Positions 1-64,000 of a stretch of DNA of 64,000 bases are shown here, one piece after another. The notes beneath the pieces were generated by a model that saw only the letters and a list, made by a program, of their open reading frames with translations, had not been told where the DNA came from and did no database searches. Numbering within the stretch: the stretch's first letter is position 1; every line of letters begins with the position of its first letter. Position numbers and translations under genes: made by a program. The stretch is taken from assembly GCA_015499995.1 (NCBI GenBank), contig JADNRV010000097.1:124001-188000 (forward strand), written 5' to 3'. The stretch comes from Flammula alnicola. Its lineage: Eukaryota; Basidiomycota; Agaricomycetes; Agaricales; Strophariaceae.

Positions 1-2699
1 GCGGCGAAGTTCATCGAGAAACCGAGGTTGGCGATGATGTACTAAAGCAGCGTTAGATCATTTCACTAGCTTGTGCTCATCGCTTCACAGGCATCACTTA
101 CCATTGGCTCAGTCGGTACTTGTCGGGCGCTGATCTCCGTCTGTGTATCTGCGCCCATGCCAGGTCCCCGAAGTGTCCATGATGCTTTATTATCGTTGAT
201 CCAGGTGATGTAGCCGTTGTCGAAGCTGTCCAAGCAGATAAGACCCTTGTCGGATAATGCAGATGGCGATGCTTACCCTGGTTGATACTCAAAACCGTAA
301 ACAGAGAAACATTGCGCCCCAAGCTCATAGCAGGCCTGATTCGACAGGGAAAGACCGCTGGTTGTCTGCTGGAAGGCCCCTGAACACGACATCAACAATA
401 TGAATGGAGGTTAAACAGACAGCATTGGCGTCTAAACGTACCGCCTTTGTATGGGTTTAGAACTGTCGATGTCGTATTGTAGATGGTAATATAGTCGCTT
501 GTGTTCATCCACGTGTACGCGGCCTAGAATCAGAAGCGTTAATAACGCAGACATTCTGTCAAACAAAAGCAACGGACATTGAAGGGCGCCCATTGGGCCG
601 ACAATGATACCTTGTTCGAGGCAATTAGAAATTAACGACAAACATGATTGGCAGATCAAATGGGGACTAACCTTCCCCCCTTCCGAATCAACGAGCGCTT
701 CAAAGATATCAATCTCCGGTGCCGCTCTCCCTACATAACTACCATCGGTCCGCATCGGTCCAGGATGAGATTCTCCGGGACACGTGCAGGCCGCTTTCAC
801 GAAATGAGCATAAAAATAGAGACAAAGAATTTGAAGGGTGGATCCTACATAAACGTTGTCCGGGAAGATAGGACTGCATTCCAAATTAACTTTCAGTTCC
901 CTATTCTTAAACGATGTTCTATAGTTACTGACCAAGGCATTACCGTTGGCGGGATCTCCGTTCTCAGTGGCAGCAACAGGCGTGGCTGTACCTGGAAACG
1001 TTTGGTTTGGCAGAGTCCCAACATCGCAAGAGTCGTAAGAGTAAGGCCACTATAGATGTATATTAACACGACGCGTCAAGTGAGATGAGCTACACATACC
1101 AAGCCATCGAGAGAGGCTCCATATCCAGCACGACCTGAGACGTCATAAAATGAGACGAGATTAAGACAGTAGGGCTGAATCGTTACAAACCTAGATTTCC
1201 CATAGTCCAACTAGATAACAGTCAACCCTTAACGAATATACCCAGTACTGGCAGTATCAAGACTTACACAGCAGGCCACAGGCCGCTATATTTTACAAAG
1301 CATGAGATAAAGGTACCCACTCTCTATTATTCAAGGCGAAACATACCTAACTTGGTTTGAACCAGGAAGAGTAACCGCAGCTGAACTCGGTTTATCAACG
1401 TGTGTGGCAGTGGAAGTTAGAGCGCTCACTTGCCTTCAATTAGCCCGCCGGTGAAACAAAATTTGTTCCTGGAGAAAGATCCTTGAATATACAAGTCCCT
1501 TGGTACCAACACGAGTTCTTACCATGACTGGATCTATTAAAAAAATGACTAAGGATTAGACCATAGCCGAACATGTTCCATAAGCCGAACTAAAATTTAC
1601 CATTGAGGAGCGATACGTCAAGTTGTGGTTATTTATAGGATCGACCTTCTCGATGGTTAGCCGAAGAGCGCCGCCTTTAGTCGTCGCTATATAGAACGTC
1701 ATGGTTAGGTTGGTTGAAGGGGCACACCAAGTAAAATGCATACGTTGGGTGGCATCATACCACTCTAGGTCGTTCTATGAAAATAAAAAGAAAGAAAGAG
1801 AAAAATCTAGTTCAGCGACATGAAGTCGTCAAAAATTTCAACCATAATACGTACAGTTCCCCAATAGTGCAAGTCGACGGCCTCCCAAAACGGATCATCA
1901 CCAGGATAAAATGTCCGACCGTCCGTATTGAACTCGTCGGAGAACACCAGAACCAGATCTGAGCTGGACATATACGAGGTTTTTGTATACGCTGATGTCG
2001 GCGTGTCGAGGTCGATGACCTCGAAATTTGTAGGGAACGCGGGAACTTGCCCGGAGGCATTTGTGCCTCCAAGGTTGAATCCACCTTGGGTCGTCTGTTG
2101 TGATTTCTTGATGAAATGACTGATGATGGGGTATCCTGGATGGGACACCAGTCAACATTCAACACCGCATGAATGAAACAAATGGTGGACAAGATACTCA
2201 CCGGCACTATCAAGACGGCGAATAAAATAAATTTCAAACAGCAAATTGACGGAGAAGAAAGATTGTAGACCCACAATAGCATCAGCATTCCAGCAGCAAG
2301 AATGAACAGACATCCAAGGTTCATAATTCCGCGAGCCGTAAAAATATTGCCTCCCTTATCAACCCTCCTATCGCGTATGGGATCCGGATTGTGCAAGTAG
2401 TCGTCGGACTCCCTGTTGTTGACATCTAAAGGCATGCCCCATGAAATGGGTGAGGGGGCCAGCGAGTACTGCAGCCGAGTGTTAGAAGGTGTTCTAGCTA
2501 GGAACGCGTCAAAGAGACGCACCTTTTCGGCTATGGATCTCTACAATGTTCAGAGTTCTGTGGTCAGTCGGAGGGGGTCGCTACATCTCGGAAGGCGCAC
2601 CTGGCTCCCTTGAGAGATGGACCTAGGGCGGGGGGATTCGGGGTCATCGTTAAGCAATAGACTTGTGGCAGAGGCAGAGGTTTGAGGGAAGCCACTCAT
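1..2699 (-). CDS. KRE6/SKN1-family beta-1,6-glucan synthesis protein (GH16 fold), partial, copy 1
   Basis: This is a type II membrane protein of the KRE6/SKN1 family, which acts in the secretory pathway in making wall beta-1,6-glucan. I chose the ATG at 2699. Exons 2601-2699 and 2523-2540 precede the exon starting at 2468, which carries a short cytosolic tail and one membrane segment (GCLFILAAGMLMLL). A 5-nt exon (2202-2206) follows, then the luminal GH16-like domain: FSDEFNTDGRTFYPGDDPFW, HYWGT, CTCPGESHPGP and PEIDIFEALVD, the last holding the family E-x-D-x-x-E catalytic-type motif. The gene leaves the window at position 1 in 'YIIANLGFSMNF', so roughly the last 80 residues are missing. Its exon structure parallels the complete paralogue at 46094-49141, which fixed most of the splice choices. 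Family assignment is secure; the glucan role is known for the family, not shown here. Confidence 0.9.
2202..2206 (-). other. 5-nt micro-exon (TGCCG) in KRE6 copy 1
   Basis: The five bases TGCCG lie between an acceptor (TTGATAG) and a donor (GTGAGT) on the minus strand. Including them restores the frame across the end of the membrane segment, giving L-F-A-G-Y-P-I-I. The same five bases sit in the same place in the paralogue at 46619-46623. Confidence 0.8.
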
Positions 2700-4283
2700 G
2701 GGAGGACTTGAAATTCGAACGACGAAAAATTCGAAAAGAGAGATCGCAAGACAGACGTCGACTGGAAAAGAACGAGGTGGAGTTGGTCAAATGAGAGTGA
2801 GGAGTAGAGAGACTCCTATTGAAATGAAATCTAGGAGGGCAAACGCAAGCTCTAGGTGGAGATTGACTATCAGAGTGCCAGCAACGTCGAAGACAACGTT
2901 GCAGGCTGTTCTGTGGAAGAAGACAGGGGTATAGAGAATGTTTACGCGATATGGTAAGGGTCGTCTATAAAAGTCCGATGTTTCCAGGGTCGGCGATTTC
3001 AGGGCATGCGGTTGTTTGGTGTACCCGTTCGGGCCCATGGACCAACAATTCAGACCAAACTGTTAGAACTTGGATTTCTTTTCCCTCTGCGTTTCCTATA
3101 AGCAAGAAGGTTGTTATAAATTCATAGAGCAGTTGAGGATGAATCCATAAGCCTGATGAAGCCCATATTTTACGCATATGTGAGGGTGGCAAGAGTCGGG
3201 ATTGCCGAGTGATCGGCGACCCGCGAGCTTCAATCAGAAGAAAAAAACCGCTAAGCGATATTGGGTAAATACTGCGTCATTGGTTGCTATGTTGTTCCGA
3301 ATGTTCGGCAGCCAGGTGATGTCAAGCTCGTCGCTCGAGCTGGAGCTTAAACTTTTCACAAATCCTTCAAGTTGTCCTATCCAGATTCCAGACCAAGTCC
3401 GAGTCGACTTGGAACTCTGAGTATGCCAAAGACACACCCATGTACAGCATTGAGCGCAACCCGATGGATTTCATAAACGCAGATGAGCCAAGCAATACTC
3501 CGAGAATCAGGCTTGCCAAGATGAACGGATTCCAAAACTCCAAAAGAAACGCAGAAGAACGACAAGTCCCATAAGCGCGTCAGCTGGAGGAGAAGATGTC
3601 CACATTTCGGAAACCTGATGGAAGGAGAGCGATGGGCATGCCGCGTACAAATCTCTGCGCGGGGATATCCGAACGGTCGACATCACGTATGAGAAAGTAT
3701 TGAGAGGAAGATTTCATGTTGCGCTATTCGCTGTTGGACTTATACTAAGTCGTGCATTAGATATATGTTCAAGTCGACGTGCACGTGAACGCTGAGATCT
3801 GAGAGAGAGCGAGTTCGAGGACATGGGCCTTGTCTGTCAACGACGCGTATTTATAATTCTTTTCGCCATTGAACGCGCTCACGAGTCACGAAGACATGAT
3901 ATGGTCCCTTTCTTACTACCCATGAAATTCGTTCGGCTGCGGCGCAGCCAGTGCCGAGGCCCGAACCTTATAATTCTTGGGCGCTTATGACACACTACGC
4001 GTGGATTTAGGCAATATGCAGGCATTCCGCGTTTGTCACGGAAGGAACTCTAATCGAGGATATATACGGCTGTCCTTGAAGGAGTAGAGAAGAGATCTCG
4101 AGATAAACCAAAACGTGAAAAAAATCAAGAAATTTAGGCCTATAAAACCTTATTCTTTTACTCAAGCTAAATACAATACCGTAAATCATCCGGTGACCGC
4201 TTTATTTTTGTCTTCTATCCTCTTCTATTCTTGACCCTTTTGCCCCGCAGTATCGCATCTTCGGACCGTCAAGCAACGAGTAC
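2700..4283. other. intergenic between KRE6 copy 1 and ADE13; weak ORF remnants
   Basis: On the minus strand, an ATG at 3717 opens a frame that reads about 45 codons to a TGA. It then continues in the same frame with a hydrophobic stretch (FILASLILGVLLGSSAFM) to about 3350. It could be a small membrane-protein gene with an unrecognised intron or a pseudogene. I recognise no family, and see nothing else coherent here. Confidence 0.3.
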
Positions 4284-6428
4284 TCAAACGCTCAACTCAA
4301 CCTTCCCAGTTTTCTTAACCGCCTCCTTAAGCTCCTCGTCCTCCAAGGCCGGCTGGACCCACTTGGCCAAGAACGAATCGACCTGTTCAGGTGCACGGCC
4401 GATGAAGCTCGCAGGATCCAGCAGCGACTCGAGATCATTCTTAATAGAATCAAAGTACGCGTCGCCCTTGATACGTTCGATCAGATCGTTCTCGAGTCCG
4501 AGCATCTTGACTTGGTGGCCGGCCTCGTGGGACAGGACCTGAGCAGAGTTAAAATTGTTCGTGATTAAGTGGTAGTACTGAATGTCATAGGAGGCGAATA
4601 CGCACCCTGATTTTCTCATGTGCCTCCTGACGGTCACCGCCCTTCTTAACGATGGCCATGATGACGTTCTCAGTAGCCATGAAGGGGAGCTCCTGCGCGA
4701 TACGGCGAGCGATGACCTTAGGGTAAACTACCAGTCCCTCCGAGATGTTTTGCAGCGTCGAAAGGACGATGTCAGCAGTCAGGAAGGCCTCTGGCAAGGT
4801 GATTCGGCGATTGGCGCTGACAGTAGTATGATTAGAATTTACCTCACTTTTGAAGAATAGATAGATAACGCACCTGTCATCCAAAGTACGCTCAAACCAC
4901 TGGACGCTGGTAGTCATGAGGGCGTTTTGGTGGAGAACCATCAAATGCCTGGAGAGACTGCAAACACGCTCAGAGCGCATGGGGTTACGCTTATACGCCA
5001 TGGCAGAGGATCCAATCTGGGTCGACTCGAAGGGTTCTTCTATTTCCTAATCACGATTTCCCTATTTTATTTTCCGAACCGATGCGTCTTCATTTGATGA
5101 AAACTTACCTTTAAATTCGCCAGGAGACGAATATCGGTGGCAATTTTATGAGCAGTCGCTCCGAGGGAAGCGAGAGGCGCCAACACGTCCGCGTCGATCT
5201 TACGCGAGTATGTTTGCGAGGTAACGGGGTAGGCGTACTCGAACCCAGAGAGCTTCGTAACGAGGTCATCAAGTTCCTCGACCTAAATCAATTGAAAAGC
5301 GTATCAACGCTGTATAGCTGAAGAGCAGGAAATAAGACAAATAGACGACAACCCACCTTCGCGTGGTCCCCATCGAATAGAGCCAAGAAGCTAGCCTGGG
5401 TTCCAGTAGTTCCTTTCACGCCTCGGAAGCCGATATCGTCTCTCACGCGCTTGAGGTTCCTCAGATCCCAAAGGAGTTCCTACAGGAAGAAGAGCGTCAT
5501 GTCAGCTTCGACCAAATGTCGTCTTTGGGGTAATTAACAAACCTGGATCCACAAGGTAGCCCTCTTGCCCACAGTTGTCAGCTGTGCAGGCTGGAAATGC
5601 GTGAAGCCCAATGTGGGGAGGTCGCGGTACTGCGCCGCGAAAGCAGAGAGGCGCGAGATGAGCACGGCGAGCGAGCGGATGAGGTATCCGAGACCTTCGC
5701 GCAAGAAGATGAGGTCGGCGTTACTATTCCGATAAAATCAGTCCTCTCATTGGTCTCCTCTCTCTCTCAACCACATGGGGAATTAGAAAATAAAACGCAC
5801 TCAGTAACATAGCAAGACGTCGCGCCCAAATGGATGATCCCAGCCGCGGCAGGGGCGACCTTTCCAAAGGTGTGAACATGCGCCATAACATCGTGCCTGC
5901 GCTTCTTCTCTTCCACAGCGGCAATATCGAATTGTTCTGGAGTGAGGTGCTGTGATTGACTTCGTTCAGCACCCGCGACCACTCATCGGAGAGACAGAGA
6001 GAAAAATGGGAGGGAGACCATGCAAGTAACGCACCAAATTAGCCTTCATCTGCTCGATCGCCTCATCCGAGATGGGCAGCCCGAGCTGCTTCTCCGCAAC
6101 GGCGAGGTTCAACCACAGTTTGCGCCAGGTGAAGAACCGGTTCTGTATGTCACGAGGTATCAATGTCCGTCAGCTCCCGTGTTCCTACATCCGAATCATC
6201 CCTCGCAGAGTCCAGACAACAATGCGATGAAGGCGATGCAATTGTGGATGCAAATGGGGTGCACGTACAGCAGGAGAGAAGAGATGCGCCATCTCCTTGC
6301 TCGCATATCGGCTGTGGAGAAATGGAAAGCCAACGTCGGATTCAGATGCGTGCAGATAGGTTTAAGAACCATGAATACGAGACGACAAACCTTGAAAGCG
6401 GGGTCTGGTACGTCTCAAAAGCTTCCAT
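4284..6428 (-). CDS. ADE13: adenylosuccinate lyase
   Basis: Adenylosuccinate lyase (fumarase/aspartase superfamily) cleaves SAICAR and adenylosuccinate, releasing fumarate, in cytosolic purine synthesis. The ATG at 6428 opens [12 protein letters not shown]. Later exons give [53 protein letters not shown] and [17 protein letters not shown]. The superfamily signature loop follows as [19 protein letters not shown], holding the catalytic serine region. The protein ends [14 protein letters not shown] count about ten exons with short introns, and the length is close to the roughly 480 residues usual for fungal enzymes. No frame break was seen. It stands alone, transcribed away from the retroelement at 7201. 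Gene symbol is by family identity. Confidence 0.95.
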
Positions 6429-7189
6429 GTTGTCCTTTCGCTATCCTGAGTCCAAGTTCAAGTTCAAGTTCTAGCAACACAACCCAATGAAAGCAAAAAG
6501 TCGTTAGCCCAAATCAAACACACCAATCCCCACTCCGTCTGAACAAAATGCTCTCAACTCACAATTCAGCACGTCCTCCCTATCTTGCAGAAGGGTCGTT
6601 AGTATAGCGAGCGATTGTGGGGTAAAGCAAGTCACTGATGCAGTGTCTAAGGACCCGAAAGGATTTTTTGGGTCTGGATGTCAATGATGAAATTTGAAAT
6701 GTGTATTCAAAAGTGATTGTCTAATCTAATCTGGGTGCGCCGAGGTCCCGGCTCTTCGGACCCGCCTGTTCCGTCCTCCGCTTGACGTCTCGTGAACGGT
6801 GAGGTTCGGGCGAAACGCCGACGGCGCGACGGGTCAACTCTGTTCATCCTTTCGGCTGACAGTATGGATGTGTAAGTAGATAGTATAGCCATGTTCGAGG
6901 AACTTGAACGTTTGAACGTTTCTTCTTTCTTTCATTGACTCTTGACTTCTGCTTAATAAGTTCTCCGTGAACCCACTTCTCCAAAACCTACCCCGCTAAT
7001 AATATTGCCCGTTGTCCTCTTCCATTGAACCAGCAAACCATCAGCATCAACGACCGTTAACAATGATTTAATATGAGGGGGGATGGGTTGGGGGGTACGA
7101 TACAACAAAGAGTCCCAAGTGAAGGTAGTATGTAAAAATCGTCCAGGTAAGTACCCAACTTCACGTATGTGTAAGAAAATAAATAACCT
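6429..7189. other. upstream region of ADE13, no gene seen
   Basis: The stretch between the ADE13 start and the retroelement has no ORF with family features. It should contain the ADE13 promoter, but I see no clear TATA box. Confidence 0.5.
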
Positions 7190-7200
7190 CTAAAGTCTAC
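7190..7200 (+). repeat. target-site duplication of the SINE-like element (left copy)
   Basis: CTAAAGTCTAC is repeated exactly at 8165-8175 on the other side of the element. Confidence 0.75.
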
Positions 7201-8164
7201 CCCGGGGCGCGGTGGCACAGTGGGCACCATCGTGAGTCAAACCCTAGGCTTTGGTTGGACGAGAGTTCGATCCTGGCTGGTCGCATGGTTAAAAACACTT
7301 TAGACACCATGTGACACTTCAACGCCACCGGGATTCACCATACGGGCAACGTCATTAGGAAGGCAGCCATGTTCTGCCGTGATTGGTCTCAAGGGACCGG
7401 TCAAGACACCTAGACGTCCCATCCTATGATATCAAGTTCATCTGGTCCTCCTTCACTACTGAAAAGGTAGTATGCCAGGAAGGAAATTTGGGAGGTCACA
7501 AGGTCACACCGTTATACCAAATATGTACAAGAGGGTGGAATAGTAGGAGCGCAAGCGAGATGTGTGAGAACGCATCATTTGGATTTGTGGCGAGACGGCC
7601 AGAGCCGACCCTTTGGGGCAAGGACTGGGACTTGTTTCCCCGTCTTTGTCTAGGACAAGCCGACAACCGCGGTGAACACCCGGTTTCCGGGTGTGCCCTG
7701 TAAGTCCATGGGGTCCCAGTTCCCCGTGGCTTGAGCCCGTAAGACCATCATGATCAGGCAGCTGCGACGAACTGCGCCCCCGTCCCCCGCAGCCTACACA
7801 GTGCACCTGTGGACCTGAACCGGGGGCCTGGTCAATCAAATATGGCAGGTATGGCTGCAATCACGAAGAAAGTAGGAAGTCGGACGCCACCCGTAGCCGA
7901 GATGAGTAAATGCGGCCGTGGATTCACCTCCAGTGTGGGGCAGGACTATTCCGGGGATCAGGAGGTTATAGATTCGTGGGTAACTTGCGGGGGTTTAATT
8001 GACCCAACTAAGGCTTGATTAGGATTGCGGTATGGGACGAAACGAGAAACGGGTATGATTTACGGACACTTAGAGTATTACCTAGGTCACGCCGAGATGT
8101 AACCCCTAGCGATACTGCTACCGTGCGCAAACGTTGCTAGTAGAAATAAAGTTGATTTCACACA
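7201..8164 (+). mobile_element. SINE-like retroelement with tRNA-type Pol III promoter and 11-bp target duplication
   Basis: The left end carries a near-perfect Pol III box A (TGGCACAGTGG, 7213-7223) and box B (GTTCGATCC, 7265-7273), about 41 bases apart as in tRNAs and tRNA-derived SINEs. The 964-bp body is flanked by an identical direct repeat CTAAAGTCTAC at 7190-7200 and 8165-8175, the expected mark of target-primed insertion. There is no credible coding capacity. The bases around the boxes do not fold into a full tRNA cloverleaf, so it is not a tRNA gene. At 964 bp it is long for a SINE and may be a composite. The right end (GAAATAAAGTTGATTTCACA) is A/T-rich but has no long poly-A. Confidence 0.75.
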
Positions 8165-8175
8165 CTAAAGTCTAC

Positions 8176-8477
8176 TCCATCGACCGACAGAGGTCTACAG
8201 CTCCCGCTCTGCACGACTATCACCGCCACCGGAATTAAGCAAGTCAAGGACTAGTATTCCTACCGCACCACAAGCAAACCAACGCAACACGATACAACAT
8301 AAACAAAAAGAAGACGATGAAAAGAAAGAAAAATATACGGGCTATACGCGTACACAGACATAAAAATCTGGAATCATAGGAACACACCTACCTGTAAAAT
8401 CGGCGACAACCGGTGTCTACTGCAACAGGCATCCCACTAACCACCCACATCCCACCTCTGCACACACACACAAGGGC
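8176..8477. other. intergenic, no gene seen
   Basis: This is the 3' flank of the minus-strand gene at 8478-9423. It holds an A-rich tract and a CA dinucleotide run near 8460-8472, and nothing else identifiable. Confidence 0.5.
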
Positions 8478-9423
8478 TCAAGAGAAAGACCCATGGATGA
8501 GCGCGTCCCACGCACTCTTCGACTGCAGTGTCTGCAAGAACTTGGCACGTGGCGTAGTCGTCCCGGACGCGTGCTGCCCGTTATTCTCCCTCTGTTCATA
8601 ACTCCCACCACCCATGCCCGCATCAGCCAACTTCTGCTGCTCCAAGTCGCCGTCTTTACTCGGCTGCAAAGGCGTGATGGGCGGGCGGAGTTGTTTCGGA
8701 GCGTTCTCGGTGTCTTGATGTACCGCAGGTGGTAACGGTTCGATGTCGAGTGGGAGAGGCGAGGTGCACGTCACCTCGGGACGCGGAGATGGGTGCGCCG
8801 AGCTCGGAGCGGTGCCGGAAGGCGAGGGCGTAGTCGACGATGTCTGCAATTCAGCAAATCCAGGTCAAAGTTCAGAAAAGAAAACACAAAGCTTTCGTGA
8901 GCACTGCCGACCAACAAAAGCAACGTCAACTTACCGAACGGCTCGGACCGAGCCTCGAGGGCGGCAGTGGGTATGGATGCGGGTGGGCGAGGTACGGATA
9001 GTGCGGGTGCAAGTGCTCAGACGAGTTCGGGCCGTGCGCCAGGGGGTAATACGACGGCGCCGTCCCGACGATGGGCGGTGGCCCTGCAGGCGTATGTGTC
9101 CCCGACGCACTCAAACTGAACGGATACGCCGGGCTCGCGGTGCCCGACGACGAGCGGGAAGAAGTGGAGAGCGGTGGCCGTTTCTTGCGTCATTCAGCGC
9201 TCCTTCGGATGTCAAGGAGAAAGGCGGCACTTACGGGTGTGAGGATGCTCCCTAGGGCGAGACGCAGGGCTTCACGATGTTGGAGCTGCTGTTGTCGTTG
9301 TTGGATCTGCTGTTGCTGCTTTGTCGTCGCCTGGTGGAAGCGGGCGTCGTGGTCAGAGAACTTGTCCCGACCAACTGGATCGAGAGACTCGGATGGCTGC
9401 CTTTGGATTTCGGTCGGCTGCAT
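8478..9423 (-). CDS. hypothetical low-complexity protein, three exons
   Basis: I recognise no family. Three minus-strand exons join well. The first (about 9423-9235) encodes a basic glutamine-rich coiled segment (TTKQQQQIQQRQQQLQHREA). The second (about 9185-8935) is Pro/Ser/His-rich (HPHYPYLAHPHPYPLPPSRL). The third (about 8846-8478) ends TLQSKSAWDALIHGSFS and stop. The intron between exons 2 and 3 has clean GTAAGT and TTGCAG signals. The Q-rich helix and disordered Pro/Ser body suggest a nuclear or regulatory protein, but that is inference. The start is uncertain: the ATG at 9423 may instead be part of an acceptor (ATGCAG), with more exons upstream. It is divergent from the small gene at 10372. 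Confidence 0.55.
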
Positions 9424-10371
9424 GCGAGTTCGTCAGCTGTCTCTGTATATGGTGTACTTGGACCGCGTGTCGATGGCTTTCAGTAGATTTGCATGGTGTG
9501 CAGGGTGCAGCACCACTCGAAGCAATCGACCCAGATCATCGCAATCTGGAGCGGCCTTTGGGGCAGAGATTTGGAAGAGACTTACCATATCTGAGAACCA
9601 GTTTCAAACTGGTGCACTTCCCCAGATTATTGTGCGGGCAAGGTGAAACCTCAGGGAAAGGTAGGAAACCTGAGAGCGCGGGTGTAGTTGTTGGTAGTTG
9701 TAGATGAAAGACCTTTTGTGTTACGGGCGTGCCAGCAACGAGGATCAAAAGAGCTAAAAGGTTTGATGTGCTGCTTGTTGACACAGAATGACAAATACCC
9801 CGCATTTTCGCCCAATAAAGCAAGTGATTAGATTATCGATTAGATCTCTACCCTTGCTCTCACTCGCTCCGGCAACTCCAGGCTACTCTCGACGCCCATT
9901 GGCCATTGTTCGAGTTCCGTGAACGCCTGTCAGTGCAAAAGGCATATTGTCACATCTCATTCAGAATGTGAGTTCTGTCATGATATCACGCAATCCCGAA
10001 CTTTCGCCAGTGTTCCTACTTGCTGCCTTGGACCAAGGCCATTCGATCAAATACCATGCGTCGAGCTTTCAAAGCAATTCAAAAGACCCGCGTCAATCCG
10101 ACTCAAACGTGCTTAAGAAGACGCGTTTCCGGCTCACGGCGTATACGATGACTATTTCATAAAGTCCAACTCTGCGTTATGGAGCGCTTGGGGTCACACA
10201 TTTTGGAATGGAGAGGCGTTGATCGACGACCGACGTCACCAGTCATCCAAACTGACATCATCTCATTTTTCTTGAGGTGTCTGAGACAATCCTTTTAGCT
10301 ACCAGCTTATAGTCCCAAAATCCAAATATTCGACGTCGAGATTCATCTACCAGCTTACATTCTTCGACCAA
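9424..10371. other. divergent intergenic region
   Basis: This is a shared upstream region between the minus-strand gene at 8478-9423 and the plus-strand gene at 10372. No ORF with convincing features was found. It may hide a 5' exon of the minus-strand gene. Confidence 0.4.
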
Positions 10372-10741
10372 ATGCCGCGAGTCAACATCACCGACGAAGC
10401 GTTCAAAAAGACCGAACAGGTCGTCGGACGCCCGGAAGTGACGAAGAAAAACATCAACGAAGAATACATGCGGAATGCGCCCAATGTATGTCTACCTCCA
10501 CCCCGACATACTTTAACGGATGAATAACGCACCCCTTCGTACGTAGAACACGGATCATACAGTGAACCAGCACAAACAGTCCTACCCCATCGTTCGAGAT
10601 GAAGAGGAGGCATACGAGGAGGAAGTGGCGCGGTCCCTAGAAAGTGGGATCCAGGCCACCGGCCAGCGAGAAGATATGGGACGATCCAGCAAGACGGAAG
10701 AGCTGGCGACCATCGCACACGATGATGCGGTGCACCGTTAA
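10372..10741 (+). CDS. small acidic hypothetical protein, two exons, 102 aa
   Basis: Exon 1 (10372-10485, 38 codons) begins MPRVNITDEAFKKTEQVVGR and stops at a canonical GTATGT donor. Exon 2 (10547-10741) follows an ACGTAG acceptor in phase 0 and ends with TAA after DDAVHR. The product is hydrophilic and acidic (RDEEEAYEEEVARSL), with no signal peptide or membrane segment. Neither exon alone is long, so the gene is easily missed. Evidence that it is real is the in-phase junction, the 61-nt intron and the biased composition. I recognise no domain. Position, 5' to NCA2 and on the same strand, gives no functional hint. Confidence 0.65.
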
Positions 10742-11502
10742 AATTCCCCAATGAGATGGACGATGATGCGAAAGGGATGTGCTATCATAGTTGGTGTAGA
10801 TGTACACCTTGAAGTCCGTATCATGTAGCTACCATCGCGTGTGTAGAAAATGTTACCCCAAATTTCCGCTATATGAATGTCTCAACACCCTGAAATTATT
10901 TGGGCATGGGGATGACGGATCAGAGACGGCGCTAGTGAACTTCGAAATGTTCAAACTTACACGCAGATAAAATCCTCTGCCCATCCAGAATCGACATCCT
11001 TGATCTCGAAGATTGAGCGCTTCAAGTTACTCGAAAAAGAGACCGTATCTCCCTTTAAGAACTCCTGGAAGCATCTCCAGCGATGATGGCATTGGTTCGT
11101 CGCGAGTGATTTTCAAACCATTCAGCTGAAATGTTTGCTGTTGACCGGCGCATGCCGACATTGGTGAGCGACTCGTTGAGCAGTTGTTTGAACACGTGAA
11201 TTATGCCGACAGCATCAGGGAATCAGAGCGAATGAACTTGGACGAGTTCAACGCTGAAGGCAAAGTTGAACTCGTCACAGGATCACGTGTTGGTATACGA
11301 ATACGGAAATTACTTCCTAATGCGGAGAGTGAAATATACCGAGCTCCTGCACGAACGTTTCGCGAATCCTGCCGACTTCCTTCATGCATATGTAAGACTC
11401 CGGTTCGACAACTCTGTTCAGCTCTCTCTCGAACCCCGTTGGTTGTCTCCCAGACTCTCTCCACGGCAAAGTGAAGCAAAAGGTCGTGCGATAAGGACCA
11501 CG
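10742..11502. other. intergenic upstream of NCA2
   Basis: An open frame runs into the NCA2 start from 11266 with no stop, so an upstream start for NCA2 is possible. The sequence before 11503 has no recognisable domain, and I treat it as 5' UTR or promoter. Confidence 0.4.
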
Positions 11503-13779
11503 ATGCCTTCGGAATTCATAAACCATTTCACCAGGTCTCTCGAATTATCGACCTCGAGACCGGGTTCACCTTTTATTTCGCATCCTTCTCGGCCTAGCTT
11601 GCCACAGCCCAGTGGCGAGCCGGTACTCCGATCGACTGCCACCGCATCGACGTTTCGAAGAAGAGAAAAACTACATGCCTTGTTGGTGTCGCTGAAACAA
11701 GGATCCATTAGTCCAGCGGAAGTTCAACGTTATGCGGGATCTCTTCAGGATATTTTACGGGCAGACGGTGCCTACATTACTGAGGCAACTACGGACCCAG
11801 AGGAGGCAGCACTGGAAGAAGCCATTATTGGCAAATTGACCGTCGCAGTCTATTCCGATGCGTTGGACACATATCTCAATCAGGCTGCGGAGGTAGAGGC
11901 GGAGGCAGAGTGGTGGGCTGATATCGAGCGGTCTAGGACCAATGTGGCATTGTATTTCTTGCAAAGTGAGTTCGTCTGGAGAAAACTTCCCTTTCTTTAA
12001 CTAATGCATTGTTGCAGCACTCCCACTACGACTTGTCAATGTTATGAGAACAGTTCTACGACAGTTGCGCGTACATCAACTACCCTTAAGCTTCTCCACG
12101 CTTTCTCCGTCCTCGTTACGCGCCCTCTTTCCTTCTCCGTCACATTTCACCCTTCGCCCGAGTCACCTCACCACTGCTTTATTCCCCCATTTGAAGAACC
12201 AACCAGCACTCACTCTCGCAGTACTTCTGCCTCCTTCATCTTCCATTTTATCGGGCTATACGAATACATCCGTCATTTTGGCACGAGTCAGCCGATCAGT
12301 TCGACGAGTGGCAAACTCTGCAAGCTTTGCAGTCCGCTTTGCGACCCTTCCATTCGAGTTGTCGAGGCAGGAATGCCGATACAACCGCAAAACCCTCGAA
12401 CGGATCCGCGATGAACGCGCAGAGGTTCTTGGAAAACTGGCCCAACTACGGGCTCCGCTCGGAGGGCTTGTGGGTCGTAACATCGACCCAACGGCAGCCA
12501 CGCTGGCAAAGACGGAGTACACCTCACTACTCGACACCCTCTCCCAGATCATATCGTCGAAATCTGAATCATCATCCACGTCTTCTTCCCTCCTTATCCC
12601 TCTTACAGACCTCTCCCAAACTCTTCAATCACTCTCCGTTAGCCACATACAACTCCTCCGCACACAACGCCTCCTGCGCCCATCCATTTTCACCCGCATT
12701 TGGCCATCACTGCTAATCGTGCCTCCTCTGTCTCTTTATGTATATACCTCGCGGACGTCATGGATACCCGCTCTCTTCGACATGGCCAGAGACGCGAAGG
12801 AGACTGCACGAGGATTCGTGGAAGGCTGGTTAGTGGAACCCCTCGTGGGTGTCTTGCGGACCGTACGCGCTGGAGGCAAAGGCGAGGTACTAGTCCGAGA
12901 GGAAGGCGTCGTTGCCGATTTAGAGGTTCGATTCTTTCTTCCTTTCTTGTTCTTGTATGAACGTCTGATATCGGTGTTCAGAGCCTCGAAAGAATGACCC
13001 TTTCTCTGGCTCGCGATGCCTTGAACTACACGCCATCCCAACTCGAAACCCTAGCAGAGCAAGTCAGGATGGGTGATTTGACGCCTGTGATGCAAGCATA
13101 CGAGCAGGACATCCGCACTCCAGTGCGTTCTGCGTTAACAGGAACCCTTCTAAGAAATGCATTTATCCAAGTGCAAAAGGCCAAGGTCCGTTTCTTCGCT
13201 ATCTTCTTTGTGCTTAAACTGGCTAATAGCATACGCACAGGTGGACATTGATCAAGCACTCTCTGGCATTGACCGCCTCTTAAAATCTCAAGAGCTCACA
13301 TTCGCATTTGTCGGTGTTGCACCTGCCTTAGCCATTGTTTATGCTGTTTTGGGCGCCTTCAGCCGCATGTGGAGTACAAGCAAGGGCAGCGGCAGTTGGG
13401 GTGGTAGGAAGAGAAGGCGAGCCGTCTGGGAGGGGATGAGGTACGTTTTCTTTTTTATTTCGTTCTGTCCCGATAATCATAACATGCAATACCCTATAGG
13501 AGGATCGAAAGGCTCTTAATTGTGCATCCAACTACGCCAGACGCAGTCTCGGACTCTTCTACGCCAATCGCACCTTTGCCTACTGGCCTCCTCATTCTCT
13601 CGTTGACACGTCTGCGATCCTATGCCCTTGCCTATCTCCCTCCTAGAATCCGGAAGCCGTTCTTGCAGGACCTCGGAGACTTGGAAGACACGAATCTCGG
13701 CAGGGATGCGAAGCTGAGGATTGTGGACCGCATGTGGAGATGTTGGGGGTCGGGAGGGGAGAGAATTGTTACCTTTTGA
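11503..13779 (+). CDS. NCA2: NCA2-family mitochondrial protein (ATP synthase regulation)
   Basis: NCA2 proteins are mitochondrial membrane proteins needed, in yeast, for correct expression of mitochondrial ATP6/ATP8. Five exons join in frame: 11503-11965, 12018-12925, 12982-13185, 13241-13440 and 13500-13779, giving about 684 residues, slightly longer than yeast Nca2. The N-terminal part contains SLKQGSISPAEVQRYAGSLQ. The C-terminal half has family-like segments including RNAFIQVQKAKVDIDQALSG, the membrane stretch LTFAFVGVAPALAIVYAVLG, and LIVHPTT. The donor of intron 2 (GTTCGA) is weak. The start at MPSEFINHFTRSLE was chosen because the domain begins soon after; the frame stays open upstream to 11266. 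Confidence 0.85.
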
Positions 13780-14206
13780 TCGACACTCGTTGTTAGGAAG
13801 CCACCATTGAGGATGTCGATAATGGGCAAGATGCCAGCTTCATAAACCCTTACGTGTGCTACGCCCATATACACCATAGGCTTCTACCTCATACGAGGGT
13901 CAGGGTTCGCACTCCCCGAGTCCTTGATGACGAGGTGTTGCGGCTGCCAGCAACAGACATCGGCACTCTTTCGGAGTCTTAACTTCAGGTGTATGCATGC
14001 CGATTGGGTCCAAACCCCGACGCAGCTTGCTATGGATTCGGCTGACGGTCGGCACACTGAGATTCTGCACATCTTCCCGGCGGCTACGCGTCCTTTACAA
14101 CACCTTGATCTTCGATTTGACATGCCGTAAACCGCCAATTGTCTGATGTACACGAATCTGCTCGGTATATAACCATAGCCCATGAAGCGTATTTAAGGTC
14201 CCAAGA
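13780..14206. other. intergenic, promoter of the SDR gene
   Basis: No gene is seen. The right end holds a TATA box (TATATAA, 14166-14172) about 35 bases before the downstream ATG. Confidence 0.5.
14166..14172 (+). promoter_or_regulatory. TATA box of the SDR gene
   Basis: TATATAA lies about 35 bases upstream of the ATG at 14207, a normal spacing for a short-leader fungal gene. Confidence 0.5.
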
Positions 14207-15292
14207 ATGTTGCTCTTCATCACCAGCATCCTCTTAGTATTCCTTGCCATCTTTCTGACAACACCCCTACAGAAAGAAATGCCTTCGCTATCAGCAATTC
14301 GCTCATCTAACGCCGCCTTTGCACGGTCTTTCTCTCATTCGCCCGTCGCCGTATTTGTGGGAGGCACCTCAGGTATCGGACAAGCCATGGCGGAGTCGTT
14401 CGCAGAACACACAAAAGGCAATAGCGACATCGTCATCGTAGGCCGGAACCGCGCTGCCGCCGAACGCATCCTCGCGTCGTTTCCCAGCTCTTCTGCCCGC
14501 GGAACAGGAGCAAGAGAATTTATGCAATGCGACGTCACATTGATGAAGAACGTCGAACAGACGACGCGCGAGATCCTATCCCGATACCCGAAGATAAATT
14601 ACCTGATCATGTCTCCAGGCATAATGACTTTATCAGGCCGCGATGAGACGCCTGAAGGGATTGACAGGAAACTGGCGGTCCATTATTATGCGCGCTGGAA
14701 ATTCTTGGGCGATCTCCTTCCTGCATTGAAAACGGCGAGGGAAGAAGGCGAAATGGGTGCGGTCATGAGCGTCCTTGGAGCGGGTTATGGCGGCGAAATT
14801 ATAATCGATGATTTGGCGCTCAAGGATAGCTATTCGACGAAAAACGCGGCAATGGTGACTCCTACGTATAACGATCTTATGCTAGAGGTGGGGTTTCATC
14901 TTCAGTATCCTATACCCTTGATTTATTCTGATCCTATGGTGCTTTATTTTTTTTTCTAGGCATACGCGGAGAAAGCTGCCAACCTTTCCCTGATTCATGC
15001 CAACCCAGGCTTTGTGCGCACATCCCTTTTGGCTTCGTCTCCCTCATTTCCCTTGCGCATTTTATCATCTCTCGCTCTAACCCTGACACGACCATTGTCC
15101 ATTTCCGCAAGGGAATGTGCCGAGTACATGTGGAATGCTGCATTTACGACCGCTTCGAACACCCCGGGCGCGTATCGCATAGGCACCAAAGGAGAAAATC
15201 TGGAGAAGAAAAATTACTATGGAAATGACGAGCAGAGAAGGAGGCTCTGGGAACATACCGAGGCAGTTATGAAAGGAGCCTTGTCGAGATAA
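14207..15292 (+). CDS. short-chain dehydrogenase/reductase-like protein
   Basis: A two-exon SDR: exon 1 is 14207-14887 and exon 2 is 14960-15292, joined in phase 0 across an intron with a TTTTTTCTAG acceptor. An N-terminal hydrophobic segment (MLLFITSILLVFLAIFLTT) suggests a membrane anchor. The cofactor loop reads VAVFVGGTSGIGQAM, and the strand-4 motif is NYLIMSPG instead of NNAG. The usual catalytic Y-x-x-x-K is not present: after the conserved region the sequence is PTYNDLMLEAYAEKAANLS, with a Tyr but no Lys at +4. Fungal SDR-like proteins of this type are common, and their substrates are mostly unknown. About 337 residues. Activity cannot be inferred. Confidence 0.85.
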
Positions 15293-15528
15293 GGATAAAC
15301 CAGTGTTGCGTTCAAAGCTGTCAGCTAGCGGAAGTTATCGAATCACATCATTATAGTAATGCTTTGCATTGAATGACTTCGATCGTTGTACTCAGAAACA
15401 ATTTATTGGCTACAATATATAGACGAGGGCTAAATCTGCCTCAGCGTGTCATGGCGCTAGGAGTACGGTGCAGAATTGCCACGACTTATCTAGGAATGCC
15501 TTGCGGTAAAAGTCTCGCCAGCCAGTGG

Positions 15529-15531
15529 CAG
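15529..15531 (+). repeat. CAG target-site duplication of the CACTA element (left)
   Basis: The matching CAG is at 23539-23541, directly after the right terminus. Confidence 0.8.
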
Positions 15532-15571
15532 CACTATAAGCCCCAAGACCGGGAAAGACTCCTGGTCAGAG
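15532..15571 (+). repeat. CACTA left terminal inverted repeat
   Basis: It starts CACTATAAGCC and pairs imperfectly with 23499-23538 in inverted orientation. The shared blocks are CACTAT, CCGGGA and CTGGTCA. Confidence 0.8.
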
Positions 15572-15592
15572 AACGCATGTGACCATTAAGTA

Positions 15593-15654
15593 TTCCTCGT
15601 CTAACGAGGAAAAATGCATTGCATGCCGGGTGTATTCCCTGTCTAACCGGGAAT
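15593..15654. repeat. CACTA subterminal hairpins, left
   Basis: Two short perfect or near-perfect palindromes share a TCTAA loop: TTCCTCG-TCTAA-CGAGGAA at 15593-15611 and ATTCCCTG-TCTAA-CCGGGAAT at 15634-15654. A similar stem (TCCCTGG-CAAA-CCAGGGA) is at 23465-23482. In plant CACTA elements, subterminal repeats are transposase-binding sites; the role here is inferred. Confidence 0.6.
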
Positions 15655-16003
15655 TCCGTAACTGGGAGTGAACGGGGATAAATTACCTGCGAAATGTCTG
15701 CCATTCCCGGTTACGATTGGGTGGGGTTTAGCAGGTAGTTTTACTCTGTTACCCGAGGAATTCTTCCCTCAGTCAGACAGCAGTGATTTCTCCCGGTCTG
15801 GCAGGTATATTTCGCTTATTTAGGGAGCTTCAGGGATTCATTTAATGGGTAGATTGAATTGCTAGTAATGTAAATAGTACAATGTACAATATCAAAGGAG
15901 GGACGTCATAGGACGAAATAATGGTAAGTGTACAGGAAGAGGAACATTAAAACCTGAAACTGTGGCCAAAGAACAGCCGCTGCCCTACGAGAATTCTCTC
16001 TAA

Positions 16004-17501
16004 TCAGTCACTCTCGTCGTCAATGTGTCGCGTTTGGGTTGAGGGACGGCTTTGCGATGCTCTCATAGCAGAGGGTGCGGGTTCGAGGTCTTCTTCGCCA
16101 TTGTCGCTGTCGTCGACGTCGGATGGTTTTATGATGAGGCGCTGCTTTCCAGCCGAGTTGACATTGCGGTTCGATCGTGGTGGTTGCACTCGTCGTTTCT
16201 TCCATGGATGCTCCTCGGTGTCATTCTCGATCTCCCTCTCGCATTTCTTTGAAGATTTCTTGACAGCAGCGTCGGTCATCTTGGTGGTGGTTGCTGCCCT
16301 ACTCAGACTCTCGTCAACGTCATTCGCCTCCTCGGTTGTTGAGTCCCTGGTATGCATCTTCGACTTTGGAGCAGAAATGGTGGCGGTAGTCTTCTTGGTG
16401 GTAGTCTTGCTGTTTGTAGCATCTTCGAGATCGCTCGTGTACTCGGTATCGGAGTCTGTCTTTGACTTGGTGCTCGCGCCATCTTCAAGTTCGATCTCGA
16501 TATCGGATTCTGTGGCGTGTTTTTTCGACTTCCCCGACTTGGGAGCAGAAGAGGTTGAAGCAGTCTTCTTGGCGGTTTGTCTTCTGCTCAGAGCATCTTC
16601 AGGTTCGCTCGCGCTGTCGATATCGGAGTCCCTGGCGTGTTTCTTCGACTTCCCCGACTTGGGAGCAGAAGAGGTTGAAGCAGTCTTCTTGGTGGTTGCT
16701 TTTTTGCTCGGAGCATCTTCAGGTTCACTCGTCTCGTCGATATCGGAGTTCCTCACATGTTTCTTCAGCTTCCCCGACTTGGGGGCGAAACTGGAAGAGG
16801 CTGTCTTCTCGGTGGTTGATTCGCGGTGTCCCTCCTCACGAGCCTCACGACGGTGGTCCTTTCTTGTACCTGCAATGTAACCTTTTACCATGTCTGCGAT
16901 AGCCCAGTTATGGGGAAAGCGATCCGTTGTAAGGTATGGAAACGACTTCCGCACCTGTAGATTGACGTTCTGAAGGTAATAACAATTTGACAGATAAAGA
17001 GAGACGTACCATGAGAAAAACTTGACCGAGCTTTTCGTGATCTTGATGTCTATAATGCGCGCCAAGGTTTAAACCAGCCTTGATGCAGGCTTTACGAACG
17101 GAATCCTAGAGGGAGGGGTTGTAAAGTTCTCGTATGATCAAGATAAAGAGTCACGCACCCGCATCCTATCATACACAGCAGGCCCATTCTCCACCTTGCT
17201 CATCTGCATAGCATCATAAAGGATGAATCCTCTCTTACGACTCCCTGCCTCTCCTTTAGGCCGAATGATTGCCTTGATGGTAGTCTTTGTCGTGGTCCGC
17301 TTTTCTGTAATACAAAGTAAGTAACGTCCAAATCAATGAATAGGACTGACCTTTGTATTTCCGAAGGCGACGTTCAAGTTCTTCATTTCTCTCCCGCAAC
17401 TCTTCAAGCGTTGGCTGACTGTCTGTGGTACAAGCGTCGTCAGTAGGTGGTGATGCAGGTCGGCGATCTTGCTGGGCGTTGTTCTGTTTCTTATTGGTCA
17501 T
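16004..17501 (-). CDS. CACTA-carried accessory protein with conserved N-terminus and Lys/Ser repeats
   Basis: Four exons (17351-17501, 17159-17304, 17010-17105, 16004-16954) join in frame to about 447 residues. The N-terminus has a coiled segment (LEELRERNEELERRLRKYK), then a folded-looking region containing KVENGPAVYDRM, KACIKAGLNLGAHYRHQDHE and RKSFPYLTTDRFPHNWAIAD. The C-terminal half is low complexity, with three 40-residue repeats (TASTSSAPKSGKSKKH) and acidic DSDI/SEPED patches. I recall this N-terminal region as common in agaricomycete genomes next to Tnp2 genes, so it is probably a transposon accessory (a TNPA-like DNA-binding role is possible but unproven). Confidence 0.75.
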
Positions 17502-17836
17502 GATAGTTTAATAGAAAATGCAGGAGTGAGGAATGGAAAGAGAGTGAACGGCGCGGCCGTCAGATAGATGGAATGAAGCGTGAAAGAAAGAGAGAACCCA
17601 AAGTTGGGAATATCGTCGTTCACGTGAACTGGCGGTGAATGTGACAAAACCGTCACAAAGGGGCACTGAGTTCTGTCGTTTATCAGACTTGGAAGTTCAC
17701 GCACTCATCAGGCCTTGGAGTTGATTGCCCAGAGGCGCTACTCAGATGTAAGCCCGTCTTTTTGCTTTACTGCGGAGGATCTAGTCACTGAACATCCCGT
17801 GTAGTTCATCGCTCTCATGGCAAGTTTGGTCCGAAA

Positions 17837-18588
17837 ATGTTCTATCGATTTAATCTTGCTGACACTAGAATGCAGATTCCAGAAGCGTTGAACGATCCCT
17901 ACAATCTACCCCTGAAACGCCTCTTGGTCACGACGTTCATTCCCTCTGCCTGCGACGTCGATGACGGTCTCATCGCGGAATGCAGGATCGGATTGGCCGA
18001 GGATCTCTCGATCTCTTCGACATTCTTTCGACCCCCAAGTACAAGTCAGGTGGCCTCCTCGAGCGACGCGGCTATCAGATAACAGACGGCGAAATCATCC
18101 TCAGTCCGTCGAAAGTCAACGGTGCTGTGTCAGAGAAGAAATCTGTTCCCAGCTTGCCCGTCAGGCAGGAGTTTGGGATGGCACGGAGCGTTATTTCATC
18201 GTTCAGACCTGCCAACTCGTTCGCTCTGGTTGTTACGGTGAAAGAGCCTGCTTCTTCATGCCAGCTGCCCTTCCGGCGGACGTCGACATTAGCAGCTGCA
18301 CTTGGCAAAGCTGGTCCTTCAACGACTTCGCTGAAAGGCGAAACATCGTCGAAAAGCGGCTCTGCCTCCGCTCCCTCGCCTCAAATATTTGCTGGGAAGC
18401 GACTTCGGGCGTTGGCCGAGGCAAAGAGTCCAGCTGTGCGAAACGCCATCGAGCAGCTTGGTGGGAGTCGGGATGATGTCGACGAGTGTAGCCCTCACAG
18501 GCACGAACCACGCCGAGGATCAGCCTGTGCACTTGCATGTTGTGAAGACCAAGAAGTACAAATCTACATTAGAAATTACAATCCATAA
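17837..18588 (+). other. overlapping open frames inside CACTA element, no confident gene
   Basis: Two plus-strand frames are open in succession. The first starts MFYRFNLADTRMQIPEALND (17837-18082). The second is open at 17980-18588, with GYQITDGEIILSPSKVNG and a Ser/Ala-rich tail. A frame change between them would be needed to make one protein. They could be a captured host fragment, a third accessory gene with an intron I cannot place, or chance. I recognise no domain. Confidence 0.3.
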
Positions 18589-18754
18589 ATAAAAATAGTT
18601 TACTTATAATAACCTGTGCATCGAGAGTATAGCAAATTACAAAATGTCCATGTATTCGTTTCCATCAGACCTCCGAAGCTCATCGCGAAGGAGAACAGTC
18701 ATGAATGAATGAAGAAAAGAATAGTAATGAATGAATGGATGGTAGTATAGAAAA

Positions 18755-19363
18755 TCACCAATTATCGTGATCATCCCTACTAAAGATCCTACGCAACAAA
18801 CTCTCCCGTTCTCTCTTCAAGCGTCTACAGGCACGATCCATGGCTGTGATTTCTTGCAACAGTTGAATGACGCGTTCTAGCTGTCTTGAGGAGAGTGCCA
18901 AGGTGCGAGTTGGGGTATGTGTTGGCTGAGGGCTGGATATTGGTGTAGCGATGGGGCTTGATGGAATAACACCGTGGCGGGATGTTGGAATAACACCGCG
19001 GCGAGATATTGGTGTAGCGATGGGGCTTGATGGATTAACACGGTGGCGGGATGTTGGAATAACGCTGCGGCGGGGTGTTGGCGCTGGCATGATCTGAATA
19101 TCAGTTTATAAGACTTGTGGTCTAATATCTTTACTAAAGAAACATACCTGTGCTAGGGTGGAACCAGCCACATAGTTCCTGGGTGGGGCGGGTACGCGCC
19201 ATCCTGTGGTGACCTTGTTCAAAGAGCCAGGTGAGTAGAATGTAAAGCTGGCAAAAAGAAACATATTTACGTCGACTTCTGCCTGCGAATCACTCTCTGT
19301 CATACTTTCAGGGGTATTCTGAAGGGGTCTTGAGGTCCCAGCATAAGTGTGTGATGTGGACAT
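18755..19363 (-). CDS. CACTA-carried small accessory protein
   Basis: Exon 1 (19148-19363) encodes MSTSHTYAGTSRPLQNTPES through VAGSTLAQ. Exon 2 (18755-19093) continues in phase 0 through tandem repeats of 'VIPTSRH...PSSPIATPIS' and ends with a basic helix (LQEITAMDRACRRLKRERES) before RIFSRDDHDNW and stop. About 184 residues. The charged C-terminal helix could be a small coiled-coil or DNA-contacting segment. It lies head-to-head with the transposase gene at 19882, so the 500 bases between them probably hold divergent promoters. No known family was recognised. Confidence 0.55.
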
Positions 19364-19881
19364 TAAAGAGAAGAAGTAGTGTAAGTAGCAGGTATACGAA
19401 GGGAGGAGAGAAATTGCGAGCGTCACAGATAAGCAAAAATGGTAATGCCCCAAAAAAGGCAAGGGCTCTCAGAATGACCTCAAGATAGAATTGCCCATAT
19501 CTTTTTTGGGCTGTTGATTGAATTTATGAGCTCCTGGCAGATTTATTGTATGGCTGTTTTACTTCAATAATCCGTTGTCAGACCTTATTTAAGTTGCTTC
19601 AAAAACATTTAATTCAAGATGCAAAACGGGCTCTCGCGCCACGGTGAACACCCACCGGTGATTTCCGAAAATCACGTGTTGCAGAAAATCTGTTGGGTGA
19701 ATAGCGTTCACTCCTTTAACTTCGTTCCATCTCCCACTGTGATTCGGATTCTTCTAACCACAGTCATTGCCCTCTTGATCATTCAAAACTGCCTTTACTG
19801 TTACGCCACAGTGTATTCTGTAAACTTGAATATTCACACTTTTACACACCTTTACAAATCCACCGCTCTCTTTCACCGTTG

Positions 19882-22800
19882 ATGGCGCCCTCACAGAAAC
19901 GAAAGCGCAAGCCTCTCCCAAAACGCCCTTGCCCATGCTGTGGAGCCGTCGTCTCTGAGAAAACTATCGAGCGTCACCTTGTTGGAAAACATGTCCCAAC
20001 TCGTATCAAAGTTACTCATGAAGTTGCAGCTGCCAAGAAGCACCGTCCAATGTTTGCTGGCGATCTCTCGGGCGATCTCTCGGGCGATCTCTCAAGCGAT
20101 TCAGGAGATGATGAATCTGGAGAATCTGATGATGAACCTTTGCTAGAGAATGACTTTGTGGCTGAGGTTGAGCCCATTGAACAGCCTGGCGCTGAATTAC
20201 TGAATGAGGATCCATCTACTGTCAACAATACTGTCAACAACACTAGGACAGACCGCCGTGCTCGGGTTGAGAATTATGAATCAGATGCTGAAGACGAAGA
20301 GCTCGAAGAACTCGTACGAAATACTTGGTCAGGCCGTCGTGCTCGAGTCGACGATTATGAATCTGACTCCGACGATGAAGATTTCGAAGAAGACATGGCA
20401 CCACCACAAACTGATGCAAGGGATTCGGATTCAGACCCAGATTCGGAATTTGATTGGGATAGAGCAGGAACGCGCAATGGATTAGGGCTCGAAGACCTCA
20501 TGGATGAAGATTTCCATCGTATCATCACGGAATTTGGTGCGTTAATGTTCTTCTTTTTGAAATGATGTCCACTGATATGTGAATTTTACACTTTAGTGGA
20601 AGAGATCTCCGATGAGGACATCGATATGCTTCGGACCTTTTTCTTGAAAATCGAAGATCGTCTCTCAGACGAAACTTGGTCGAAGATAATGCATACGTAC
20701 CATCAACACAACATCCCATCGTTCAAGGTCACAAAAGCCCGCGTCGAATTCCTGGCTGCATATCGCCCTGTTGCGTATGATTGCTGCGTAAACTCCTGCA
20801 TCTGTTATGTTGGTCCACATGAAGACAAGACGCACTGTCCATACTGCAAGCAGGCACGCAAGAATAGTCTTGGTCGTCCTCGAAAAACCTTCACATATTC
20901 CCCCATTATCCCTCGTCTCAAAGCCTCCTTCAGTAACCGGGAAGCTATCGAACGTATGGGATATCGAGGCAATTTTCTCTCCGAGGAAAACATTATAAAG
21001 GACATCTTCGACAGCGAAAACTATTGTAAGCTCAAGGACGAATACGTGACAATTGGAGGGGTCAAACAAGCACACAAGTTCTTCGAGGACGAACGTGACA
21101 TCGCCCTTGGACTTTCTCTGGACGGTTTTTGCCCCTTTAAGCGCCGGAGTCAGACCTGCTGGCCCTTGATCCTTTTCAATTACAACTTGCTGCCCGATAT
21201 ACGGTTCCATTTACGCCACATTCTCTGCGCTGGAGTTATCTCGGGCCCTCAGAAGCCAAAGGATGCCGATTCATTTGCCTATCCGCTGGTCATCGAGTTG
21301 CTTGAATTCCTCGCTGGCATTGCTACATTTGACGTTGAGCGGAATGAACTCTTTGCGTTGCATGCTTATCTGGTAGCTGTCTTCGGGGATATTCCGGCCA
21401 TCTCGATGATCATGCGCATGATAGGCCACAACGGCATTTTCCCCTGTTGCATGTGTATGATCAAGGGTGTCCGTGTACCTGAGACGCGGAATACCACACA
21501 CTATGTTCCTCTCTATCGCGCAAATCATCCAGTTGTGCTAGCACCTAGTGACAATGCGGAAATCCCTGTTTATGATCCTGCTGATCTTCCTCTCCGTACG
21601 CATGAACAGTTTCTTGATCAGGCCCGCCATGTTCAATTTGCGCCCACCGGAGCTGAGGAGCAACGCCGTGCGAAGGCTTGTGGAATTAAAGGGGTACCTG
21701 TTCTTTCTCACCTTCCGTCGCTCTTTTTCCCATCATCATTCCCTTTCGACTTTATGCATCTTCTCTGGGAAAACTTGCTCCCAAATCTCATACTACTATG
21801 GACTGGCAAATTCAAGGGCTTGGACGAAGGCAATGAATCATACGAACTTGGTCCTGGTGTCTGGGAAGCGATCGGGGAAGCCACAAAGGCTTCAGGATCT
21901 ACAATTCCATCTACATATGCTACTGCCCGACCTCAGAATGTGGCTGAAGATGCCTCCGCTTGTACTGCGGATTCTTGGTCATTCTGGGCCCTTTATCTGG
22001 GGCCCGTGCTTCTCCGGGGACGCTTTACGAAGGAGATATACTACAATCACTTCGTTAAGCTCATCAAGCTTCTCAGAATATGTCTTCAGTTTGAGATAAC
22101 GAGGGACGAGCTTTCCGAGATCAGAGAAGGCTTTCAAGATTGGGTCAAGACATTTGAACGGTTAGTTATCTCATTTCATTCAACTACAAATGAATGACTG
22201 ACTCGTGTTCTCATTAGAATTTATTACCAGCATTCGCCTGACCGAGTTTCAACATGTCCGCTTACCATCCATGCTTTACTTCATATTGCTGATGGAATTG
22301 AGGCTATGGGACCCGTCTGGGCCTACTGGGCTTTCCCGATGGAGCGGTTCTGCGGGAAACTCTTACGCTGCATCAAAAGCCGCCGCCATCCGTTTGCCAA
22401 CATTGATTCTTATGTTACAGCAGTCGCGCAGCTCGATCAAATTAAAAACCGTTACAATGCTCACGACCAACTAGCCCTTCTTCCTCGAAAGGAAGGTAAC
22501 TCTCGTGAATTCGCCTTTGCTGAATGTAAGTGTTCTCACACACACGTTCAATCCCTGTTCTCTGACGACTTCTCAATTGACAGATCCCACGTCGGTCCTG
22601 TGTTTTCCATGCCAAAGAAATCCTGACATTCCCAATGGCCTTCGCTCGAAAATCATCGCTACATTGGCTACTCGTTACAACACAACACGCACTATCATCA
22701 GAACTCACTTCTCAGTTCAAGAGGTCGAATTTTGGGGGAAATTTCGTCGGCTTGGAGGCGGGGAACCATGAGAGCCGCGGCGGTATGCCAGTCCAATGCA

Positions 22801-23232
22801 GAGGATAGGCGTGATGCATCCTACGTTAGAGTGCGTACCATTCATTTGCTGTTGACTTTCTCCCTAATACTAACACCATTTTAGTATGAATTATACGTCG
22901 ACAAGTACGCAAACCAACCACGAAGGACGCCCAAATTCGAACTCAAGACGTTTTATGGCCAAATTCAACAAGTCATACTTGTGCGAATGCCAGCAACGCA
23001 ACAGCTCAGACTCGACGAGCCCGAAACAGTCATCCTCGCGTCCATCAAGAATTGCCCTGTAGAGCGCCACAATGACCTCGATATGCATTACTACCGGAAC
23101 GAACAGGGATATACGGAGGTTGTTGATCTCGCGGCCATTCAATGTTTAGTCGGCCGTGTTTTCGATCGGGGTTGGTGGACGATTATCGACCGTAGCGGGA
23201 AATTGGCTCGTGGAGAAGCATTTGAAGAGTAG
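19882..23232 (+). pseudogene. Tnp2-type CACTA transposase, one frameshift
   Basis: Exons 19882-20536, 20597-22160, 22218-22525, 22584-about 22767 and 22885-23232 join in frame except at one point. The N-terminus has a C2H2-like finger (CPCCG...HLVGKH), then an acidic stretch with DLSG repeats. The Tnp2 core contains YDCCVNSCICYVG, CPYCKQARK, ALGLSLDGFCPFKRRSQTCW and GHNGIFPCCMCMIKG, and later GPVWAYWAFPMERFCGKLL. At about 22762-22768 the frame ends in TGA after RRLGGGEP. The conserved C-terminal tail (RYELYVDKY, FELKTFYGQIQ, EVVDLAAIQCLVGRV) continues one frame over, consistent with loss of one base. The frame needed is GG-D-T-M as I recall for the family. The rest of the gene is intact, so inactivation looks recent. 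Confidence 0.88.
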
Positions 23233-23498
23233 ACTAGGACCTTTTATTTGATAGATATATATGTTCTGACACTTACATACTATGCTAATTGAATGATTGA
23301 ATGGCTTTCTAAAGGCTGATTACATTGAATCTTCAGTGCTACTTAGTTACAAGCACTCGAAGCCGGGCATTAGTATTGCAAGCAATTTTCCCCCGAAAAC
23401 CAAGTAAATAAATTACCTGTTACAGGACGGGGGAAAATGTCTGATTTGGCTTTTCCTTGTCGACTCCCTGGCAAACCAGGGAAAAGGTTTTTTTCCCG

Positions 23499-23538
23499 GT
23501 GTGACCAGTAGTTGCTCCCGGCCGTGGGTTGCATAGTG
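23499..23538 (-). repeat. CACTA right terminal inverted repeat
   Basis: It ends ...GGGTTGCATAGTG and is followed by CAG. It is the inverted partner of 15532-15571. Confidence 0.8.
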
Positions 23539-23636
23539 CAGGCTGCAGCTTGTTTACGTGTTTTCAAATGCCGCCAGTCCCAGCATGCCATCATTTGCAT
23601 CAGTAATTTCACCACCTTCTGGCACTTGTATCCACC

Positions 23637-24626
23637 ATGTCCGACAACGACAGTGACTCCGACTCCAGCTTTGCAACGAGTCCCACCTTTTGGAAAGAGA
23701 GGCTCAGCAACCCAAAGGCAGCCATGGACGAATACGTCACCATGTACTCTTCTTGCTTTCTCCCTGCAACCTCTCTATATATATACGGATCAGGCCCAAG
23801 GGTGGCAGCCAAACAGCGGGTGACGAGGCAATGCGAGGAACGACTCGCACAACGGGAGACGCGACTCGTTCGCGCAGGAGCAGTGCGGAAGCAAGTTGAT
23901 GATATGTTGGAATATGCCCTTCGGTGAGCGATCGTCATCTCAAAACTTCAGATGGTTGTTGATATAACACGGTCTCGCCGACTTGGGGTCTCATCCTTAG
24001 ATTGGAGACGGGGACACATGTCCTTTTCGATCCCGATGCCGCACTCAGGCTTTTTAAGAAAGTCCTGGACGGCCCATACCCTAATGAAACGCGCGCCATC
24101 GCCGCCATGTGTAGCTGCTACTGTCTCAAGAGGGCAATGGCTATCGCCGTGGAACTCTTCGACCCGCTGGAAGCCTTCACCTTTCTGAATAGGGGCTGCG
24201 AACTTGGTCTGTTCGCCCATTGCACTCTTCATCTTATCCACCTCTATGATGGCCTTAAAATGCGGCTGCATGAAAAACTTCCCTTCTCGCGACTCACTGC
24301 CCTCTGGCAGGCTTATGACATGTTTCGTAAGGAGAATGGCTACCAACGGCCGAAGGAGAGCCGGTGCCAATTCTGTAACTTTCGTCCAAGACCACGGAGT
24401 CTCCTCAAGGGGTGTGCAGGACACTGCCGTATTGAAAGAAAACCAGTTTATTGTAGTAAGGAGTGTCAGAAGGCGGTGAGTGTGCATGCTTCCCCTTGCA
24501 ACTCCGATTTGAATTCTCCCTTCTCATTGGGATATACTCAAGGATTGGAAAAGGCATCGGAAATGGTGTCTGCCTTCACTCATTGGTCCTGGTTCCGAGT
24601 CGGAAGATGAATCAATTTTTGTCTAG
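23637..24626 (+). CDS. MYND-type zinc finger protein
   Basis: Three exons: 23637-23923, 24001-24475 and 24543-24626, about 281 residues. The N-terminus is Ser/Asp-rich (MSDNDSDSDSSFATSP). A helical middle region (LFKKVLDGPYPNETRAIAAM) resembles the repeat-like bodies of fungal MYND proteins. The C-terminal zinc finger has C-x2-C (CQFC), CAGHC, YCSKEC and, after the last intron, DWKRHRKWC, matching the MYND ligand order. The MYND finger is a protein-interaction module; no catalytic domain is visible. Its start lies only 98 bases from the right end of the CACTA element, so the native promoter has been displaced or now lies within the transposon end. Confidence 0.85.
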
Positions 24627-26242
24627 ATAAAATGATGAATGGACCTTGCACCATCTGTAATGTCGTCGCCATTATTTTCATCCACGGCATCGATTCACTG
24701 ACACACACAACTCATGCTGGAATCAGCCGGTCGGATCAATATCTTTTTGTAAGTATTTCCTTGAAACGACTTCTTTATGTGGCACCCTCTTCGAGATAGA
24801 GGGGGAATACCGTCCCGTTTTCAGCCTCTCAATCTGATTTCCTGGGTTTGGAACGGTGGACACTGACGTGCGTATGGCTCCTTGAACCAAATCATAAGCG
24901 AACAACATGCCAGCAACATCTTGGGCTTCTCCATATAGGACTTCGGAGAAAGCGGCTAACATCTGACAACCTGTAGTCCCTATACCGGAACCACCAGCAA
25001 TTTCCGAGCTGTCGTAGAGGATTATGCTGCGTTTGCTGCGTTTTCCTAGCAATGGTAAGATTGACCTCTGGTGTTGACGTGATTTTCCATTCCTTCGAAC
25101 TCCTTGAACTACACCGCCATTGATGACGAACCGCCCAGGATCGTACGCCATGAACATAAATGGTACTTATCGCCCAGACCAAAAAGTCTCAACATCTGAA
25201 TTAAGACTTAGTCCGAGGAGTCTGCCTCGATGCTCGAGCAAGCAGAACATGCTAAGGCACCCAAATCCAAGCGAAACTCACGCCGAGCGAGCTTTATTTT
25301 AAGGCAGCCTATGGTTATACAGGTAAAGTAGAACGTTCTTCGGGCTGGCTTCCAGGCACTGATAATCATCATTTTTATAGCACATGGATCGTACTGCCTG
25401 ACGCAGAGACCTGCTGCGCTGTCATTCAATATCCAGGCCCCACGGTGACATCGGACGTGTCTGTCTTCATAGTCGGTTTGTTGTCGGTCCGCTCTCGCCG
25501 CCAAGTTTCGATGAAGTGCGGGATTTCATACGAACTGGGTAATGCCACAACGCGCAGTAAACGCATACACTGCATCCCAACTTGAACAAGATCAACCGGT
25601 GCATAACCGTATAAGAGTACGTCCTCGATCATCTGATTAATCGACGTTAACACTTGCTGAGTGAACGGTTAGCTATCCTCAAATCCGCTACTTCGATTTC
25701 AACCAATTGTGTATGTCCCTGTCGTTCACTGCGCCTTCCTCCACATTAGCTATGGCCTCACCACCTGCTCGTGCAGGACATCCGTTATTGCCACCTTTCA
25801 GCGGCCAGACTTGAAGGTGCCGAGGAGTAATGGTACGTTGGCATGCTCTGGATAAAGTGAAGTTCCTATGCACGTTCCATGAACTAAAACATAAAAGTAG
25901 ATGGTTCCTTGGGCTAAGGTTTCTAGACGGATCAAACTTAATGAACACCTTACCAAGCAACTATGATGGATGATCGTCAGGCATCCTATCTTTTTATAGG
26001 GAGTGAGTTCATGATTAACCCTTGAAGCCCCCAAAATCTAAAAACAGTTTGACAGCCAGCGGGTATTGAGTCGGTAATAGGGCAGCTATGGCTGTTCTGG
26101 TCTCCCAACGAGCCCAGAGAAGGAAAACTCCAATTGCGTTGGGATTGTCAAACAGGCAAACCTAGTGGTTAACCTATATAAAAGGCAGGATGATTCCATT
26201 CTATGCTCCGCCTTCATCTAAAGTGGCATCTCCAACTTGACG
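24627..26242. other. intergenic; possible degenerate minus-strand gene
   Basis: Several minus-strand frames look more protein-like than chance: 24723-25157 (AGGSGIGTTGCQMLAAFSEV), 25426-25653 (PSSYEIPHFIETWRRE) and 25798-25950. I could not join them with convincing splice sites and recognise no family. This may be a decayed or species-specific gene. Confidence 0.25.
26175..26183 (+). promoter_or_regulatory. TATA box of the peroxygenase gene
   Basis: TATATAAAA lies about 60 bases before the ATG at 26243, consistent with a strongly inducible secreted enzyme. Confidence 0.55.
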
Positions 26243-27657
26243 ATGGCGCGGTTCCTCTCCCTATTTTCACTTTTAACCTTCCTGTTCACCTTTGAAGTGA
26301 CAGTCGCCTTCCCAAGCTACGGGTCCCTCGCCGGTCTCTCTGCTAGAGAACTCGATGAAATCATCCTGACCCTCCAAGTGCGAGACCCAGAGTCCCCCCC
26401 AGGTCCATTGCAGAATACCAGCACAAAGCTCGTCAATGATCCCGCGCATCCTTGGATACCAGCCGGGGAAAATGATATAAGAGGACCGTGTCCGGGGTTG
26501 AATACTCTTGCTTCTCACGGGGTGCGTTCTTCGAATGGAATGTTGATAACGCAGCAGGGCTGACGTACCGTTGTCTTCCTCCTTCGTGCAGTGGCTCCCG
26601 CGTAATGGAATTGCTACCCCTGTTCAGATCATTAACGCTGTTCAAGAGGGTTAGTCCTAATACCCCTAATCGTGTCAATACTTCTTTTTCTAATCATCTC
26701 GCGTACTTTTTGCTCCCTACCCTTCATTCCGCGTTACAGTTTTTAACATGGGAAATGACCTCGCAGTTTTTGTTACATACGGCGCATTCCTTGTAGATGG
26801 GAATCTCCTTACCAATCTCCTTAGTATTGGAGGGAAAACCCCTGAGACTGGACCCGATCCTCCTGCACCTGCAATTGTTGGTGGACTGAATACACACGCT
26901 GTTTTCGAGGGTGACACTAGTATGACACGTGGTATGTCGGACATCTTCTCTATTTCAGCATTAGGCTTAAGATTGATGTTTTCCTCATAAATAGGGGACG
27001 CATTCTTCGGCGACAATCACAGCTTCAACGAGACTCTCTTCGATGAGGTTCGTTCGATGATCTTCTTTTATTAGCTAAGATACTAATGTCGCCACCAATC
27101 AGCTCACCGCCTTCAGCAACAAATTTGGCGCCGGTTTATACAACCTCTCCGTAGCTACCGAATTCAGATTCCAACGTATCAAAGACTCGATCGCCACAAA
27201 TCCCCAATTCAGCTTTATCTCCCCACGTTACTACACCGCGTATGCCGAATCGGTGTTCCCTATCACATTTTTCATCGACGGACGCGATCGTAGCCTACAA
27301 CTGGATATGAATGTGGCACGGGGATTCTTCCAGGACGGCCGGATGCCTGACGACTTCTTCAGATCTAACGTCTCTTGGACCCTTAACCGAATCGGCGGTG
27401 GGATAAACATTGTCTTTACACCCCATCCTATCGAGCCCGGCGCGAACAACGGCACCATTAACAGCTACACCCTCGACCCAAATTCCGCCGATTTCACAGA
27501 CTTTTGCAAACTCTACACAGATTTCGTCAACAATACTGTGAGGGGACTTTACCCAAACGCGAAAGGTATACTGTTGGAGGCGTTGAACAAGAACCTCGAC
27601 TTTTTCTTCAGTGCCCTCGTAGATCAGGGTTGCACTCAGGTGCCTCCGTTTGTTTGA
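26243..27657 (+). CDS. heme-thiolate peroxidase / unspecific peroxygenase (chloroperoxidase family)
   Basis: Secreted heme-thiolate peroxidases use hydrogen peroxide to halogenate or oxygenate organic compounds. Five exons (26243-26521, 26592-26649, 26740-26931, 26995-27047, 27103-27657) give 378 residues, the long type of this family. The protein has a signal peptide (MARFLSLFSLLTFLFTFEV). The heme-ligand motif is PCPGLNTLASHG, split by an intron before WLPRNG. The distal motif EGDTSMTRGDAFFGDN has the expected Glu, a possible Mg-site Asp/Ser, and Arg in place. Several N-glycosylation sequons (NTS, NLS, NVS, NGT, NNT) fit secretion. The protein ends DQGCTQVPPFV, with a Cys near the C-terminus as in known peroxygenases. 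All key residues are intact, so it is probably functional. Confidence 0.92.
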
Positions 27658-28153
27658 TATCTGTGGAGCACTGTGTAGACCGTCATGATCAATCTTCTTG
27701 GAGTGTTGACTACGTTCATTTTCCGTTACGTAAATGTGAAATGTGTTAGAGGTCATCTTAGAGTGGACATTGGTAGAGGGTAGATCGACTGTTCGGATGC
27801 CCTAACCGTTGTGCTTCTATTATCAATCTATTGTTCAGCTAGCTTGCAGTCAGTGCTCTGGGAAGTACGTACATCCTACTGAAGACGAAACAGAGACGCC
27901 GTAGTCACTGGAGAGCGTGGAAGAGTGAACTCAAAGTAACACCATCCATAAATTCATGGACATATCTTGTCCAGATATTGTCGTTGCCGTGCTGTGCAGC
28001 AACTTTATAAAGGTTCCTGGATTTATCCAAGCACGAGAGACCCGTACTGGTACAATTCACGGAGAAATGGCATATGCAAGAGTTCTACAAAGAGTTACAC
28101 GAAGATAATAAATGGATATCATTACTAGATGCATCATTCCTACATTGTGATAC
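27658..28153. other. convergent intergenic, no gene seen
   Basis: It separates the 3' ends of the peroxygenase and the ankyrin/MYND gene. No ORF or repeat was recognised. Confidence 0.5.
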
Positions 28154-29732
28154 TTAGCTGTCGTACAAGTTCATGGAGAACATGTTGTAGTTATGTATTG
28201 CCTCTTGCGATGGCAACATGAGATCCTTCTGGTCTGATTTACCGCAGACCTTTTTGTGGGTTGGCCAGTCTGACGTTTGGCAGTCTCGTCCACAGTATGC
28301 TGACTTGAGGTCGGCGGTCAGCTGATATGTTGCTTCAAGCACAACCGGGTAACACTTACCGTCTTACACTTCGTGCATAACGAAAGTTTAGGCACGTCTC
28401 TGAACTCGTATTTTTCGCATCCCTTTCCTTCACATTTTCGGATTAATGGGCCGCCCCAACTGCCTATCTTGGCCGCTCGTTCAATTTCGAATTTTGATCG
28501 TGTGTCCGTGCCAAGAGCAATGTAATCGTCGATAAGTTTGTTCCATCGAGCTTGATGAACTCCATAATCTTGCGGCTCGTCATTCTATGCAACGGCCTGG
28601 ACGCCAGAAGGGCCGTCAGCTCCTTATTAAATATATAATGAAAGAACGGGATGCACATAGGATAGACACTTCCAAAATGGACCATACCATATCCAAATGC
28701 GGGGTCAACGATACCGCGTTCAAGCATCATCTTCCCAAATTCGGTGGGGTCGTCGGGTTGCAATTGGCGTAGAAGGCTGCCTATAATGCCGCTCGTCTGT
28801 AACCTTTCAAAATGCTGACGGAGATCTGGGTCGACACCCGCCAGGACATCATAATTCTGCAGGATTCTTCGCAACGAAGGGTCCCAGTGTTCATTGAGAA
28901 TAATGCTCTTACGAGCACAACAACGTCGATAAGTCTTGCCCGTCCCACAGATGCAAATGTACTCTGGCGGATATGGGACTCGCTCGCCAGTTTTTCCATG
29001 GCAGTCAAGTACGTCTTCACCTGACCAACACGGACACTTGCGGGGCGGTCGTTCCTGATTTTGAGGAAGCTTCTTACTTTCGACGAGCTGGGTAAAACGA
29101 GTTCTGTCGGACAATGATGGGAAAGTGGATCTGAAGACGGCCCGTTTGGTAGAGATGCAGTCAACGGCGCCGTGCTCGAGAAGGAGAGATACTATGTCCC
29201 AATCCTTTGCAATGCACGCAAGCTGGAGTAATGGGATGCCGTGAAGTGCCTGATTAACATCAATGTGTTGTTCGATGAGAGTCCGAGCAATGTATGATAA
29301 ACAAGCAGGTATCTGTTCTCGATTCATGCCACTGGCACTCGGAAGGCCGGAGTAGTGGAGTATCTGAATTATGCCTGGTTTGTGAATTTTAGCGGCCTCG
29401 GTGAGGGCAATAAAGATGGGGGTAAATCCATCAATATCCGCTCGATCGGCTGTAGCCCCGAAGTACAGAGTTTCACACAAGTAGAGGATATCTCCTAGCA
29501 TTGCTGCTATGTGAAGAGTGGTTCGACCACTGGAATGTGGGGGATATAGAATGTCCGGACCAGGACCGACTCGTTGCGACCAATTACGCATCGCAAGACG
29601 AAAAGAATGTGACTCTTCAGTGTAGACTTCTGAAGCGCTAAAATCAATAGTAGGGTAGGCTCTCTGAAGCCTTTCAACGAATGGAGGGGGAAGAAGTGGT
29701 TGAGAAAGGCGTGGGCGGCGCGACTGAGCCAT
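28154..29732 (-). CDS. ankyrin-repeat, SEC-C and MYND zinc finger protein
   Basis: The ATG at 29732 opens MAQSRRPRLSQPLLPPPFV. The N-terminal half has ankyrin-type segments (SSGRTTLHIAAMLGDILYLC, DGFTPIFIALTEA, IPLLQLACIAKDWDIVSLLL). A cysteine-rich centre (CPCWSG, then CICGTGKTYRRCC) matches the SEC-C metal-binding pattern C-x-C-x8-CC. Near 28590-28690 the frame changes before YGVHQARWNKLIDDYIALG, which needs an intron I cannot place cleanly, or a frameshift. The C-terminus is a MYND finger (CEGKGCEKYEF, LCTKCKT, intron, YCGRDCQTSDWPTHKKVC), ending NMFSMNLYDS. No enzyme domain was seen; an adaptor or regulatory role is inferred. Confidence 0.8.
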
Positions 29733-30830
29733 TTTTCCGACGTCAATGCACAATTCTCTTTCTACTAAGGAAGTGCGCGCTGTTCAGTAAAGTTGATTTA
29801 AGATGAGAAAACGAGAGAAGGGCATACAGTACGATGCGATAGAGTGATTATCACTGAGAGCTTGGAGAGAAAGATTGAAGCATCAATATTCAATGATTAT
29901 CGATAAGAGTCAAGGGCAAATGGCAATTGTTTGCTCAGGCTTTTGGTATAGTCGGAGTCTGAACCTCTCCGCACCTATAAAAAGGTTCAAACTCAATTGA
30001 CCGGATTTCTTTGAACGATCGTGGCGGTCAACACAACCTGAGATATCTCATCTCATTTTTATACCTTTCACGGTTAACATCGCTCGTCGCCGTCTTGGTC
30101 GTTTATCCAGAGGTAAGCATGGACTCTGACCTTTTCACATGATGTTCTATTTTAATTAGACTCTCACGGCGGTTTTTATAACCCTCGGAAGATGACAATC
30201 TTTTTTTCCTGATTTCTTCTTTGTCTTGCTGTTATATGACGCACTCTCAATTACTGACAATCCTTTTCTTTAGAATTTTACATGATAGTTATTGGAGGCA
30301 TTGCTTTTCGAACCAGCACTCCACTTGCAAGCTCAGTCAATCTGCTCTCCCGAAACCGCCTGTCGCCTCCGAGCACAGATGCCGGCATAGCCCTGGTTCT
30401 GACACAGAGGGGAAGGGAGTGGGAATGGACTTGAGGTGAGTGAGGCGGGATGGCGGGATGCAAACTGCTTCTCGTTGAAAGTGTGTCCCTTCGTAATGTG
30501 CTGGCCCGGGAAAACTATAGCAAAAATGCTGTCGCCTTCGATAAGTTGCGCCTCGTTTTAGTACGAATTTTTGCAAGTACATTAATCTGAGCAAGTACAA
30601 GTACAACTAGTTTTTTCTCTTCGCGTGGTTTTGCAGTCCCTCTTCGTAGCTCTTGCTAGCTTCACCGGGCAGTGAGATTTCTCAGGAATTTGCGAGTACA
30701 TATTCTATCAGCGACGAGTAGGTACTGCACAGCCACATTTATTTTGAGTATGTGCATGTTTGCCTTCGAACATGAGCTGCGTTGCGCGTCGCGTCGATTC
30801 TTTCATTAAGCAACTCTCTTTCGTCGCGCC
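29733..30830. other. divergent intergenic between ankyrin/MYND gene and SNF2 gene
   Basis: No convincing CDS. A TATA-like TATAAAAAG near 29976 points to the plus strand, although the SNF2 ATG is 850 bases further on. A long or spliced leader, or an unannotated transcript, is possible. Confidence 0.4.
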
Positions 30831-33800
30831 ATGACGGTACAAACCGTGGACACAAACCCGCCGAAAAGGGGCTTAAGCCTTCTTGACGCGTTAGACCAGT
30901 CATTTATGCCCTCGGAATCGACATCTTCTCCTGAGCCATCATCAAACATTGCAGACACGCCTCTCAGACGCAATCTACTCCAAACGCCGAACTTGAAAGA
31001 TTACTTTGATGCCGTACCAGGTTCATCACAGAAAGGAATGGCGTTGGAAGCTTTGAGGGCTGCGCGGAGAATCCAAGATGCAGGAAGGTCGACTGCAGGT
31101 ATGATTGCCTTTGGACGCGTCACGTAATGGGACTTAATTATGCTTTAGACAATGATGTCGAATTTCTCGCAAGCGCCCTCGCTTCGAGCTCTCGGATGGT
31201 AGGAGCTGCCCCCGAGTTCCGTCTTAATTACGACCAAGAAACTCCCGTCCGAGCGATCGACGTTGGAGGGCCAGATCAAGAGCAACGGTATGTTGTAACA
31301 AATTTCTACTCGAGAAATCTTGGTCAATTTTCTCGCAATGTAGGTTGGCAGATTTCGTAACGAAGTCCATAGAGAACACCGCCAACAGTCTTACTGTGAA
31401 AGATTCAATGAAGAAGCTTGGACTAAAAAAGTATGTATCTTTATGTTTGCCCATCGATTAATCCAACGAACCTCTCCAGCAATCGCGATCTCCTTCCGGG
31501 AGTCGAGGTCCGTTTACTCAATCATCAAGCTATTGGCGTTGCATGGATGCTTGAGAAAGAAAAGGGGCATGATAGAGGCGGAATCCTCGCGTGAGTTTTT
31601 TTCGTTTGTCTCATGGATCGATACTAACATGTCGAGCAGCGACGATATGGGGCTGGGTAGGTTTTTTGTATTTTTCCAGAGGAACGTGCTGAGCATTGGG
31701 CTAGGTAAAACTGTCCAGATGATAGCAACAATGGCTATGAACATGCCAAGTCTCGACGACGACTGCCGAACCACTCTCATCGTTGTTCCTGCCGCTTTGC
31801 TCCAGCAGGTCCGTCACATATTCGATGCGGAGAATTTATAAGGTTATAATTTGGTTTAGTGGAAAGATGAAATAGACACGAAAACCAACGGTCTGTTTGA
31901 GGTCCATGTTCATCATGGCAAAGATAAACTAAAGGTAGGTCTCTTTTCCAAGTTATACTGTTGTGCAACTAAAATGTCTCCAGAAAATTTCCCAACTCAA
32001 ATCAATGGATGTGCGTAACCCAGCTCTGGCGTGGTCAAACCTCTTACCTTTTAGCAGGTGGTCATCACTTCGTATCAAACACTGTGCCAGGATTTTAATG
32101 TACCCAAGGGGACGGCCCCGGAGGATGAATCTGAGTACATTGCAGAACATGGGTGAGTGGCATGTGTCAACGACAGGATGAAAAACTGACGTGGACTTTT
32201 TCTAGCGGACTTTTGTCGAAAGCCAAGTTTTATCGTGTCATCGCAGACGAGGCCCAGTTCATACGGAATCGGTATGCCACAAACGTATTTTCAACTTATG
32301 CCTCCTTCTAACAGTGTCTCTTCTCAGCTCTACTCGTTCGAGTATCAGTCTGGCTCTCGTAAAAGCCAAGTTCAGGTGGATGTTAACCGGAACACCAGTC
32401 ACCAACACCTGTGAGTCAGCCCCAACACGTATAGTATGTGCAACTGGGCTGATGACCACCAAAGCGCAGACATCTACGGCCTTCTCCGCTTTGGCCGTTT
32501 CAGACCGTGGAATGACTGGAATGATTTCAACGAACATGTGGTACGTCACATTCCATCTTTGAATACTGACGTGTCTCAGTCATGGACCTTTATTCTAGGC
32601 GAAAGTTCAGTACGAGGATGCACCGCTCGCAGGCTCTCGCGCGCAGGCAATTCTGAAGCCGATCCTCCTTCGGCGGACAAAGGATTCCACGCTGGAAGGC
32701 CAGCCCCTGCTGCAGCTGCCCCTAAAACATATCGAGATTGTGAAATTGAAGTTTACGCCAGAGGAGCGTGAGGTAGGTTTCTTCCGAGTCTCCAACTATA
32801 CTACGGCGATTTGATTGACTGTTTGCTTACTCGCATTGCAGGTATATGACGTGTTTGAGAAACGCACCAAGATCCAGCTCAACAGGTTCATGAGGAATAA
32901 CACCCTCATCAAGAAGTGAGCTTGCGATTGACTTGAACTTATCCCTTTTCTAATTGTCTATTGCTCTAAGCCATGCTGCTGTCTTAGTAAGCGGAGTTTA
33001 GTTGTGTCTGTCTTGAGTCATGGACTAAATATCTTTTGTCAGGTCATGATTTTGCGACTTCGCCAAGTGTGCTGTCATCCATATCTGATCTTGGTTCGTC
33101 CTTCTTGAGCTTTCATTAAGCATTCTTTGTTGATGTATCTGCAGTCGTTGGCGGAAGAATTTGAAGACCCGACTATGTTAGTCGGTAGTAAGCGGACAAG
33201 GAGTTCAGTCGCGCCAAGAAGGTCATGGGAGCGGCATGGGCTGCTGAGGTTTGTACCGCCCTTTTCGGTGATTATCTGACAGGATATGTTAATAATGTCT
33301 TTTCGTTTATGCAGATCAAGAAAAAGTTAGCTCTTATCCAAAATACGATCTTAAATGACCTTCTCATACATGATTTCAGATTCTTGCTTCGGAAAGCCTC
33401 CGTGGAGCTAGTTGATTTTGAGGATGAGAGCGACGAACCCGAGGCTACATGCCCAAATTGCAGAGACTGTGAGTTTCCCTCGGTTCAGCCAGGCACAAGC
33501 TCTCATCTACTTTCTTAGTGTTGCTCGGTGACAATGGCCGCGTCCTCGCCTGTGGGCACGAGATGTGTTTCGGTGGGCATATTTATAATAGTGCCTTGGT
33601 GCATTTCTGATGCCCAAATTCAAGATTGTATCCTTGAACTGAGCAATTCCGCTATCGCCCATAACGGTATTTTGTATGGTTTCTACTTCTTGTTTGAGAC
33701 GCATTTTTGATGAGATGTCTTTTTGTTGTAGTGGTTATGGAACCGAAAAGGAAAATCTTGCGGCTGAGAAAGAGTATGAGGCTGCCGTTGCGAAGGGACA

Positions 33801-35502
33801 TCGACCTTGTGAGCTTTACTTTGCTTTGGCACATGGATGTCTGGATACTCACTCCAGTATGGTTCAGGTCCCTCATGTAAGAAAATGATGGACCTGAAAG
33901 GCGACAAAACCTTCAAGTCATCAGCCTTCGAGCCGTCGGACGATGAGCTCAATGATTATCTCCGATCGAAACGCCGAGAGAAATCAAGGCGGTATGCCCA
34001 GAAGACGCCTGAGCGAGAGCGATCTCCATCGCCCGTCGAGTCCATTCCGGATACGCTCGACTCGGATTCGGACGATTTACCTGAAGTTGGTGATATGTTC
34101 GTCGCTCCGCAGGTGAAGAAAGGTAAAAAGAAAGCCAAGGCGTCCCAGGATGACTATGATGTCCGTACCCTCTTATATGCCTATCACTCTTCAGTGGGCT
34201 GATTGACAACACCCGCTGTACAGGTCGAGATGATCGACCTAACGCAGAGCCACGTGTCATCGTCTTCGAATAAGAGGTTGATGAAACGTAAAGTGATTGA
34301 AGACAGCGATTCAGATTTAGAAGTTCTCGGAGGAAACAGCATCTCGCAAGCCAAACGCTCTAGGAATAACTCCACATCGCCTGTCATCGCAATAACAAAG
34401 GGAAAGGACGAGCGAACAATGGGAATGAAGGCCCGTCGGACGCGGTCATCGCAACCTGGAGACGGGGTGACGATGACCTGGAGCCGAGCACGAAGATGTT
34501 GGCGTTGATTGAATTTTTGAAGGAGTGGGAGGCGAGTGGAGACAAGACTATTTGTTATTCGCAATGTATGTTTTATTCTTTTCTTTTCGTATGGTATTCG
34601 TGGCAGCTTATGATTGTGACTCGTAGGGACCTCGATGCTTGATCTGATCGAGAGGCTGTTTTCTCGCCATGGGATTAGAAGTCTCCGTTTTGATGGTAAA
34701 ATGGACAGAGCGGCTAGGGATTCGACACTTGCCCAATTCAAGCAGTTGAATGGACCGAAGGTTATTCTTATCAGGTACGAGTTTTCCTCTTGTTTGAAAG
34801 CCAGTTTCGATTATTTACGACCTTTTTTAGTACCAAATGCGGAAGCGTTGGGTAGGTTGCCTTCTTTCTTTAACCTAGGGTGCATTGCTAAGAATGCTTG
34901 CATGCAGTCTGAACTTGGTATCGGCCAATCGCATCGTCAAGTAAGGATTTGAGCAAAAATTTCCCTCTTGGATCGGATGCTGACTCGACCTGAATTAAGC
35001 ATGGATCTTTCATGGAACTATGCCGCAGAGGCGCAAGCGTACGACAGGTGCGTTTATATCTATTATGCGCTGTAATCTGGTCTAAATTTGTCGTTAAACA
35101 TAGGTGCCATCGGATTGGACAAGAGAAAGAGGTTTATGTGAAGCGTCTTGTGGTCGAAGATACCATCGAGGATCGGTATGTTCCTGTTCGCCAAATAATG
35201 ATCCAACGTTCAACCCTTACCCTCGCCACAGTATGCTTCGACTTCAAGACGTCAAAGTTGGTCTGTATCTCATGGCTTCGATCAGTCGTCATCATTATTA
35301 CTGACCTTGGATCTCTTCATAGGATTGGCCGAAGCTGCTCTTGGTGAAGGCACAGGTGCCAAACTTCACAAATTGAGCGTCAAAGACATCAGATATGTGA
35401 GTCAATTGCGAAGCTGCCTTGGAATGACCTGACCTTCGTCTTCAGCTATTTGGAATGAACAAGGACCCCAATGCTCGACCCGAGGGTCAGCAGTCTCCAT
35501 AA
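30831..35502 (+). CDS. SNF2-family helicase with internal RING finger (Rad5/Uls1 type)
   Basis: A DNA-dependent ATPase with an inserted RING, the Rad5/Rad16/Uls1 architecture, acting in the nucleus in repair or SUMO-linked chromatin turnover. The ATG at 30831 starts an unstructured N-terminus. Motifs follow across about 20 short exons: LLNHQAIGVAWMLEKEKG, motif I DDMGLGKTVQM (split by introns), TLIVVPAALLQQ, VITSYQTL, motif II ADEAQ, and motif III WMLTGTPVTNT. The RING is assembled from four exons: CPNCRD, LACGHEMCF, DCILELSNSAIAHNG and RPCPSCKKMMDL. The C-lobe has SRHGIRSLRFDGKMDR, CGSVGLNLVSANRIV and DRCHRIGQEKEVYVKRLVVE. Stop at 35502 follows NARPEGQQSP. I estimate roughly 950 residues. 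Uls1-like assignment is more likely than Rad5 because no HIRAN domain is seen. Confidence 0.9.
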
Positions 35503-36763
35503 ACATCCACATCATCAGATAATAGTTTCGGTGGAATTTGAAGGCGATTCTCTGCTGCGCTTTGTGTTATTCTTCCTTAGTGGCCGTTTCTGCTCCAATA
35601 CCCTAGCCCGTGTTTATACTATTTTCCACTACCTTACTCTATCTGTCCCACAACAATCTAATCTCTCTTTTTTGCATATCTAATTTTGCCCATCTGGAAT
35701 GACAACGTTCGCCTGTGCTCTTGCCTGCAGCGTACCGACTTGACCTTTGCATTTTATCCAGCAAGAAAGCTCGAAATGAAATATCACGAAGGCATTGGAC
35801 CTCGCGATCCTCACGCCATGCGCGTTTCAAGCTCTTTGTATACCCTGTTTGGCCGGCAATTTCTCCCTGTTTCCTCGAACCAAACGCGATCAAACCTGGC
35901 TTTGGCGATCTCAAGGAAAGTTTCGCATCGAAGTCGAAGCTAAGCTCGATGCCCGTGCTGCCCATGCCCCTGTTACATGAAGGTCCTCGCCACCAGTCCC
36001 CACTGCGAACATCGCTGATATCCCGATCGAAATGCACCCTTGTGGACCCTTGTAGACCCATGTGCACAGACTTGCAGTACGTATTTCCCCATGACGATTT
36101 ATATAATCTGTGTTCATTGCGATGTTATAGCGACTGCATGTCTTTAGAGGAAAGGTGAATGATACCCTCCTTTACGACATTCATCGTCAAGTAACGCGCA
36201 GCAAAGTTGGAATAATGAAGCTGATCGAAAAATCCACTTCTGAACTTCGTCGGCAGTTGCGGGGTTGTTGGGCGGAAAATCTGCTTGACTATTCTATATG
36301 AGATTATAGAGCAACGTGTATCTTGGAGACTGAAGATGTTGATGACGTTCTCCTTGAGATAGGAAGCTTATACCAAGACCACTGGAGCTGGTTCCAACTC
36401 CTCAATGGCAGTTCAGAGGGCCCATTCGTGACTCTTACACACTTATGAATTGATTGCACAGCGTTCAGTGCTGGCGTTTGTTTTACAAGGACCTGGGAAG
36501 TAGTACTTAAGTACTTGTGACCTTGAGTGCTTTCAAATTCCGGCAATTGCATGCGTCTGGTTTTTGATGCGCTTCTGATGTGGTCTTCAAAATTTCTTCC
36601 CCTTTTATCGATGCCTGTTAAGGTTGTCCGAAGATGCGGATCGCAATCACCCATCCAGGTCGTCATCAACTTGACGTTGTTATAAATACCACTCTATCGT
36701 CAGTTGGGCTAACTCCAAGTCTTTCCCTCCTCTACAACCTTTTTCTTGAACTTCGACAGTACG
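35503..36763. other. intergenic between SNF2 and GMC genes
   Basis: No gene with family features was found. The right end has a TATA box (TATAAATA, 36681-36688) for the GMC gene. Confidence 0.45.
36681..36688 (+). promoter_or_regulatory. TATA box of the GMC oxidoreductase gene
   Basis: TATAAATA is 76 bases upstream of the ATG at 36764 and is followed by a pyrimidine-rich leader. Confidence 0.5.
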
Positions 36764-39487
36764 ATGCCATTCCTGGATGTCACAGATGTTTCTCAGAAGT
36801 CCTTTGACTATGTGGTCATTGGAGGCGGGGTATGCATCTCTCACTTTCGATCCAATTTCATTGCTGAATCCTTACATATCTCAGACAGCTGGTTTGGCGC
36901 TTGCAACTCGACTCTCTGAAGAGTCTTCTGTGACCGTCCTTGTGCTGGAAGCTGGACAACCAAATCTAGATGATCCAAACATTTCCATGCCCGGCCAGTT
37001 TGGCGGGACCTTTGGAAACCCTCAGGTGTGTTTGCCGTCCTGGTGCCATATGGAATACGTAATCTCGACGAGGTTATTAGTATGACTGGGAATTCAAGAC
37101 GACCAAGCAGAAGCATTCTAATGATAAAGAATATCCCTGGGCGCGAGGAAAGGCTCTAGGTTAGTAAATTATAGCAACGCGCCATTATCCCATAAATCTC
37201 AGCTACATTCTAGGTGGTTCTTCGACTATGAACTTCTATGCCTGGATCAAACCTCCTGCTGCTGATATCGACGCTTTCGAGAAGCTCGGCAATCTGGGTT
37301 GGAACTGGGCGGAATACGAGAAATATTCCCGAAAGTCTGAGACGTAAGTTAATTGATAATACCGGCGTCTTTTTTTGCATCAATTCCAGTCTACATCTTA
37401 ATCATTCAATCGATCTTACACATGTGGCAGGTTCCACCTCCCTACAAAAGAGCAGACGGATTCCTACCCTCATACCTTCGATCCCAAATTACGAGGAACC
37501 TCTGGGCCGGTCCACGTAACCCTTGGTCCAAATGTCCACACCATCGACAAGCTGGTTCATGAATCACTAGTCAACAAAGGAGTGAAAGCCATCAAGGACC
37601 CATATGGCGGTGATGTAGGAGCTTATCCTGTCATTCGAGATTCTTTATGATTAACAAATTCCAGATTACTGGGACCTGGATTGCTTCTGCAAACCTTGAT
37701 CCGAAGACATGGTCCCGTTCTTGTTCGGCAACTGCCTACCTCCTCCCTAATCTGGGCCGCCCCAACCTTAGTGTAAGTGAGCCCTCAGGCGAGTCCCAGT
37801 TCGATACTCACCTTCCATTCTTTGAAGGTTCTCACCGACGCCCTCGTCTCGCATATTATCTTCGGCGATGCTTTGAAAGGTCAAGATCTGACAGCAACCG
37901 GGGTCGAATTTATCCATGGGGGGAAACTCTATACCGTTAAAGCCAACAAAGAAGTAATTTTAAGCGCCGGGTGAGTTCCATACTACGTTGCAGTTGCCCT
38001 CGTCGCTCAGATATCGACTAGAGCCATCAATTCTCCCAAGATTTTAGAGCTCTCGGGTATCGGTCGCCCTGACGTCGTCTCGAAGATCGGGGTCGATCTC
38101 AAACTTGACCTTCCTGGAGTCGGGGAAAACGTCCAAGAACATTCATTTGTTGGAGTCTCCTACGAACTGAATCCTAATACACCTCATGAAACCTTCGATC
38201 GCATGGCTGACCCAGTTTATGCGGCCAAGGCAAAGGAACTCTAGTTGAGTCAGCACTTCGACTAAGTATTTCGTCTCTTACAGTTCATTTCAGTGCCCAA
38301 GGCCAAGGCATTCATCGAGTTGGAATTACGTCATTCTCATACATTCCACTATCCTCCGCCAATGCAGATGTGGCTTCCTCTGTAATCGATAAAGCGGAGA
38401 AAGAGGTAAAGGCGCGAAAGGAGGGCGGACTTTTACCACCTGGCCTAGCCGAACAGTTTGAGCTCCAGCTCTCATTGTTCCGGGATGATACGGTTCCTGA
38501 CCTCGAAATCGTCGCCTTCCCTGCCTTTTTCACGGGGATCAGTAAGCCACTTATGGTCCTAGCGATGCCTTACCCTTTGACAAACTTTTTCATAAGGTAA
38601 ACCTGAGTTAGGAAAGAGCTACGTTACCATGCTTGTCATGTTGAATCACCCATTCTCGCGTGGTTCTATTGTAAGCCTTCTTATCCTACGAATTTTGGGA
38701 TAGTCTATATCAACTAATGTGAATTATTTTAGCATGCGAAAAGCAAAGATCCTAAAGTTCATCCGGAGATAGACCCGCACTATTTCGAATGGGACGCCGG
38801 TACGTTATTCCGGCTTATTCGCATTGATATTCTGTCTCAATAATCCTACTCAAGACATCGAGATCTTGGTTCAGCAAATCAAGTACCTTCGTACCTTGCA
38901 CGAGGTAGAACCATGGAAATCGGGTGTCGTTCGCGAGGTCGACCCTGGCCCGAGTTCCTTGGCGGATTCAGACCTCCAAGGTGACTGCGTTTCCTAATGA
39001 AAATATACAGTTTTGCTGATTCACCATCAACGCAAATGCAGATTATATCAAGAACCACCTTTCCTCGACTTGGCGTATGTTCAAATACTTATAATGCTCG
39101 AAATTCCTGATTCTTAGGTAATATCTCAGACACTGTTGGCAGCTGTTCTATGCTTCCAAGGGATAAACAAGGCGTTGTTGATCCAACGCTGAAGGTAAGA
39201 CGACGACTCATGACTAGAAATTCATTATCCCTTAACGCAACTTAGGTGTATGGCACCACAAATTTGCGCGTTGTCGATCTTTCTATTGTTCCTCTCCATA
39301 TAGCTGCACACACCCAAGGTCCGCATATTCATATTCAATTGTCTCCTTTTACTCATTTCAACGTCTAGCGACTGCGTACGTTATCGGAGAAAAAGGTAAG
39401 AATTCCGTCACCTACACGTGGACGTCTTCGACTGATACTTTCCGTCCTGTAGCTGCGGATTTGATTAAAGATACCCTAAGGAAATAG
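36764..39487 (+). CDS. GMC-family FAD oxidoreductase (alcohol oxidase/choline dehydrogenase-like)
   Basis: GMC enzymes are FAD-dependent oxidases or dehydrogenases of alcohols and sugars, and in fungi they often supply peroxide to peroxidases. The protein begins MPFLDVTDVSQKSFDYVVIG. The FAD-binding GGGTAGLALATRLSE is split by an intron after GGG. Then come GGSSTMNFYAWIKP (signature 1), VILSAGAINSPKILELSGIG (signature 2) and the C-terminal HTVGSCSMLPRDKQG. The segment VVDLSIVPLHIAAHTQATAY carries the second catalytic His. No signal peptide is seen, so it may be intracellular. About 12 introns, some with non-consensus donors (GTTGAG). All frames can be joined; stop is at 39487 after IKDTLRK. 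Substrate cannot be inferred. Confidence 0.9.
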
Positions 39488-39839
39488 AGATATTGGAGTG
39501 AGCAGACTGTGATCGACTTAGTTGGAATTTTGTACAAAGTATCAAATAGCGAATAGGAAACCTGTAGCTTGAAATCTCCAAGACGAATATCTTCGCATTC
39601 AACACAGGGCAGAAAAGATAAATTTGAAACACGTTACAATTTTTTTCGTACAGACGCGTGTCCTACAAGAAAGTAAACGGCTACTTATTTTGATATGCAA
39701 ATAGAAACGATAGGCGTCCGCTAAACCTAGAGCCCGCTGCCCGCATCATACAAAGGGGAAAAGAAATCTGAGATGATGAAAAGACGACGACTGAGGATAA
39801 GGAAGACGAATTTTGCGTTGGAAAATGTCGTCGGATCTT

Positions 39840-40720
39840 TCAGTCGTGATCACGGTCGTTGCCGTCATCTCCACCATGGCGGCGCCTGTCGTGGTCACGG
39901 TCGTTACCGTCGTCTCCACCGTGGCGGCGCCTATCGTGGTCGCGGTCTGTGCCATCGTCGCCACCATGGCGGCGCCTGTCGTGGTCGCGGTCTGTGCCAT
40001 CGTCACCACCATGGCGGCGTCTGTCGTGATCGCGGTCGGTGCCATCGTCTCCACCATGGCGGCGTCTATCGTGATCACGGTCGGTGCCGTCATCACCACC
40101 ATGACGGCGAGCCTCGAGCTGTCCGCGCCTGTCGTGGTCAGGGTCGGTGCCGTCGTCACCACCATGGCGGCGCCTGTCGTGGTCGCGGTCGGTGCCGTCA
40201 TCTCCACCATGGCGGCGTCTGTCGTGATCGCGGTCGGTGCCATCGTCTCCACCGTGGCGGCGCCTATCATGGTCGCGGTCGGTGCCATCGTCTCCACCAT
40301 GGCGGCGCCTATCGTGGTCGCGATCGGTGCCATCGTCTCCACCGTGGCGGCGAGCCTCAAGCTCTCCGCGCCTGTCGTGGTCACGGTCGTTGCCATCATC
40401 TCCACCATGGCGGCGCCTGTCGTGGTCGCGATCGTTGCCGTCATCTCCACCATGGCGGCGTCTGTCGTGGTCGCGGTCGGTGCCATCGTCTCCACCGTGG
40501 CGGCGTCTATCGTGGTCACGGTCGGTGCCGTCATCACCACCGTGACGGCGAGCCTCGAGCTGTCCGCGCCTGTCGTGGTCGGGGTCGGTGCCATCGTCTC
40601 CACCATGGCGGCGTCTGTCGTGGTCGGGGTCGGTGCCATCGTCTCCACCGTGGCGGCGCCTATCGTGGTCGCGGTCGGTCCCGTCATCGCCACCGTGGCG
40701 GCGTGCTTCGATTCCGAACG
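39840..40720. repeat. 45-bp tandem repeat array, 18 units
   Basis: The 45-bp unit encodes RRHGGDDGTDRDHDR on the minus strand. Because 45 is a multiple of three, other frames on both strands also stay open across the array; they lack a signal peptide and are judged shadows. Confidence 0.9.
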
Positions 40721-40901
40721 GTTGCCTTACGGAAAGAGGCTCGCCTCTAGCAGCCAAAGCAGTTGCACCCTGAGGAATAACCTAGCTTCATGATTTAGAC
40801 TTGTCCTGAAATTGAATAGTAGAGCTACTTACAGGGATGGCATTGGAAACCGCGAAAATGGCAGCGAGAATGAATGCGACGAAGCTCTTGCTGAATTGCA
40901 T
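39840..40901 (-). CDS. secreted protein of eighteen 15-residue Arg/His/Asp repeats, possible Kex2-processed precursor
   Basis: Exon 1 (40833-40901) is a complete signal peptide, MQFSKSFVAFILAAIFAVSN-AIP. Exon 2 (39840-40769) follows a GTAAGT/CCTCAG intron. After a short linker (GATALAARGEPLSVRQPFGI) come eighteen copies of RRHGGDDGTDRDHDR with only T/N and R/P variation. They form blocks of 3, 4, 5 and 6 units separated by RG(Q/E)LEA. Every unit junction presents three arginines, a possible Kex2-type processing site, as in Kex2-processed repeat proteins and some fungal peptide precursors. The units have no Cys, Tyr or Trp, and are highly charged. A non-processed hydrophilic wall or matrix protein is the main alternative. 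Convergent with the GMC gene. Confidence 0.75.
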
Positions 40902-43706
40902 TGCTGTAAGAGTCGGTGGTTTTTGGTTTGGTAAACAGAGAGAGCTGGCGAGTTATTTATGCGAAGACGAGTTGAAGACGAGTACGAAACTGGAGAAAAT
41001 AAAGAGGGAGTTGCCTCCTCTTTATACGCGTAGAAATTCTCTGAGATATTATTAGGACCTGTAAGTATATTTCTCTTTTCTCTCAGTGAGCTTGGCATCG
41101 AGAATAGACACTTCCCTGTTACACAAGTTGGTTGCAATAATAGACACGAGTAGAATGCCAAGAAGTGAAAACCTAATGGTTTAAAGGTTCCCACTACAAT
41201 GAACAAGTTTTGATGGGATTGGCGCATATCCAGCAGCAGTGAGTGCATCGACCGCAATGCGGAAGGCTTTGTGCAAGGCTGTCAAGTCTGCTGACAGATA
41301 CCGAATACTGCGAGAATAATCAAGCGGGTACATCCTCGACGAGCACGAACCCATCAAGCAGACAAATTTGGCGGGATATTAGAAATTTCATGGCATGACC
41401 ACCAGGTTTAAATGAGAAGGAATTTCCACGCACTCGATAATGAGGAATTGCGACACAATTCCCCAAAATTCCGTGTGTCATCCTTGACAATAACATGATC
41501 CTAAGAGCTACCAAGAGGACTGCGGAGCTGCGCTTTGGGAACATTGATCATCTGTAGGAGAGTAGGCCAAGTCCTTCCCATGGTTGTATCCACCTCGAAT
41601 GACATCGATTGAGGAGCGATGGCGCCAAGCGAGCAGTGAAGTAAATTTACGCAAGGACCTTAAATATGGACACGGGAAAGCACAACTTCCGGATTGCACA
41701 GGACCAACTAGCAAGATGGCTAATGGAGAGCCGAACGGATTCACAGAAGATGGGGCGTAAATTTCAGGCAACAGAGAGCAAAAGTAACGCCATTCGATTT
41801 GGTCTCAGAGAGATCAGACGCTATCTTCGTCGACAGTCCGACGATTCCAAAAGATGCGCTTGCTTGTTGGTACTAAACTCGATCAACATTCCGGCGGACG
41901 CATTGGTGGTCTAAAAATTGAAAGCCGAAGCGCAGCAAAAGAGACGCCAATCTGCCATATGCAAACGTGCTTGTAAACACCGTCAGCCAAGCCTCGGGAA
42001 GGGAAATAACCTTAAAATACTGTCCGGATTGACGGTCTTCTCGGTAAAGTTCTCGCACGGAACGGAATAAAAACCACAGTTGTGGACCCGAGCGTGTGTA
42101 ATGCAAGTGATCATCTGTCTTATCAGATAACTATAAACAGCTGTCTTTATCCCTTGGTTGTTTTAATGCTCACCAGCGACAGGGGAATAAAAGGCTATTT
42201 CGAGGACCTCCAGAGAAACGGGCGTGAACCGGTTGCCGGGTACCTGGGTTACATGCCTACAGCCTTAGATCTATCCCAGAAGGTCTAATCCGAGCTGTAA
42301 GATGTCCAAAGCGCAGTAGGAAGACTAGAGGGGCAAGAAATATGAGGAGAGGATTCAGGAAGAGCTCACGGACGACGTCGGAGAAAGATGCAAAGTTTAG
42401 GTGGCGCTTGTTGCAAAATTTAGCACCCGCAAAGTCGCACGCACGGTGACGCTGGGTTCGTTCACGTGGATATAAACACTCGGCTCTGTCGTTTATGCCA
42501 AGTCAAGGCCACGGCTTTTGACATTTTGACGGAGTTTCCATCAAGCCTCGGCTCGGAGTTCCTCAAAGCACGCCAATCAGGGCAGAGAACACAGGAGAAA
42601 ACCTAAGTTGCTTTCGAACCCGACTATTTTTAGGATACGAAAGCCTACGAAACCGATAGAATCCCCCCGCACCGATGTATCCCACGAAGTCGAGCTGAAT
42701 TACTGGTAAGCTATTCCAACCCTATGGATATTATTGAAGGTCTTCAGACGATCGGTACCTGCAACGGCTACCGACGCCCTACGCGGAATATAGTCATTGA
42801 CCCGTTAACGGGCGACCTCGACTCGACCATGCTCTCTTGAAAGTGAAGAAAATCACAACACCGCAAAATCTTGGCAAAACCACACCGCAACGTGGGGTTA
42901 ACTTCGAACTAGATTTAACTCCCTTGTGTGAGCTCAATTCAACCTGAAATTACAATAAATTCCGATTTCTTAATCTCCTGACTATAACCTCGAATGAATT
43001 CAGAAGCGCAGCTTCTTTCAGTTCGGATGACCATGACTTGGCTTATCAAAAGGTCTCCGTGGACCCAAGCAGGACCAAGTGCAGTACGTGAGAGGACAGG
43101 TTTGTCCATTTACCAGATTCTGGGGCACCCCAACTGGATACATTTCGATCCTGACTATAGGTGAGGGAAGATGTACACCAGACTAGCACAACTGATTCAG
43201 TTTTGCAATTCTTGGCCTAAATTTCGTGAGCAAAAACGCAAACGAGGACCCAGTACCATGTGTTCCATAGAGCAATGCGGTCGACCGTATCAAAAGGGAT
43301 GCGACATGTGTAGCCCCTATTCCCCACGTAGCACCGCGCGTTGGCCAGACCATTGACAAGTCATCTCCGCTGCTCATCCTTTAGAGAGAAATTGTACATG
43401 TGCCTTAACCTTGATTGAGAGCATTGATGCTCGACTCGGAGTGTAAAGTATGTAATCGAAGTCAAGAACTGAATTCATCTTCAAGTTATAGCCCTGACAG
43501 CCATCGAACATGAGGCGCTTTACATTCTGGGGGACGGTGAGTGACGGGCGCTTTGCGGCCTTGCTGAGGCCGCATTCCAGGCACTGGCACAACGCGCCGC
43601 AGACCATTCCTCGCTCTTAGCCCGTACGGGTATAAAGTAAAGGCGTGCTGATACATGATACCTGCAAGCGTCTGAAAAAGCTCTTCCACTCGCGCTCAGC
43701 CCCATC
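40902..43706. other. 2.8-kb region with no supported gene
   Basis: Only short unrelated ORFs occur on either strand, none with a recognisable domain or joinable exons. I saw no terminal repeats or target duplications. The right end holds TATAAAG at 43631-43637, the likely TATA box of the gene at 43707. Confidence 0.4.
40954..40961 (-). promoter_or_regulatory. TATA-like box of the repeat-protein gene
   Basis: CATAAATA on the minus strand, about 55 bases upstream of the ATG at 40901. Confidence 0.45.
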
Positions 43707-44223
43707 ATGAAGTTCACGACCTTGACATCGTTCACGACACTCCTCGTTCTGGCGCTTCCAGTCTTTGCGCAAGTCGATCCTGCAAGCAGTACCGACAATG
43801 CAAGCTTGACTATCGAACCTATCCCCACAGATAGTACGGACACTGCCGGCATTCCCTCTCCGACGTTTGTCTTTGCTGAACTATCTTTTTTATGCACTGT
43901 TTTCTAAACCGATCCTCAGCGACACCCCTGCCACTGACAGCACCGCCACGGACAGTACCGTCGATGTTACCACATCAATTACCACATCAGCTAGCGCATC
44001 CGTCACCAGCACCCTCACAACACCTTCCACAATCTCGCGAATAACACCAGTTACTACTACACCTCCGAAGTCAACATCATCATCCACATCCACGAGGCTG
44101 GTTAGTTCCCCAAGCTCGACGGTATCTGTCAGCCAGAATGGTGCCCTCCCAACTATGGTGACGAAGGTGGATCAAATGGTTGTCGGCGTCTTCGCAGGTG
44201 TAATGGCTGCCATCGTTCTTTGA
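43707..44223 (+). CDS. Ser/Thr-rich secreted protein, probable GPI anchor, 153 aa
   Basis: Exon 1 (43707-43864) encodes a signal peptide (MKFTTLTSFTTLLVLALPVF-AQ). Exon 2 (43920-44223) joins in frame if the donor GTTTGT is used. The mature part is almost entirely Ser, Thr, Pro and Ala (TSITTSASASVTSTLTTPST), as in heavily O-mannosylated wall proteins. The C-terminus is a hydrophobic tail (MVVGVFAGVMAAIVL) after a small-residue site (NGALP), typical of GPI attachment. A TATA box is about 70 bases upstream. Small proteins of this composition are common in basidiomycetes, and function is not known. Confidence 0.75.
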
Positions 44224-44892
44224 GAACGAGAGCATTGGATATCCAGCTTCCACGTCGTCTTCATGTAACATGGACTACATGTACTCCCTTTTAGAAAATA
44301 AGGACAATTTCGGACGGTTGGCTTTGAGTGGACTGATCAATATATTTTCATTTGGGAGTAATTTACGCGAATATATTGTAACTCGAGATCTTAGTAACAT
44401 ACAACCGTAGAGGTATACTTTACATATGCATAATGTCTTCGCGAAGTTCTGGCCTCCACATACCGGGTTTGATCAAATCCTTGTGGGCGCCTTTTCCGCG
44501 CAATCTGGGTTATTTTTAGCCGGCTGCTAAATATAGTGCACTCTCTTTCGTCAGGTTTTTCATTCGGTGTAATCCTGCTTCCCTACGCATTCTCCTGAAT
44601 TCTTAGTTCTGCGAGTCCTGGCCTTCTGGAATCCGTCGCGTCGAATCTTCAATACAGCTTCAATTTCCACCCCTATAAACACGCGACCGGAACTCCATCC
44701 TCCAATAAAACGGCGATTTACGGTGATTTCGGAACAATGACAGTCACGACGTCGCTGTGAGTCAGTGTGACAGTTTCGCAGGACCCTGACACGCTGTACA
44801 CATGACGTGTTCGACACCCCTTGTGCTTTTGGAGTCTGGACAATCAAATTTCTGTGCCAGTGGTCAAACTCTACAATCAACCCTTTTACATA
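44224..44892. other. intergenic, no gene seen
   Basis: A/T-rich 3' flank of the GPI-type gene, leading into the inverted-repeat element. No ORF of interest was seen. Confidence 0.5.
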
Positions 44893-44901
44893 TACCAAGC
44901 T
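44893..44901 (+). repeat. 9-bp target-site duplication, left
   Basis: TACCAAGCT, repeated exactly at 45560-45568 beyond the right end of the inverted-repeat element. Confidence 0.8.
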
Positions 44902-45559
44902 CAGGCTCCTAACCAGCCGTCGTTGGGTGTTCTATATCTACGAGGGATGTGATTTTCGGAAGTGATTTGTAATACATGAGCTTAAGTTTGGACGAACACC
45001 CAACGACGGCTGGCACATAATGTCAGCCACAGCCGTGTGAACTGCTGACACACACACCAATTTCCACTGAAATAAAGTCTCGTCCTTCATGTACACAAGG
45101 TAGAAACACATATAAAATTTATACAAGTGAATTTGAGGGCACTTGGTATCACTCTCCTTCAAGTATAATTTTTTCAGGCTCTTAATCTCTACCCAATGGA
45201 AAGATACCACCTGAAAGCCTGGTGCAGCAACGAAATCTGGCCCTCACAAGGTCCATCCCTCTTTCTGAGGCGAGGAAAAAAATTCTGCGGATACAATATA
45301 TATTAGTAAGTGCCTGGGGAATGTTTTTATATTTTTCCTGAGGCTGCTTTGCCTCCGTAGCCATCGTCCTCGAGGTTGGTTGTTGTGAAAGAGACCTGTG
45401 TGTCAGCAGTTCACACGGCTGTGGCTGACATTATGTGCCAGCCGTCGTTGGGTGTTCGTCCAAACTTAAGCTCATGTATTACAAATCACTTTCGAAAATC
45501 ACATAGAATCACATCCCGCGTAGATATAGAACACCCAACGACGGCTGGTTAGGAGCCTG
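44902..45559. mobile_element. Mutator-like non-autonomous element, 658 bp, long TIRs and 9-bp TSD
   Basis: Both ends read CAGGCTCCTAACCAGCCGTC inward. The inverted arms (44902-about 45055 and about 45397-45559) match over roughly 155 bases, apart from a short insertion in the right arm. A 9-bp direct repeat TACCAAGCT flanks the element at 44893-44901 and 45560-45568, the duplication length typical of Mutator-like elements. Each arm is itself a palindrome: CCAGCCGTCGTTGGGTGTTC appears four times in alternating orientation (44913, 44994, 45438, 45529). The central 340 bp contain a 60-codon minus-strand frame (45182-45364) with no recognised family, and no transposase. Confidence 0.85.
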
Positions 45560-45568
45560 TACCAAGCT

Positions 45569-46093
45569 GCCATACGTGCAAGATGACGTTTGCATGGGCT
45601 CCTTCAGACTGCTTGAAGACCAGCACTACTAAATATACGCACCGACAACTGTTTTATATTATTTTTACATTTTCGGATGTCATGTTTATCGCCGTGTGGC
45701 GGTCGAAATTCTCACGTACTAATGTTGGTTCACGGCGACAGTCACGTATTTTTCTCTTCTCTGAGACCTCGTATGGATAGGTTTGAGCATATTCTATAGC
45801 ACCTTGAACACCCTTTGCAAGCGTAGGGCAGCGTCTGTGAGGCTTTGAAAGATTTAAGGAAAACCGTAACATTGTTTGTTTTCTTATTGTGTTGATGATC
45901 TGTCATTCAAATTTCCCATTTGGGTCCTTCGCGACAGCGAGCTACACGGTGCGGTGTTGTAGTAATTCTTCACTTTCTCGACGTTCTCTCTCATTCCTTT
46001 TTGCTGGCCATCTCCTCTCAGCTCCTCTCTCGCCCTTTGAGACCTGGGGCCATCCTCTCACTTTCTTTATAGTTCCCTTCGTTTCTCTCCAGA
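45569..46093. other. promoter region of KRE6 copy 2
   Basis: No gene. The last 150 bases are rich in CTCTC/TTCTC tracts, a common fungal pyrimidine-rich leader, before the ATG at 46094. Confidence 0.45.
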
Positions 46094-49000
46094 ATGTCCA
46101 GTCGTCGGTTTACCGCGTCATCCAGCGAGTCTCGATCAAGTCTTTTGCTACCGTCGGAGCGAGGAGGGTCGGGTAGCGTCTCTGGCAGGTCTGGAGTGGG
46201 TTCATTGAACGGAAGCGTTCAGAGTGTTAGTAGATCAGCGAGCGGAAAGGTAAGTATCCTGATAATTACTGCTCTGCTCATTCTTATCGCATTACAGCAC
46301 TCGATTGCAGAGAAGGTACTGTCTGAGCTTCCTCTTGAGACGCCCACAACCCCTCAACTTACCCATTACGGATTGTAAAGTACTCCCTGGGACCAGAGCC
46401 TGCATTATGGGGAATGCCTCTGAATGTGAGAGAGGATGATGATGCGTTGCACGATCCCAGAGTGAACTCAGGGAACGGCCACTTGCTCACTGTGCGCGCT
46501 CTCACAAATCTCGGATGTCTCTTTCTTTTAGCTATCGGCTGCTTGATGTTATTGTGCGTATCTACTTTTTTTTCTCAGCCCTTGTCCCACTGACACGTAT
46601 GTTCCATTTCCTTTCTAGTGCCGGTAAGCCTGGCTTCTTCTGTTGTTTGAGTTGATTAACCCGCTTATTAATACCCTCCCAGGTTATCCAATTATTTCGC
46701 ATTTTTTAGCAAAAAAACCATCAACTCAAGGAGGGTTCAATCTCGGCGGAATCAATGCCTCAGGTCAAATACCCGAATTTTCAAACTTTGGGCTTATCGA
46801 CCCAGTTACACCCAAGGAAGCTTATACACGATCGGCTTTCCTGGATTCCACCCAGGACATGGTGTTGGTGTTTTCAGACGAATTTGAAACAGACGGGCGT
46901 ACGTTTTATCCTGGTGATGATCCGTTCTGGGAAGCTGTTGATCTTCACTATTGGGGTACTGTGAGTGGTGCCTGGAAAGATTTGGAGGATTGTCTGGATT
47001 GAACCGAGGATTTTACAGGTCGATTTGGAGTGGTATGACCCCATGCAGGGTGAGTAGGGAATATCATGACCTTTTTTTTTTTTAGTTCTAATTCCTTGGT
47101 TCCGACTCTAGCCACGACGTCTAATGGTTCTTTGAAACTCAGGATAGACAAGGTCACCGACCCTGCAGACAACCATAACTTGCAATATAGGTCGGGAATG
47201 GTAAGCAGGCTTGATCCTTTTTTATCCATACACTTATTCAAACCCTATGGATAGATCCAATCATGGTAGGGAACGTTTTGCGACTTCCCTCATGCCCCCT
47301 TGAACTAATGGATAAAATAAGGAATAAATTCTGTTTCACGGGAGGCATACTGGAAGGTGCGTTAGATTCTGTTGCTCGAATAAATTCTTCTCTGACGTGG
47401 TTTGACGTTCTTAGCGAACGTTGTGCTGCCTGGTTCATCTACCATCAGGTGCGGCAAGTCGTAATTCTATAGAAGAGATTCATGTCTGACTGGATGCGCA
47501 ACGATAAAGTGGCCTATGGCCTGCTGTGTGAGTGATTCGAACTTTCTCTGATAACTCTCTTATACTAAATTTATTCCATAACTTAGATGGTCCATGGGAA
47601 ATTTGGGTACTTAGCTGATAATCTATACGGTAATAAAGCCTCTACTAATTTGTCGACCGTGCAGGACGCGCTGGATACGGAGCAAGTCTTGACGGAATGG
47701 TGAGAACTTAATCTTTTGCACCAGACAGTAATGAATCTGACATCTACTCCTCTCCGTCAACCAGTGGCCTTTCTCGTATGACTCGTGCGATGTTGGCACG
47801 TTACCGAACCAAACATTCCCTGGAACTACTACTCCCCTGGCTGCTACTGAAAATGGCGATCCAACGTACGGCGGCGTCCTGGTGAGTAATTCCTCCTTTT
47901 CGTGGTCGACGCCGCTTCTTATGCCACTTTTCATGCAGTCATTCCTTCCCGGACAGAAGCTCTGTACGTTTTTTTTTCGTGCCGATTTTTCATATTGTAT
48001 TCATGGGCACATTCTAAGCTGCGTGCACTTGCTCCGGAGAGTCCCACCCTGGTCCTCAGAGGAGCGATGGCAGCTACGTTGGACGCGCAGCGCCGGAGAT
48101 CGATGTGTTCGAAGCCATTATAACCGCTGGTATCGGTCAGGTATGTGCTGGTTTTTCTTGTACGAAGTAAATATCTCACCGATTTTATCAGGCATCATTG
48201 TCTGCGCAGTGGGCGCCATACAATGTGAGTAGCTTACAACGACTGCTTCACATGCGATCTAATTCCAAATTGTTCTCAAAGGCCGCCTACGAATTCAACA
48301 ACGCCACCGGTAACGTTGTGTTTCAAGATAATGGAACTACCATACACAACCCATTTGTCGGAGGTGAATTGTCGTCAGGCTGACTAGGTGGGGCCGCTTT
48401 GCTAATTGATTTCAACAGGCGCATTCCAGCAGACGACCAGTGGCCTGGCAACGACGAACCAAAACTGTTACGAGCTCAATCAGGGCTGCTTCGCCGTATA
48501 TGCGTTTGAATATCGGACTGGGTATGTTTCCCTTGATATCTTTGTTCTTGACTCAGCATGCTGACACTCTGTTGGTTCTTTTCATAGGTTCGATGATGGT
48601 TATATTTCGTGGATTCAAAATGGACAACTGTCTTGGACGCTCCGTGGTCCGGCTATGGGACCGGATAGTGCAACTGAGATTTCAACTCGACCTATCCCAC
48701 TCGAGCCGATGGTGCGTCTTTTCTCGATGCATGCAGCTATTATTCCTTGACTTGCTGACTGTCGTCCTGTCCCTTTCAATCCACAGTACATCATTGCCAA
48801 CCTTGGGCTCTCGCTAGGATTTGGTGTTGTCGACTTCGAAAACTTGATATTCCCAGCAACGATGAGCATCGATTACATACGTGTATACCAGCCTGCAAAC
48901 GCTATCAACATCGGATGTGATCCAAAGGACTTCCCAACGGCCAACTACATCGACACGTGAGTCTTGCTCTTGCTCTTTCGTTCTTCGATCTCTCCGCCTC

Positions 49001-49141
49001 AAGTCAAAAATCATTCACTGACCTTCGTTTATCTTCTCTTCTTCTAGTTATCTCGCAGCATATACCAACCCTAATCTGACGACCTGGACGGACGATTTCA
49101 AGCAGCCTTTCCCCAAGAATAGATTGAAAGACCAGTGCTGA
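46094..49141 (+). CDS. KRE6/SKN1-family beta-1,6-glucan synthesis protein (GH16 fold), copy 2
   Basis: Complete paralogue of the gene at 1-2699. The N-terminal cytosolic tail is Ser/Gly-rich (MSSRRFTASSSESRSSLLLP). A small exon gives HSIAEK, then YSLGPEPALWGMPLNV and the membrane segment (GCLFLLAIGCLMLF). The luminal domain follows: LVFSDEFETDGRTFYPGDDP, HYWGT, SWNKFCFTGG, GLWPAVW, CTCSGESHPGPQ and PEIDVFEAI with the family E-x-D-x-x-E. Further motifs are EYRTGFDDGYISWIQNG and MSIDYIRVYQ. It ends NRLKDQC and stop. I count more than 12 exons, including a 5-nt exon at 46619-46623. The product should sit in secretory membranes and act in cell-wall glucan assembly, known from yeast relatives. Confidence 0.93.
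46619..46623 (+). other. 5-nt micro-exon (TGCCG) in KRE6 copy 2
   Basis: TGCCG lies between acceptor TTTCTAG and donor GTAAGC. Inclusion gives M-L-F-A-G-Y-P-I-I, the same junction as in copy 1 (2202-2206). Confidence 0.8.
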
Positions 49142-50477
49142 GTTCTTTATTCATTCATTTAGTGTATATACCCTTCGGTGCTTTTATCATGCGGTTTTTG
49201 ATGTAACGACGGACGGATTTATTGGTTCTCGTCTTGTAGAGTACCAAATGTTAATGTAACTTGCGTGTTGTCTGTTGTGTAAACTTTGCTTTCTGGTTTA
49301 CTGTTATTCCAATTTTTCGTTTCGTTTTTAATTTATGAGTGCTTTATTATCCTCTTGTGACTTCACAGCCCGTTGGAGGAGCAACGAGGAAATTACCGCG
49401 ATCAATCACCGGGTTTTACAGTTGGCTCGAAGAAGTTCTGAGTTCGCGCACGTGACAGAACTTGATTTTTTCTCTTCAACTTCAAGTTCCTACGTAGTAC
49501 TAGTACTTCCATCAGCTAGGAATCAAGAAATTTGTGAGTTCTCTTCAGCAACCTTTGTCGCGCTTCCATCACTTCCAAACACCGTCCTTTTCTCAGTATG
49601 ACTGCACAAGGCGACTCCTGCAGGCCATCCAGCAGCATCAGGCAACCCTCTTCACCACCTATGATGGCATAGTCAACCCGATTCAGGACATTCTTCCCCG
49701 GGATATCAAGTGGATCTCGATTCAGTCGGACAGCGGCGTCGAGCTCCCTGTCACTCAGCCTTGACTCAACCTCCTGCCAGCGAGTCCGCCACATCCAACG
49801 TCGTTCAGACTCTGGATGTCGTCGAACCTCCTCCTCGCGGCTCGCCCTCGCCCTCGTCTGAGCCCTTGGATGACACTTATAGTCAGGTTTCGGCAGATCA
49901 ACAGCTCGGGTGGCGGCAGGCCATGGCCGCCAAGAAGAATGTGGCATTGATGGAAGTATCGCCCAAGGTCAAAGAAGCGCCCGTTCTAACCCCAGTGCTC
50001 TTCCGTCTTGCTAGACTCCATATAAAAGTGACCGATCATCACAGTAAGTAGTAATAGTACGTAAAGGATTTTGCTGGCGGACACTCATTTTCAAAGGCGT
50101 CCGACTTAAACGGGTAAACCCAACTTGTCAAGTCCGCCGCAATAGCTGTCGTTTGCGTAGGTGATCATGCACCAAATTCAAGAACTGAGGTCTGAAGAGG
50201 TACGCCTTTTCGCCTACGCAGATAAAGAAATAACTGATATCAGATTCACTTGCAACCTCCAGACGCATTCAGGTTGTTCCCAGTGTTATGCATTATGAGC
50301 ACGTCTACTATAATGAATGAGATGCTGTCAAAATCTATTCCTGGTATGGCTCAACCCACATGTCAGACGTGTGGGTGAGTCGTGTGGCTCACATTTTTAA
50401 GTCGTGGCGAATGTATACCACATCCCGTCTACACTCTATTCCACCTCTCCTCAGTGCCAATAACACGCCCTCCTAGG
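49142..50477 (+). other. intergenic with a possible broken gene near 49535-50054
   Basis: One plus-strand frame contains TRRLLQAIQQHQATLFTTYD and PRDIKWISIQSDSGVEL (to about 49764). A second, offset frame continues with PPASESATSNVVQTLDVVEP and WRQAMAAKKNVALMEVSPK to 50051. No splice pair joins them well, so a frameshifted pseudogene is possible. No family was recognised. Confidence 0.35.
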
Positions 50478-53418
50478 ATGTATCGCTCGTGTTCTAGGGA
50501 AAATGGGAGAAACCGTCATCCCGCAACTCAAATATATCACCTGTCTGAAGGCTCTACGCCATCGTCGAATGGCGGCTTCTTTCGCGACGCCTCTGGGTTC
50601 AGTATCGACCGATCTATGCTTACTGAAGTTCGGGGAAATATGATCATCGTTCGTTCTCCCGAGCAGCAATCTCTCGTATGTAAGATCCAGTCAATCACAT
50701 CACAAACGCTGACTGCAATTCAGTGGAATTCCTATCGATTGACCGACTTCGATCAGCGAACACTGCGATGTCTGCGTTCCATTGAGCCGGGCATTTACAC
50801 CATGGAAATGGAGCCGATGACATCCACTTCACGCATTAAAATATATCGCATTCATGAGTACGGGGATAAAGAGGATATTTTCCATGATCATCTCGCAATC
50901 GTCAAATCATCGTGCGTTTTCTTGTCTTGTCTTAACATTTCCTGGATACTCACACATAGCGCAAAGACAAGCTCGTCGGCCAGATATATCACAGTTCTTT
51001 GGAACTTCTGTAGAGAACGCTGATGGTAGCCGATTCATTGTCCTTTCTGGAGGTACGATATTGAGCAGCGTGAACATACTAAAATTTGACTTATAGCTGA
51101 CATTAAATTCCTGCAGGTAATTCGCCCTTGATGGATGTTTTCACCGGAAGTTCCATAGACATAAGAATGATAACAGCGCAGCATGTACGTTCTGATTAAT
51201 CAAGCTCCTGTCGTTTTACGATGCTAACTGACCATTGCTTAGTACTTGCAGATAATCGTGAGTGCATATATCGATATCAATATATATAAACGGAATAACT
51301 AAGAAATCGTAGGACATATTCAGCATAGGATCATTCAGTCCGTTGAACTGGAGCTGGGTGAAATTTTGGCACCTCCCCATATTTACTCCAGACTGTCGAC
51401 TTCTTGTGGACTTGATTCTTCTTGAATCTAACGGCATGCTAGCAAGTTCAGAAAGGGTCAGAGAAATGGTAAATGACATGCACATAAAACCATGAAATTT
51501 GCTAAATCTGTCATTATAGGCTTTCAAGCGACCCTGTATTGTACGTTATCGAGAGGCAATATACCGTCTGATATGTGAGCTATGTGTCCTTGACAAAATG
51601 AGGGGAGAACTACTGACGACTTGGATGACATAGCTCCTGGTGATATGGAGTGTATCGTGCACCGCAATCAAGATCCAGCCAAAGTTAAGGATGCCATTGT
51701 AAGGGCTGACAGGGCTTCGAGCGGATTGGTCAGTCACTAAAAATCAAGCTTGAAGCACACGATCTAATATTTCCCCAACAATCATGTTGCTGGAGTACAG
51801 GTGGTGAGTGCTCTATCTTCTTGTCATCATCTGTTGTTGACAGTGTTGATCTCTCTCTCCATTGCAGTTTGTGAGTGCTCTATCTTCTCGACATCATCCA
51901 TTGCTGACAACATTGATCTTTCTCCATTGCAGTTTGTGAGTGCACTCTCCTTGCCATTGTCCATTGCTGAAAGTGTCAATCTCTCTCTCCATTGCAGCTT
52001 GTGAGTGCTACTATCATCTGTCACTGACAGTGTTGATCTCTCTCTGGATTGCAGGATGCAAGTGCTCTCTCTCCTCACTATTCTTCTTTGTTGATAGTAG
52101 TTATCTCTCTGCACTGCAGAATGTGGGTGCTCTCTCTCCTCACCATTGTCCATCACTGATATTGTTGATCTCTCTTTGCATTGCAGGATGTGAGTGCTCT
52201 ATCTTCTTGCCATCATCCATCACTGACAATTTCAATCTCTCTCTTCATTGCAGTTTGTGAGTGCTCTCTCTTCTCACTATCCTCCATTTCTAACAGTGTC
52301 AACCTCTCTCTCCATTGCAGTGTGTGAGTGCTCTGTCTTACCACCATCATCTGTCATTGACAATGACAATCTCTCTCTGCATTGCAGCATGTAAGTGCTC
52401 TCCCATCTTCTTGCCACACTTTGTCACTGAGGGTGTCAATCTCTCTCTGCATTGCAGATTGTGAGTACTCTCTCTCCTCATCATCCTCTGTTGCTGATAG
52501 TGTTGATCTCTCTCTGCATTGCAGGATGTAAGTGTTCTCTCTCTCTCTCACCAATGTTCATTGTTGACAGTGTCAATCTCTCTCTGCATTGCAGGATGTG
52601 AGTGCTCTCTTGCTCCTTGCCATCCTCTGTCACTGACAGTGTCAATCTCTCTTTATTGCAGTTTGTGAATGTTTTCTCTCTCCTTGCCATCCTCTGTTGT
52701 TGACAATGTCAATCTCTTTCTCCATTGCAGCATGTGAGTGCTCTGTCTTACCACCATCACTTATCACTGACAGTGTCAATCTCTCTCTGCATTACAGAAT
52801 GTGAGTGCTCTCTCTCCACCTCATCATCTGTCACTGACAGTGTTGATTTCTCTCTTTATTGCAGCTTGTAAGTACTCTCTCTCCTCACTATCATCTGTTG
52901 CTGACAGTGTCAATCTCTCTTTCTATTGCAGCTTGTGAGTGCTACCACCATCTGTTGCTGACAGTGCTGATCTTTCTCTTCATTGCAGATTGTGAGTGCT
53001 TCTCTTCTTGCCATCTTCTGTCACTGGCAGTGTTGATCTCTTTCTGCATTACAGAATGTGAGTGCTCTTTCTTCTTGCCATCATTTGTTGCTAACAGTGA
53101 CAATATCTCTCTCTATTGCAGATAGTGAGTGCTCTATCTTACCATCGCCTGTTGCTAACAGTGATGATCTCTCTCTGCATTGCAGTTTGTAAGTGCTTTC
53201 TCTTTTTTCCATCATCTGTTACTGACAGTGTCAATCTCTCTCTGCATTGCAGCATGTGAGTGCTTTCCCCTCTCACCCTGCCAGTGTGTTTTCTTGCTGA
53301 ATGCTACTCTTAAGCCTCATAACAACTGTATGTCATGTAACACCATATATTATTTAACTTCATTTTCTTTCTGTCTGCAAAGCACCTGTTCATTCCACTC
53401 CTTCAACTTCTGGAATAG
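50478..53418 (+). CDS. hypothetical protein gene running into a tandem array of intron-like units
   Basis: Eight exons join in frame: 50478-50675, 50724-50911, 50967-51052, 51117-51184, 51243-51257, 51313-51468, 51520-51574 and 51634-51728 (287 codons). They encode SSNGGFFRDASGFSIDRSML, IYRIHEYGDKEDIFHDHLA, RRPDISQFFGTSVENADGSR, FTGSSIDIRMITAQH and SPGDMECIVHRNQDPAKVKD. This resembles the N-terminal half of agaricomycete proteins with an FF-x-x-A/S-x-x-F motif and a degenerate kinase-like 'hP-x-I-x-Q-x-F-G' segment, though I cannot name a family. The last junction is phase 0. From 51801, single codons bounded by splice signals follow (see array). A final acceptor at 53382 gives HLFIPLLQLLE and TAG at 53416-53418. 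The model from 51801 onward is hypothetical; the transcript could instead end or splice elsewhere. Confidence 0.5.
51801..53255 (+). repeat. tandem array of 22 intron-like units separated by 3-base intervals
   Basis: Each 57-70 bp unit (most often 67) starts with a donor (GTGAGT in most; also GTAAGT, GTGGGT, GTGAAT, and one GC donor, GCAAGT at 52058). It continues with a variable middle, in most units a branch-like CTGAC or CTAAC, a CTCTCTC pyrimidine tract, and TTGCAG or TTACAG. Between each CAG and the next donor are exactly three bases. They are TTT (5 times), GAT (4), CTT, AAT and CAT (3 each), ATT (2), TGT and ATA (1 each), after a first GTG at 51801. The spacing of three never varies although unit length does. 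None of the triplets is a stop codon. Either a minisatellite that happens to contain AG-N3-GT, or true tandem introns with one-codon micro-exons. Confidence 0.85.
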
Positions 53419-53768
53419 AGGAAATCAGTCAAGGTAAGTCTGTCCTCCATTCATTCTTTTTTTTAAAATGAATGTGGTCTGGCTATCAAGACATAATGGA
53501 TGTAGATTCTCCCTTTGATACTGGGATTACCGGTAATTCATTAGACATTGGTGGAGGCTTTTTGATAGAAGATGTAATGGATGTGGGTCCATAGATATAG
53601 AATTCTGCTACACCTGGTTCTGTTACAAATTGATATTAACTTTGATAGGGTCAACCAAGGGAGACTTAGGAAGCATGATACTGGTGTGAACTAAGGTTTT
53701 ATTTGGGTTTTATTTCAGCAAATTTGTCTGGAAAATGCAACCTCCCGTCTGACTATGAATCCGAAGTA

Positions 53769-53917
53769 CTGTACTATTTCGACCAAGTGTTCACGATTTT
53801 GGGAATTTTGCCTCCCCAAGGAGGCCGATAATTTTTCTTTTGATTTAAGGCGAATAAAAAAAGGTCTTTTTTCCCCAGTGTGATGCGTGATGTGAACACT
53901 TGGTCGAAATGGTACAG
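53769..53917. mobile_element. Tc1/mariner-type MITE, 149 bp, TA target duplication
   Basis: The ends are CTGTACTATTTCGACCAAGT and, inverted, CTGTACCATTTCGACCAAGT. They extend to a 26-base inverted repeat with one mismatch. TA flanks both sides (53767-53768 and 53918-53919). The interior has no coding capacity. It lies about 500 bases after the intron-like array. Confidence 0.8.
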
Positions 53918-55430
53918 TATTTGAAGTCTCCTGGTTTGTCTCCTGTGTTCACCCCCATTTGACAGGGCTTCGTGTATCTGGTCGTTAATGAGATCAGCTA
54001 GAGATCACAAGAGATCAGGACACCTTCCAAACAGTAGTCATCCACCTCCAAATGATACATCAAAAAGTGAAATTAAAGTGTCTACTCCAGTTCTGCTCCG
54101 TGTCTTATGATTCTTTTTTCATTGGTATAAGGTACCCGGTTTCATTCACAAAGTTTCTTAGAGAAAAACTAAGAACAACCAACGCTCCATAGAATATACA
54201 AGCATGGGAATGGCCTAACTGGCCCACAGTGATAGCTTGCCCTGGGATGCTGGAAGCTCCCCATCAGGCCGTATCACCGTTTAACGCGGAACGGCGAAGC
54301 CATTTTGACAACGGCGCCCACGAAGAAATTACTGTATGTCAACACTAACTTCAACATTATTCAGGGCGAGAACTTGCCGCTGACACGGAGGCAGCGCAAC
54401 TTGGGGGGTTTGGGGTGCCGAAGCAGAAGACCATTGACATTGTCGCTCTGCGTGGTCTGCGAAATCGTGGCCAGTTCATGGGGCAGGTGGATGGGGCCGC
54501 TGGTGAAGTGGCGTGGCAGACGAGGAGTGGAGGCGGAATATAAGCACGAGCAGGTTGGATGTGAGGGGATAGTACAACGCGACGGCTGAGGCGTTAACTA
54601 GATATATAGCATAGCTTCATTGATTTACACCCACACGTAAGTATACACACCACAGATGTGGCAGTTAAATTCCAACTTGCTCGAGAATTACTTCCTCGAA
54701 TTCCTGGAAGACTTTACGGAGCTCATACGATGAAGCTGCTCGTGCGAATGCCTTGCGGACGATACACCAATCTCGGGGCCGAATCGAAACGCCACTAGCC
54801 ACTATCTTTACGAAGGTCACGTCCTAGGTATAGATAACCACAGCCATGGATGATCTAGGTCGAGAATCGAAAGCGAATTTCCATCTCAGTCTTGATCGAT
54901 GACTGTGATAGTTTGCAAGCAAAGCACGATGAAGAGAAGTGGATTCTTTTTGTCGACAGAGACCGCTTCGCCTTGAACAAAGCATGAATAACGTAGTGCA
55001 AGCAGCAACATCCAATCTACGAGATATTCGCGCCCGGTTCCATACTGACAGTTTAACCTATTAAATAAGTAGCCTGAGGGCATGCGCAGGAGGCGCGGTA
55101 CCAAGGTACTCTAGAATGCCTCGTGTCTTCCTAGGGCAAATCTGCAAAATGCCGCACATCGAAAGTCGACACAATGATTATGAGCGAGGTATTTACGAGA
55201 GCCCATCGAAGGCTTCGGCGAGCTATCGATTCACCATCGATCCAGCTGGATATCGCCTCAATGAATTGAACAGCATATCACTGCGTGAGATCTGCTTTGG
55301 GTGAGTCCAGAAGTACACAGCTATAAGAGTGTTGATAGAGGCATGCGCACAAGGGCTTGTGCCGGCAAGCGACGTCGAGGCGCGTGTGTCGAAACCGGTG
55401 AGCGGAGACTCAGGACCGACACTAAATGCT

Positions 55431-55443
55431 CGTGACGTCACGC
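55431..55443. promoter_or_regulatory. CRE-like plus ACGCGT motif upstream of GH3 gene 1
   Basis: TGACGTCACGCGT combines the palindromic CRE/bZIP site TGACGTCA with an overlapping ACGCGT (MCB-like). It is about 1.0 kb before the ATG at 56446. The identical 13 bases occur upstream of the second GH3 gene. Confidence 0.4.
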
Positions 55444-56445
55444 GTTTAATGGCCGGACGGCGAGCGGACCAGCGGTGGACAGCCCCGTTCCGTCCAGGTC
55501 GGGCCGAGATGGAGTCACGCTGGACTCGCATTTCGAGAGGCTGCGAGCCTCGAGGCAGGTGGTGGAGAAACGCTGGATTTAGATTACTTCGAGGAAGTGC
55601 CAGCAAACTGGTTACTAAGATTTGAAGGGAGAAGCTTACCATTGAGACGGAAAAGTTCCGTAGAAATGCGCCCGGCGGTGCGGTGCCATAAATATGTTTA
55701 ACGATATGAATGCGGACCGAGATAAGAGGTGGAAGAAAGTTCAGCGGTTCAAGTTTGCGGGTTAGTTGGGATATAGAGCAGCGAGCTTGTGGAGTCGTGG
55801 ATATAATCGGTGATGGAGAAGAAGGAAGCAAGTATGTTTGACGGTGGAACAGATTTTTTCCGTTATTTCGAAGTCGTCAAGTTGAGTGATTATCATCTAG
55901 CAGAATCCTAGACACACAGACTTGAAAGAATGGAGGCTCTGGATGCTGGTGGTAGACATCTAGCTAGCGGATGAGCTATGTGTCAGTGAGTTCATCTACG
56001 ATGTAAGTATATGGAAAGAGACTTACCTTTGGTGGTGATTTGCTTCCGTAACGGTCGGATCCGCCCATTCAGATTGAGATAACGAACAAGACGCCAATGA
56101 TTCAACGAGCCAACCAGATTTTCACAAGTATGAAGAACGGTGTGAATTAGCAAGAGAATTATTGGGTGTAGATCCATGCGCCTCCGGGATTCACGCGACA
56201 TAGAACGTTCTTGCAAGCATGGACATGACGAGAGGGCGGGGGCATGTGGCTCAGTCGGGGACATATGGGGACGAGCTAGTTATTCGGAAGTTGAAAATGG
56301 AAGTCAGTCTGGGTTCTTATTAGGTAAGGTGAATATTACGCGACCATGCACGCACAGGGCTATTTTTGACCGCTCACCATGTTCACCACCTGCTTTAAAC
56401 TCGCTCCCCCGCCAACCCTCCTTGTTCCACTTTTCTCCTCCCATT

Positions 56446-59400
56446 ATGCGTTCCAAAACTGTCGCATTTTGGCACTGGGCTGCCCTTTTCCCCCTTGTCG
56501 TCGCTCTGAACAACATCGCGACCCCCTCTGCACCGCCGACCGTATCCATCCTCCCAGGTGCCTCGAGTGCCGCATCTTCGTTGTCCAGCAAGCCTTCCGC
56601 CTCGCTGTCTTCTAAGTCGCCAATACCTTCAATATCGATACTCTCGTCTCAGTCCACCAATGCATCCTCTGTCACCTCTGCTTCACCGAGCAGTGCACTG
56701 AGCTCTCAAGCTGTCCCCTCTGGCAATGCTAGCGTCTCCGTAACAGGCTCTAACACGTTCTCTCCATTCCCCGTTCCCTCGGATATCCCTGAGCCTCCTG
56801 TATACCCCGCTGTAGATCCCAGAAATCCACCCTCTGTAAGTCTTCTTGTCGCTGACGATTCGAGATTTTCGCTGACAGTTGACATCATCGTGGCTTTGTC
56901 TTTTCCCGATTCTTTTTTTGGACGGCTGCGTGTGCGTATTTAGGTTGGAGATGCTGTTATACCCGATTTTGGACCTGCTTGGGCAGCGGCATATGAGAAG
57001 GCAAAGACGAAGGTGAGCTCCTTTTCGCTTTTGGGGTTGGACCTCGGGGCGGGCATCGTTCGCCGCTCGTGAATGACTGGCTGCTTGGTTCTGCTTGGCG
57101 CCTCACCGTCGGGCCTCGGCCGCTAGTGCAATTCGGTGCGGCGGCGCGTCGGCTTAGATGGTTCTTTCTATTTTCTGCAGTCGCAACATCCGACGCGCTC
57201 TAGCGCTATGGAAGTCGTTGTGGACGTAATGCGTACATTAGGGCGTCACACTGGACCAAATCTGCACACAACGTGCTTGGGTTTTATGCTCTTTTCGCGC
57301 CGTGACACTTTTATGTCAATCTGGACCAGGGTCGAATATCAACCTAAATACTTGTCTCGCGTTTCGCTCCCGTCTTGACTACTTTTTACGGATTCTCATA
57401 AAACGTCGCGCATATACTCACCAAAACCTACAACTGCTCTAACACCTTAGGTCGCTGGATTCACATTAGAAGAAAAGGTTAGCGTTGCGACGGGAGTGGG
57501 ATGGCAAGGCGGACGATGTGTGGTACGTACTATTAGCACTTTTGATGTAATATTCGATGTGACTTGAAAGATGTAACAGGGAAACATCGCTGCGATAGAG
57601 AATGGAACTAGCTGGCCTGGATTGTGTCTTGAGGTACGTTGGTTCTTCCTCCGTCCTTCAGTTCTTAAATTTATTCCAGTGACTAACCTCGTCTTGTGAT
57701 CTTTATGATTGGATGTAGGATTCTCCCCTCGGCGTGCGCCTCTCCGACTTTGTAACGGCCTTCCCAACAGGTATCAACGCTGCAGCATCGTAAGTACCTC
57801 CCACACATCTTAGTGCAAACAAATACTCACCCGTCATCTACCTCTCCCAGCTTCAACCGTGGGCTGATGCGCCAACGCGGCCTATTCATGGGCGAAGAGC
57901 ACAGAGGCAAAGGTGTCAACGTGCAGCTCGGGCCGATGATGAACATGGGGCGGATCGCGCAGGGAGGGCGGAACTGGGAAGGCTTCGGCGCAGACCCGTT
58001 CCTGACGGGGGAGGCGGCGTTTGAAACGGTGCTGGGTATACAGCAGGCTGGGGTTATTGCGTGTGCGAAGCATTTGATTGGCAAGTACGTGGTTTGTTTT
58101 ATGACCTCTCTCTGTCTCCCTCTCTCTTTTGTGAGGATTGTTCGTGAGGAGATCGTTAACGCTGGTTGCCCATACCTTTTTTTATATTTTTACAGCGAGC
58201 AGGAGCATGATCGCACGACTTCGAGCTCGAATATTGATGATCGAACTATGCACGAGATATACGCGCATCCGTTCTTGAAGAGCGTGATGGCGGGTGTGGG
58301 GAGTCTGATGTGCAGTTACAGTGAGTATAGTCCGGTTTCTTTCTCCTTTAAAAGTGTATATACTGACTTCCGTGAACTAAAATGAATGCAGATTTGATCA
58401 ACGATACGTATGCTTGCGAGAACAACAAAGTGATGAACGATATCGTGAAGCGCGAGTATGCGTTCCAGGGATGTAGGCATGCTTTTATTTTCGTCTGCTT
58501 TTTGTCTTTCCTGATGCATGCACCTTTGCAGTCATCATGTCGGATTGGTCTGCGTGAGTATTCATCGTTTTAGCATCATTTCTGTTCGGTCGATCGTCAT
58601 GAAGAAAATTCGCCATGGCTAAGTCTTGCTTTTGATGTGTGTTAGTCAACATTCGACGATATCGGCCAACAGGGGATTGGATGTGCGTGAATCGAGCCAT
58701 TTTTTTTAAAAAAAAAAAATAGCCATTGATGTCAATTTCGATTCATGATAGATGTCGATGCCTGGAGATATCACTTTCAACTCTGGTACATCGTACTTCG
58801 GTGCGAACTTGACAGCGTTCGTAGAGAACGGGACGATTCCGGAAGGGCGTGTGGATGACATGGGTAAGCCTTCCGTACATTGACAGGCTGAGGAACTAAC
58901 TCCCCTCCTCCTCCATATTATACCTATAGCAACCCGCGTCCTCGCCTCCTGGTACCTCATGCGACAAGACAGTCCTTCCTTCCCATCTGTTAACTTTGAC
59001 GCCTTCAACCCCGACAGCGACCAAACGAACATGCACATCGACGTCCAGGACAACCATTACCAGCTTGTGCGCACGCTCGGCGCGGCCAGTGCTGTTCTGC
59101 TGAAGAATGAGGGAGCGTTGCCTTTGGGCAAGAAAGATAGGAGTATTGTATTGATTGGGAGTGGGGCGGGACCTGGCAAGGCGGGTCCGAATGAGTTTGC
59201 GGATCAGGTGGGTGGTTTTTTTTGTTCGGTTTGGGGGGTTGTGTGGCGCACTGACCGTTCGGTGATGAATTTGTGTCTGGTATTTATTTAGGGTGGTACA
59301 GACGGTGTGCTTGCTATGGGATGGGGATCTGGAACGGCGAATTTCACATATCTCGTCACTGTGAGTCGTTTCTTTGAGTTTCCTTGCTCGTTATTTCTAA

Positions 59401-60782
59401 ACTGATCTGTGGTATGTATTTATAGCCTCTTGATGCTATCCAAAGCAAAGCGCGCCAGTTCCGCACGAGCGTCTCTTGGTTATTTGACGACTTTGACCTT
59501 CCCCGCGCCGGGAATATGGCACGTAAGAGGAACGCAGCTCTCGTTTTCCTGAGTGCGGATAGTGGTGAGGATTATATCACGGTCGACGGAAATGAGGGTG
59601 ATCGGTGCGTTTTTCATTTGTGTTTGGTCTGCTTCGTTGAATGTGATCGCTGAAATGTGTATTCATAATTTACAGGAAGAACTTGACGGCGTGGCATGGA
59701 GGCGACGCGCTTGTGCTTTCTGTGGCTGCTCAGAATAACAATACGATTGTTGTTGTTAATAGCGTGGGGCCGCTCATCCTCGAGCCGTGGATTGACCATC
59801 CTAACGTCACTGCTGTACGTCAATGTCCACACGGGCGCTATTCGATATATTTTAGTGATGACTGTCTTTTTAATAGGTCGTATGGGCGGGTGCGCCGGGA
59901 CAAGAAGTCGGCAATTCGCTCGTGGATGTTTTGTATGGCGCCTGGAACCCATCTGGCCGCTTGCCTTATACCATTGCGAAGAGTCCTTCAGATTATGGAG
60001 CGCAATTGACTCTTCCGACATCTGGCCAGAATCCGAGTGGACAAACCCCGTTGGAGATTACGTATACCGAAGGGTGAGCTCCTAACATCATTTTCTGTGT
60101 TGCGTTGAACGCCCTGACTATCGTGTTGCATTTTATTCTTTTGCGACACAGGTTGAATATTGACTATCGACACTTCGATTCTGCAAGTCTTATATCCGTT
60201 GTTCGGCTACTAGTAAATGCTGACATGGCATCTTGCAGAATAATATCACCCCACGCTTCGAGTTTGGATTTGGCTTGAGTTATACCACTTTTAAATATAC
60301 CGGGCTTTATGTGTCAAAGATTGCGACTGTGGAGTCGCCTGCAGAGTTCCCGTTCGTGTCCGCTTGGGACAACGGCAACGCCACTGCTATCGCTGAAGGG
60401 TCGTCGAGGGCTCTGTGGTTGCACAGGCCGGCCTTCCAAGCCACATTTACCGTCCAGAACACAGGATCTGTATCTGGAGGAGAGGTACGCAAAGGTTCAT
60501 TTTGTTATCAAATTGTCGAAGGCCTCAACACTTCCACAGATCCCGCAATTGTACATCAACTTCCCCGCCTCTTCCGGGGAGCCCCCCTCGGTGCTCAGAG
60601 GCTTCACGAACATCGAGCTCAACCCCGGACAGAAGGGCAGCGTGACGATCACGCTTTCGCGGTACGATTTGTCGATTTGGGACGTGGTGCAGCAGGGGTG
60701 GAGGAAGCCGGAGGGAACGATTGGCGTTACGGTTGGTGCGAGCAGTCGTGATTCGAGATTGAAAGGTAGTGTACCGATCTGA
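56446..60782 (+). CDS. GH3 beta-glucosidase, tandem copy 1
   Basis: GH3 beta-glucosidases hydrolyse cellobiose and other beta-glucosides, mostly outside the cell. My join of about 18 exons gives roughly 883 residues, normal for fungal enzymes. The N-terminus has a signal peptide (MRSKTVAFWHWAALFPLVVA) and an unusually long Ser/Thr/Pro linker of about 100 residues. The catalytic domain shows [67 protein letters not shown] and MSDWSAQHSTI, whose Asp is the family nucleophile. The second domain and C-terminal fibronectin-like domain follow (FGFGLSYTTF, LRGFTNIELNPGQKG). Stop at 60782. No frame break was seen. Confidence 0.93.
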
Positions 60783-61763
60783 AGGACAAGGAAATTGGAA
60801 TGGATAATGTTTGTACGAGGTACTTTGGAATGATGTGTCTTGACTGCCAAGCGACATACGGGTTTCGTTCGCTTGCAAGGCGTCTTCAAGCCATCATGTC
60901 ATTATTAGTCGAAGAAAATACCGCTGGATTTTCCTTCATTCATAAGAATAATATGAGTGTGACTTGCCTAGGCCTTGAAGCTTGAAGCCTGGCTTAAAAT
61001 TAGAGACACATAATGGGCAATCAAGATCGTGGCTGCTGTGTAGAGCACAGCAAGAGGACAGGCGAGGACCAACAATTTGAAGCCTTCATGACGTCACGCG
61101 TGCATTAGTCATAGCTAGTGGCTCATGGATCAGGTGATGGCACCGCGCGGATCGGGCCGAGAAGATTGGACTGGGAATATTTCTCGGAAGCAAATATGTT
61201 GTGAGTTTTTTCTTTCCTCTTCGACATAAAGTCTCGCGGAAATCAGAATGAATTTTTCTTTGCACAATCGAGCGGATAGCTAAAGGGTGATCGATGATCG
61301 ATCAATGCCGGGGTTGAAACGTTGACGCGTTAACTGCTGGGGAGTATTGCTGGGAACTCAATGATCCATTTGAAAGGAGACTTGATTTTGGTGGAGATTT
61401 TCTCCTCACCGAAACAACAGGTGTGGTGCGAACAATCCAATGAACCAACCAGATTTATGAAGTTAACTCGCCTTGTACAAAGGCTTCGTATGGACGGGGA
61501 AGAGAAATTATGAAAAGCCGCGAAGGTTTTCTCAAATGCACCCCTCCCTCATACATGGATCGGCCTAAGTATGAACAGTGGCGAGTCATCGAGACGAGTG
61601 TTGAAATTTTAAGGCAGCCTTTGCTGAGCGCTTAGTAAAAAAAAATATTGGGCGCCCATCTGTTTTAAAGTCGGCCGCTGCTAATTCCCCTCGTTTTCTT
61701 GTTCCCCTTTCGTCGTCCCCCTTTTCGTCGTCCCTTTGTGTCGTCCCTTTGTCCTCCTTAACT
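60783..61763. other. intergenic between the two GH3 genes
   Basis: No gene. It contains the second TGACGTCACGCGT at 61089-61101 and a pyrimidine-rich CGTCCC/TCGTCG leader just before the ATG at 61764. Confidence 0.5.
61089..61101. promoter_or_regulatory. CRE-like plus ACGCGT motif upstream of GH3 gene 2
   Basis: Exact copy of the 13 bases at 55431-55443, here about 660 bases before the ATG at 61764. Confidence 0.4.
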
Positions 61764-64000
61764 ATGCGCATCCCAAGCACGGTCTTTTGGCATTGGGTGG
61801 TGGTCTTCCCCTTTATCATTGTCCCGAATGGTCTCGCAGCCCCCACGAGCTCTGCATCACTGCAGGATATACCGATATCCATCCGAGAGGCAGCGAGTGC
61901 CGCGTCTTTATTCACATCTCTCGCGGCTACTGCAACCTCCGTCACATTCGCTTCACAGCGCGGTGCAGCTCTCTCTCAAGCATTGTCCGGCAACATCTCC
62001 TCAAGAGGTTTCAATGCATTCGCTCAGTTCTCTGTCCCGTCGGATATTCCTGAGTCACCCGTATACCCTGCTGTAGATCCCAGCAATCCACCTTCGGTAA
62101 GTGCTCTCCTTGCGATTATTCGAGGTATTTTCTCAATGCTGATGGTTGACATCATCCTGCATTTGTTTCGTTGTGTGCATGTGATGTAGGTGGGAGACAC
62201 TGTTGTACCGGACTTTGGACCTGCCTGGGCTGCAGCGTACGCGAAAGCGAAGAAGATGGTGAGTTGTCAGCCGTTCAGAATTCTCGAGACGCGCGCGCCA
62301 CATTGTGGGCTAAGTATCCCCATACGACCGCTTCTACATCCTGCGTGACACATCGTGTTGTCACTTTGATTTCGTGACGAGCATGAACTTCTTGCCTCCT
62401 CTTGCTCCATTGCCCTCTATACTACTATATTTTTCTCATGGCATGCATATACTCACGAAAATTTCACTTCCTCAAAAACACTAGGTCGCTGGATTCTCAT
62501 TAGAAGACAAGGTCAACGTTACCACGGGGGTGGGATGGGGAGGCGGGCGATGTATCGTACGTATTCTTAACACGTATCTGTGGTAAGCTTGCGATAATAA
62601 CGATTATAACAGGGAAATATCGGGGCAATCGCATCAGCTAACGGAGCTAGCTGGCCTGGCCTGTGTCTCGAGGTACGTTTATTCGTCTCACTTCTGGTGT
62701 TGTGATTGTTAACATCGCATCTAGGACTCTCCTCTTGGAATACGGAACACCGATTTTGTGACCGCCTTCCCAGCAGGAATCAACGCCGCAGCTTCGTAAG
62801 CGTCTCTCTTACCCTTCTTCCTCCCCGTAAACAAAGACTAATCCAATACCACCTTTGCTAGCTTCAATCGCGACTTGATACGCCAGCGCGGTCTGTTCTT
62901 GGGCAAGGAGAGCAGAAACAAGGGTGTAAACGTGCAGCTTGGGCCGATGATGAACATGGGACGGATCGCGCAGGGAGGGCGGAACTGGGAAGGCTTCGGC
63001 GCCGACCCATTCCTGACAGGGGAGGCTGCGTATGAGACGGTGATAGGCATGCAGGAGGCTGGGGTTATTGCATGTGCGAAGCATTTGGTTGGCAAGTTCG
63101 TATTTTGTTCTTGGATTGTGTTGTCTTTGTTGTGAAGAGATCGTGAATGCTGATCATCCGTACTTTTTCATAGCGAGCAGGAACATGATCGCACGACTGC
63201 GAGCTCGCATATCGATGATCGGACTATGCATGAGATATATGCGCATCCGTTCTTGAAGAGCGTTATGGCGGGCGTCGGGAGCATGATGTGCAGTTACAGT
63301 ACGTATACTCCAGTTCCGTTGCTTTAACGGCGCATATATTCAATTCTGTTGGCTGACTTTAATACACTCAATCCGCTGTGATGTATGATACAGATTTGGT
63401 CAATGACACGTATGCATGTGAGAACGACAAGATGATGAATGATATCGTGAAGCGCGAATATGCGTTCCAGGGATGTGGGTATATTTTCTTTCATTATCTG
63501 CGCATTATTTGCTGAAGCATTCTTTGTAGTCATCATGTCAGATTGGTCTGCGTCAGTATCTCTTCTGCGTCGTACGAGGAACATTCGGCCACAGCTAATC
63601 ACTTTTATTCTTAATTTGATGACAGTCACCATTCGACAATATCAGCAAACAGAGGACTGGACGTGAGTGTCCTGAGCTCGCTTCGTCAATTTTTTTTAGA
63701 GATTGACATAAACTGTGATCGATTATAGATGTCGATGCCTGGAGATATCACTTTCAACTCGGGTACCTCCTACTGGGGTGCCAACCTGACTGCGTTTGTG
63801 CAAAACGGAACGATTCCCGAAGCTCGCGTCGACGACATGGGTGAGTCTTTTCACGGGTCAGACCTTGAAATGTTAACGAAGTTTCTCCCTCCCTTCCCAT
63901 CTTCCGATAGCCACGCGCATCATCGCCGCTTGGTACCTCCTCGGACAAGACAACCCTTCTTATCCAGCCGTCAACTTCGACGCCTTTAACCCGGACAACG
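61764..64000 (+). CDS. GH3 beta-glucosidase, tandem copy 2, cut by the right edge
   Basis: Close paralogue of the preceding gene in the same orientation. The signal peptide is [20 protein letters not shown], followed by a shorter linker than in copy 1. The first GH3 domain then aligns exon for exon: [60 protein letters not shown] and [35 protein letters not shown] and [17 protein letters not shown] carry the nucleophile Asp. Introns fall at the same places. The sequence stops in NFDAFNPDN, so the second half is outside the window. No break was seen in the part present. Confidence 0.93.

Follow-up and report, generated by a model that had tools for sequence, protein, structure and literature searches.

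Structure of the host gene and its array

The DNA analysed here, hereafter the window, is a stretch of 64,000 nt from the basidiomycete Flammula alnicola. On its forward strand, at 50478..53594, we modelled a gene of eight upstream exons, 23 one-codon exons and three downstream exons, with a predicted product of 365 amino acids. The model is open from ATG to TAG and its length is divisible by three; when every triplet is taken as a codon, this structure also gives an uninterrupted frame at two paralogous loci, L007 (367 amino acids) and L008 (364 amino acids). The upstream part (50478..51728) opens with the ATG at 50478, ends in phase 0 and comprises exons at 50478-50675, 50724-50911, 50967-51052, 51117-51184, 51243-51257, 51313-51468, 51520-51574 and 51634-51728. 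A first version of the exon 7/8 junction (51520-51540 and 51603-51728) was replaced by the present one in accordance with the annotated F. alnicola protein P0148 (BDZ97DRAFT_1847236). The upstream model at L007, on contig C21, equals P0148 in 288 of 291 residues, and beyond this match P0148 continues into the donor of the entry intron (..VSH). The F. alnicola gene model P0122 likewise runs into a donor, and none of the six models examined for this species (P0121-P0125 and P0148) includes an array.

The upstream part is followed by an entry intron at 51729..51800 (GTCAGT..GTACAG), of which the sequence is unlike the repeat. On the other side of the array, an exit intron is predicted from phase at 53256..53314 (GTGAGT..CTTAAG), with no annotated model supporting it. 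Since a phase-0 array must join the frame of the next exon, a small downstream exon was modelled at 53315..53327 (CCTCATAACAACT), which is open in L007 and L008 as well. Another downstream exon (53383..53433; ..STPSTSGIEEISQ) is common to P0149 of Phlegmacium glaucopus and the metagenome protein P0152, and the last exon (53491..53594) encodes DIMDVDS..DVGP before the stop TAG. The exon borders at 51728 and 53383, proposed in an earlier note made from the letters of this DNA, were thus both retained, with the one extra exon placed between them. The other introns modelled in the host gene are 48-72 nt long. The upstream exons have relatives in Phlegmacium; P0149 and P0152 match them and also have in common the C-terminal segment STSGIEE..DIM.VDS. 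Because these two proteins share both parts flanking the array, the array is placed inside a single gene. Pfam gave no match for the window host, P0149 or P0152, and an AlphaFold run on P0149 together with five relatives gave an unusable result (mean pLDDT 30), leaving the window host without a fold assignment.

The array itself (51801..53255) consists of 23 triplets and 22 predicted introns of 54-67 nt, in frame (VFFLDNDFCHIDDFHNLLINIFH). Triplets 1-12 are GTG, TTT, TTT, CTT, GAT, AAT, GAT, TTT, TGT, CAT, ATT and GAT, and triplets 13-23 are GAT, TTT, CAT, AAT, CTT, CTT, ATT, AAT, ATA, TTT and CAT; 21 of the 23 end in T, the exceptions being the entry GTG and the one ATA. TRF detected in the window a repeat at 51804-53264 with a period of 67, 22.1 copies and 73% matches. 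All 22 units, of 57-70 bp each, end with a CAG acceptor, and their donors are GTGAGT (15 units), GTAAGT (four), GCAAGT, GTGGGT and GTGAAT (one each), giving GT in 21 cases and GC in one. When gaps of 0-12 bases were permitted, the distance from AG to donor was exactly three bases for all 23 donors, that is, the entry GTACAG-GTG-GTGAGT plus the 22 unit donors; matches to the motif GCAGAT at 52454, 52985 and 53118, which straddle the acceptor, were left out of the count. Both the donor scan and TRF thereby agree with the description by the earlier note of 22 intron-like units of 57-70 bp with exact 3-base gaps, and the five donor forms that it regarded as plausible were all recovered. Its statement that most units carry CTGAC or CTAAC has to be reduced to just over half (12 of 22) for the exact motif, whereas the looser YTRAY is found in 20 of 22.

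The reading frame of the triplets was compared with the two shifted frames at the window, L007 and L008. A shift by one base left no stops in one alternative frame, while the other contained seven, three and seven stops, respectively.

Related arrays in the F. alnicola genome

The genome searched consists of 74.4 Mb in 861 contigs, with the window on contig C859. Among the best-scoring candidates, an array search of this genome gave only four paralogous loci, located on C859, C277 (L006), C21 (L007) and C183 (L008), which have in common a homologous gene of approximately 4.3 kb; the identity to the window is 98% for C277 and 75-76% for C21 and C183. The pattern of donor, CTGAC, acceptor, pyrimidine-ending triplet and donor was then matched 110 times, as against 2 matches in a backwards control, and a pattern requiring GTA donors in two successive units 128 times as against 4. 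With a loose pattern, 237 real and 217 control matches were obtained, so that only its clusters are informative. The genome-wide search proposed by the earlier note thus gave, among the matches listed, at least 18 loci with one-codon arrays, in four intron families.

Family 1 comprises the four paralogous loci above, and family 2 those on C93 (35 triplets) and C490 (15 triplets). Family 3 includes four loci on C53, four on C157 (two of these places being near copies), and one each on C479, C239 and C323; the C239 and C323 loci have two or three junctions only, and the former is cut by the contig end. Family 4 is represented by C790 (L043). Several loci are paired, as in a dikaryon. With six bases trimmed from the start and three from the end, the four consensus introns resembled one another no more than shuffled sequences did (p 0.057 to 0.87). 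The hosts also differ in Pfam content: the window family is without a match, one host is a GTPase (MMR_HSR1), one is GTPase-like with MMR_HSR1 below the cut-off, and further hosts encode ULD_2, a ubiquitin-like domain, and match PigL_N below threshold. In the C93 array, all 35 codons specify Asp, Tyr, Arg or His.

Among junctions with a donor 0-9 bases from the acceptor, the gap was three bases at 155 of 163 in seven arrays of families 1, 2 and 4 (one being the allele L006), and at 161 of 163 in ten family-3 loci (some being alleles or near copies). The eight exceptions in families 1, 2 and 4 were all in L043, where seven junctions of two bases and one of one base lie at 4296-5177; they adjoin apparently shortened single-base runs, as would result from sequencing error or from real decay. 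In L008, the last unit (5618-5671) is devoid of an acceptor, with CAATCA directly before GTGAGT, and two introns would be fused there.

Variation of triplets and introns

Column diversity was determined for seven arrays representing the four intron families; for L043, 13 of 18 intervals (those of 80 bp or less) were used. In the window array, the first triplet base showed the highest diversity of all columns (0.78), followed within the triplet by the second (0.57) and third (0.09) bases. Within the intron, the values were 0.25 for ordinary columns, 0.22 for the branch, 0.14 for donor positions +3..+6 and 0.02 for GT-AG; the branch columns were barely better kept than the remaining intron. Over the seven arrays, triplet diversity was 0.64-0.78 at base 1, 0.33-0.76 at base 2 and 0-0.52 at base 3, as compared with 0-0.02 for GT/AG, 0-0.15 for donor +3..+6, 0-0.22 for the branch and 0.10-0.25 for other intron columns, and base 1 was among the most variable columns in all seven. 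The first two triplet bases, which the earlier note called hypervariable in the window array, rank among the most variable columns in the seven arrays.

None of the 62 adjacent intron-column pairs in the window was as variable as the pair of triplet bases. This pair exceeded every adjacent intron-column pair in six of the seven arrays and, in L039, all but 2 of 64; with one array taken per family, the combined p was 0.00013. Between close units (three or fewer intron differences), the per-base frequency of differences at triplet bases 1-2 was 5-22 times that in introns in six of the seven arrays; L043 provided one close pair, L040 three and the window none. The conservation of GT-AG relative to random four-column sets was significant in three of the seven (window, 0.008; L040, 0.002; L043, 0.048) and not significant in the four others (0.09-0.23), in which the introns are more uniform.

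A count of substitutions at splice-signal and other bases, also suggested by the earlier note, gave a divided outcome. Between the window and L006, 0 of 246 splice-signal bases and 25 of 1138 others were changed (p = 0.014). For L040 and L041, which are family-3 alleles, the same tendency fell short of significance, with 4 of 232 splice-signal bases changed against 38 of 1006 others (p = 0.16). Unit-by-unit comparison of the family-3 paralogues L045 and L050 gave no difference between triplets (7/54) and introns (142/1074); for the last eight units of L040 and L045, 6 of 24 triplet bases and 62 of 469 intron bases were changed (p 0.12). The L040-L050 comparison was left out, one unit being out of register.

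No stop was found among 109 triplets of seven family-3 loci. Starts with TA or TG were observed for 8 of 71 pyrimidine-ending triplets and for 0 of 38 purine-ending ones (p 0.049), a weak sign of stop avoidance. The rule that the second triplet base is never C was tried and discarded as a general one, being true in family 1 only. At six family-3 loci (L040, L044, L045, L047, L049 and L050), donor position +4 was A after 12 of 38 purine-ending triplets and after 2 of 70 others (p 5e-5); most of these cases are GAA or GCA before GTAAGT, and either shared descent or splice-site compensation could account for them.

The arrays differ in their rate of turnover. The flanks of L007 and L008 agree in 99.2% of positions in the 2.2 kb before the array and in 97.4% immediately after it, and the two arrays, with 24 and 21 triplets, have no identical unit in common (23 vs 20 compared) and equal-triplet runs of at most two. 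The C93 and C490 loci, with flanks 93-95% identical, differ in triplet number and codons. In contrast, the window and L006 arrays are colinear with one triplet different, and L040 and L041 (the C53/C157 pair) have similar flanks and identical triplets. Some arrays thus appear to turn over quickly, while others are stable.

Relatives in other species

With the C93 gene model as query, 791 proteins were found, of which 120 were listed; the C-terminal parts of the closest 57 among those listed were inspected (for some, the last 120 residues only), and 11 were aligned. P0012 of Mycena galericulata (B0H11DRAFT_1899446) carries at the array position a 22-residue string with 64% Asp, Tyr, His and Arg, and P0014 of M. 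albidolilacea (DFH08DRAFT_819618) an 18-residue string with 72%, as compared with 16% across these proteins overall. Both strings, with limits chosen by us, are free of Glu, Lys, Gln, Met and Trp, the residues that NNY cannot encode (p 0.006 and 0.015). They provide an indirect sign that triplets may be included in proteins. The AlphaFold model of P0014 has a mean pLDDT of 77, with values below 50 at residues 301-318, approximately its array string (302-319); this low-confidence segment would fit an exposed flexible stretch.

Other relatives gave a mixed picture. P0034 has two similar runs that contain Trp, the models of several relatives end near the array position after running into a donor, and Mycena P0002, P0004 and P0009 as well as Phlegmacium P0149 cross the array position without such a peptide. 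In Mycena P0006, P0015 and P0022, repeats such as CESA.L.SACSLCSL resemble translated tandem intron units, a hint that Mycena may have arrays of this type on yet another family of introns.

Interpretation of the array

We consider that the array is a series of 23 one-codon exons, which are spliced in and have diversified, set apart by 22 short spliceosomal introns, and we assign to this reading a probability of about 0.7 on the strength of sequence comparison. The proposal by the earlier note of an intron plus one codon under splicing constraint remains the best-supported reading, because the array lies in phase between exons conserved in other genera, because the splice dinucleotides rank among the least variable columns in seven arrays of the four intron families and triplet bases 1-2 among the most variable, and because two Mycena relatives of one host carry a similar kind of peptide at the array position.

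An unlikely alternative is that a minisatellite, seeded from an intron end, lies within one large intron (51729 to 53314 or 53382), its internal sites unspliced and its triplets untranslated. The array behaves as a minisatellite in being called a tandem repeat by TRF and in differing in unit number between the homologous loci L007 and L008; the annotated P0149, P0002, P0004 and P0009 all cross its position; and amphioxus mirages, according to the available part of their description, carry splice signals and yet leave normal splicing intact (PMC3087553). Such an intron would, however, be approximately 1.6 kb long, as against 48-72 nt for the other modelled introns, and neither the combination of variable triplet bases 1-2 with conserved GT-AG in four dissimilar families nor the codon-like strings of P0012 and P0014 would be explained.

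Even less probable is that the array is a relic, formerly spliced codon by codon in a host gene that is now decaying together with it. The upstream exons of the window and L007 differ by 75 nonsynonymous and 23 synonymous substitutions, and the ratio of 0.95 is near neutrality. In L006, a deletion lies over the last intron, and the modelled C-terminal frame consequently fails there; the unit without acceptor in L008 and the junctions of one or two bases in L043 could be added as signs of decay. Against decay, the 98 substitutions and three indels (3, 6 and 6 bases) that separate the first eight exons of the window and L007 include no stop or frameshift, the C-terminal exons are constrained (ratio 0.38), and the splice signals of the window and L006 are identical. 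The ratios and the 98-substitution comparison were obtained with the first version of exons 7 and 8, and the corrected model is likewise open.

Splicing as proposed, but with codons diversified by local, perhaps targeted, mutation at the two bases after AG, is a slightly weaker candidate again. L007 includes two pairs of units with identical introns and triplets differing in all or two of the three bases, and changes are confined to bases 1-2, base 3 being mostly T or C even where a change would be silent. Against this, the first and second triplet bases of the window and L006 were changed in 1 of 44 cases, like other bases (25/1138), and none of 57 triplet bases was changed between L040 and L041. 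Repeated insertion of introner-like mobile introns at one place, which would agree with every unit being a complete intron, is very improbable, as neighbouring triplets are not mutual copies, unlike target duplications, and the array search of the genome gave only the four paralogous hosts among its best-scoring candidates.

Under the one-codon reading, each intron of 54-67 nt would be removed singly, like the other introns of the host, and every triplet would serve as a phase-0 codon, so that full splicing would yield a 23-residue peptide between the upstream and C-terminal exons. Since all array exons are one codon long, skipping would leave the frame intact. Unequal exchange among units would keep the introns alike and change the number of units, while triplet bases 1-2 would diverge since different residues are favoured. 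What the sequence shows is the geometry, the placement inside a gene, the open frame, the column pattern and the recurrence on four intron families that resemble one another no more than by chance; splicing and translation of the array, inclusion of most triplets, and diversification of the codons by selection and not by mutation are inferred. As its most likely use, which we put forward tentatively, the peptide might serve as a variable surface through which a recognition-type protein makes contacts; the link to nonself recognition is drawn by analogy from the truffle case considered below and the kind of host gene. More speculative, and in our judgement doubtful, is the view of the mushroom arrays as an engine of peptide diversity, repeatedly invented on unrelated introns and convergent with the truffle NLR genes, in which stochastic skipping would let one gene encode as many as 2^23 versions of a recognition surface, all in frame. 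Uniform introns would then let the units exchange freely, while the codons, most of them NNY and as such never stops, would be diversified.

Comparison with known systems

The earlier note knew of no described array of this kind, but NACHT-ankyrin (nank) genes of the truffle Tuber melanosporum, as summarized in passages of four papers that all cite Iotti et al. 2012, have tens of 3-bp exons that are alternatively spliced (PMC4986451, PMC3689799, PMC10197012, PMC9815663). In these excerpts, the truffle genes resemble the present ones in the tens of 3-bp exons per gene (here 23, and up to 35, as read from DNA) and in belonging to a fungal, rapidly diversifying gene family; they differ in being ascomycete genes with NACHT-ankyrin hosts, whereas the basidiomycete hosts here are without NACHT or ankyrin Pfam matches. 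The repeats of the fungal NLR HET-E/NWD proteins, in the account available in part, are also homogenized by exchange, with few hypervariable positions and differences in repeat number (PMC4986451). The repeat is protein-coding there, whereas in the present arrays exon sequence would be confined to the variable codon, the uniform remainder being intron.

Micro-exon genes of schistosomes likewise have many tiny exons, mostly multiples of three, but the portion of the account at hand describes exons mostly of 15 bp, introns of 100 to almost 5000 bp and secreted proteins, and mentions no tandem intron repeat (PMC10526429). Long introns around tiny exons are not a feature of the window gene, in which the modelled introns are 48-72 nt long. 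Amphioxus mirages are minisatellites that span exon-intron borders and contain AG and GT signals; as far as their partial description goes, the splice signals are not kept in all units, regular splicing is undisturbed and no one-codon spacing is described (PMC3087553). The units here consist of a whole intron plus three exon bases, and the entry and exit introns are unlike the units by eye. Fungal introner-like elements also form families of similar introns, but in the part of the source consulted they are invasive, multiplying introns, while the present units are tandem within paralogous hosts (PMC4457414). That tiny exons can be spliced is indicated by excerpts on the mirages and the schistosome genes, and by others on a one-nucleotide exon in Arabidopsis and a microexon in Trichoderma. 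By their descriptions, as available in part, none of the mirage, schistosome, Arabidopsis and Trichoderma cases is a tandem one-codon array.

A literature search, with a minority of subscription journals and parts of papers covered, returned no description of such arrays in basidiomycetes. Relative to the truffle genes as described in these passages, new here are the occurrence in a basidiomycete, the other host proteins, the apparent repeated origin and the codon hypervariability. If the one-codon reading is true, splicing would assemble a peptide codon by codon in a basidiomycete, the layout would have multiple origins, on introns unrelated to each other and in distinct protein families, and selection could act on a single codon between introns. 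Through this rare layout, a fungus could produce recognition peptides that keep changing, and the arrays would offer a system for testing how small a workable exon can be and whether fungi generate receptor diversity by splicing. It also suggests that variable peptides in fungal gene families are missed by automatic annotation.

Other features of the window

Downstream of the host gene, a 149-bp insertion at 53769-53917 has inverted ends (CTGTACTATTTCGACC and GGTCGAAATGGTACAG) and TA on both sides, and is missing from the otherwise 98% identical copy on C277; it looks like a small TA-inserting mobile element. Two further tandem repeats were observed, a coding-like 45-bp minisatellite at 39843-40711 with long open frames on both strands, and a 120-bp repeat at 16497-16818 inside overlapping open frames on both strands. 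An open frame at 20596-22197 matches Transposase_21 (tnp2; E 1.1e-21), and an exon at 57813-58385 matches Glycosyl hydrolase family 3 (E 2.1e-14).
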